NCBI GenBank assembly: GCA_903927615.1
Contig: CAIYNU010000002.1
Span: forward strand, 1 to 35,345
Origin: an uncultured Rhodospirillales bacterium
GTDB lineage: Bacteria; Pseudomonadota; Alphaproteobacteria; Azospirillales; Azospirillaceae
Direction of reading: 5' to 3'
Length of the DNA: 35,345 bases
In this document: positions 1 to 35,345 of the stretch, piece by piece
How the letters are laid out: every line of letters starts with the position of its first letter
How positions within the stretch are numbered: position 1 is the stretch's first letter
Position numbers and translations under genes: made by a program
Notes under the pieces: generated by a model
What the model was told of the DNA's origin: nothing
Seen by the model: the letters and a program-made list of their open reading frames with translations, nothing else
Database searches by the model: none

Positions 1-1877
1 TGCTCGGCCCAGGCGTGGCGGATCGGCACCGGGTTGAGCAGACCGCCCTCGGCCAGGGCCGCCGGCGCCAGCAAGCCCTCGGCCCAGTCGCGCAAGGCGC
101 CGCGCAGCCAGGCCGCCAGCGGGATGGAAAACCCCTGTTTCGGCCGGTCCACCAGCGCCCGGGGCACCCGGCGGTATAGCACCTGCCGCAGCACCCACTT
201 GGACTGGCCATCGCGCAGCTTGAGGTCCAGGGGCAAGCGCCAGGCGAACTCCACGATCTTGTGGTTGAGCAACGGCACCCGGGCTTCCAGCGCCACCGCC
301 ATGGTGGCGCGATCGACCTTGACCAGAATGTCGTCGGGCAAATAGGTGAGGCTGTCCAGCATCTGCATCCGCTGGGTGAAGTCGGGAACGTCCTGCGCCG
401 CCGTTTCGTCCCACAGCCGGCCGCGCGCCTCCAGGGCGCCCGGCACCAGTCGCTCGGGCTCGGGCCACAGGCTGACCAGCCGGCGGAACAGGGCGTCGGG
501 GCTTTCGGCATCGACGATGCCGGCCAGCTTGCGCAGCTTGTCGGCGGGATGGCTGGGCCGGATGCCCGGGGGCAGCAAGGCCGCCGCGGCCCCGGCCAGG
601 GCCCCCGGAACCGGCCCCGACGCGGCCCCCAGCATCACGGCCAGGGCCCGGCGCAGGGGCATGGGCAGGCCGCGCAGCCGGCGCCACAGGCGGTCGGCCC
701 ATACATAGCGGGTGTATCCGGCGAACAGCTCGTCGCCGCCGTCGCCCGAAAGCGCCACCGTGACGTGCCGGCGCGCCAATTGCGCCACCATGTGGGTGGG
801 AATTTGCGAGGAATCGGCGAAGGGCTCGTCGTACCATTCGGGCAGGTGCGGCACCACCTGGAGGGCGGTGGCCGGGTCCACCTGAAATTCGGTGTGGTCG
901 GTGCCGAGATGGGCCGCGACCCGCGCCGCCGCCGCCGCTTCGTCGTAGCCGGATGCGGCAAAGCCGATGCTGAAGGTGCGGATCGGCCGCGGGCTTTCCG
1001 CCTGCATCAGGGCCGCCACCGTCGAGGAATCGATCCCCCCCGACAGAAAGCACCCCAACGGCACGTCCGACATCATCTCGCCGCGCACCGCCCGGCCCAG
1101 CAACCGCTCCAACTCGGTCACGGCCTCGTCGGGGCTGCCGGCAAAGGGCTCGGCGAGCCCGGCCCGGGCCGCGGCGGTCAGGCTCCAGTATGCCTCGATC
1201 CGGGGTTCGGCGCCGGTTTCGGGGTCAAAGGTCAACAGCGTGCCGGGCTCCAGCTTCCGCACGCCCCGATAGATGCTGTGGGGGGCCGGCACATAGCCGA
1301 ACCGCAGACCGGCGGCCAGGGCCGCCCGGTCGATTTCCGGCAGCCAACCGTCATGGCACACAAGCGCCTTCAGCTCCGAGCCGAACAGCAGCAACCCCGG
1401 CCCCGGCCAATGGCCCCAATAAAGCGGCTTGATGCCCAGCCGGTCACGCGCCAGGGTCAGCCGGCGCGCCGCCCGCTCCCACATGGCAAAGGCGAACATG
1501 CCTTCGGCCCGCGCCAGCAACGACCGCACGCCATAGCGGGCGCACCATTCCAGCAGCACCTCGGTGTCCGAATGGCCACGCCGGGGCACGCCGGCGGCGT
1601 CCAGTTCCCGGGCCAGTTCGGGCGCGTTGTAAAGCTCGCCATTGTAGACGACCACGAAGCCGCCGCAGCCCGAGACCATCGGTTGGGCACCGGCCGGGCT
1701 CAGCTCCACGATGGCCAGGCGGCGATGGCCGAAGGCCAGCCCGGCCGCCGGGTCCACCCAGACACCCTGGGCATCGGGGCCGCGATGCTGAAGCCGGGCC
1801 GCCATGTCGGCGACGGTCCGGGTCAGACGTCCGGCATCGCCGCAGCCGCGATCGAGAAACCCGGTGATGCCGCACAT
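1..1877 (-). CDS. asnB: Asparagine synthase (glutamine-hydrolysing), AsnB-type amidotransferase; 3' end beyond window
   Basis: The protein begins MCGITGFLDRG, so Cys2 is exposed as the class II glutamine amidotransferase nucleophile once Met is removed. HRGPDAQG (about 31-38), RRLAIVELS (52-60) and YNGELYN (78-84) are the usual glutaminase motifs. The synthetase half has the PP-loop SGGIDSST near residue 276 and SGDGGDELFAGY downstream. About 625 residues are visible and the stop lies left of the window; family members are about 600-650 residues, so little is missing. The enzyme transfers glutamine-derived ammonia to an adenylated carboxylate. In polysaccharide clusters such proteins are thought to amidate sugar acids or similar groups rather than free aspartate (inference). 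It is the last visible gene of the leftmost minus-strand operon, after a GT4 gene. An AAAGGGTG-like ribosome site lies just before the start and abuts a triple 15-bp repeat. Confidence 0.93.
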   Translation of the reverse strand, partial: MCGITGFLDRGCGDAGRLTRTVADMAARLQHRGPDAQGVWVDPAAGLAFGHRRLAIVELSPAGAQPMVSGCGGFVVVYNGELYNAPELARELDAAGVPRRGHSDTEVLLEWCARYGVRSLLARAEGMFAFAMWERAARRLTLARDRLGIKPLYWGHWPGPGLLLFGSELKALVCHDGWLPEIDRAALAAGLRFGYVPAPHSIYRGVRKLEPGTLLTFDPETGAEPRIEAYWSLTAAARAGLAEPFAGSPDEAVTELERLLGRAVRGEMMSDVPLGCFLSGGIDSSTVAALMQAESPRPIRTFSIGFAASGYDEAAAAARVAAHLGTDHTEFQVDPATALQVVPHLPEWYDEPFADSSQIPTHMVAQLARRHVTVALSGDGGDELFAGYTRYVWADRLWRRLRGLPMPLRRALAVMLGAASGPVPGALAGAAAALLPPGIRPSHPADKLRKLAGIVDAESPDALFRRLVSLWPEPERLVPGALEARGRLWDETAAQDVPDFTQRMQMLDSLTYLPDDILVKVDRATMAVALEARVPLLNHKIVEFAWRLPLDLKLRDGQSKWVLRQVLYRRVPRALVDRPKQGFSIPLAAWLRGALRDWAEGLLAPAALAEGGLLNPVPIRHAWAE

Positions 1878-1887
1878 GGTGTCACCC

Positions 1888-1932
1888 TTTAATGGTGTGG
1901 GCTTTAATGGTGTGGGCTTTAATGGTGTGGGC
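1888..1932. repeat. 15-bp tandem repeat, three exact copies, abutting the asnB ribosome site
   Basis: Three head-to-tail perfect copies of TTTAATGGTGTGGGC (plus strand) lie 10-55 bp upstream of the asnB start. A fourth partial copy (TTTG) begins at 1933. The asnB-proximal copy runs into the purine-rich sequence that serves as the ribosome site, so copy number would set the spacing and structure of the asnB leader. Confidence 0.9.
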
Positions 1933-2039
1933 TTTGCCCACAAGGCACCGATGGGGGATTCGGTACCGCGTTCTGTCCTTGACCGCGGGCTTTTTGATGG
2001 TGTCCTGCAAGGAAAGGGCGGGCAGGATGCCCGCGCTCC

Positions 2040-2112
2040 CAGAACCGGGCTTATCCAGGCGCCTAGGGGGCTTTGCCCCCGCCCCCCCCACCAGGGCGGC
2101 GCCGGGGGCAGG
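2040..2112. repeat. GC-rich palindromic intergenic element (family copy A)
   Basis: It contains the GGGGGCTTTGCCCCC hairpin (2066-2080) followed by a C-run, ACCAGGGCGGCGCC and GGGGGC. The same building blocks recur at 9335, 16336, 19688, 23876 and 25230. This copy overlaps the 3' end of the neighbouring glycosyltransferase gene, and reading through it gives that protein a run of six glycines and its last residues. Confidence 0.6.
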
Positions 2113-3250
2113 TGGCCAGCATCTCCTCGAAGCGGCGGACCACCACGTCATAGCTGAAATGAGTCGCGACCAGTTTGGGGCCGGCCTCGGCCAGCCGCCG
2201 GCGCAACGCGGGAGAGGCCGCGAAGGTCTCCAGGGCCTGGCGAATGCTGTCCACATCGCCCGGCTTGACGAACAGCACCGACTCCCCGTCAACCAGATAG
2301 TCCCGTTGCCCGCCGATCGGCGTGGTGATGATCGGCAGGCCAAGATAAGCGGCCTCGGCCACCGTTCGGGCCAGTCCCTCGGCCAGGGACGGGAACAGCA
2401 GCACATCGGCGGCCTTCATCGCCCCGCACAGCGTCGCGTTGGCAATCGTACCGTAAAACGTGACGCGATCGCGCACGCCCAGTTCATCCACCAGGGCTTC
2501 CAAAGTCGGCCGGAACGGGCCGTCGCCAAACAGGTGAAGCTGATACTCCGGCAGTTGCGCGATGGCCCGAATGGCATAGGTCATGCCCTTGGTTTCGACG
2601 CCGTTGATGCACACCATGCGTCCGACGCTGACCGCATGCAAAAAGCCCGGCGCAAACTGACAGGGCGAGTCCGCCACCGTGATATCCCGGGCGTCGATGG
2701 CGTTGGGGATCAGATGGATAACATCCCGCGGATTCCTGGCCCGCATCATCTCGCGGAAATCGGTGGTTATGGTGGCCACCACATCGCAATAGCGCATCGC
2801 CCAGCCGACGGTGAACTTCTGAAGCGGCGTGCTCACTTCGTGAACATCCGAGCCATGGGCCACCGTCATGGACCGGTAGCCAAGCAGGCGCTTCGGGATG
2901 TCGATCATGCAGCCATAGAACAACATGATCCCGACCACGTAATCGGGCTTCAGGCGCCGCAGCGTCCAAATCAGAATCAGCCATTCCCACAGGAAAAATG
3001 ACAGGATCGAGAGTGTCCGGGAGCCGAACCGCGCCCACGACATCACCCGATGAACCCGAACACCATTCATAATCTCGAAACGCGGCAGATGCGGATGTTG
3101 GCGGCAGGTGATGATGTCAATATGGTAGCCCGCACCCGACAGGGCCTGGGCCAAAGAGACGGTGCAATTGCCGATCCCCGAGGAAATCGGAGAGTAGTCC
3201 GTACAATAAAGTGTAATTCTGGGGTGATCGGTCACGGCAGGTTGTCCCAT
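2063..3250 (-). CDS. Glycosyltransferase family 4 (GT-B fold)
   Basis: A 395-residue retaining GT-B glycosyltransferase. The N-terminal Rossmann half opens with [18 protein letters not shown], whose glycine loop is typical of GT4 acceptor domains. The C-terminal half has [14 protein letters not shown], then [21 protein letters not shown] with the EX7E motif that contacts the nucleotide sugar, and [14 protein letters not shown]. The start chosen is the ATG 2 bp after the stop of the upstream methyltransferase gene, implying translational coupling; a longer frame continues upstream but overlaps that gene. The last residues (GGGGGGKAP) come from the repeat element and are unlikely to matter for catalysis. 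Sugar donor and acceptor cannot be told from sequence. It probably works in the same polysaccharide pathway as the neighbouring GT4, methyltransferase and AsnB genes. Confidence 0.9.
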
Positions 3251-3252
3251 GT

Positions 3253-4098
3253 CTATCCGGTTTGCCCGATCGGGGCCGAAGCCACCGCCACGCGCCGGAA
3301 CACGAACTCGTTGCAGCCGGTCGGCACCTGGGCCTCTTTCAGCCGCACCAGCGTGAAGCCCAGCGCCTCGACGAAGGTCACGACGTCTTTGGTGCTCGCA
3401 TACTCGTAGGGATAGCCACCAACCCAATCCATGACATCATGGAAAAAATCCATGCCGCGCGTACAGCTCATGGGATTTTTCCTGGTGACCAGCCACTTTG
3501 CCAGATAAATGACCGGATACAGACTATAGATCATGACTTGCTTCAGCCATTCCGGACTCGAGCAATAGAGCCATTTGATCATCAACCAGATCGGCGATGA
3601 CCAGTGCCGTCGGTAAAGCGCCACCACCAGCACGCCGTCGGTTTTGACCAGTCCGGCGGCGTTGCCCAGGGCCTGCCACATCTTGCCGGTATGGTGCAGC
3701 ACACCCCAAGAGTGAACCACATCCGAGCCGGACTCGCAGCCCGGTTGCCGCCGGATTTCGGCCAGCGTGTTCGGATCGAGGATCGAGCCGAGACAAACCC
3801 GGATCTGATCCTTCGGCAGAGTCGGGTAGTGACGGGCCACCAGGGCCAGGGCCTCGGCACAATGCGGGTCGATGTCGCACGCCACAACCTGCGCCCCTGC
3901 GGCCAGGGCGTTCAAGGACCCCAGCCCCTGGCCGAATCCAATATCCACAAACGTCCGCTGTTTCAGGGGAATGCCCGAAAACAACTGTTGGAAGGCCGCC
4001 CGGGATTCGTCCACCTGCTGCCCGTTCAGCGCCCGTAACGCATAGCTTTTCCAATTCTGACCGAAGGCAAACCGGCGGGCGCCGGGACTTTCACTCAT
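3253..4098 (-). CDS. Class I SAM-dependent methyltransferase
   Basis: A 281-residue protein with a Rossmann-type SAM site: FVDIGFGQGLGSLNAL (about 50-65) is motif I, VVACDIDPHCAEAL contains the acidic residue expected to bind the SAM ribose, and VVHSWGVLHHTG is the post-II/III region seen in methyltransferase domain 11/12 families. The C-terminal part (FFHDVMDWVGGYPYEYA) resembles small-molecule or sugar methyltransferases. The ATG at 4098 is preferred because a purine-rich AAAGAGATCACG leader precedes it; the frame is open upstream to 4242 but that part looks non-coding. It sits between two GT4 genes, so methylation of a sugar in the glycan is a reasonable inference. The target atom is unknown. 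Confidence 0.85.
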   Translation of the reverse strand: MSESPGARRFAFGQNWKSYALRALNGQQVDESRAAFQQLFSGIPLKQRTFVDIGFGQGLGSLNALAAGAQVVACDIDPHCAEALALVARHYPTLPKDQIRVCLGSILDPNTLAEIRRQPGCESGSDVVHSWGVLHHTGKMWQALGNAAGLVKTDGVLVVALYRRHWSSPIWLMIKWLYCSSPEWLKQVMIYSLYPVIYLAKWLVTRKNPMSCTRGMDFFHDVMDWVGGYPYEYASTKDVVTFVEALGFTLVRLKEAQVPTGCNEFVFRRVAVASAPIGQTG

Positions 4099-4210
4099 CG
4101 TGATCTCTTTCCCAAGGACTCTTGGTCCCAAAGACGGGCGTCGGGCAAACCAAGCCGGCCCTTGATACACCGGCCAAAGCCCCGGTGCAACCGGCCGATC
4201 CCGGATCTGG

Positions 4211-5431
4211 TTAAACTGAGACGTGTGTTGTGTTCTCATCACCTCGAATCCCGGGCGAATAAAGGCGCTCGTACAGGCTCACGCTGCGCTCAATCGTGAA
4301 CATCTCGGTGGCGCGTTGCTGGGCCCGCGCTCCGAAGCGGCGCCGCAGGCCGGCATCCGTGATCAATCGCTCGATGGCGATGGCTAAGGCCGGGGGATCG
4401 GCGGGCGGAACCAGGAAGCCGGTTTCACCCTCCACGATCAACTCGGGGATACCCCCGACTTGGGTCCCGACCACCGGCAGTCCCGCGCTCATGGCTTCGA
4501 TGATGGAGTTGGGCAGGCTTTCGGTACGCGAGGGGTGGATGTGCAACTGGCTGCGCTGAAGCAAGGCCGCCACGGTGTCGCACGGTCCCAGGAAAACCAC
4601 ATGATCGGCAAGGCCGTGACGGTCACAAAAGGCCCGATAGCGTGCCAGATTGCCGTCTTCGTCCCGGCCGGCGACCAGTAATGTCCAGGGCCGGTCGGAC
4701 CGGGTCTTGAGCAGGACCAAGGCCGCCAGCAGATCATCATGGCCCTTATACGTGAACAGATTGGCCACGGCGGTCATGGTGACCGGGCCGTCCTGCCCGA
4801 CATCCACGGCGTCGGCGGGGCGCGCGAAGCGATCGGTTTCGATGCCGTTATACAGCAGGAACAGTTTGTCCGCGGGCACGCCTTCCTGTTGCAGATCCCG
4901 CAACACCGCCCGGGAATTCCCCACCGCGACATCCAGCAGGCGATGGCACAGGGGCTCCAGCAGGCCGAATTCGACGGCTTGCTTGAAATGGTCATTGACG
5001 TTCAAGCGGCTCATGATCAACCGGCGCCGGCCGGGGACCAGCAGATGGGCAAAGGTGGTGTAAACATAGGCTTCGGGCAGAAAGACATGAATGATGTCCG
5101 GCCGCCAATCGGCAATGACCCGGTTGAGCCACCAGATCCGTGGCGCCGCCCATCGGAGGCGGCGCACCCGCCGCCACAACGCCGGAAACCAGCGGGCCGG
5201 CGGCGGGGCCGGCGGCGGGGCGTGGGGCCGAAAGGAACGGTGAAGGATGCCGGTTTGCGCCAGTTGCTCCGCCAGGGCGCCCGGATGAGAAAACATCGCG
5301 ACCTGAACGTCGAACCGGTTGCGGTCGATGCGGGGGATATTGCGCAAGATATCATATTCGGCGCCGCCAATCTCCAGAGACTCGACCACCACCAGAACCT
5401 TGGTTCTGGGCACAGCGACGGTGTGGCTCAC
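4211..5431 (-). CDS. Glycosyltransferase family 4 (GT-B fold)
   Basis: A 406-residue GT4 enzyme. It starts with GTG behind a strong AAGGAGATCACG leader. [19 protein letters not shown] is the typical GT4 opening, GGAE being the glycine-rich acceptor loop. The C-terminal half has [45 protein letters not shown] with an EX7E pair, and [20 protein letters not shown], all classic. Residues about 65-80 are a proline/alanine-rich linker ([12 protein letters not shown]) not usual in the family, probably a surface loop. It is the first gene of a minus-strand run GT4-methyltransferase-GT4-AsnB. The donor sugar is unknown. Confidence 0.92.
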
Positions 5432-5530
5432 CGTGATCTCCTTGCAAGTCCATTTCTACGGGCCAAGAACCCGGCCTTCCAGGGCCACACGCCGTTACCC
5501 GTCAAAGCCCCGGACCCCACCATCCCATGG

Positions 5531-6373
5531 TCAATCTTTCAGGACGAAACGGCGGTTGAGCGGCATCAGCGGGCGGGCATTGTTGGGGAACAGGCCGGCG
5601 AAGGTCTTGATTTGGGCTGCCGAGGCGGTGATCGGGTGCCGGAAGACGTTCCAATGGATGATCTCGGAACAGGGCGGCGTGGTCAGCGACCCTTCATAGC
5701 GGTAGCGATCACGCTGTTCCGGCAGCAGTTGGGCCGGATTGATGGACAGGGCGGTCCTGGTCTCTCCGGGCGTCTTCGGCATGTTGTCCCAAATTTTCTT
5801 CAGGGCCGGGTTTTCGTCGCCGGCGACGATGAACACCCCCACCACCAGGGCCGCCGTGTGCGCCTGGTTGAGATGGACGAAATGGGCTTCCAGGGGCAGC
5901 CCCTTGCCGGCGACCCGATGCTCGCTGGGATGATGGAAATGGAACTGCTTGAGCATGAAGACCTCGCCACCTTCGGTGGCGGTCCCATATCCCGATGACG
6001 GCGCCGAACCGGCGTCCGGGCTCACATCCTCGTAGTCGTCGGTTTGGGCTTCGGCATTGACGCTCGCGTCCGGGATCGGAACCTCAATGGTATGGCCATT
6101 GTTGACCACGTTCAACGGAAACGACCGCCACCGGAGGGTCAGCGGCGGCAATCCGGCATGCACGGGCCGCGGCAGATCGATGGGGGATTGCTGGGTTCCC
6201 AACGAGCAGGCCTTGAAGTCCGGCGACAGATCCCCCCAATGCTCCGCGCCCTCGGGTCCCTCATACGTCCAGTGCGCGCCCGGTCCGGCGGCCGAGGCGC
6301 TGCGGGCCAGGCAAATCGGGCAAACCGCGGCCGCGACCAGGCCGGTCAGAATCGAACGACGTTGCAATTCCAT
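5531..6373 (-). CDS. Alpha-class carbonic anhydrase, exported
   Basis: Interconverts CO2 and bicarbonate, outside the cytoplasm. The first 29 residues are an export signal (QRRSILTGL, hydrophobic core, ARSASAA); the twin arginine followed by a hydrophobic stretch suggests Tat export. QSPIDL (62-67), NNGHTIEV with the proton-shuttle-type His94, FHFHHPSEH giving zinc ligands His145 and His147, EAHFVH giving His164, and SLTTPPCSE are all present. Cys56 and the Cys of TTPPCSE are placed for the disulphide of bacterial alpha-CAs. An acidic Ser/Gly-rich insertion (about 101-137) separates the shuttle His from the zinc site, where most relatives have a short hairpin. A GAGGGAGC ribosome site precedes the ATG. 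At 280 residues it is slightly longer than usual. Confidence 0.95.
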   Translation of the reverse strand: MELQRRSILTGLVAAAVCPICLARSASAAGPGAHWTYEGPEGAEHWGDLSPDFKACSLGTQQSPIDLPRPVHAGLPPLTLRWRSFPLNVVNNGHTIEVPIPDASVNAEAQTDDYEDVSPDAGSAPSSGYGTATEGGEVFMLKQFHFHHPSEHRVAGKGLPLEAHFVHLNQAHTAALVVGVFIVAGDENPALKKIWDNMPKTPGETRTALSINPAQLLPEQRDRYRYEGSLTTPPCSEIIHWNVFRHPITASAAQIKTFAGLFPNNARPLMPLNRRFVLKD

Positions 6374-6444
6374 GAAAAGCTCCCTCGTGGGTGGCGAAGA
6401 AACGCCCGCCGACTGGGATACTTCATCTTGGCCTGAGGGGCCAG

Positions 6445-6477
6445 GGGCTTTATTTTCGCGACACCGGCGAAAACCCC
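6445..6477. other. Imperfect inverted repeat between hemerythrin-like and carbonic anhydrase genes
   Basis: TTTTCGC (6453-6459) pairs with GCGAAAA (6467-6473), and flanking GGGG/CCCC can extend the stem across a bulge. It lies downstream of the minus-strand hemerythrin-like gene and upstream of the carbonic anhydrase gene, so it could slow or end transcription or act in the leader. No T-run follows in either direction, so an intrinsic terminator is not supported. Confidence 0.3.
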
Positions 6478-6625
6478 AGAGGTCACGGCGCCGGATGAGA
6501 TCGGTCTCGCCGAGTGAATGGGGCGAGAAGGCCATGGTTGCCAAAAGTCCCGGCCTTTGGTGAATCCGGACCCTTCACCGGCACCATGGGGGCGCCCGCC
6601 GGGATGATTGGGAAGGTTGTGGATT

Positions 6626-7093
6626 CTAACGATGATCCAGCGCGGGCGAATAATACTTCAAGTGGATAAATTCATTAAGCACCTCATCCAGACTATGGGC
6701 ATGGGTCACCATCATCTGGCTAATTCTCTTGGCAACCGCCTTCAAGGGCACCAAATTATCGGGCGTTTGTTCCAGCGCGTCTTTGACATATTCCAGGATA
6801 ATGTCGTGATCATCGGCGTGACTGCTAATCAACGGGTATTTGATGGCTTGCATAAGTTCAAATTCATATTGATAGAGCTGGGATAGTGATATAATGAAAG
6901 CCTTTAAATAGCGTTTTCGGAGACTGTCGTCATAGACCTCAATCTCCCGATAGCTATCGATCATCAGGGCAACACGATAGTAATGATTCATATAAGAATT
7001 TGGATCGATAAAGATGACATCGTGATTGGTATCGTGCATAACCGGCATCCCTGCAAACCGTTGATCAATTTTTATATGAAGGTTGCACTTCAT
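6626..7093 (-). CDS. Hemerythrin-like protein lacking one canonical metal ligand
   Basis: A 155-residue, probably all-helical protein. The spacing of His37, Glu77, His92, His96, His131 and Asp136 matches the diiron ligands of bacteriohemerythrins (known for Methylococcus: His22, His58, Glu62, His77, His81, His117, Asp122) to within one residue. KYPLISSHADDH reproduces the YP..xxHxxxH stretch and HAHSLD the HxxxxD signature. The position expected to be His58 is Leu73 here, so the iron at that site would lack a ligand unless Tyr74 or Tyr76 substitutes. Canonical members bind O2 or sense redox. The gene is visibly AT-richer than its neighbours, with no obvious ribosome site before the chosen ATG; Met16 is an alternative start. 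The hemerythrin assignment rests on motif spacing only. Confidence 0.6.
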   Translation of the reverse strand: MKCNLHIKIDQRFAGMPVMHDTNHDVIFIDPNSYMNHYYRVALMIDSYREIEVYDDSLRKRYLKAFIISLSQLYQYEFELMQAIKYPLISSHADDHDIILEYVKDALEQTPDNLVPLKAVAKRISQMMVTHAHSLDEVLNEFIHLKYYSPALDHR

Positions 7094-7235
7094 TGACAGC
7101 TTGCTGAATGCACGACGCCCCGTCGTGACGAGATCACTACCCCGACGGTTCTGACCGACGGCATTAGTTCAATGAACATAAGCTCTCGCATTATGCGTGT
7201 CAAGCGTTACTATGTCTAAAAGTAACGTTTAGCGA

Positions 7236-8234
7236 TCACCGACCCGCTGCCCGGCCGGCTAGGTCCCGGAAGAGCCCCGAAGGTCCGGTGATCAGCAGGC
7301 CGGCGCCCGTGGTGGTCACCGCAGCCCAGATGATGAAATGGGTCAGGACCGTGATCGCCGTTGCCGCAACGACGCTGATCCCGGCCATGGACAAGCCGGC
7401 AATGGCGAAGAAGTGGAAGGTGCCGAAATGGCCGGGCGGCCCCGGCAGCATGGTGGCCAGCGTCCCGCATCCGAACCCCAGCAACGCCGCCGCCGGGTTG
7501 GCCGGCAGCCCCAGCGCCACCATCACCAGAATCATCACGGCGCCTTCGCACAGCCACCCGATCAGCGACAACACCATCAGCAGCGGCAACAGCCGGAGCC
7601 CGGCGGACCGTCCGATCGCGACCACCACCTCGGCCAGCCGGCGGCGGATCGCGTCCAGCACCCCGACCCGGGCGGTCAGCGCAGCCAGGCGGGGGGACCC
7701 CAACAGCGCCTGGACCGGCCGGTTGAGCACGAACAGGCACAGAATGGCGCCGAGGGTCAGGCCGATCACCGTTTGCATCACGGGTTGTAAACCGGCCGGC
7801 AGCGCGGCGCCGGGGACCACGGTCAGCATGGCCAGGGACAGCGTGATCAGCACCAACAGGTCCAGCAACCGCTCGGTGACCAGGGTTCCCAACACCGTCC
7901 AGGGCTCGACCCCCAGCGCCCCGGTGAAGCCGAAGGCCCGGACCACATCGCCCAGCCGCAGGGGAATGACGTTGTTGAGGCTGAAGCTGCCGAAGAAGGG
8001 CCGGAAACAGGGGAGCGCCCGGACTTCGGGTGTCGTGGCTCTCAGCATCACCCACCAGCGCAGGGTGCGTACCGTGTAGCCGGACAGGATGCCCAGCACC
8101 GCCAGGGCGATCCAGCGCCAATCGGCGCCGGCCAGAGCATCCCGGACCTGGATCAGGTCAACCCGGGTGGCGACCGCGTAGAGGAATGCCCCCCCCACCA
8201 GCAGTCCGAGCAGGGGCGCCAGCCAGCGTTTCAT
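7236..8234 (-). CDS. LPG-synthase-TM / UPF0104 (YbhN-like) integral membrane protein
   Basis: A 332-residue polytopic protein with about eight hydrophobic segments. LGDVVRAFGFTGALG (near residue 100), the SLNNVIPLRLGD stretch before it, and PGPPGHFGTFHFFAI toward the C-terminus are the recognisable signatures of the lysylphosphatidylglycerol-synthetase transmembrane family. MprF uses this domain as a flippase; stand-alone members occur beside GT2 enzymes and are thought to handle lipid-linked substrates. The start overlaps the stop of the upstream GT2 gene by four bases (ATGA), so the two are translationally coupled and may work together. A role in flipping or transferring a lipid-linked sugar is inference. 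The hydrophilic C-terminus is short. Confidence 0.85.
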   Translation of the reverse strand: MKRWLAPLLGLLVGGAFLYAVATRVDLIQVRDALAGADWRWIALAVLGILSGYTVRTLRWWVMLRATTPEVRALPCFRPFFGSFSLNNVIPLRLGDVVRAFGFTGALGVEPWTVLGTLVTERLLDLLVLITLSLAMLTVVPGAALPAGLQPVMQTVIGLTLGAILCLFVLNRPVQALLGSPRLAALTARVGVLDAIRRRLAEVVVAIGRSAGLRLLPLLMVLSLIGWLCEGAVMILVMVALGLPANPAAALLGFGCGTLATMLPGPPGHFGTFHFFAIAGLSMAGISVVAATAITVLTHFIIWAAVTTTGAGLLITGPSGLFRDLAGRAAGR

Positions 8235-9277
8235 GGCGATGTCCGCTCGCCGGCGGTGTTCGGGTCGGCAGGGTCGGCGGCGGCCAGCCGTCCGCGCCGC
8301 CGGGGCCGGGCGCCCCGGCCGCCCGGAATGCACTCGGCCACCACATAGAGCGGTCGTTGCTTGGCCTCGCTGTAGATGCGGCCGATATAGGCGCCGATCA
8401 CGCTCAGGCTGATGAACTGCAAACCGCCGATCAACAGCATGGCCACAAACAGCAGGGTAAAGCCGGGAACCCAGTTACTGGTGAAAAGACGCAAGACCAA
8501 GGCGTAGAGGATGCCCAACAGGGCCAGACCGGCCAGGCTCAGGCCCAGCACGCCGATCATTTTCAGCGGCACCGTGGAAAACGACAGGATGCCGTCCAGC
8601 GACAGGCGCAGCATTTTCTTCAGCGGGTATTTGGTGGTGCCGGCAAAGCGCGCCGCCCGGTCGTATGGCATCTCGACTTGCCGGAACCCCACCCAACTGG
8701 TCATGGCGCGCAGCAGCCGATGCCGTTCGGGCATGGTGCGCAGCACGTCGACCACCGCCCGGTCGATCAGACGGAAGTCGCCCACATCCAGGGGAATCGG
8801 GACATCCGAGATCGCATCGAGAAAGCGGTAAAAGTACGAAGCGGTCTTCACCTTGAACCAGGATTCGCCGTCCCGGGACCGGCGCTTGCCCAGCACCACG
8901 TCGGCGCCCTGTTCCCACAGCGCGACCATGCCGGCAATCACCTCGGGCGGGTCCTGAAGGTCGGCGTCGATGATGACCGCCGCAGCGCCCCGGACATGGT
9001 TGAGACCGGCGCTGACCGCGATCTGATGGCCGAAATTGCGCGCCAGCCGGACCACCAGCAGCCGCGGTTCGTCGCGCGCCAGTTCAGCCAGGGCCTCGAC
9101 GGTGCCGTCCCGGCTGCCATCGTCGACATAGACGATCTCCCAGTCCGGGGTAATCTCGTCCAGGCAACGGCTCAACCGCCGGTGAGTTTCCCCGATGACC
9201 TCGATTTCATTGTAGCAGGGGACGATCACCGAGAGCATGACGCTGCCGGCGGGTCTTGATCCGGGTTCTGGGTCCAT
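8231..9277 (-). CDS. GT2 polyprenyl-phosphate glycosyltransferase with two C-terminal membrane helices
   Basis: A 348-residue GT-A enzyme of the DPM1/ArnC/GtrB type. SVIVPCYNE (16-24), VDDGSRDGT (51-59) and IIDADLQDPPE (102-112) bind nucleotide and metal; NFGHQIAVSAGLNHVRG is typical of this subgroup, as are GDFRLIDR and GTTKYPLKKM. Two hydrophobic stretches near 230-250 and 260-285 anchor it, as in GtrB. Such enzymes load a sugar onto undecaprenyl phosphate for use outside the cytoplasm. The chosen ATG follows AAGGGACGCC. The C-terminus after the helices is basic and proline-rich. Coupling to the UPF0104 gene suggests a sugar-loading plus flipping pair (inference). Confidence 0.92.
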   Translation of the reverse strand: MDPEPGSRPAGSVMLSVIVPCYNEIEVIGETHRRLSRCLDEITPDWEIVYVDDGSRDGTVEALAELARDEPRLLVVRLARNFGHQIAVSAGLNHVRGAAAVIIDADLQDPPEVIAGMVALWEQGADVVLGKRRSRDGESWFKVKTASYFYRFLDAISDVPIPLDVGDFRLIDRAVVDVLRTMPERHRLLRAMTSWVGFRQVEMPYDRAARFAGTTKYPLKKMLRLSLDGILSFSTVPLKMIGVLGLSLAGLALLGILYALVLRLFTSNWVPGFTLLFVAMLLIGGLQFISLSVIGAYIGRIYSEAKQRPLYVVAECIPGGRGARPRRRGRLAAADPADPNTAGERTSP

Positions 9278-9334
9278 GGGCGTCCCTTGTCTGAATCTGG
9301 TCTGATGCGCCCGGGGGCGCAAAAAAACGGTCCG

Positions 9335-9392
9335 GGTTCCAAGGGGTCACCCCTTGCTGGGGTCCAGGGGCGAAGCCCCCGGCCGGGGCTGG
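9335..9392. repeat. GC-rich palindromic intergenic element (family copy B)
   Basis: The core GGTTCCAAGGGGTCACCCCT continues into TGCTGGGG, with AAGGGGTCACCCCTT a perfect dyad apart from its centre, followed by CCAGGGGCGAAGCCCC, a second hairpin. It fills most of the 125-bp gap between galE and the GT2 gene, so it would be transcribed within the operon message. Confidence 0.85.
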
Positions 9393-9402
9393 CCTCGATG
9401 GC

Positions 9403-10404
9403 TCATTCCTCACCTTCGCCCGGATCCGGCACGATTCCCACAGTCTGGAGGCCCAACCACGCGGTCTCCACGATCCGATCGAATTCGGTCCACACCGGCC
9501 GCCAGTTCAGCCCGGCCAGGGCCCGTGCCGGCGCCGCGATCAGCACCGGCGGATCCCCGGCCCGGCGCGGCGCGCGGCGGACCGGAACCGGCCGGCCGGT
9601 CACGCGCGCCACCGAGTCCACCAGTTCCTGAACCGAGGTGCCCCGGCCGGTGCCCAGGTTGAACACCGAACTGTCGCCCCCCTGGCGCAACCGGTCCAGC
9701 GCCCGGACATGGGCCGTGGCCAGGTCCGCGACATGGATGTAGTCCCGGATCGCCGTGCCGTCCGGCGTGTCGTAGTCGGTGCCGAAAATCTGAAAACAGT
9801 CGCGCCGGCCCAGGGCCGCCATCAGCGCCAACGGCAGGGCATGGGTTTCGGGGTCGTGGCGTTCGCCCAAGTCGCCGTCCGGGTCGGCGCCGGCCGCGTT
9901 GAAATAGCGCAGACACACCGAGCGCACGCCGTGGGCGGCGCCGAAATCCGCGAGCATCCATTCCATGGCCAGCTTGGTCGCGCCATACGGATTGACCGGC
10001 TGGGTCCGATGCTGTTCCGGGATCGGCACCGTCTCGGGGACGCCGTACACCGCCGCCGTGCTGGAAAACACGAACATGCCGATCCCGTGATCGCGCACCG
10101 CCTCCAGCAGGACCAGGCTGTCGGCCAGATTGTTCCGGTAGTAAAGGCCGGGCTTGATCACCGACTCCCCGACCGCGATCAGGCCGGCAAAGTGCATCAC
10201 CGCGTCCGGCCGGTGTTGCCGGATCACCTGATCCAGGCGGTCCCGGTTGCCCAGATCGCCGATTTCCAGGGGGCCCCAGCGCACCGCGTCGGCACAGCCG
10301 TGACCGAGATTGTCGTAAACCACCGGTTGATCGCCCGCACCGGCCAGGGCTTTGCACACATGGCTGCCGATGAACCCGGCGCCCCCCGTGACCAGAACCT
10401 TCAT
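9403..10404 (-). CDS. galE: UDP-glucose 4-epimerase
   Basis: A 333-residue extended SDR. GGAGFIGSH (7-15) is the NAD-binding loop; MHFAGLIAVGESV, FSSTAAVYG, NPYGATK (catalytic YxxxK) and LRYFNAAGADPDGDLGERH are near-diagnostic of GalE; AIRDYIHVADLA follows. It interconverts UDP-glucose and UDP-galactose in the cytoplasm, possibly also the N-acetyl forms. It lies 15 bp after the FAD oxidoreductase gene and before the GT2 gene, so it probably supplies a donor for the operon's glycosyltransferases. Length is normal for the family. Confidence 0.95.
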   Translation of the reverse strand: MKVLVTGGAGFIGSHVCKALAGAGDQPVVYDNLGHGCADAVRWGPLEIGDLGNRDRLDQVIRQHRPDAVMHFAGLIAVGESVIKPGLYYRNNLADSLVLLEAVRDHGIGMFVFSSTAAVYGVPETVPIPEQHRTQPVNPYGATKLAMEWMLADFGAAHGVRSVCLRYFNAAGADPDGDLGERHDPETHALPLALMAALGRRDCFQIFGTDYDTPDGTAIRDYIHVADLATAHVRALDRLRQGGDSSVFNLGTGRGTSVQELVDSVARVTGRPVPVRRAPRRAGDPPVLIAAPARALAGLNWRPVWTEFDRIVETAWLGLQTVGIVPDPGEGEE

Positions 10405-10419
10405 GATCCGGGGTTCCCT

Positions 10420-11766
10420 TTACCCGGCCGTCGCGGCGGACGGCGTGCCCAGGGCTTCGGCCACCTGCCGCCCGATCGCCCGGCCGTTGCGGATGGCGTA
10501 ATTGGTGCCGCGGTCTTCGGGATAAATCTGTGCCATGGAACAGATGAAGGCGTTGCCGAGGGCCGTGGCGGTCGGCGGGATCATCCGGGAATAGTGCTTT
10601 TCGACCACCGGCTGGGAATAGCGGGCCCGCCAGACCGTGGCCCGGTTGATCCAGTCGCGCCGGAAGTCGGGGAACATGCGCTGAAGGAAGGGCAGCGCAT
10701 AGTCACAGAGCGCGGCGTCGTCCATCTGATAAAGCGCGTCGCTTTCGGGCAGATACTTGGACAGATAGACGATATGACGGCCGCCATAGGACTCCGGCGG
10801 CTCGAAATTGGTATGTTCGATGACGCCCACGAACGGGAACGAGGCATCGTTGACGTTGAGCCAATAGGTCCCCGACAGGGACCGCTTCAGGTCCAGCACC
10901 AGACAGACATTCGCCAGATACCGGATCGCCCGCATCCGTTCGATGTCGGCCGCCGGCAGATGCGGCGCCATGACCTCGGCAATCTCCGGGAGCGCCGAGG
11001 TGAAAATCACCGCGCCGGCGGCCATCCGGCCCTGGCTGGTGTCCACCGCCACCACCCGGCCCCGGTCCACCACCAGACCGGTGGCGCGGACCCCGGTCCG
11101 CACCGTGCCGCCGCCGGCCTCGATCCGCCGGCAGACCGCGGCGGCCAAGGCGGCAAAGCCGCCCCGGAAATAGGCCAGCCTCTCTTGGCCGTCCTTGCCG
11201 CGGCTGCCGCCGCGCAGGGCCAGCTTGTTCCAGAACCACACGGCCGAGATTTCCCCGGCCACCGGCCCGAATTTGCCCTTGAGCAGCGGTTCCCACACCA
11301 CCGAATAGACCTTGCGCCCGCACAACCCAATCAGCCAGTCTTCCGCGGTCCGGGATTCCAGCGCCATCCAGTCCCTGACCGCCCGCGCCTGAAACACCAG
11401 CAGTCCGAGCCGGAGGCGATCGATCACCCCCAGCGGGGTAAACTTCAGCAAATCGAGCGGCTTCGACAGACGGAAGGTCCGGTTGGCATGATACATGCCG
11501 GTCTTCGAGGTCCGCAGCAGAACCTGATCGGCCAGACCCAGTTCATCAATCAGGGTCATGACGTGGCGGTCGTTGGTGAACCAGTGATGGTAGAATTTCT
11601 CCAGCTTGACCCCGCCGACCTCAAAGCTTCCGGCCAGACCGCCGACCTCGGCCTCGGCCTCCAGGACGGTGACGGAAAAACCCCGGGCGGTCAGTTCCAG
11701 GGCTGCCGACAATCCTGAAAAGCCGCCGCCGACAATGACAATCTCTGAAGAAAGATCATGATCCAT
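10420..11766 (-). CDS. NAD(P)/FAD-dependent oxidoreductase (flavin amine oxidase/protoporphyrinogen-oxidase-like)
   Basis: A 448-residue flavoprotein. IVIVGGGFSGLSAALEL (8-24) is the dinucleotide-binding beta-alpha-beta motif, followed by VLEAEAEVGGLAGSFEVGG, the GGxxxS region of the amine oxidase superfamily. The C-terminal RGTNYAIRNGRAIGRQVAEAL is the second FAD-contacting segment. LLKGKFGPVAGEISAVWFWNKLA is typical of family members found in O-antigen and exopolysaccharide clusters, whose substrate is generally not established. It is the first gene of the minus-strand operon with galE, GT2 and the UPF0104 protein. Oxidation or desaturation of a sugar or lipid carrier is possible; I cannot narrow it. 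Confidence 0.88.
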   Translation of the reverse strand: MDHDLSSEIVIVGGGFSGLSAALELTARGFSVTVLEAEAEVGGLAGSFEVGGVKLEKFYHHWFTNDRHVMTLIDELGLADQVLLRTSKTGMYHANRTFRLSKPLDLLKFTPLGVIDRLRLGLLVFQARAVRDWMALESRTAEDWLIGLCGRKVYSVVWEPLLKGKFGPVAGEISAVWFWNKLALRGGSRGKDGQERLAYFRGGFAALAAAVCRRIEAGGGTVRTGVRATGLVVDRGRVVAVDTSQGRMAAGAVIFTSALPEIAEVMAPHLPAADIERMRAIRYLANVCLVLDLKRSLSGTYWLNVNDASFPFVGVIEHTNFEPPESYGGRHIVYLSKYLPESDALYQMDDAALCDYALPFLQRMFPDFRRDWINRATVWRARYSQPVVEKHYSRMIPPTATALGNAFICSMAQIYPEDRGTNYAIRNGRAIGRQVAEALGTPSAATAG

Positions 11767-12122
11767 CTTGATCGCACACCAGTTTTATTCCGTCTGCTGC
11801 TCTTCCGTCCGCGCGATCCCGCCGGATCGCCGCCGCCCGATTGACCCCAATGACCGATTTTCGTCAGGCCTCGCGGCTGAAGCCAATCATCAGTGCGGTC
11901 CATTTGCCGACGACCGCCTCGAAAGTCCCCGATTCAATGGCGCTGTTCTCTGGAAACTGACACGCCGCGGTGGGGGGTGTCAATTTTTTCGCCGGGCCGC
12001 CGCCGGCCCTGGGGCTGGCGAGTCCCCCCCGTTTCCCCCGCCGCCGCCGTTTTCATCGGCCGCCGTTCGTGGTAACAAAAAAACAGGCGCCATCACGGAT
12101 CACTTGCGAGCGGACCGAAAGC
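11767..12122. other. Divergent intergenic region
   Basis: A 356-bp gap between the oxidoreductase operon (leftward) and the 12123 gene (rightward), so promoters for both are expected here. I see G/C-runs around 11970-12050 and a poly-A run near 12077, but no convincing -35/-10 pair, operator or terminator. An open frame crosses it on the plus strand but its predicted N-terminus is low-complexity, so I treat it as non-coding. Confidence 0.5.
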
Positions 12123-12743
12123 ATGATCATGCAGGACTGTTGGACGATCGCCCGGTCCCGGATCTGCTGCGGGCTGGCCGCTGTGCGGTCCCGTCGTCCG
12201 GTCCTGGTGTCGGCGGTCATCCTGCTGATGGTCGCGGGGTTGTGGATTTTCGGCCGGCTTTTCATCCTGGCCTATGGTCCGGCGATGAACCCGATCCTGG
12301 ATCTCACCGTCGTGGCGATTTCCAGCGATTCCGAAGCGGACCACGACCCGTCGCGGGCCCGAAACCTCTTCGACGGCCGACCCGCGCTCGGCCGTTTGGG
12401 GCAGGCCTGGACCTCGGCGCCGACCCCGCCGCCTCATTTCGTCCTGATCGAGTTCGACCGGGACTACCCGCTCTCCTCCATGCGGATTTATAACCGCAAG
12501 GAGACCAGGCTCGACGCCCTGTCGGTCCGGGTCCGGGGCGCTTTCGGCGAAAGGCTGGTGTTCGAGACCCGGGGCCTGACCGGGATCGATCCCATCGAGA
12601 TTCCCCTGGACGGCAAGCGCATCCGGTCCATCCGGATCGACGTGCTGGCCAATAGCCTCAACGGGCGCCGGCGTGCGAATGCCGATATCGGCGAGATTGA
12701 TTTCCCGGGTTTCCGGGTGCGATTGGCCGATCAGAATAACTGA
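12123..12743 (+). CDS. Membrane-anchored protein with a discoidin/galactose-binding-like domain
   Basis: A 206-residue protein if it starts at MIMQDCW (a second ATG lies two codons on). Residues about 26-50 (PVLVSAVILLMVAGLWIFGRLF) form one transmembrane helix. The rest looks like an F5/8-type C beta-sandwich: ARNLFDGRPALG, AWTSAPTPPPHFVLIEFDRD, YPLSSMRIYNRKETR and a closing ADIGEIDFPG match the usual FDG..W.S...I.F...Y.L..I.IYNR pattern. Such domains commonly bind carbohydrate. It is 16 bp from a GT-C-like membrane enzyme and may present or bind its glycan (inference). I do not recognise the full-length family. Confidence 0.6.
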   Translation: MIMQDCWTIARSRICCGLAAVRSRRPVLVSAVILLMVAGLWIFGRLFILAYGPAMNPILDLTVVAISSDSEADHDPSRARNLFDGRPALGRLGQAWTSAPTPPPHFVLIEFDRDYPLSSMRIYNRKETRLDALSVRVRGAFGERLVFETRGLTGIDPIEIPLDGKRIRSIRIDVLANSLNGRRRANADIGEIDFPGFRVRLADQNN

Positions 12744-12759
12744 TGAGAGCAGAATAATC

Positions 12760-14355
12760 ATGCAACAAGCACCGGGGCCTAAGCTTGCGCTGAATATCAG
12801 CAGAAGAGCGTTTGTTATGGCCTGCTCGATGGTCATTTTCGGATATTTTGCGTTATGGCTGTTGAATTTTAAAGATATCTATGGCTGGATTATGGATGAT
12901 GGCTATTACTTTTATCGTGGGACCAAGATTGTTGAAAATCCCTGGAAGCTGTTCGATACCTGGAATTATGTTCACCTTAACCATCTAATATTTGGCACCC
13001 TTCCGATCCTCTTGAATTACGACATACCGAGTCTGACGCTGCCCGAATTTGAGGCCAGGACCGGGATTTTTCGAGGGTTTTTATTACTGACGATTTTACT
13101 TCATGGCGCCTTGATTGCTCTGTGGATGATCATTCTCGACCGGCTCCGGCTGAACCGCTTGATCGCGCTGGCGGCGTTCCTGTTGTTCGTGACCGGGCCA
13201 ACCCTGACCTTCTGGGCGCCGCTGCCGGATTCGCGGATGTTGGGGTTGCTGGCGTTTCTGCCGGGATGGCTGATCCTGTTCAGGCTGGATACTGCCCACC
13301 GGCTGGCCATCCCCCGGCCCTGGGGACGAACGGCCTTTTGGGTGGGAGTCCTGTTCAGCCTATCGCAATCCCTGCAATACACGACAATTTACATCATTAT
13401 GCCGGTGCTTTTCGTCTACTTTTCTCACGCGATGATCACCTGCCGGGACCGGATCGGGGTTGCGCGCATGGCGCTCGCCTGCCTTGCCGGGTGTCTGACG
13501 GTGCCCCTGGTCACGGAGCTGCTGAGCGCCGCGGCCGGTGTTCCGACCGCCTTGGGTCCGTTCATGACCTATCTGGAACGGTGGAATGCGCACCGGGCCT
13601 TCGACACCCTGGAACCGCCCCGGGTCATGTGGCTGCGCATGTTCACCCTGGAACTGGGCTGGCCGCTGTGCGGTCTGGCGGTGGTCGGCCTGGCGGCGGC
13701 GCTGGCCGGTTCCGGGACGCGGTCTGGCGTGGACCGGCGGACACTGTCGTTGCTGGCCGTCGTGATCGTGATCGGCCTGTGCCAGCAGTTTTTCTCGGGC
13801 TCTCAGGCCATGTTCCGACAGGTGTCGGTGCTGCTGCCGTTCCTGTTCATCTTCGTGGCCATCGGCGCCGTGGCCGTGGCGTCCGTGGTCCCCGGGCCAC
13901 GGGCGCGGGCCGCCGTCGCCGCGGTGATTCTGGTGGTGGCCGCCATCATTCCGGTTCGGGAAAGCATCACCGTTTTCCGGGCGCAACGCGGTCTGGGCGA
14001 GGTGATGGACTGGGCCGCCGCCGCGGCCGACGGTCACCGGGTCCGCTGGCTGCCGATTGCCTGGTTTGCTCCCGGCGAGACCGCGGTCCGGACCGAGGCT
14101 GAACTCCGAAACCTTGACCCCGATGACCTGTTGATCACCTATTTCCCCTATACTTTTCTGAATACCTATCCGGAGGTCGAAGCGGTCTTAAATCGGTTGC
14201 CGCCCCTCTATTCCCGGCCGACTCTTTACACCACCAATGCCATGTGGTGCGAAACCCATGCCCGCGGCAGCCCCGATACCCGCCAGGTTCCGGTGCGTTC
14301 GGAGGCTCGGGTCTATCGGGTGGGGGATCTTCTGGAGCAATGGCCGGCCCGATAA
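12760..14355 (+). CDS. Polytopic membrane protein, probable GT-C glycosyltransferase
   Basis: A 531-residue protein with about ten hydrophobic segments and a soluble C-terminal domain of about 110 residues. After the first helix comes WIMDDGYYFYRG: adjacent acidic residues in the first extracytoplasmic loop are the GT-C catalytic signature, as in PMT, ArnT and related enzymes that use polyprenyl-phosphate sugars. The ATG at 12760 is used because the preceding gene ends 16 bp earlier; the frame is open further upstream but would overlap it. The first 300 bp or so are clearly AT-richer than the rest. Donor and acceptor are unknown. A distant or non-catalytic membrane protein cannot be excluded. 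Confidence 0.62.
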   Translation: MQQAPGPKLALNISRRAFVMACSMVIFGYFALWLLNFKDIYGWIMDDGYYFYRGTKIVENPWKLFDTWNYVHLNHLIFGTLPILLNYDIPSLTLPEFEARTGIFRGFLLLTILLHGALIALWMIILDRLRLNRLIALAAFLLFVTGPTLTFWAPLPDSRMLGLLAFLPGWLILFRLDTAHRLAIPRPWGRTAFWVGVLFSLSQSLQYTTIYIIMPVLFVYFSHAMITCRDRIGVARMALACLAGCLTVPLVTELLSAAAGVPTALGPFMTYLERWNAHRAFDTLEPPRVMWLRMFTLELGWPLCGLAVVGLAAALAGSGTRSGVDRRTLSLLAVVIVIGLCQQFFSGSQAMFRQVSVLLPFLFIFVAIGAVAVASVVPGPRARAAVAAVILVVAAIIPVRESITVFRAQRGLGEVMDWAAAAADGHRVRWLPIAWFAPGETAVRTEAELRNLDPDDLLITYFPYTFLNTYPEVEAVLNRLPPLYSRPTLYTTNAMWCETHARGSPDTRQVPVRSEARVYRVGDLLEQWPAR

Positions 14356-14356
14356 C

Positions 14357-14385
14357 GCCGGCCGGTGCCGGGCCTGACGGCCGGC
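14357..14385. terminator. Hairpin between convergent genes
   Basis: GCCGGCCG (14357-14364) is complementary to CGGCCGGC (14378-14385), a GC-only 8-bp stem right after the GT-C-like gene's stop and ahead of the convergent sulfotransferase stop. It may end transcription from both sides, but there is no T-run, so it is not a standard intrinsic terminator. Confidence 0.35.
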
Positions 14386-14393
14386 CGGTGATG

Positions 14394-14435
14394 TCAGGAA
14401 CCGGGTGGCTTCAGGAACCGGGCGGCTTCAGGAAC
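14394..14435. repeat. 17-bp tandem duplication spanning the sulfotransferase stop codon
   Basis: TCAGGAACCGGGTGGCT (14394-14410), TCAGGAACCGGGCGGCT (14411-14427) and a partial third copy TCAGGAAC (14428-14435). On the minus strand the TCA at 14411 is the sulfotransferase stop. The unit is not a multiple of three, so copy-number change would alter the frame and the C-terminus. Confidence 0.85.
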
Positions 14436-15238
14436 AGGGACGTCGGCACCGAACGCACCACGCCTTCGGAGCGCGTGTCGTTGCCGGTTTCACGGATGAT
14501 CACGGTCAGGGGGTGAAGAGTCTCGCTGCGGCTGGCGAGAGTCGGCAGCCGGGGATGGCTGCGGACATGATCGGCCAGCTGTTGGTCGAACCGGTTGCGG
14601 TCCAGGATTTCATCACGATAGGATGATGAGTCAAATTTGTAACGAGCCGTCGTGCTGTTCAGGCGGTCGATCTCGACATTGGGCAGTTGGTAAAGGGACA
14701 GATAATATTCGGTCAGTTGATCGCACAGATGATGATCGACATAACTGTGAAAATGGCGGTCAAGAGTCTCGAGGGCGGTGTCCAGGGTGGACGGCCGGGC
14801 CGCCACGCCAAACCGGGAGGCGCCAAGCTGCTTGACCGCGCGATTGGTATTTTCCTCGCTTCTCAGCACACTTTCGAAGCCGGCGGCGCTGACCGGCTGG
14901 CTCCGGCGCATGCACTGATAGGTATATTCTGATGTCAATCGCGCCACGGGTTCGCGCAAGATGGTGGTCATCAGAAACGGCTGCTCGAATTTCAGGTGAG
15001 CTCCAAAGGCTTTATGGGTGCCGACCAGGGTATAGCGCAATCCCTTAACCGGCGTGTCGCGGGCGATATCGTCATAACGGAACATCTCGGGCCGGGCCCC
15101 GTCCCCGGTCATCCGATGCCGTTCGATCCAGGCGTGACGCAACGCCGTAAAGAAGCTGACGCCCCCGGTCTTCGGCACGTGATAGAAGAACAAGGCCCGC
15201 TCGGTGCCGACCTCGTGGTCAATTCTGCTCCGATACAT
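14411..15238 (-). CDS. Sulfotransferase family protein
   Basis: A 275-residue PAPS-dependent sulfotransferase-like protein. FFYHVPKTGGVSFF (near residue 17) is the 5'-phosphosulfate-binding loop of the Sulfotransfer_2 family; TTILREPVARLTSEYTY contains the Arg and Ser that bind the 3'-phosphate. It would transfer sulfate from PAPS to a hydroxyl, most plausibly on a sugar given its neighbours. The ATG at 15238 is chosen because AAAGGATGGAGC precedes it directly; the frame is open to 15322. It is the last gene of a minus-strand group with WbpV-like, WbpL-like and PP2C genes. The stop lies inside a short tandem duplication. Confidence 0.85.
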   Translation of the reverse strand: MYRSRIDHEVGTERALFFYHVPKTGGVSFFTALRHAWIERHRMTGDGARPEMFRYDDIARDTPVKGLRYTLVGTHKAFGAHLKFEQPFLMTTILREPVARLTSEYTYQCMRRSQPVSAAGFESVLRSEENTNRAVKQLGASRFGVAARPSTLDTALETLDRHFHSYVDHHLCDQLTEYYLSLYQLPNVEIDRLNSTTARYKFDSSSYRDEILDRNRFDQQLADHVRSHPRLPTLASRSETLHPLTVIIRETGNDTRSEGVVRSVPTSLFLKPPGS

Positions 15239-15357
15239 GCTCCATCCTTTGGCAGTCCCTGCTCGCACAAGCCGCGTGCCTTGAATATCCTCTCTGCCTT
15301 CCCGGAAATCCAGGGGAAGCACGCCGCCGCCGGGAGGCTGGCCCCCCGGAGCCCCGA

Positions 15358-16329
15358 TCAGAGGCGTTGCTCCCGCACGCCGTCGACGGTTGCCTTCAGC
15401 CCCTGATCAACCGTAACCGGCGGCACCCACCCCAGCGCGCCCCTGAACGCCGAATCATCAACCTCCAGGGACCCGCACAACCGCTGGAACGCCGCCGACG
15501 CGCCCAGTGCGCCGGCCGCCAGCCGCAGCACCGCCGGCGGCACCGCAAACAGCCGGGCCGGCCGGCCGAAGTGGAAAGCCAGCCGGCGGATCAATTCGGG
15601 CACGGCCAGGGCCGGGCCGTCGTGAATCAGAAAGACCCGATGGGCGGCGCCGGGATGGTCGATCGCCCGGCACACGGCATCGGCCAGGTTGCCGACGAAC
15701 ACCAGGCTGCGCCGGTTATCCAGGGCGGCCAGCGGCAGCGGCAGGCCCGATCGGGCCAGGCGCAACAGTTTGTGGAAGTTCGCGCCCACGCCCGGTCCGT
15801 AGACCAGCGGCGGTCGCAAGACCACCCAATCCATGGCGGGTCCGGCGGCCTGAGCCAGGGCGGCCTCGGCCTCGAGCTTGGAGCGGCCATAGGGATCGGC
15901 GGGGGCCGGGGGCGTCGCTTCGGTCAGCGGCCCCGGGCGGCCATCCTTGCCCACCGGACCAGCTTCCCCCACCGCCTTCACGCTGCTCATCAGCAGGAAC
16001 CGTCGAACCCCGGCCGCCGCCGCCGCTTCGGCCAGCCGCCGGGTACCGTCAACATTGGTCCGGCGGTAAAGCGCCGTCGCCTCGGGACCGGCCTCGCCCA
16101 TGACATGAACCCGGGCCGCCAGATGCACCACCCGATCGACGCCGGCCAGGGCCGCCGACCAGTCGGTGGCGGGGCCAAGCTCGCCCACCATCACCTCTTC
16201 GATCCCGGCCGGCAGGGCGGCGGCCGGGCGGCGGAGGGCAACCCGGACCCGATGGCCGCCGTCGAGCAGACGGGGCAGTAAGGCACGGCCGACGAAACCG
16301 GTGGCGCCGGTGACCAGGACCCGGGTCAT
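15358..16329 (-). CDS. NAD-dependent epimerase/reductase, WbpV/WreQ-like extended SDR
   Basis: A 323-residue SDR with TGATGFVGRALL (7-18), VVHLAARVHVMGE, LMSSVKAVGE and DPYGRSKLEAE carrying the catalytic YxxxK. The HLAARVHVM block and the downstream VYGPGVGANF stretch are typical of the subgroup found beside WecA/WbpL-type transferases, as in P. aeruginosa WbpV-WbpL and Rhizobium WreQ-WreU. Those proteins reduce a 4-keto-6-deoxy-HexNAc nucleotide to a quinovosamine-type sugar. The same product is an inference here; a GalE-like epimerase is the alternative. It is separated from the WbpL-like gene by a palindromic repeat element. Confidence 0.82.
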   Translation of the reverse strand: MTRVLVTGATGFVGRALLPRLLDGGHRVRVALRRPAAALPAGIEEVMVGELGPATDWSAALAGVDRVVHLAARVHVMGEAGPEATALYRRTNVDGTRRLAEAAAAAGVRRFLLMSSVKAVGEAGPVGKDGRPGPLTEATPPAPADPYGRSKLEAEAALAQAAGPAMDWVVLRPPLVYGPGVGANFHKLLRLARSGLPLPLAALDNRRSLVFVGNLADAVCRAIDHPGAAHRVFLIHDGPALAVPELIRRLAFHFGRPARLFAVPPAVLRLAAGALGASAAFQRLCGSLEVDDSAFRGALGWVPPVTVDQGLKATVDGVREQRL

Positions 16330-16335
16330 CGGTCC

Positions 16336-16430
16336 GGAGCCCCTGGGGGCGTTGCCCCCGAGCCCCCACCCGGGGCGTTGCCCCTTGGAGCCCCACCAAG
16401 GGGTGACCCCTTGGCACCCATGACCAAGGC
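16336..16430. repeat. GC-rich palindromic intergenic element (family copy C)
   Basis: It contains GGGGGCGTTGCCCCC, then CGGGGCGTTGCCCC, then CCAAGGGGTGACCCCTTGG (a 19-bp dyad), ending ATGACCAAGGCCGGTCCT. It fills the gap between the WbpL-like and WbpV-like genes and would form several stacked hairpins in the message. Confidence 0.88.
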
Positions 16431-16435
16431 CGGTC

Positions 16436-17371
16436 CTACAGCCACCACAGCACTCCCGCCACCGCCGCAGTCCCGCCCGCCACCGCCAGCCACCCGGGCG
16501 CCGCCAGCACCAGGCCGATCAGCACCATGTTGGTCAACAGCACCGCCATCACCACCCCGGCATGACTGCGTCCGGCCTGGACCGCCCGCTGGTAGAAATG
16601 CTCCCGGTGCGCCTGCCAGACGCGCCGGCCCGCCGCCAGCCGGCGCAGCAGCGTCACGGTGGCATCGGTCAGGAAATACAGCGGCAGCAACACCGCCGCC
16701 GGCCACAACCCGGCCGCCGCCGCCGTCACCAGCAGCCAGCCGAGGGCAAACCCCAGCGGCACCGAGCCGACATCGCCCATAAACACGCGCGCCGGCTGCC
16801 AGTTCCAGACCAGAAAGCCAAGGGCGGCACCGGCCAGCACCAGGGCCGGTCCGATCAAGTCCGGCGCCAGCCCGGCGGCGCCCGCCACCAGCGCCAGCCC
16901 CACCGCCACCGAGACCGCCTCGCTGCCGGCCAGGCCGTCGATGCCATCCATGAAGTTGAACAGATTGATGAACCACAGCCAGCAGAGCGCGGCGACCACC
17001 CGGTCCAGCGCCCAGGGCAACCACCCCTGAAAAACCAGGGACCCGCCAAGCGTCCACAGGCCCAGCACCACCGCGGCGGCCTGGATCAGCAGACGCGGTG
17101 CCGGCGGCAGGCCACGGCGATCGTCCAGCCACGACACCGCGGCCAGCCCGGCCAGCCCGGCCAGCACCGCCGGCGCCACGCCGAGCAGCGCCCACCCGGG
17201 CACCAGCACCAGCAGAATGCCCCAGCCGCCGCCGCGTGGCGTGGGAACCGCATGACTGCTGCGCTCGTTAGGGTAATCAAGAATCGCCCGTCGCCTCAAG
17301 GCGCGCGTGACGAGACCGGTGCTGACGGCACCGCCGACCGCCGCCGTCGCCAGCAGGAGCCAGGGGGTCAT
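16436..17371 (-). CDS. WbpL/WecA-type polyprenyl-phosphate sugar-1-phosphate transferase
   Basis: A 311-residue, about ten-helix membrane enzyme of the MraY/WecA superfamily. DYPNERSSHAVPTPRGGG (near residue 30) is the lipid-phosphate and Mg2+ region; NLFNFMDGIDGLAGSEA carries the DGIDGL motif; WNWQPARVFMGDVGS carries the second acidic motif; AHREHFYQR is the cytoplasmic His-rich loop. It transfers a HexNAc-1-phosphate from a UDP-sugar to undecaprenyl phosphate, starting a lipid-linked glycan. The ATG at 17371 is used; a GTG two codons upstream is also possible. It begins 20 bp after the PP2C stop and is paired with the WbpV-like gene. Confidence 0.93.
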   Translation of the reverse strand: MTPWLLLATAAVGGAVSTGLVTRALRRRAILDYPNERSSHAVPTPRGGGWGILLVLVPGWALLGVAPAVLAGLAGLAAVSWLDDRRGLPPAPRLLIQAAAVVLGLWTLGGSLVFQGWLPWALDRVVAALCWLWFINLFNFMDGIDGLAGSEAVSVAVGLALVAGAAGLAPDLIGPALVLAGAALGFLVWNWQPARVFMGDVGSVPLGFALGWLLVTAAAAGLWPAAVLLPLYFLTDATVTLLRRLAAGRRVWQAHREHFYQRAVQAGRSHAGVVMAVLLTNMVLIGLVLAAPGWLAVAGGTAAVAGVLWWL

Positions 17372-17390
17372 GACCGGCACCGACAGCCGG

Positions 17391-18251
17391 TTACCCCTGT
17401 TGCTTGGGGACCGCGCGGGCCAACACCACCGTGACGTTATCGTGGCCGCCCCGGGCGTTGGCCAGGTCAACCAGATCCTTGGCGACGGCCTTGAGATCGG
17501 TGGCCTGGCACAGGTGAGGGGCGATCTCGTCGTCGGCCACCATCGAACTCAGGCCATCCGAACACAAGAGGAACAGATCACCCGCCGCCACCTGTTGCAG
17601 GCTGACCTCGGGTTCAACATCGGTGGAGGTGCCCAGCGCCCGGACGATAATGTTGCGATGAGGCGGCTGGCCGTGCGCCCCATTGTCGAGCCAGGCCTGA
17701 TACAGGCTGTGGTCGCGGGTCAGTTGGCGCATCTCGCCGTTGCGCAGGCGGTACAGCCGGCTGTCGCCGGCATGGAAAATCACCACCCGGTCGGTGTCGG
17801 GCGCCAGCCACAGACCAACCACGGTGGTCCCCATGCCCCGGCCTTCGGGAAAGCCCCGTTGCTGGTTCAGCACGATCAGGCGCCGGTTGGCCCGGATCAC
17901 CGCGGCGCGGATGGTGGCAATGGACCGGCCGACCCCGGGGACCGGCACCGGACGCGCCACCGGTGCGACGTTCAGTTGTTCATTGACGGTGTCATCAGTC
18001 TCGTCAGGATCGTCGTCGTCATCGTCGGCGGTCGGCTGGTACTCGTAGACGAAATCGACGATGCTCTCCACCGCGGTCCGGCTGGCAATGTCGCCGCCGG
18101 CATGCCCCCCCATCCCGTCGCAGACCAGCGCCAAGCCAGCTTCCCGATTGAAATCGAAGCTGTCTTCATTGCGCGAGCGCGAACGCCCGACATCGGTCTG
18201 GCCGGCAAACTCCAACTGCAAGGCGACAGGATCGGTCATCGGAAGACTCAT
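17391..18251 (-). CDS. PP2C-family serine/threonine protein phosphatase
   Basis: A 286-residue metal-dependent phosphatase. RSRNEDSF, VCDGMGGHAGGDIAS, GTTVVGLWLA, FHAGDSRLYRLR, LTRDHSLYQ, LLCSDGLSSMV and GGHDNVTVVLA give the complete motif series, including the aspartates that bind Mn2+/Mg2+. An acidic insertion with six consecutive Asp (about 82-87) sits in the flap region. No membrane segment is seen, so it is cytosolic. No partner kinase is in the window. Start is uncertain: MSLP at 18251, MTDP at 18239, or MART at 18317 with a purine stretch directly before it. It leads the WbpL-like operon, which suggests but does not show a regulatory link to glycan synthesis. Confidence 0.93.
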   Translation of the reverse strand: MSLPMTDPVALQLEFAGQTDVGRSRSRNEDSFDFNREAGLALVCDGMGGHAGGDIASRTAVESIVDFVYEYQPTADDDDDDPDETDDTVNEQLNVAPVARPVPVPGVGRSIATIRAAVIRANRRLIVLNQQRGFPEGRGMGTTVVGLWLAPDTDRVVIFHAGDSRLYRLRNGEMRQLTRDHSLYQAWLDNGAHGQPPHRNIIVRALGTSTDVEPEVSLQQVAAGDLFLLCSDGLSSMVADDEIAPHLCQATDLKAVAKDLVDLANARGGHDNVTVVLARAVPKQQG

Positions 18252-18708
18252 GGCGGGCGGAAATGAACACGTCGTGGCGAAGCTTAGCAAAAACCGCACC
18301 GTCTTGGTACGTGCCATCTCCAGTTTGACGCAACATCGATCAGAGAAATAGCCTGTCCTGCGACGCTCGGCTACCGTGTTTTCGGAACCGGCCGGGCGGC
18401 GGACCCTATTCGCACACGCGGCAACCCCGGAATCCATATTTCGTTGCCTCAGTCCATGATTGTTTGACTCCCCCCCTGATATCGGCGAGCCAGCGACTGC
18501 GGCCCTGCCAAGGGCGCGGATGCGTCCGCGCCAGGGATGATCCCGCCCGGCCTTGTTTCCGGTCGCCGGTCGGGACTGGACAGGCGGTGGCCACAGGACT
18601 TACCAATCAGCCGGGCACAGGCGCCCGCCGTGCCCCCGCCGTCATTTCGTTCGATTAACCTGTTCTGTGTCTGGTCCCGTGTCTTGTCTTGGGGAAGGAA
18701 GCCGTCCG
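18252..18708. other. Divergent intergenic region
   Basis: A 457-bp gap between PP2C (leftward) and the ATP-grasp gene (rightward). Promoters in both directions are expected but I see no convincing box pair. A short leftward frame near 18406-18480 ends in a sequence resembling the GFRGCRV tail of formylglycine-generating-enzyme-like domains, but it is too short to call a gene. Confidence 0.45.
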
Positions 18709-19686
18709 ATGGCCGTCAAGATCGCCCTGTTCGCCAACAAGGACAGCGCCCAAATCGCCGAGATCGCCGAGGCCGTGGTCGACGCCGGCGGGGTCCCGGT
18801 GGTGCTCGATATCCGTCTGGGCGGCAGCGCCGCCGACTCGACCGAACCGGCCCTGACCCTCGGTCATGACCAGGCGGCCTGGGGCGGCGTCGATTTCGCC
18901 GATATCCGCGCCATGCATATTCGCTGCACCGCGCCGCGCACCCTGCCGACCCTGCCGCCGGTGCTGAATCCGCTGAGCCATGCCGAATACCGCGCCGCCT
19001 TTATCAAGGAACAGGCGTTCCAGGCCGCCACCTACTCTTTTTTCGAGCATCAGGCCGCCCGCGGCAAGCTGGTGGTCAATCGCCTGACCACCGCCTACAT
19101 CGATCATAACAGCAAGAGCCAGTTCTACGAAAAACTCCGGAGCGCCGGTTTCCTGACCCCCCGCAGCCTGACCACCAACGATCCCGCCGCCGCCGCCCGC
19201 TTTCTCGACAGCGTCGGCGAAGCGGTGATCAAGCCGATGATCGGCATCGGTTCAACCCGTGCCGTGGTCCCCGAAGACCATGCCCGCCTGGACGAACTCA
19301 CCCGCTGCCCGGCCCTGTTCCAGGAACGGGTGATGGGACCGACCTTACGCATCCACATTGTCGGCGATCGCATGGTTTTGGCACTCCGGATCATCGCCGA
19401 CGGCGTCGACTCGCGGACCGGCGCCAAGGATTTTGAAGAAATCCAGCTCGACCCCGCCGAGGCCGCCGCCATGGTCCGCGCCAACCGCTTTTTGGGCCTG
19501 CACTATGCAGCCTGGGACGCCATCGAAGGCGAAGACGGCCGGCTGAGGCTGTTGGACTGCAATCCCGGCCCGTTCGTCATGTGGTTGCCCACATCCGCCC
19601 GCCGCACGGTCTTCGGCGCTCTTGCCCGCACCCTGACCACATTCGCGAGAACCGGGAGCCTGGACGCCGCGTCACAAGCCCCTTGA
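18709..19686 (+). CDS. ATP-grasp domain protein (RimK/glutathione-synthase-like)
   Basis: A 325-residue protein preceded by a GGGGAAGGAAG ribosome site. The central YIDHNSKSQFYEKLRSAGFLTPRS is a typical ATP-grasp entry helix; EAVIKPMIGIGSTRAVV is the glycine-rich ATP lid; LFQERVMGPTLRIHIVGDR continues the fold; RLLDCNPGPFVMWLP takes the place of the metal-binding D/E-x-N-P segment. ATP-grasp enzymes join a carboxylate, through an acyl phosphate, to an amine or thiol. The N-terminal 100 residues are a pre-grasp domain I cannot assign. The gene stands alone on this strand, convergent with an ANL ligase gene. Substrate unknown. Confidence 0.82.
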   Translation: MAVKIALFANKDSAQIAEIAEAVVDAGGVPVVLDIRLGGSAADSTEPALTLGHDQAAWGGVDFADIRAMHIRCTAPRTLPTLPPVLNPLSHAEYRAAFIKEQAFQAATYSFFEHQAARGKLVVNRLTTAYIDHNSKSQFYEKLRSAGFLTPRSLTTNDPAAAARFLDSVGEAVIKPMIGIGSTRAVVPEDHARLDELTRCPALFQERVMGPTLRIHIVGDRMVLALRIIADGVDSRTGAKDFEEIQLDPAEAAAMVRANRFLGLHYAAWDAIEGEDGRLRLLDCNPGPFVMWLPTSARRTVFGALARTLTTFARTGSLDAASQAP

Positions 19687-19687
19687 G

Positions 19688-19800
19688 CCCCCACCAGGAC
19701 CATGACGGTCCTGGACCCGCCTTCGTCACGGGTTCCAAGGGGTCACCCCTTGGTGGGGTCCCCCTGGTCGGGGCTCGGGGGCAACGCCCCTGGTCGGGAC
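19688..19800. repeat. GC-rich palindromic intergenic element (family copy D, composite)
   Basis: Two modules. CCAGGACCATGACGGTCCTGG-type dyad (19694-19714, 8-bp arms), then CCAAGGGGTCACCCCTTGG, a GGGGTCCCC stretch and GGGGGCAACGCCCC. It occupies the whole gap between the convergent ATP-grasp and ANL genes, where it could serve as a shared transcription end. Confidence 0.9.
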
Positions 19801-19819
19801 TCTGTAACGCTTGCCGGTT

Positions 19820-21121
19820 TCACGCCCCCTGCCGGGCCCTCAGCGGGGACGCCCCGGCATACTGGAACGACGTCGTCCGCACCTTTTTGCCCGAGAGGGC
19901 CAATTCGATGTGGTCGACATAGAGGATTTCCCGGGGTTGCTCGGCCGGAGTCAGCATGGTCGCGGCGTGGCGGCGGATGGTGCTGCCCAGCGCGTCGGTG
20001 TCGGTGCCGGGACAGGGAACCACGATGGCGGTCAGCCGGTCGGCCGGATCCGAGGCCGCGACCAGCACGTCGGAAACGCCGGGCAAGCCCAGCAGGGCCG
20101 TTTCGACCTTGGCCGGCGAGACCTTGGTGCCGTCCACGTCGACCAGCGTTTCGATCCGGCCGGTGAACAGCATGCGGTCGCCGACCCGCTCGACCAGATC
20201 GCCGGTGACCAGCCAGCCGTCCACCGTGAACGGCCGGTTTTCGCCCCCGGCATAGCTATGCATGGCCCGCGGGCACCGCACCTGGAGCGCGCCCCGACGC
20301 ACGCGCAGGATCACATCGTCGACTCCGGACTCCAGCCATTCGGCGGGGAAACCGGCCTTGCCGTCCGCCACCGTAAACACCACGCCGGCTTCGCTGGAGG
20401 CATAAATCTGCCGCACGCGGGCGTGCGGGAAGCGGGCCGCCAACTGGTCAAGCAACGGCTGGTCGGTGATGTCGCCGCCCAACGTCACCGCTTGCAGCGG
20501 CAGGTCCGCCGTCTGCAACTCGGTCAACAGGGTCCGCCAGACGCAGGGGGTGGCGCTGAGATGGGTGACCCGATGTTCAACCGCCAGGCGTGCCAGCCGG
20601 CCGCTGTCGGCCCGGGGCGCCGCCACCAGCAGTGCGCCGGCGGTAACGGCGGCCATGATCACCTGAATGCCGCCGAATGCGGTGGGTTCGTAGGTCAGCA
20701 GCCAGCGCGACTCGGAGCTGTGGTTGCCGCGGATGCGGCCGATCAGGCGGGTGAAGTCCTGCCGGACCAGCTTGGGCTCGCCGGTGGTTCCCGAGGTCGG
20801 GATCAGCACGGCAAACCCGTTGTCGGCGGTGGACACCCCCGGTCCCAACCGCACCAGCTTTCCGCCGGGTCCGATCTGGACGGCCGCCCCGGCCGGCCGG
20901 GGTGAAGCACCCCGCAGCAAAACCAGTTCGACGCCGACCCTTTGGGCGGCAATCAGGGCGGCGATCAGCGTGGCCACCGATCGGGCGGTGACGGCAACGC
21001 GGCTGCCGAGCGGCAGGTCCGGTTGAAGTCGGTCCGCCAGGGCGCTGAGGCTCACCCAATCATAGGTCCGTCCATCCTCGATGAGTTGAAAAGATGGATT
21101 GATCCAGGCCGGCACGATCAT
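19820..21121 (-). CDS. ANL-superfamily AMP-binding (acyl-adenylate-forming) enzyme
   Basis: A 433-residue adenylating enzyme. AVLIPTSGTTGEPKLVR (104-120) is the Ser/Thr/Gly-rich ATP loop with its conserved Lys; LTYEPTAFGGIQ, IYASSEAGVV (A5), GWLVTGDLVER (A7) and FTGRIETLVDVDGTKVSP (A8 hinge) follow, and GKKVRT near the end carries the A10 Lys. It activates a carboxylic acid as acyl-AMP, then usually passes it to CoA or a carrier protein. At 433 residues it is shorter than typical CoA ligases (500-550), with a reduced N-terminal domain. No carrier protein is adjacent. A very strong AAGGAGGAAG ribosome site precedes the ATG. Acid substrate unknown. Confidence 0.87.
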   Translation of the reverse strand: MIVPAWINPSFQLIEDGRTYDWVSLSALADRLQPDLPLGSRVAVTARSVATLIAALIAAQRVGVELVLLRGASPRPAGAAVQIGPGGKLVRLGPGVSTADNGFAVLIPTSGTTGEPKLVRQDFTRLIGRIRGNHSSESRWLLTYEPTAFGGIQVIMAAVTAGALLVAAPRADSGRLARLAVEHRVTHLSATPCVWRTLLTELQTADLPLQAVTLGGDITDQPLLDQLAARFPHARVRQIYASSEAGVVFTVADGKAGFPAEWLESGVDDVILRVRRGALQVRCPRAMHSYAGGENRPFTVDGWLVTGDLVERVGDRMLFTGRIETLVDVDGTKVSPAKVETALLGLPGVSDVLVAASDPADRLTAIVVPCPGTDTDALGSTIRRHAATMLTPAEQPREILYVDHIELALSGKKVRTTSFQYAGASPLRARQGA

Positions 21122-21225
21122 AAGATGTCTTCCTCCTTACCAGGCCCGCCGGATCCGCCGGGCCGGACCTGTCCCGCAAGACGTCAGTCACTCTCGACGA
21201 CGCTATCATAACATTCAAGAAACGC

Positions 21226-21906
21226 TCAGGGTTTGATTCGCCGGAACTTGATGCGCACGTCCGGCGGCGCGCCCAGATGCATGGTCACCCCGGCCAGCCG
21301 ATACCCGCTGGCGGGCGAGGCGTCGGTGTACCGGGTCGCGTCGAGCAACGCCAGGATCACGTTGCGGCGGACCGGCGTGACCGCGCCGTCCTGCTGGTCG
21401 AGCTGACGGCGAAGATCGGCGCGCTCCCGATCCGAAATCATCCGTTCGAAGTCGAACGCCAGTTCGACTCCGGAACCGTTATCCCCGGCCCCACCGTCAA
21501 GGCCCAGGCTATATCCCTGCAAGACATACCCGGCAGCGCGAACCAGGGTCTCGAAGTCGCGGAATTCCTTGTCCGACAGGTTCAGCAAACCATGAAGGTC
21601 TTCGGTCTTGCCGTCATCCGCCCCGGCGCCGGCGCCGGTCAGCCAGTCGGACAGCGACCGCACCGCCTGGACCCCGTATCCCAAGACACCGGCGGTGCCG
21701 GCCCGGACGCTGCCCCACCAGTCCGGGGCCGCCGCCGCCGGGGCGCCGCCGGGGCTGTCGGCCGCGGCCGAAACTCCGGGCATGGCCAGGGTCGCCGCAA
21801 TCACGGCAACCCTGGCCAGGCGGGTCAGGTCGATCACCAGCAGTCTCCGACTTTTCAAGTTTTTCGCCCTGTCGTCTTTCGCCCTGCCGTCCTTCGTCGG
21901 TCGCAT
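21226..21906 (-). CDS. Exported protein of unknown function
   Basis: A 226-residue protein from the ATG at 21906; the frame is open to 21966, and a GTG further in (VIDLTRLARVAV) with GGAGA upstream is an equally good start. A basic stretch is followed by a hydrophobic segment ending AMPGVSAAADS, a plausible signal peptidase site. The mature part is Ala/Gly-rich, then has a helical block LLNLSDKEFRDFETLVRAAGYVLQGYSLGL and a basic C-terminal region ending in RIKFRRIKP. I recognise no domain. It lies upstream of the ANL gene on the same strand with a 104-bp gap, so co-expression is possible. Confidence 0.65.
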   Translation of the reverse strand: MRPTKDGRAKDDRAKNLKSRRLLVIDLTRLARVAVIAATLAMPGVSAAADSPGGAPAAAAPDWWGSVRAGTAGVLGYGVQAVRSLSDWLTGAGAGADDGKTEDLHGLLNLSDKEFRDFETLVRAAGYVLQGYSLGLDGGAGDNGSGVELAFDFERMISDRERADLRRQLDQQDGAVTPVRRNVILALLDATRYTDASPASGYRLAGVTMHLGAPPDVRIKFRRIKP

Positions 21907-22279
21907 GCCGTGCCCCGGAGGGTCGAAAGCGGGGGTCGTCAGGTCCCAAAATAACAGGCCGGTCATGCACCGGCGTCCGGCTTACCTCATCCGGTTTAGC
22001 TTATATAGCATCATCGCATCGCAACCGCAGCGCAACCGTATTATCGGCGCGGTGGGGCGCGGCGGCCCCGCCATCCCCCACCATCCGCCGGCACGTACAG
22101 CCTAGCCGCCGGGTCTTCCGCGTCAAGACAAAAAGCGGATGCTCTCCGGTAACGCCCACGCCATTTCCAGGCTTTTTCGGCGTCCTGTCCTGTCATTCCG
22201 GTGTCATACCGCTGCCTGTCACTTGATGGAAGGCGGTTCTGATCTCGTCTCTCTTCTGCGAAGAAGCGTACATGCCAAC

Positions 22280-22307
22280 TTGACAGTCCGGACAGTCGTG
22301 GTATGAA
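22280..22307 (+). promoter_or_regulatory. Sigma70-like promoter for the 22432 gene
   Basis: A perfect -35 TTGACA (22280-22285), a 16-bp spacer and a -10-like TATGAA (22302-22307). Predicted initiation near 22314 gives a leader of about 118 nt containing the GC dyad and a GAGG ribosome site before the ATG at 22432. Confidence 0.55.
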
Positions 22308-22348
22308 GGCTTCAAGCATATGGAGTTGTTGGTCTACCCGGCCATAAA

Positions 22349-22363
22349 GGGGGCATGCCCCCC
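22349..22363. other. Short GC dyad in the leader of the 22432 gene
   Basis: GGGGGCATGCCCCC forms a 5-bp or longer self-complementary core inside the predicted 5' leader. It resembles one half of the intergenic palindrome family, but lacks the CCAAGGGG module, so family membership is doubtful. Confidence 0.35.
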
Positions 22364-22431
22364 GTCAAGACAGCCACCTGCGGGCGCCGACAGGGATTTT
22401 CATAATATCGAGATCCAGTTGAGGACGTAAA

Positions 22432-22866
22432 ATGACCGTTGCGGACGAAGTCAAAAGGCGATATGGCGAGTACATCAAGCTCCAAGTGCTTGATGAGCAG
22501 TATTTGAGCCGCGATCGGGAACGCAAAATTCTGGGCGAAGGGGTCACACGGTTTGAAATTCCACTGGAGGATGCCCGCTCCATCCTGATGTCGGTCGCGT
22601 CCGAGAGTGATATCGTCTTCGAAAAAGACGTAGACAAGCTCGTCAAGGAGATCATGCAGGTCTTCGCGGCCAACAGCGGCAACATCGGCCCCAACGAGTT
22701 CGCTCACGGCATCGCCATTTACCGGCAGCTTTCCAGTGGCCATGTCAGTGAACTGGACGCCAAGCGCCGGCTGAAGCAGATGGTCATCGAGAATGACTGG
22801 AAGCCCGGCCGCAGCTATCTGAACCTGCCGATCGGTACCCGCAAGTGGTTCAAGGAGATTGCCTGA
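22432..22866 (+). CDS. Conserved-looking cytosolic protein of unknown function
   Basis: A 144-residue charged protein with no signal or membrane segment, preceded by TTGAGGACGTAAA. It looks all-helical: DEVKRRYGEYIKLQVLDEQYLSRDRERKILGEGV, then an acidic stretch (SESDIVFEKDVDKLVKEIMQVFA) and IGPNEFAHGIAIYRQLSSGHVSELDAKRRLKQM. The acidic helix-turn-helix layout recalls TerB-like or EF-hand-like proteins, but no canonical calcium loop or TerB motif is visible, so I name no family. It lies 98 bp upstream of a His-rich membrane protein gene and probably shares its transcript. Confidence 0.75.
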   Translation: MTVADEVKRRYGEYIKLQVLDEQYLSRDRERKILGEGVTRFEIPLEDARSILMSVASESDIVFEKDVDKLVKEIMQVFAANSGNIGPNEFAHGIAIYRQLSSGHVSELDAKRRLKQMVIENDWKPGRSYLNLPIGTRKWFKEIA

Positions 22867-22964
22867 TCCGGGCATCGGTCCGGAGTCGGGTCTCTGGGGT
22901 CGGGATCAGGGTGTCAGAGACTGGGGCGAGCCACGGGATGCGCCCGTCGGGGGGATGACAATTC

Positions 22965-23867
22965 ATGGATATCGTGCATTTCAGCGTGGCGGCCGGCCTC
23001 ATCCTCGCCAAGGCCTTCAGCATTGTGGTCATCATTTATCTGCCGATGATCATCGGCGCGCGCTGGCTGCCGCGGATCGATACCGCCGGTATGTATCTGC
23101 TGCCGACCGCCTGGACGTTGCCGATGTTCAGCGGCTTCGTGCTGGGCGGCGCGATGGTCTATTTCAATCTGGATGAAGAGTACTTCACCGTCGACAACAT
23201 CTTCCGGGCCGACGGTCCCTGGAATCTGTCCTACTACACTTTCATCCTCGATCGCGTCAATCCGTTCAACTATTACTTGGAGCCGGTGTTTAATCGCCTG
23301 ACCTTCCAGGGCCAGGATATGAACATCAGCATCATCCTGACCCTGGCGGCGGCCAGCTTCGGTCTGTTGATTTTCCGGGCCATCGGCACCTGGCACTCCT
23401 TCGGCGCTTGGCGCGGCATCCTGTTCGGCCTCGCCATCGCGGTGTGGGCCTGCTACATGACCATCTTCGGCGTCTGCCTGGCCATGTGGCTGTTGAATCT
23501 GTTGAACTTCTGGACGCTGGCGGTGCTGACCATCTCGGTCCATCTGTATCGCACCCATTCCTGGCCGTTCACCTATCACAGCCTGATGTCGCCGGTCTGG
23601 GGCGGCCATGGCGGCCACGGTCACGGCGATCATGGCCATGGCGGCGGTCACGGTCATGACGCCCATGGCCATGGCGGCGGTCACGGCGGTGGTCATGGTG
23701 GCGGCCACGGCGGCGGTCATGGGGACAGCCACGGCGGCGGTCACGGCGGCGGCCACGACGATCATGGCGGTGGCCATGGTCATGGCGGTCATGGCGGTCA
23801 TGGCGGTCATGGCGACGACGACAACCTGCACGACGCGGTCCATCCGCTGTTTCCCCGTCATCACTGA
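22965..23867 (+). CDS. Membrane protein with a long histidine/glycine-rich C-terminal tail
   Basis: A 300-residue protein. Hydrophobic segments at about 8-32, 40-63, 122-145, 150-172 and 175-197 give roughly five membrane helices; a soluble loop (about 64-120) holds aromatic and acidic residues. From about residue 212 to the end, the tail is almost only His, Gly and Asp with about 26 histidines, arranged as HGGG, HGH and HGG repeats. Such tails bind Ni, Co, Zn or Cu in many proteins. A GGGGGGATGAC ribosome site precedes the ATG. The membrane domain is not one I recognise, so transporter, sensor and metal-storage roles are all open. A palindromic repeat element starts just after the stop. Confidence 0.8.
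   Translation: MDIVHFSVAAGLILAKAFSIVVIIYLPMIIGARWLPRIDTAGMYLLPTAWTLPMFSGFVLGGAMVYFNLDEEYFTVDNIFRADGPWNLSYYTFILDRVNPFNYYLEPVFNRLTFQGQDMNISIILTLAAASFGLLIFRAIGTWHSFGAWRGILFGLAIAVWACYMTIFGVCLAMWLLNLLNFWTLAVLTISVHLYRTHSWPFTYHSLMSPVWGGHGGHGHGDHGHGGGHGHDAHGHGGGHGGGHGGGHGGGHGDSHGGGHGGGHDDHGGGHGHGGHGGHGGHGDDDNLHDAVHPLFPRHH
23598..23820 (+). repeat. Low-complexity GGY-CAY repeat encoding the His/Gly tail
   Basis: Degenerate 9-12 bp units of the GGCGGTCAT type run for about 220 bp, with four near-identical GGTCATGGC units at 23787-23815. This is coding repeat, prone to length change by slippage in multiples of 3 bp; it is not a CRISPR array. Confidence 0.85.
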
Positions 23868-23869
23868 CG

Positions 23870-23965
23870 GGCCGTCAGGGGGGGCTTTGCCCCCTGAGCC
23901 CCACCAAGGGGTGACCCCTTGGAACCCATCACCAAGATCGGACCAGGACCATGATGGTTCCGGTG
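23870..23965. repeat. GC-rich palindromic intergenic element (family copy F, composite)
   Basis: It contains GGGGGGCTTTGCCCCC, then CCAAGGGGTGACCCCTTGG and GGAACCCATCACCAAG, then GACCAGGACCATGATGGTTC, a diverged copy of the dyad module seen at 19694. It lies between convergent genes, the same setting as the element at 19688. Confidence 0.9.
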
Positions 23966-23990
23966 GGGTGGCGGGTGTGGCTCGCGGCGC

Positions 23991-25130
23991 TTAGACCGTC
24001 ACGCAATTCCGGCACAGCGTCATCTCCCGGCGGTGCCCGGCGGCGTGACGGGAGCGCAGGGTTTGATAGGCCTCACCGGTCCAAATGGCGCTGAGCGACG
24101 CCTCGGCCAGGGTCCCGGGGCTGAGGGTCGACAGGTAATCCACGTCACAGGGGTTGACCCGGCCATCATGCCAGACAAAGGTGCGCCGCCACAGGTCCGA
24201 ACAATGGGCGTCGACCAGGCTGGGTTGCGCGTTGTAGATATCGACCCAGGGATTGTAATTCACAAAAATCACCTGATCGACCATCTCCCCCCACACCCGG
24301 TCCATATCCGCGCGATTTTGCTCGTCGCAATAATAGACACCGGAGACGCGGGTGATTAACTTCGATTGCGGATAGTGACGGGCGCGGATGTCCCGGAAAC
24401 GGGCGATGTTCTTCATCACCCGATCAAAGTGGCCGTTGACCCGCAATTTCGCATAGAGCACCGGATCGGCGGCGTCGGCCGAAAACACCAAGGTTTGCAA
24501 CCCGGCTTCGAGCAGGGCGTGACACAGCCGCTCGTCCAGCAGCGAGGCGTTGGTGTTGAGCTTGCTCGCCAGGAATTTGCCCCGCATATAGGCCAGCATC
24601 TGCGGCAACTCGGGAGCCACCAGGGGCTCCCCCCGGGAGGCCAGCGTCACCGCCTCGACCTGGCCGTCCAATTGATCGACCACCGCCTTGAACCGGTCGA
24701 GCGGCATGATCCCCATATGGCCGTTTTTCTTGTCGGTCAGCTTCGGGTCGGTCTGATAGCAGAACAAACAGCGATAATTACAAATGGACACCGGCTCGAT
24801 CTGCACACAGGGCGGGTAGGCGTCGAGCCTGCGGGCGGCCGGATAGACGTCATACTTGTAACGGTAGGTCAAATACCGCTGATAAGCCGAAGCGTCCAGC
24901 CGGTCCAACTCTTCCACCACATTGGCCTTCAAGCCGAACGCCGGCTGTGCGGTCAGGCCCAGGGCGTCCCGGGCGGCGGTGAGCGCCAGTTCCTGTTCGG
25001 CGGTCCGGGTCGGCAAGGCCTCCAGGCGGGTCCGCAGGGCGCCGATGGTGGCCAGCACCCGACCGTGGGCGCCGTCATCAACGGCCAGCCCCAAAATGCT
25101 GTTGGCCTTGTTGTAAAGCTTAACCTGCAT
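23991..25130 (-). CDS. Radical SAM protein with a SPASM-like C-terminus
   Basis: A 379-residue protein. CNYRCLFC (Cys117, Cys121, Cys124) is the CX3CX2C cluster motif binding the SAM-coordinating [4Fe-4S]; EAVTLASRGEPL is the GGE-like strand; the TIM-barrel half follows. The C-terminal part has HCSDLWRRTFVWHDGRVNPCDVDY and a final TLCRNC, a Cys arrangement typical of SPASM/Twitch extra-cluster domains. The first 100 residues are a helical extension not needed for the core. Related proteins modify peptides or sugars or act as dehydrogenases. Its neighbour is a CgeB-like glycosyltransferase, so a carbohydrate or glycoprotein target is plausible (inference). Substrate unknown. Confidence 0.87.
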   Translation of the reverse strand: MQVKLYNKANSILGLAVDDGAHGRVLATIGALRTRLEALPTRTAEQELALTAARDALGLTAQPAFGLKANVVEELDRLDASAYQRYLTYRYKYDVYPAARRLDAYPPCVQIEPVSICNYRCLFCYQTDPKLTDKKNGHMGIMPLDRFKAVVDQLDGQVEAVTLASRGEPLVAPELPQMLAYMRGKFLASKLNTNASLLDERLCHALLEAGLQTLVFSADAADPVLYAKLRVNGHFDRVMKNIARFRDIRARHYPQSKLITRVSGVYYCDEQNRADMDRVWGEMVDQVIFVNYNPWVDIYNAQPSLVDAHCSDLWRRTFVWHDGRVNPCDVDYLSTLSPGTLAEASLSAIWTGEAYQTLRSRHAAGHRREMTLCRNCVTV

Positions 25131-25227
25131 CGGCGTTCCTGCCTCACTGCCCCTGTCCGGTCAGGCGGGCCTGCCCGATCCGCCCGTTCGGGACATCATA
25201 TCATCTTGTTGATGGTTTGCCCCATCG

Positions 25228-25314
25228 GCCGTGATGGGGGCGTCGCCCGCCCCCCCACCAGGGCGTCGCCCCTGGACCCCACAGGGGTGCCCCCTTGGAC
25301 CCCACACTGCCGGG
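25228..25314. repeat. GC-rich palindromic intergenic element (family copy G, diverged)
   Basis: GGGGGCGTCGCCCGCCCCCC, ACCAGGGCGTCGCCCCTGG, and CAGGGGTGCCCCCTTGGACCC: same order of modules, with the CCAAGGGG arm decayed to ACAGGGG. It lies between the radical SAM gene and the CgeB-like gene on the minus strand. Confidence 0.75.
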
Positions 25315-25336
25315 TTAGGTTCATGGCCATGATTGG

Positions 25337-26404
25337 TCAGTTGTTCGGCGTGCCGGCCAGGGGTTTCAACCCGGCTAACCGCGCAAGGGTCCGGACATAA
25401 TCGTCCAGCCCGTGCTTGCGGCGGTACCAGTCATGGCTGCGGGCGCAAGCCGCCCGGCGGCGTTGATCACAGGCCAGATGGTGGTCGATCCGGGCCACCA
25501 GATCGTCGAAGTCGGTAAACAGCGGCACCCCGCTGCCCCGGAAATAACGCAGGGTTTCGGCGTTGGCCTGGTCAATCAGAAAGCCCCGACAGGCCAGGAC
25601 CTCGCGCACCCGGCCTTTGACCTGGACCCGGTGGGCCACGGTCTGGGAATTGACCACGATCCGGGTCCGGTGAATGGCGGCGGCGTAGTCCTCGAACGAC
25701 ACCGTGGCGTCGCCGGGCTGATAGCCGCCCACATGGCGAAAGCCCTGGCCGTAGCGTCGGGCCAGGCCGGCGATGAGCGCGGCACGGCTGCCCTCGGACG
25801 ATCCCAGCACCGAGACCGCAACCTCGGGCTCCACATCGTCCCGGGGTCGGAAGACCGCCGGATCCGGCAGCGTCGGCAGCCAATGCACCACGTCGGTATT
25901 GATAAAGTCGCTATAGGGCGGCCGGCGCTCGCGAATCCGCTGCGCCCGATAATAGCTGTCCGGAACCGAGACCAGATCGGCACAGGCGATGATTTCGCGC
26001 TCATACCATAAAAACGTGTGGCTGTCCTCGTCATAGTCCCAGAGCTGGCAGAACAGCTTGAGGCCCGGAAACTGCCGCTTGGCCTGGGCGAACAGGGCCG
26101 GATGGATGGATTCGTTGGGCCAGGTGGCCGAATACACCAGCAATTCCGGTTCCGCCCGCGTCACTTCGGCCAGGAATTCGCGGGCAAATCGCCGGTTGGC
26201 TTCCAGATAGATCGCGAAATCAACCTGTTCACGGCCGCTTTGCCGGCGGCAGGTCTCGATCAGCGCCCGCAACGGGGTCTGATAGACGAATTCACCGCAG
26301 GCCTCCACCACCCCCGAGGCCATCAGCGGCCGGTACAACTCGTTGTATCCGGGCTCGCAGGTGTAGGGCCGGCGCTGCTGGTGGTGAAGGAACAGGACGC
26401 GCAT
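25337..26404 (-). CDS. CgeB-like glycosyltransferase (Glyco_trans_1_2 C-terminal domain)
   Basis: A 355-residue GT-B-type protein. The C-terminal third reads SFEDYAAAIHRTRIVVNSQT, KGRVREVLACRGFLIDQ, then PLFTDFDDLVARIDHHL, matching the CgeB/Glyco_trans_1_2 pattern in which a conserved Arg-x-x-Glu and a following acidic loop sit near the donor sugar. The N-terminal half begins MRVLFLHHQQRRPYTCEPGYNE and has the Rossmann-like ELLVYSATWPNE. GGGAACTC precedes the chosen ATG. CgeB-type enzymes in Gram-negatives occur in LPS, capsule and flagellin-glycosylation loci. It lies between the radical SAM and methyltransferase genes on the same strand. Confidence 0.82.
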   Translation of the reverse strand: MRVLFLHHQQRRPYTCEPGYNELYRPLMASGVVEACGEFVYQTPLRALIETCRRQSGREQVDFAIYLEANRRFAREFLAEVTRAEPELLVYSATWPNESIHPALFAQAKRQFPGLKLFCQLWDYDEDSHTFLWYEREIIACADLVSVPDSYYRAQRIRERRPPYSDFINTDVVHWLPTLPDPAVFRPRDDVEPEVAVSVLGSSEGSRAALIAGLARRYGQGFRHVGGYQPGDATVSFEDYAAAIHRTRIVVNSQTVAHRVQVKGRVREVLACRGFLIDQANAETLRYFRGSGVPLFTDFDDLVARIDHHLACDQRRRAACARSHDWYRRKHGLDDYVRTLARLAGLKPLAGTPNN

Positions 26405-26523
26405 GGATGAGTTCCCGGTGATGATCGGGCCTGAGCGCCACAGCGGGGTTTCCGGAGAAGGGCCGATGTGACAAATGGCTTTGGCGCTTACGGTATAGCC
26501 AACGGATGGTGGCCCTCGGCCTG

Positions 26524-27513
26524 TTATAAATGTTTTGCGAAATCGGGAATTGTACGGAAAGCGAAGCAATATCCATAGTTACTAGACGCGACTTTATATC
26601 CGAATTTTCCCCATAGAGCAACTAAAGCGTCCATTGTATAAATTGAGATATGCCCATTACGCGGAGAAATATACCACCACGACAAGCCATCTTTAGGAAA
26701 TGGTCCAGCCCATATCGCTGTGGAAAACACAATAAGGCCATCATCTTTGACCAATCCGCAGATCTGTTCCACCCTGGCAACAGGGTCAGGCAGATGCTCC
26801 AGCGTCTCAAAACAAGTGACAATATCGTAACGGCGATCCGGAATTGTCTTGTAGTCGTCAACCAACGGGTCATAAGTGTTGACTATAGAAAACCCATTAA
26901 CCGTCAATGCCTTCTCGAATACGCCGTTGCCACCACCATAATCCAAGATCGATATAGTAGCTCTTGAAGACTTAAACATCTCTAAGAATTTTATTGCGTT
27001 AGTTAGCGGTCGTTTATTATCATATTCAGGATCAACTATATGATATTGATCATTGTATATATAATCACAAAATTCTTTCAAAGTCCACTGATCGAATGCA
27101 ACACTAAAAATAAAGCCGCAGCTTTCACATCTGTGAAAATAAATATTTATTCCAGTTCTTGGAAAAACAACACCATTACGTTCTTCGCACGATTTATTAA
27201 AATCAATATAGCCAAGGACTGGCGCATAATTATTGCAAATCTTGCAGGTCGCGGCTTCATTATTGAATAATATATTATTCGGAATAACGCCGTTTGCAGT
27301 GATCGGTGGCGCCATTAATGTTCTTAATTTATCGGAAATATCATTGATTGCTCGATTATTGTCTGTTGAAGCAGCGATGCCATGTAATAGATTCAGAACG
27401 GCACTATTATTTATTCGTGAAATGACAAAGTGTGATAATATCATTTTAATAAGTAGCGAAGCAAAAAAATTGTACCGCAGCTTCGTGGGAGCGTCCGGTG
27501 TCTTATCGATCAT
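26524..27513 (-). CDS. SAM-dependent methyltransferase with N-terminal zinc-ribbon-like cysteines; AT-rich, probably acquired
   Basis: A 329-residue protein. CKIC (90-93) and CESC (129-132) form a four-Cys site like that of C-methyltransferases of sugar pathways and methyltransferase domain 12 proteins. SILDYGGGNGVFEKAL (188-203) is SAM motif I; YDIVTCFETLEHLPDP is the post-II region with ETLEHL typical of the family. The C-terminus has WWYISPRNGHISIYTM, which matches the P-x-x-GHxxxY motif of these enzymes. Base composition is strikingly lower in GC than both neighbours, with many A/T-ending codons, so recent transfer is likely. A GAGGG site precedes the ATG. Likely substrate: a nucleotide sugar or glycan. 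Confidence 0.88.
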   Translation of the reverse strand: MIDKTPDAPTKLRYNFFASLLIKMILSHFVISRINNSAVLNLLHGIAASTDNNRAINDISDKLRTLMAPPITANGVIPNNILFNNEAATCKICNNYAPVLGYIDFNKSCEERNGVVFPRTGINIYFHRCESCGFIFSVAFDQWTLKEFCDYIYNDQYHIVDPEYDNKRPLTNAIKFLEMFKSSRATISILDYGGGNGVFEKALTVNGFSIVNTYDPLVDDYKTIPDRRYDIVTCFETLEHLPDPVARVEQICGLVKDDGLIVFSTAIWAGPFPKDGLSWWYISPRNGHISIYTMDALVALWGKFGYKVASSNYGYCFAFRTIPDFAKHL

Positions 27514-27524
27514 ATCGCCCTCAA

Positions 27525-27560
27525 TTTGTATATCATCGCCGTTTTGTATATCATCGCCGT
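27525..27560. repeat. 18-bp exact tandem duplication upstream of the methyltransferase gene
   Basis: TTTGTATATCATCGCCGT occurs at 27525-27542 and again at 27543-27560. It begins 12 bp upstream of the methyltransferase start, so it is in its leader or promoter. Confidence 0.92.
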
Positions 27561-27583
27561 TCGGCGCGGGTCACGAGGCCCTT

Positions 27584-27622
27584 TATGCCTCAACTTTACG
27601 CCTCAACTTTATGCTTCAGTCT
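27584..27622. repeat. 13-bp tandem duplication (two to three copies)
   Basis: TATGCCTCAACTT (27584-27596), TACGCCTCAACTT (27597-27609) and a diverged third unit TATGCTTCAGTCT (27610-27622). Confidence 0.85.
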
Positions 27623-27818
27623 CGTCAAGGTCATGAGATGATAGGCTGGCCGTCACAATCCGACAAGTACAAAATATCTTTATGGGGCTATTGAGTGTGA
27701 ACTTCTTTTGGTCAGTCTGGTCGAGTCGAACAAGGGCGCGGTTGCTTGGGGGATCCGGCATCGCCCTTTGGGACTGGTTCAGACCAGTCCCCTTGACCGC
27801 CTTGATTGGCCCCGATGA

Positions 27819-27848
27819 AAAACGGTCCTGAATAAAACGGCCCTGAAT
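27819..27848. repeat. 15-bp tandem duplication upstream of the GT41 gene
   Basis: AAAACGGTCCTGAAT (27819-27833) followed by AAAACGGCCCTGAAT (27834-27848), one mismatch. Confidence 0.88.
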
Positions 27849-27959
27849 TCGGTACGGCGGACGCGGAAAGCACTGCGGGCTTTGCCGCACCCGCTGGGGC
27901 CGGCGGCGGCGCTGTGTTAAGGTGCTCCGAGCCTTGATCCCAGCGCGAGTTGCCTTGCC

Positions 27960-30062
27960 ATGACGGTGGTCCCGATTGCCAAAACCTTTGCCGCCGCCTT
28001 GGCCGCTCACCGGGCCGGGCGGCTCGAGGACGCCGAGGCCCTGTATCGCCGGATTCTGGCGGTCGAGCCCAATCATGGGGACAGCCTGCACTATCTCGGC
28101 CTGATCGCCCATCAGGTGGGCCGCCACGACCTGGCCCTGGAGCTGATCGGCCGGGCCATCGCCCTCAACGGCCGGGTTCCCGAGTTCCACAACAATATCG
28201 GCGAGGCCCATCGGGCCCTGGGGCAGTTGGGTGCGGCCATCGAGCACTACCACCGCGCCATCGCGCTCCGCGCCGGCTATGTCGAGGCCCATTACAACCT
28301 GGCCAATACCCTCTGTGACCAGGGCCGGATGGACGAAGCGGTCGCGCGCTACCGGCGGGCGCTGACGCTGCGGCCGGATTATGCCGAGGCCCACAACAAT
28401 CTGGGCACCGTCCTGCACGCCCAGGGGCACCTGGACGAAGCCATCAAGCACTACCGGCGGGTGGTGGCGTTGCGGCCGGAGATTCCCGAGGTGCATTACA
28501 ATCTCGGCACCGTGCTTCAGGATCAGGGGAATCTGGCCACGGCCATGACCCACTACGAAAAGGCGCTGGGGTTGCGGCCGGGTTATGTCGAAGCCCACTA
28601 CAATCTGGGCATCGTGCTGCGGGATCAGGGCCGGTTGCCCGAGGCGGCGGCCCACTACCGGCAAGCCCTGGCCTTGCGGCCGGACTATGCCGAGGCTCAC
28701 AACAATCTCGGCAATCTGCTCAAGGATCAGGGACGCCTGGAAGACGCGGTGTCCTGCTTCACGCGGGCACTGGAGTTGCGGCCGGACTATGCCGAAGCCC
28801 ACAGCAATCTGTTGTTCACCCAGCTTTACCGGCCCGGCGTGACCCTGGCCGGGGTGCTGGCGGCCGCCCAAGGCTGGAACGGCGCCCAGACCCGGGGCCT
28901 TCGGGCCGCCTGGCCCTGCCATGATCCGAAGACCCGGGACGGTGGGCCGCTCCGGCTGGGCTTCGTCTCCGGGGACTTCCGCAACCATGTGATCGGCCAC
29001 CACGTCATTCCGACCCTGGAACGGCTGGCCGCCGCCGGGCATCGGCTGACCTGCTACAGCAACAACGCCACCGAAGACGCCCTGACCGCGCGGTTCAAGG
29101 CGGCGGCGGCGACCTGGCGCCCGGTGTCTCGGCTGACCGACCAGGCCCTGGCCGAAACCATCCGGAATGACGGCATCGACATCCTGTTCGATCTCAGCGG
29201 CCACACCGCCTACAACCGGCTGTTGGTCTTTGCCCGCAAGCCTGCGCCGGTTCAGGTGTGCTGGGTCGGCTACCCGGCGACCACCGGCCTCGAGGCCATG
29301 GATTATTTTCTCAACGACCGCCATCAGATTCCCGACGGTGCGGAGGCCTACTATCAGGAGAAGGTGGTCCGGCTGCCGAACAGCTATATGTGCTATGAGC
29401 CGGTGGCCGATGCCCCGCCGGTGGCGGCTCAGCCCTATGACGCCAACGGCCATGTCACCTTCGGCTCGTTCAACGAGGTCAAGAAGATCACGCCCCAGGC
29501 GATCGCGGTCTGGAGCGAGATTCTGCGCCGCCTGCCGACCGCCCGCCTGCTGCTGAAGGCCACCCGGTTCGGCGATCCCGACGTTCAGGACCGCTATCGG
29601 CACCTGTTCGGCGGCCACGGCATCGCGTCCGAGCGCCTGGACTTCGTGGGTGCCACGTCGCCGGCCGAACACATGGCTTTCATGTCCCGCGCCGATCTGG
29701 CCCTCGACACCTTTCCCTTTACGGGCGGCGCCACCACGGTCGATGCGTTGTGGATGGGGGTTCCAGTGATTACCTGCCCGGGCGAGACCATCAGCAGCCG
29801 CCACTCTCTGGGGCATCTGACCCATGCCGGACTGACCGAACTGATCGCCCCGAATCTGGATCGCTACGTCGCCCTGGCCGTGGAGTTGGCCCAGGAGCCG
29901 GTGCGTCTGGCCGGACTGCGCGCCGGGCTGCGCCCGCGGCTGGCGGCCTCGCCGCTGTGTGCCGGCGAATCCTTCGTTCGCCACGTCGAGGCGGCGGTGA
30001 CGGCCATGGGGGAGCGGTATCTGTCGGGGCAACCGCCCGAGGCGTTTTCCGTGGCCGGCTAG
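27960..30062 (+). CDS. TPR-containing GT41 glycosyltransferase (O-GlcNAc-transferase/SPINDLY family, FlmG-like)
   Basis: A 700-residue protein. Residues about 9-290 are eight TPR units of 34 residues (for example VEAHYNLANTLCDQGRMDEA, AEAHNNLGTVLHAQGHLDEA), making a superhelix that would hold a protein substrate. The catalytic half starts near 320: GFVSGDFRNHVIGHHV with the conserved His region, DILFDLSGHTAYNR, WVGYPATTGL, TFGSFNEVKKITP with the UDP-contacting Lys, and DTFPFTGGATTVDALWMGVP near 582, the hallmark of GT41. The family transfers a sugar from a nucleotide sugar to Ser/Thr. In Caulobacter a TPR-GT41 protein (FlmG) glycosylates flagellin; a flagellin gene lies 3 kb downstream here, so the same role is a reasonable inference. 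The ribosome site is weak. Confidence 0.9.
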   Translation: MTVVPIAKTFAAALAAHRAGRLEDAEALYRRILAVEPNHGDSLHYLGLIAHQVGRHDLALELIGRAIALNGRVPEFHNNIGEAHRALGQLGAAIEHYHRAIALRAGYVEAHYNLANTLCDQGRMDEAVARYRRALTLRPDYAEAHNNLGTVLHAQGHLDEAIKHYRRVVALRPEIPEVHYNLGTVLQDQGNLATAMTHYEKALGLRPGYVEAHYNLGIVLRDQGRLPEAAAHYRQALALRPDYAEAHNNLGNLLKDQGRLEDAVSCFTRALELRPDYAEAHSNLLFTQLYRPGVTLAGVLAAAQGWNGAQTRGLRAAWPCHDPKTRDGGPLRLGFVSGDFRNHVIGHHVIPTLERLAAAGHRLTCYSNNATEDALTARFKAAAATWRPVSRLTDQALAETIRNDGIDILFDLSGHTAYNRLLVFARKPAPVQVCWVGYPATTGLEAMDYFLNDRHQIPDGAEAYYQEKVVRLPNSYMCYEPVADAPPVAAQPYDANGHVTFGSFNEVKKITPQAIAVWSEILRRLPTARLLLKATRFGDPDVQDRYRHLFGGHGIASERLDFVGATSPAEHMAFMSRADLALDTFPFTGGATTVDALWMGVPVITCPGETISSRHSLGHLTHAGLTELIAPNLDRYVALAVELAQEPVRLAGLRAGLRPRLAASPLCAGESFVRHVEAAVTAMGERYLSGQPPEAFSVAG

Positions 30063-30074
30063 GCCGCCGCAAGC

Positions 30075-30674
30075 GTGACCGGGACCGGTGTGTTTCCCCT
30101 CCCGTCCGACCGGCCGGCCGCCGCCGAGGACGGGACCCTTTATGCCGTGCTGATGCTGGACCGGTTGCATGAGGCGCGGCCGATGGTCCGCGCCTTCGAT
30201 GCCGGCGCCGCGGGCCGTTACCGCACCGTGCTGGCCGACCGGCTGAAGGGAACCGAATGGCTTGGGGCCGAGGTCTGGCTGCCGGCGCTGGACCAGCTCC
30301 GGTTATCCTGGCGGGATGGCCGGCTGTCCTGCACCGACATCCGTCTGGCCGCCGCCGCCGGCTTGCCCGCCCTGGATCTGGTCATCTTCGACCACGTCCT
30401 CGACTCCATGGGCGAGGATGAGGCCCGGGGTCTGGTCGAGGCCCATTTCGCCCGCTCGGCGCTGACGCTGGTGGTGATGCCTGCGGCGCGAACCGGCGAA
30501 CGATGGCTGCCGGCCCATCGCACGACGCTGGTTCACGGCGAAACCGGGGTCTATTTTCTCTCGCAGGACGTCGAACGGTGCGCGCATCTGGTGCGCCTCC
30601 AACAGGTCATCCCGCCGCTGGTTCAGCGCACCCTTCCCGGCGATCGGCTCCGCTGGTCCGTGGCGCCGGCCTGA
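30075..30674 (+). CDS. Small class I methyltransferase-like protein
   Basis: A 199-residue protein starting with GTG 12 bp after the GT41 stop, so probably translationally linked. VRAFDAGAAGRYRTVLADRL (38-57) resembles SAM motif I in position and pattern (D-x-G-x-x-G-R-Y), GAEVWLPAL resembles motif II, and LDLVIFDHVLDSMGEDEARGL resembles the post-II/III region with the usual HVLEHL-like sequence. The glycine loop is imperfect (GAAG), so SAM binding is not assured. It could modify the sugar or the acceptor handled by the GT41 enzyme. Assignment rests on pattern only. Confidence 0.6.
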   Translation: MTGTGVFPLPSDRPAAAEDGTLYAVLMLDRLHEARPMVRAFDAGAAGRYRTVLADRLKGTEWLGAEVWLPALDQLRLSWRDGRLSCTDIRLAAAAGLPALDLVIFDHVLDSMGEDEARGLVEAHFARSALTLVVMPAARTGERWLPAHRTTLVHGETGVYFLSQDVERCAHLVRLQQVIPPLVQRTLPGDRLRWSVAPA

Positions 30675-30775
30675 CGTGATGGGTGTCCAGAGGCCCCCGG
30701 CCTTTGGGTTATCCTCAACGCTTGAACATATTAGACTCCCCGGACCGTCAACCACAGCCGTAACCCTTGCCCCCC

Positions 30776-31984
30776 ATGTCGTCCGCCGTCGATCCCGACC
30801 ACCATCTGGCCCAAGCCATCGGCCACTTTTACCGGGGCCATCTGGCGGCGGCCGACGCCCATTGCCGCCGCAGCCTGGCCGCCGCGCCCGACCGGGCCGG
30901 GGCGCTCAACCTGTTGGGCGCCATCGCCGCCCTGGCCGGGCTCAGGGCCGCGGCGGCGGACAGTTTCGGCCGGGCGTCGGCGCTGGCGGCGGCCCGGGAC
31001 AACCTGGCCGTGCTGGCATCGCGGCCCGGGACCGGCCCGGCCCGGACGACTCCCGGCTATGTGCTGATCAAGGCCTGGGGCTTCGGCTTCTGGGCCGAGG
31101 TCTGTCATGTGCTGGGCGGGCTGCTGCTGGCCGAACTCACCGGCCGAACCCCGGTGATCCAATGGGGCCGCAAGTGCCGGTTCACCGACGGCCACCGCCC
31201 GGAGGCCTTTGGCCTGTTCTTCGAACCGGTGTCGGACCTGACGGTGGCGGACCTGATGGCTCTGGAACCGGCCCCGTCGTGCTTTCCCGAAGGCTGGAGC
31301 CGGGAAGCCCTGCGGCGTGACCGCTGGTCCAAACGTCCGGGTCTGGGAGCCATCGACTTCCTGGCCCGAACCGAAACGGTGCTGGTGTGCTGCGTGTTCA
31401 TGGGGGTGGCGGATCTGGCGCCGTGGATTCCGCCGGCTCACCCTCTCCATGGCCGAACCATCGCCGCCTGTTTCAAGGCGTTGTTCGACCGGTATCTCCG
31501 GCCCCGTCCCGAGATCATGGCGGCGGTGCGGGACTTCCGGGAACGCCACCTGGCCGGCGCCCCGGTGGCGGCGGTCCATCTCCGCGGCTCGGACAAGGTG
31601 ACGGAAGTGCCGGGACTGGCCGCGGTGAACGACCGGGTCATCGCCCTGGTCGACGCGGTCCCGGCGTCCTGGCGGCTTTTCCTGCTGACCGACGACGCCC
31701 GCCTGGCCCGGGACGTCCGCCGGCGCTATGGCGGGCGGGTGGTCATGACCTACAGCCGGCGCACCGCCGACGGCACCGGCATCCACTATCATGCCGGAGA
31801 AAACGGCGCCGCCCTCGGCCGCGAGGTCATGATCGACACCTGGCTGGCCCTGGGCGCCGACCGCTTCATCGGCAACGGCCGGTCCAACGTTTCCGGAATC
31901 ATCGATGTCCTGCGCACCGCCGGAGGGCAGGACAGCACGCTGGTTCTGGACAACCAACTCACCGAAAATACGTGGTTTTTGTGA
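30776..31984 (+). CDS. TPR-like N-terminus plus GT23-like fucosyltransferase-fold protein
   Basis: A 402-residue protein. Residues about 8-85 look like two TPR units (HLAQAIGHFYRGHLAAADAH, AGALNLLGAIAALAGL). The rest carries fucosyltransferase motifs: VAAVHLRGSDKVTEVPG (about 264-280) corresponds to the HxRRTDKV box of FUT8/NodZ, FLLTDDARLARDV to the FLATDD box, and DRFIGNGRSNVSGII to the last box near the donor site. The second Arg of HxRR is Gly here, as in some other fucosyltransferase families, so donor and activity are not certain. Family enzymes use GDP-fucose. TPR fused to this fold suggests a protein acceptor (inference). The ATG at 30776 is used; a TTG three codons earlier is possible. 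Confidence 0.72.
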   Translation: MSSAVDPDHHLAQAIGHFYRGHLAAADAHCRRSLAAAPDRAGALNLLGAIAALAGLRAAAADSFGRASALAAARDNLAVLASRPGTGPARTTPGYVLIKAWGFGFWAEVCHVLGGLLLAELTGRTPVIQWGRKCRFTDGHRPEAFGLFFEPVSDLTVADLMALEPAPSCFPEGWSREALRRDRWSKRPGLGAIDFLARTETVLVCCVFMGVADLAPWIPPAHPLHGRTIAACFKALFDRYLRPRPEIMAAVRDFRERHLAGAPVAAVHLRGSDKVTEVPGLAAVNDRVIALVDAVPASWRLFLLTDDARLARDVRRRYGGRVVMTYSRRTADGTGIHYHAGENGAALGREVMIDTWLALGADRFIGNGRSNVSGIIDVLRTAGGQDSTLVLDNQLTENTWFL

Positions 31985-32114
31985 CCGGCGGCGCGCTTTT
32001 GGCGACCAGGCGTCACAGTTCCGATACCAACGGCCGCCATCCCTTGCTACACTTGGGCCACGCCGGCGAGAACCGCCACCGGCAAGGCCTGTCCTCTCTG
32101 TTCGGATCGCCCCC

Positions 32115-32705
32115 ATGACCCCCTTCCGCAGTCTGGTCTTCGGCCTCCTCCTCGGCCTGGTCGGCGCCGCCGCGCCCGCGGCCCGCGCCGACACCGCCAG
32201 TGCGCAACCGATCGCGGCCGCCCCGTCGGCCGCCGAGGCGGCCTGGAACGGCCCCGGCGATCTTTACCGCATCGTCGCCACCTCGGCCGGCGTGCTGGTC
32301 GGAGCCGGGTTGATGAGCGTGTTCATCGACGGCTGGGTGCTCGACGCCTTCACCTCGAGCAGCGGCCTGACGGCCAGGGAAGCCGCCACGGTGGTGCAGG
32401 ACCTGGAGAGCCAGGGCGGAGTCGAAGCGGCGGCGATCCTGCTGGCCGGCCTCGGGGGCGGGTTGGTGGCCGACCATGTCTATGTCAACGCGGGCCAGGT
32501 TCTGCCCGGAGCCCTCGAGTCCGCCAATGCCGCCGTCATGCCGACGATCACGGCCATCGGCACGGCCTGGTCACGGACCAGAACTTGGATCGGCGGCCAT
32601 GTGGATGACGCCAGCGACTGGGTTCAAGCGCGCTCCCGGGAAGCCTGGGACCGCTGGCAGGTGTGGGTAAACCCGGCCACCGCACCGGCCAAGGGCAGTC
32701 GCTAG
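32115..32705 (+). CDS. Exported or membrane protein of unknown function
   Basis: A 196-residue protein with a clear N-terminal signal (MTPFRSLVFGLLLGLVGAAA, then PAARA-DTAS). Two further hydrophobic stretches, VATSAGVLVGAGLMSVFIDG and AAAILLAGLGGGLVADHVYV, may be membrane-spanning, with a helical Trp/Arg-rich C-terminus (AWSRTRTWIGG, EAWDRWQVWVNP). I recognise no family. It sits between the fucosyltransferase-like gene and flagellin on the same strand. A strong hairpin begins within its stop codon. Confidence 0.7.
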   Translation: MTPFRSLVFGLLLGLVGAAAPAARADTASAQPIAAAPSAAEAAWNGPGDLYRIVATSAGVLVGAGLMSVFIDGWVLDAFTSSSGLTAREAATVVQDLESQGGVEAAAILLAGLGGGLVADHVYVNAGQVLPGALESANAAVMPTITAIGTAWSRTRTWIGGHVDDASDWVQARSREAWDRWQVWVNPATAPAKGSR

Positions 32706-32749
32706 TGTTCCGACTCCGACGGATGATCTCCCCCGTCGGGCCGGAACAC
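32705..32749. terminator. Long hairpin at the end of the 32115 gene
   Basis: GTGTTCCG (32705-32712) plus CCGACGG (32716-32722) pair with CCGTCGG (32733-32739) plus CGGAACAC (32742-32749): 15 base pairs with a 3/2 internal loop and a 10-nt apical loop. It starts at the last base of the TAG stop. No T-run follows, so it may be an mRNA-stabilising or attenuating structure rather than an intrinsic terminator. Confidence 0.55.
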
Positions 32750-32767
32750 GAGCTTGTTATGGGTGTT

Positions 32768-32819
32768 GTGTTGTGACCGGGACACGGTCATTGGGTATGA
32801 AGCGTCTCGGTCACAACAC
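32768..32819. promoter_or_regulatory. 16-bp inverted repeat ahead of the small ORF
   Basis: GTGTTGTGACCGGGAC (32768-32783) and GTCTCGGTCACAACAC (32804-32819) are complementary with one mismatch, separated by 20 bp. It ends 14 bp upstream of the ATG at 32834, overlapping the approach to the ribosome site. It could be an operator dyad or an RNA hairpin controlling translation. Confidence 0.6.
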
Positions 32820-32833
32820 GAGGAGCCCAAACC

Positions 32834-33061
32834 ATGGTTGACACAAGGCCAACCGATCGAACACGGAATGAGGGCATCCGGCCCGAGAGTTCGGGCGACC
32901 GCATCCATGCGATTCCCCCCGCGGGCAGCAGTACCGCGGCGCATCCGCGCTCCCGTCAGCGCATTCCCAGCATGCGTCAGTTGGCGGCCCTGGTGGTCAA
33001 CGGCATGTTGATGCTGCCGCGGAATTACCGTCGCGGAATGTTTCTTGACATCCTGATCTGA
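32834..33061 (+). CDS. Small hypothetical protein
   Basis: A 75-residue ORF with a good ribosome site (GAGGAGCCCAAACC) before its ATG. The N-terminal 45 residues are polar and Arg/Ser/Pro-rich, likely disordered; the C-terminal end MRQLAALVVNGMLMLPRNYRRGMFLDILI is hydrophobic and basic and could lie along a membrane. No family is recognised. It lies 177 bp before the flagellin start, on the same strand, behind two hairpins. It is supported by its ribosome site and GC-rich codon use, but may not be a gene. Confidence 0.5.
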   Translation: MVDTRPTDRTRNEGIRPESSGDRIHAIPPAGSSTAAHPRSRQRIPSMRQLAALVVNGMLMLPRNYRRGMFLDILI

Positions 33062-33237
33062 GCGACCGGGCCAGGCTCCCCCTGACGGGCCGGCCTCAAG
33101 GCACGCCGGACTCCAGCCGGGCCCGGACTCAAATCGGAAGTCTGTTTCCCCGGCACATTTTTCTTGTGATGGCAACCCACTTCGAATAAGCTGGTTGAGG
33201 TGGAAGAAAGCCACCTTTTTCCAGAATGGAGCCAGAA

Positions 33238-34131
33238 ATGTCCGACATCACCCTTACTGCATCCGCTCGTACCGCCCTGACCTCGTTGCAGAGCACGGCC
33301 AGCCTGATGAGCCGGACCCAAGGCCGGTTGACCAGTGGCATGAAGGTGGCGAGCGCCATTGATGACGCCGTGTCGTTCTTTAAGGCCCAGGGCCTGACCG
33401 ACCGCGCCTCCGACTTCACCAGCCGTAAGTCCCAGATTGATCAGGGCATTTCGTCGGTGACGGCCGCGGTTAACGGCACGACCATTGCCAGCAGCGTCCT
33501 GAAGCAAATGCAAGGCTTGGTCAGTAGCGTTCGTACCGCTGACTCGAGCACGCGCGCGACCCTGACCAGTCAGTTCAACAACCTGGCCACTCAGCTCAAC
33601 AGTGCTGAAGGCGACTCCAGTTACCAGGGTTTGAATCTGGTCAACAACAGCACCGCCTCGCTGACCGTGTATTTCAACCAGGGCACCGGCGCGGCTCTGA
33701 CCATCAACGCCCAGAACCTCAACACCTCGGTGTTGCTGTCTCTGGCCAGTGCGGCGTCCAGCGGCGCCCTCAGCATCATGCTGTCGGGTGGCGGCGTTGC
33801 CACCGCAGGCGGCGGCTTCTCGGTCCTCTCGGATTCGACCTCTGCGGCGGCCGTCCTCAACAACCTGCAAAGCCAGCTCAGTTCGGCGCAAAGCACGATC
33901 CGGGCCTCGGCGGCCCGTCTCGGCGGCAACGTCACCTTCCTGCAAACCCGGTCTGACTTCACGACCAATTACACCAACACCATGACCACGGGTGCCGGCA
34001 AGATGACGCTGGCCGACCTCAACAGCGAAGGTGCCAATCTGGTGGCATTGCAGACCCGCCAGCAGATCGGTATCCAGTCCTTGAGCATCGCCGGTCAGCA
34101 GCAACAGGCCATCCTCAGCCTGCTCCGGTAA
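33238..34131 (+). CDS. Flagellin
   Basis: A 297-residue flagellar filament protein. The N-terminal D0/D1 region (TASARTALTSLQSTASLMSR, QGRLTSGMKVASAIDDAVSF) and the C-terminal region (TLADLNSEGANLVALQTRQQ, then IGIQSLSIAGQQQQAILSLL) are the conserved coiled-coil ends; LADLNSEGA corresponds to the DxNEE stretch. The middle (about 125-215) is short and Ser/Thr/Gly/Asn-rich, giving many possible O-glycosylation sites. The second ATG is preferred because GGAG lies 8 bp upstream; the first ATG (33226) overlaps that ribosome site. No FlaF/FlbT genes are adjacent. A strong terminator follows. The name fla/fliC cannot be chosen from sequence alone. Confidence 0.95.
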   Translation: MSDITLTASARTALTSLQSTASLMSRTQGRLTSGMKVASAIDDAVSFFKAQGLTDRASDFTSRKSQIDQGISSVTAAVNGTTIASSVLKQMQGLVSSVRTADSSTRATLTSQFNNLATQLNSAEGDSSYQGLNLVNNSTASLTVYFNQGTGAALTINAQNLNTSVLLSLASAASSGALSIMLSGGGVATAGGGFSVLSDSTSAAAVLNNLQSQLSSAQSTIRASAARLGGNVTFLQTRSDFTTNYTNTMTTGAGKMTLADLNSEGANLVALQTRQQIGIQSLSIAGQQQQAILSLLR

Positions 34132-34160
34132 TCGCAGCCGTCAAGACCACAGGACAGAAT

Positions 34161-34189
34161 GGGCGGAGCTTTTGCTCCGCCCTTTTTTT
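34161..34189 (+). terminator. Intrinsic terminator of the flagellin gene
   Basis: GGGCGGAGC (34161-34169), loop TTTT, GCTCCGCCC (34174-34182), then seven T residues. A textbook rho-independent terminator, 30 bp after the flagellin stop. Confidence 0.96.
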
Positions 34190-34239
34190 GGTCGTTTTTT
34201 CCGGAAGCGGGGGGCTTGTGGATACCATAACGTCAGGCG

Positions 34240-34440
34240 CTACCTGACCGGCAGCCAGCACCGTCGATTGGTCAAAGTTTCCAAGGGAACCGCCAGCGCC
34301 CCCTGATCGGGGGTATCGGCCACCAGCAAGGCGTGGTGAGCGTAGAGGGCACCGGCACGCACACCGATGACCCGGTAAACCGCATCGGCCCAACCGAACG
34401 GATGAAAACGATCTCCGATATTGATAGTGGTCATCGTCAT
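34240..34440 (-). CDS. Small conserved-looking hypothetical protein
   Basis: A 66-residue protein starting MTMTTINIGDRFHPFGWADAV. The pattern IGDRFxxxG...VYRV..V....HALLV....ALAVPLETLTNRRCW resembles short single-domain proteins seen in alphaproteobacteria with no known role; this is from general familiarity with the pattern, not a search. The frame is open upstream through a second start with a nearly identical beginning (ATGACGATGACC at 34542), which would give 100 residues, the added part being Arg-rich. I prefer the shorter form because the upstream part looks atypical. It is convergent with flagellin, so it is a separate transcription unit. Confidence 0.55.
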   Translation of the reverse strand: MTMTTINIGDRFHPFGWADAVYRVIGVRAGALYAHHALLVADTPDQGALAVPLETLTNRRCWLPVR

Positions 34441-34627
34441 GGCCTGATCCCGGCGTGGTGTGGCCCGGCCTCGCCAAAAGGCCAGATCCCGATGACGGGA
34501 GCGCCGCCCCAGCGGATCCACCCATCGTTTGGTCATCGTCATGATGTAACCGTTGAAAAACTCCAGTCTCCTTAGATTATAAACATTCCTTATTGACGTC
34601 AAGATCACGCTGAGATATTTGACCTTA

Positions 34628-34656
34628 TTAACCATCAATAATACTATGTTGGTTAA
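34628..34656. promoter_or_regulatory. TTAACCA-N15-TGGTTAA dyad, possible operator
   Basis: A perfect 7-bp inverted repeat in AT-rich DNA upstream of the small minus-strand gene. It does not fit the TTAA-N7-TTAAC CtrA site. The function is a guess from position and symmetry. Confidence 0.35.
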
Positions 34657-34858
34657 CATCAATGTTTGCCAATTAAGCAACCCGCCAAGAGTCTAAACAT
34701 GATTTTGGTCATGTCGCAAGGCATAACCCCGGCCGGCCCGTTGAACCCTTCTCGTCATGAGATACTCGAGGCCCGCCTCCGGACCGGGCGGAGCCCAGCA
34801 CAATCAGACTCATCGCCGGTCACCGACCGCGACTGCGGCCGCGCGCCGTTTGGGGCGG

Positions 34859-34880
34859 CCTTGATGGGTTGCCATCAAGG
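34859..34880. terminator. Hairpin downstream of gmhA
   Basis: CCTTGATGG (34859-34867) and CCATCAAGG (34872-34880) form a perfect 9-bp stem with a 4-nt loop, 10 bp past the gmhA stop on the minus strand. No T-run follows, so it may be a factor-dependent or processing end. Confidence 0.5.
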
Positions 34881-34890
34881 CTGGATGGTA

Positions 34891-35345
34891 TCAATCTGTG
34901 CGCTCGCCGGGATAAACGATCGCCCGTTCCACCGCCATGCATAAATAGTGGTAAAGGCAGATGTGCAACTGCTGAATCAGCGGTGTGCTGCGTGACGGCA
35001 CCGCCAGCAGGTGATCCGACACCGCGGCCAGCCGCCCCCCGCCTTCGCCGGTCAGCGCCACGGTGGTGACGCCCATCTCCCGGGCCTTGAGGAAGGCGGC
35101 GACCACGTTGGCCGAGTTGCCGGACGTGCTGATGCCCAGCACAACCGCGCCCGGTTCGCCATAGGCTTCGACCTGACGGGCGAACACGGTTTCGTAGCTG
35201 TAATCGTTGCTCCAGGCGGTGAGCACCGAAGGATTGTCGGCAAGGCAGATAACTTTCAGCGCCCGGCGTTCGATCAGAAAGCGCCCGACCAACTCGCCGG
35301 TAATGTGCATGGCGTCGGCCGCCGAGCCGCCATTGCCGCACACCA
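34891..35345 (-). CDS. gmhA: Sedoheptulose-7-phosphate isomerase (GmhA-like SIS-domain protein), 5' end beyond window
   Basis: About 151 C-terminal residues of an expected 190-200. CGNGGSAADAMHITGELVGRF is the phosphosugar-binding loop and helix of GmhA; VLGISTSGNSANVV is the second SIS phosphate loop; GEGGGRLAAVSDHLLAVPS and IQQLHICLYHYLCMAVERAI complete the fold, with the His in HICLYHYLC at the active site. It converts sedoheptulose 7-phosphate to D-glycero-D-manno-heptose 7-phosphate, the first step to ADP-heptose for LPS core or GDP-heptose for surface glycans. The start codon is right of the window; further heptose genes are likely there. DiaA-type SIS proteins are a less likely alternative. 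Confidence 0.9.
   Translation of the reverse strand, partial: VCGNGGSAADAMHITGELVGRFLIERRALKVICLADNPSVLTAWSNDYSYETVFARQVEAYGEPGAVVLGISTSGNSANVVAAFLKAREMGVTTVALTGEGGGRLAAVSDHLLAVPSRSTPLIQQLHICLYHYLCMAVERAIVYPGERTD

Follow-up and report, generated by a model that had tools for sequence, protein, structure and literature searches.

The window (the whole stretch of 35,345 nt analysed here, from contig CAIYNU010000002.1 of an uncultured Rhodospirillales bacterium) contains a plus-strand run of genes that begins with a TPR-GT41 protein glycosyltransferase of 700 aa (27960..30062) and closes with a flagellin. The presence of the former, claimed in an earlier note on this DNA, is borne out by Pfam, with a Glyco_transf_41 match of 175.6 bits (E-value 1.6e-51; cut-off 25 bits) and TPR families in the residues before 290. 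Its nearest solved structures are 5djs (1.4e-78) and SPINDLY (7y4i, 4.3e-78), with XcOGT behind at 5.7e-51. The enzyme retains equivalents of SPINDLY (SPY) D491, H495, N661, K665, K689 and H728, whilst eight other contact positions differ; S496, V497, Y744, T747, T748 and E752 are replaced by V, I, F, G, A and D, respectively, and, with the exception of V497, these are fucose/GDP contacts of the SPINDLY type that are absent from the window enzyme. Because the contact positions differ, the identity of the donor cannot be inferred from SPY. To our knowledge, the acceptor or donor is known for few bacterial GT41 enzymes. There are 20 GT41-domain loci in this genome, so such an enzyme is not rare there.

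ORF2 (30075..30674, plus strand, 199 aa) follows after 12 bp. Its GTG start and spacing are as first described; its identity as a small methyltransferase is not upheld. No match was returned from Pfam or NCBIfam, and ORF2 is a degenerate relative of class-I methyltransferases, being a diverged paralogue of proteins that retain the methyltransferase motif DVGxGxG. Alignment with these paralogues shows that SAM motif I (GxGxG) is lost, with DAGA-AGR in its place, and that ORF2 is shorter by about 22 further residues. The predicted model (pLDDT 72.4) finds methyltransferases as its top Foldseek matches (E-value 5.8e-5, TM 0.45). A methyltransferase role was rejected on account of the lost motif, and the suggested methylation of a flagellin sugar by ORF2 is unlikely; in our reading the protein is a non-catalytic methyltransferase-fold relative under selection, perhaps with an accessory role.

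The next gene, GT23L (30767..31984, plus strand), joins N-terminal TPRs (residues 8–87) to a domain of the NodZ/FUT8 fold, in keeping with the TPR and GT23-like protein previously proposed; an ATG lies 9 bp inside the frame. NodZ is matched by phmmer (2.1e-6) and by profile search (1.2e-17), and the structural model (pLDDT 91.7) superimposes on NodZ with a Z-score of 21.7 over 251 residues, ahead of FUT8 (20.9), POFUT2 (17.1) and POFUT1 (16.8). Identity over aligned residues is 23–24 % to NodZ and 16–17 % to FUT8. Alignment A3 places in GT23L both GNGRSNVS and HLRGSDK, the latter an HxRxxDK motif as in the GT23 enzymes NodZ and FUT8. GT23L itself falls below the Pfam fucosyltransferase cut-offs, with O-FucT alone appearing (17.8 bits against 31.5), whilst a homologue from Aquabacterium passes that for NodZ (33.4 against 28.3). 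Its TPRs align with those of SPY at a Z-score of 14.8, although helical repeats score easily. A query of the plasmid collection with GT23L gave no match. GT23L is likely to be a GDP-sugar transferase. Comparison with the sister genome G004 gives dN/dS values of 0.11 for the GT41 (dS about 1), about 0.11 for GT23L and 0.19 for ORF2 (dS 1.4), figures that rest on dS values of 0.6 to 1.4 and thus, for most genes, on near saturation.

Two ORFs without a known family precede the flagellin, as had been reported, and both are kept in front of the G004 flagellin. The first encodes a 196-aa protein (32115..32705, plus strand) that has no Pfam match and, by eye, a signal-peptide-like start; its G004 counterpart is 74 % identical over 153 aa. 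The second, a 75-aa ORF with GAGGAG upstream (32834..33061, plus strand), corresponds to a 76-aa ORF in an equivalent position. The flagellin (33226..34131, plus strand, 301 aa; Flagellin_N 6.9e-10, Flagellin_C 1.6e-5) is the sole Flagellin_N match in the assembly and is 93 % identical in G004. With regard to its centre, described earlier as rich in Ser, Thr and Asn, only the Asn content is raised (9.3 % against 6.0 % overall); Ser and Thr amount to 26.7 % in residues 141–215 against 29.3 % in residues 1–140. Since 164 bp separate it from the 75-aa ORF, the flagellin possibly forms its own transcription unit. No sigma-70-like promoter pattern occurs in 31900–34400 and no sigma-28-like pattern from GT23L to the flagellin, and sigma-54-like patterns are at chance level in the window (163 against 185 expected). 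Downstream of the flagellin is a terminator-like stem–loop of nine pairs with a T-run (34161..34182, plus strand), which is weak evidence alone, as three such sites were found against 1.9 expected in shuffled sequence.

The window ends with a gmhA-type phosphoheptose isomerase gene cut by the contig end (34891..35343, minus strand; TIGR00441 7.8e-52, 175.4 bits, under the cut-off of 209.45), which offers a lead only as a possible donor-pathway gene. D,D-heptose was considered as a GT41 donor and likewise goes no further than a lead; a nucleotidyltransferase and an HddA-like kinase, the latter well below its cut-off (159.9 bits against 600), lie near the G004 GT41.

Gene order in relatives and linkage of GT41 genes to flaF

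Conservation of the gene order in related genomes, on which the earlier note had staked its reading, was not found. The only one of four genus relatives with a full-length GT23L is G004, in which the GT41, ORF2/GT23L and flagellin are dispersed. There, 16 kb of the same contig separate ORF2/GT23L from the GT41, which is on the opposite strand; the flagellin occupies another contig, of 3155 bp, where it stands behind other genes and shares only the two small upstream genes with the window. Flagellins are present and GT23L is absent in G001 and G003. Within the stretches examined in the named-genome scan, some of them short, none of 21 loci had a flagellin nearby.

In a tree of 51 GT41 domains (44 drawn from the 64 matches in the genus, and seven from elsewhere), a genus clade (support 0.998) comprises four lineages, one of which is made up of the window copy and its orthologue in G004. 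Of its three sister lineages, one lies immediately behind flaF, the gene for the flagellin chaperone, in the three genus members where the tree recovered it, at distances of 41, 4 and 7 bp in G000:C1, G004:C23 and G002:C63, respectively (FlaF by Pfam for G000). No flaF is found near the window GT41, its G004 orthologue or the other two sister lineages in the stretches examined, and in G002 (genome 91 % complete), which carries the flaF-linked GT41, nothing matches the window flagellin. A second, distant GT41 occurs in the order flbT–flaF–GT41–Maf in G000 and G004, and G060 displays the order flagellin–flbT–flaF–GT41–TPR protein; the SPINDLY-like GT41 in this run predicts an O-fucosylated flagellin.

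A wider survey covered 43 flaF loci, 14 of them with GT41 neighbours, including six known beforehand (L090, L156, L167, L277, L289 and L309); for L090, of low GC, the GC-bias gene caller missed genes and plain ORFs were used. GT41 neighbours occurred at eight of 37 loci hand-picked for spread over genera, against 1.2 to 2.3 expected (P 3.5e-5 to 0.0025) when the GT41 density of the genus, rather than that of the surveyed genomes, is assumed. Four of the eight (L282–L285) represent one synteny group, without which the count is 4 of 33 (P 0.02 to 0.15). The idea that the TPR-GT41 acts on flagellin is strengthened by the flaF linkage of one sister lineage and by GT41 genes inside flagellin–flaF loci elsewhere, and weakened by the unconserved gene order. 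Due to that sister lineage directly behind flaF, flagellin is the leading acceptor candidate and, as acceptor of GT41 and GT23L as a pair, is plausible if unproven. The linkage supplies a concrete protein to test.

The absence of a Maf-type transferase, also asserted earlier, applies to the window (eight proteins scanned with Pfam) but not to the genome, which harbours five PF01973 matches in frames of 645–699 aa (one, Pfam-scanned, also matches Maf_flag10_N at 2.2e-40). With these five and three NeuB genes, the genome has other ways to glycosylate flagellin. Maf enzymes with nonulosonic acids, or the flaF-linked GT41s, might then modify it, with the window genes being paralogues without a flagellar role, and one Maf does lie directly behind a flaF-linked GT41. 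The low dN/dS of the window GT41 and GT23L nevertheless shows them to be of some use, albeit of unspecified kind, and we consider this explanation very unlikely.

GT41–GT23L pairs outside the window

Leaving aside the sister genome, four of the 20 loci in the scan have a GT41 near GT23L, and these GT41s fall in different parts of the tree. In Aquabacterium the two genes are adjacent, and in Rubrivivax they are fused into one protein of 1038 aa, both away from flagellin; the fusion suggests a single pathway for fucosylation and GT41 transfer. Counting against a partnership, none of 15 loci from the class sample has a GT41 near GT23L. Next to the Aquabacterium pair, a repeat protein of 2564 aa or more carries LTTxQV-type repeats throughout, and an ORF fragment resembling it by eye lies about 9 kb from the Rubrivivax fusion. 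These neighbours, the diversity of the partnered GT41s and the G004 contig on which GT41, ORF2 and GT23L lack a flagellin would all suit a general protein O-glycosylation module with another secreted acceptor, such as a large repeat adhesin, the flagellin being a chance neighbour. No ORF above 24 % Ser plus Thr is, however, among those listed for the GT41 regions of this genome, and the flaF linkage of one sister lineage also speaks against such a module, which we deem somewhat unlikely.

A role for GT23L in a surface-polysaccharide (O-antigen or EPS) pathway, with the GT41 acting alone and GT23L not on protein, would agree with the left part of the window, where the many polysaccharide-type genes (asnB, GT4, GT2, galE and MraY-like; labels by eye) allow GT23L a place in a glycan pathway. 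The G004 copy of GT23L has as neighbours, named by eye, ORF2 together with carbonic-anhydrase-like, small and sulfotransferase-like genes. Similarly, three GT23L genes in Herbinix follow gmd, GDP-fucose synthase and a manC-like gene, and those of Paenibacillus lie behind GDP-fucose genes, with no evident protein target in either genus (L136, L137). The TPRs on GT23L and the Rubrivivax fusion point instead to protein acceptors, making a polysaccharide role distinctly unlikely.

Our preferred reading, to which we give a probability of roughly 0.4, is that the locus serves cytoplasmic, TPR-guided protein O-glycosylation with GT41 and GT23L as a pair; donor sugars, acceptor and order of action are those we infer. 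The GT41, with its catalytic frame intact, would most likely use its TPRs to hold a secreted protein and attach the first sugar to Ser/Thr, and GT23L would most likely add L-fucose, or a related sugar from a GDP donor, either to that first sugar or next to it. In favour are the GDP-fucose genes ahead of GT23L in Herbinix and a gmd above cut-off (609 bits) in this genome, although gmd serves other GDP-sugars as well. More broadly, and on balance doubtfully, TPR-GT41 and a TPR-linked NodZ-type fucosyltransferase, as neighbours or fused, may constitute an undescribed two-enzyme system that, in the cytoplasm, equips secreted proteins with a short fucose-containing glycan and that was taken up separately for flagellin in Alphaproteobacteria and for giant Thr-rich repeat proteins in Burkholderiales.

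Comparison with known glycosylation systems

As described in PMC7591256, FlmG of Caulobacter crescentus is a cytoplasmic TPR and GT-B enzyme that grips flagellin via its TPRs and uses pseudaminic acid; the term 'GT41' does not occur in that text, and the earlier description of the window GT41 as being of the FlmG type is thus doubtful. Common to both is a TPR-bearing cytoplasmic glycosyltransferase, with flagellin binding predicted for the window enzyme. A TPR protein of G072, beside flagellin and pseB/pseC/NeuB, has no GT41 match in its C-terminal half, so FlmG may be of another family than GT41; L226, FlmG-like by context, gave no BLAST match to the window GT41 domain at an E-value of 0.01. 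If our reading is true, FlmG-type and GT41-type flagellin glycosylation would be separated in Alphaproteobacteria.

Sequence analysis of flagellin glycosylation islands in Enterobacteriaceae, in PMC4875605, describes SPINDLY-type GT41 enzymes, most with methyltransferase domains; neither 'fucos' nor 'TPR' occurs in its text. These lie in fliDC/AZ islands and, unlike the window enzyme, carry the methyltransferase domain within the same protein. With NodZ and FUT8 (GT23), GT23L has in common the fold, the HxRxxDK motif and a likely GDP-fucose donor; it differs in its N-terminal TPRs and in that a protein-linked acceptor is expected. In favour of our preferred reading, GlcNAc and L-Fuc occur in the polar flagellin glycan of Azospirillum brasilense Sp7, according to PMC3958885. 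The SPINDLY O-fucosyltransferase, as portrayed in PMC9715652 and PMC10027727, is likewise a TPR-GT41 enzyme and shares the H495 and K665 equivalents with that of the window.

Gene content and arrangement in the sister genome

The window is one entire contig (G000:C2, 35345 bases) of its own 4.57 Mb draft genome, and harbours on the forward strand genes for a TPR-GT41 protein (27960-30062), the GTG-started 199-aa ORF2 (30075-30674), the candidate NodZ/FUT8-fold transferase TPR-GT23L (30767-31984), two proteins of unknown function of 196 aa (32115-32705) and 75 aa (32834-33061), and a flagellin (33226-34131), the latter being the sole PF00669 match in the assembly. The pair of TPR-linked transferases highlighted in the earlier note is real, and unusual. 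Divergent from the GT41 gene is a methyltransferase gene (26524-27513, reverse strand; Pfam Methyltransf_23, 1.8e-27), with a G+C content that, by eye, is below that of its neighbours. Across the whole window, TAAA-N15-GCCGATAA with ≤3 mismatches occurs 27 times versus 10.4 expected in shuffles (maximum of 100, 19), an excess that perhaps reflects codon structure; at this threshold no match lies between GT23L and the flagellin gene.

Within the sister genome G004, ORF2 (70 % identity) and GT23L (79 %) still form a pair; upstream of it lie a carbonic-anhydrase-like gene and a small one, and downstream another small gene and one resembling a sulfotransferase, with these labels assigned by eye. 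Six more window genes are found on this contig in rearranged order, and the opposite strand carries the GT41 orthologue at a distance of ~16 kb. The flagellin gene resides on a 3155-bp contig, to which its visible neighbourhood is confined, and is preceded there by the 196-aa gene, the 75-aa gene and a small heat-shock gene. This arrangement places GT41, ORF2 and GT23L within 20 kb, with the flagellin block apart, at least on the visible side. Values of dN/dS are 0.07 for the flagellin, 0.11 for both the window GT41 and GT23L, and 0.19 for ORF2, which is thus under constraint, with dS being high.

The window GT41 and its flaF-linked relatives

The window GT41 gives a clear domain match; however, 20 loci with this domain exist in its own genome, and 8, 11, 8 and 17 in the genus relatives G001, G002, G003 and G004, respectively, so that its presence alone says little about flagellin. 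Phylogenetic analysis of 51 GT41 domains assigns the window copy, together with its orthologue in G004 (83 % identity over 700 aa), to one of four lineages making up a clade specific to the genus (support 0.998), and the best matches from G001, G002 and G003 all belong to one of the clade's other lineages. Members of a further sister lineage (G000:C1, G004:C23 and G002:C63) are each situated directly behind flaF, the flagellin chaperone gene, at distances of 41, 4 and 7 bp, respectively, and the FlaF preceding the G000:C1 copy matches its Pfam family at 1.9e-23. No flaF was found in the sequence stretches examined around the window GT41, its G004 orthologue or the remaining two lineages. It is by way of this sister lineage, and not of the window neighbourhood, that the acceptor proposed in the earlier note, flagellin, is plausible for the window GT41.

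Alignment to SPINDLY, with residue roles taken from PMC9715652 and PMC10027727, reveals that the window GT41 keeps the equivalents of D491, H495, N661, K665, K689 and H728, and differs at S496, V497, I592, N662, Y744, T747, T748 and E752. Judged from these residues, the enzyme should be catalytically able; the comparison cannot name its donor.

Association of GT41 with flaF extends beyond this lineage: of the 13 flaF loci across the genus, 5 have a GT41 gene immediately after flaF. In the own genome it follows two of three flaF genes, a chance of ~6e-5 under random placement of 20 GT41 genes among an assumed 4300. A flbT-flaF-GT41-Maf run is present in G000 (contig C6, L167:2954-7827, forward strand) and G004, with a GT41 distant from the window copy; that of G000 has 0 of 14 SPINDLY residues in an alignment at 27 % identity, which may indicate either alignment failure or a dead enzyme. 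Amongst 37 hand-picked flaF loci not in sets known beforehand, 8 contain GT41 within the fetched stretches (mostly ~6 kb each side), 4 of these 8 being one synteny group. Two have GT41 adjoining flagellin, either between flaF and flagellin (L291) or divergent from the latter (L295), and a separate set of flagellin loci yields 3 of 25 with GT41. The G060 run of flagellin, flbT, flaF, GT41 and TPR protein (L090:9377-15554, reverse strand) contains a GT41 equal to SPINDLY at 14 of 17 positions read, with the three mismatches forming the guanine loop (721-723); this protein is a predicted flagellin O-fucosyltransferase.

A rare TPR-NodZ family and its neighbours

In the AlphaFold model of GT23L (pLDDT 91.7), residues 8-87 form TPRs and residues ~94-404 a domain of the NodZ/FUT8 type. 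The model aligns with NodZ (Z 21.7, rmsd 3.1, 251 residues), FUT8 (20.9), Arabidopsis FUT1 (19.2), POFUT2 (17.1) and POFUT1 (16.8), and the family profile returns NodZ (1.2e-17), FUT8 (2.5e-9) and POFUT1 (4.5e-5). The family is rare: amongst 99 relatives, 44 genomes give some match, which extends past the TPR part only in G000, G004 and G009, and of the 385 genomes sampled from the class, 13 match the domain profile (E 1e-10). A scan of named genomes returned 21 loci from several phyla. In Firmicutes the family appears as three tandem genes at six of seven loci (L136-L141), the seventh (L142) being a short contig. The Herbinix trio (L136:5335-11997, forward strand) lies behind GDP-fucose synthesis genes, comprising gmd (580.8 bits, over cut-off), a GDP-fucose synthase (472.2 bits, slightly below its threshold of 500) and a manC-like gene (293.2 bits, below 372.95); that of Paenibacillus farraposensis (L137) is similarly placed (GDP-fucose synthase, 466.3 bits). 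A gmd over cut-off is found in the own genome, G003, G004 and G009, and is absent in G001 and G002. Literature searches restricted to open-licence papers listed none that, by title or abstract opening, deals with a TPR-NodZ family, and none combining NodZ with tetratricopeptide and fucosyltransferase.

With regard to flagellin, a profile built from alphaproteobacterial flagellins finds none at the 21 scan loci. In the class sample, a short contig of G421 (L210) carries a flagellin gene, a gene for a 105-aa protein whose C-terminal tail is flagellin-like (5439-5756, forward strand) and a GT23L fragment truncated by the end of the contig; this 105-aa protein recurs beside GT23L in G329 (L204:8833-9150, forward strand). 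These GT23L proteins are divergent (29-32 % identical). Such evidence of a link is independent, if thin.

Leaving G004 aside, GT41 is present at 4 of the remaining 20 scan loci. In an Aquabacterium MAG (L130) the GT41 and GT23L ORFs are adjacent and overlap, with a GT23L start a few bases past the GT41 stop being possible; adjoining this pair is a protein composed of LTTxQVAAL-type repeats (L130:1-7692, reverse strand), which is at least 2564 aa long and continues past the fetched stretch. Rubrivivax sp. A210 encodes a 1038-aa fusion of TPR, GT41 and NodZ-type domains by Pfam (L128:7841-10957, forward strand), its NodZ match of 22.9 bits being below the cut-off of 28.3. The genes are separated by 2.7 kb in an alphaproteobacterial MAG, and by 2.3 kb on opposite strands in a Phycisphaerales MAG. 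In the tree these GT41s are spread over three or more parts, those of Aquabacterium and Rubrivivax grouping with each other. GT41 matches number 18 (alphaproteobacterial MAG), 10 (Rubrivivax), 4 (Aquabacterium) and 2 (Phycisphaerales) per genome, mostly two per gene, so that by rough estimate a GT41 would lie within a few kb by chance in <2 % of cases. Counting against a partnership, GT41 occurs at none of the 15 class-sample GT23L loci fetched. A disaccharide built by both enzymes, as the earlier note envisaged, is possible, and gains from the gene fusion and gene adjacency seen in other genomes.

The methylation of such a glycan by ORF2 is unsupported, as motif I and the NPxxxH stretch, kept in its paralogues (G000:C85, G004:C223, G003:C226 and G014), are both gone. 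The G003 paralogue matches Methyltransf_11 (1.4e-6) and that of G000 no Pfam family; ORF2 is taken as a non-catalytic methyltransferase relative.

Comparison with known flagellin glycosylation systems

Other glycan routes are represented in the own genome by five PF01973 matches in Maf-size frames and three NeuB genes. In G072, pseudaminic-acid genes, a TPR protein, flagellin, flbT and flaF lie together (L226:1448-11448), with the TPR protein adjoining flagellin in the company of PseB, PseC, NeuB, FlbT and a FlaF-profile match. This protein, presumably GT9-like, has no Pfam GT41 match, and BLAST gives no hit between the window GT41 and the C-terminal half of the protein; it is read as a putative FlmG-like protein of a family other than GT41. 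FlmG is described in PMC7591256 as a TPR and GT-B protein linked with pseudaminic acid, and the term GT41 is absent from the text of that paper. The polar flagellin glycan of Azospirillum brasilense Sp7 holds Rha, Fuc, Gal and GlcNAc, according to PMC3958885. The open-licence papers listed by literature searches include none, by title or abstract opening, on GT41 behind flaF. GT41 in flagellin loci is not new in kind, since PMC4875605 reports enterobacterial flagellin glycosylation islands holding GT41 with a SPINDLY domain, mostly together with methyltransferase domains.
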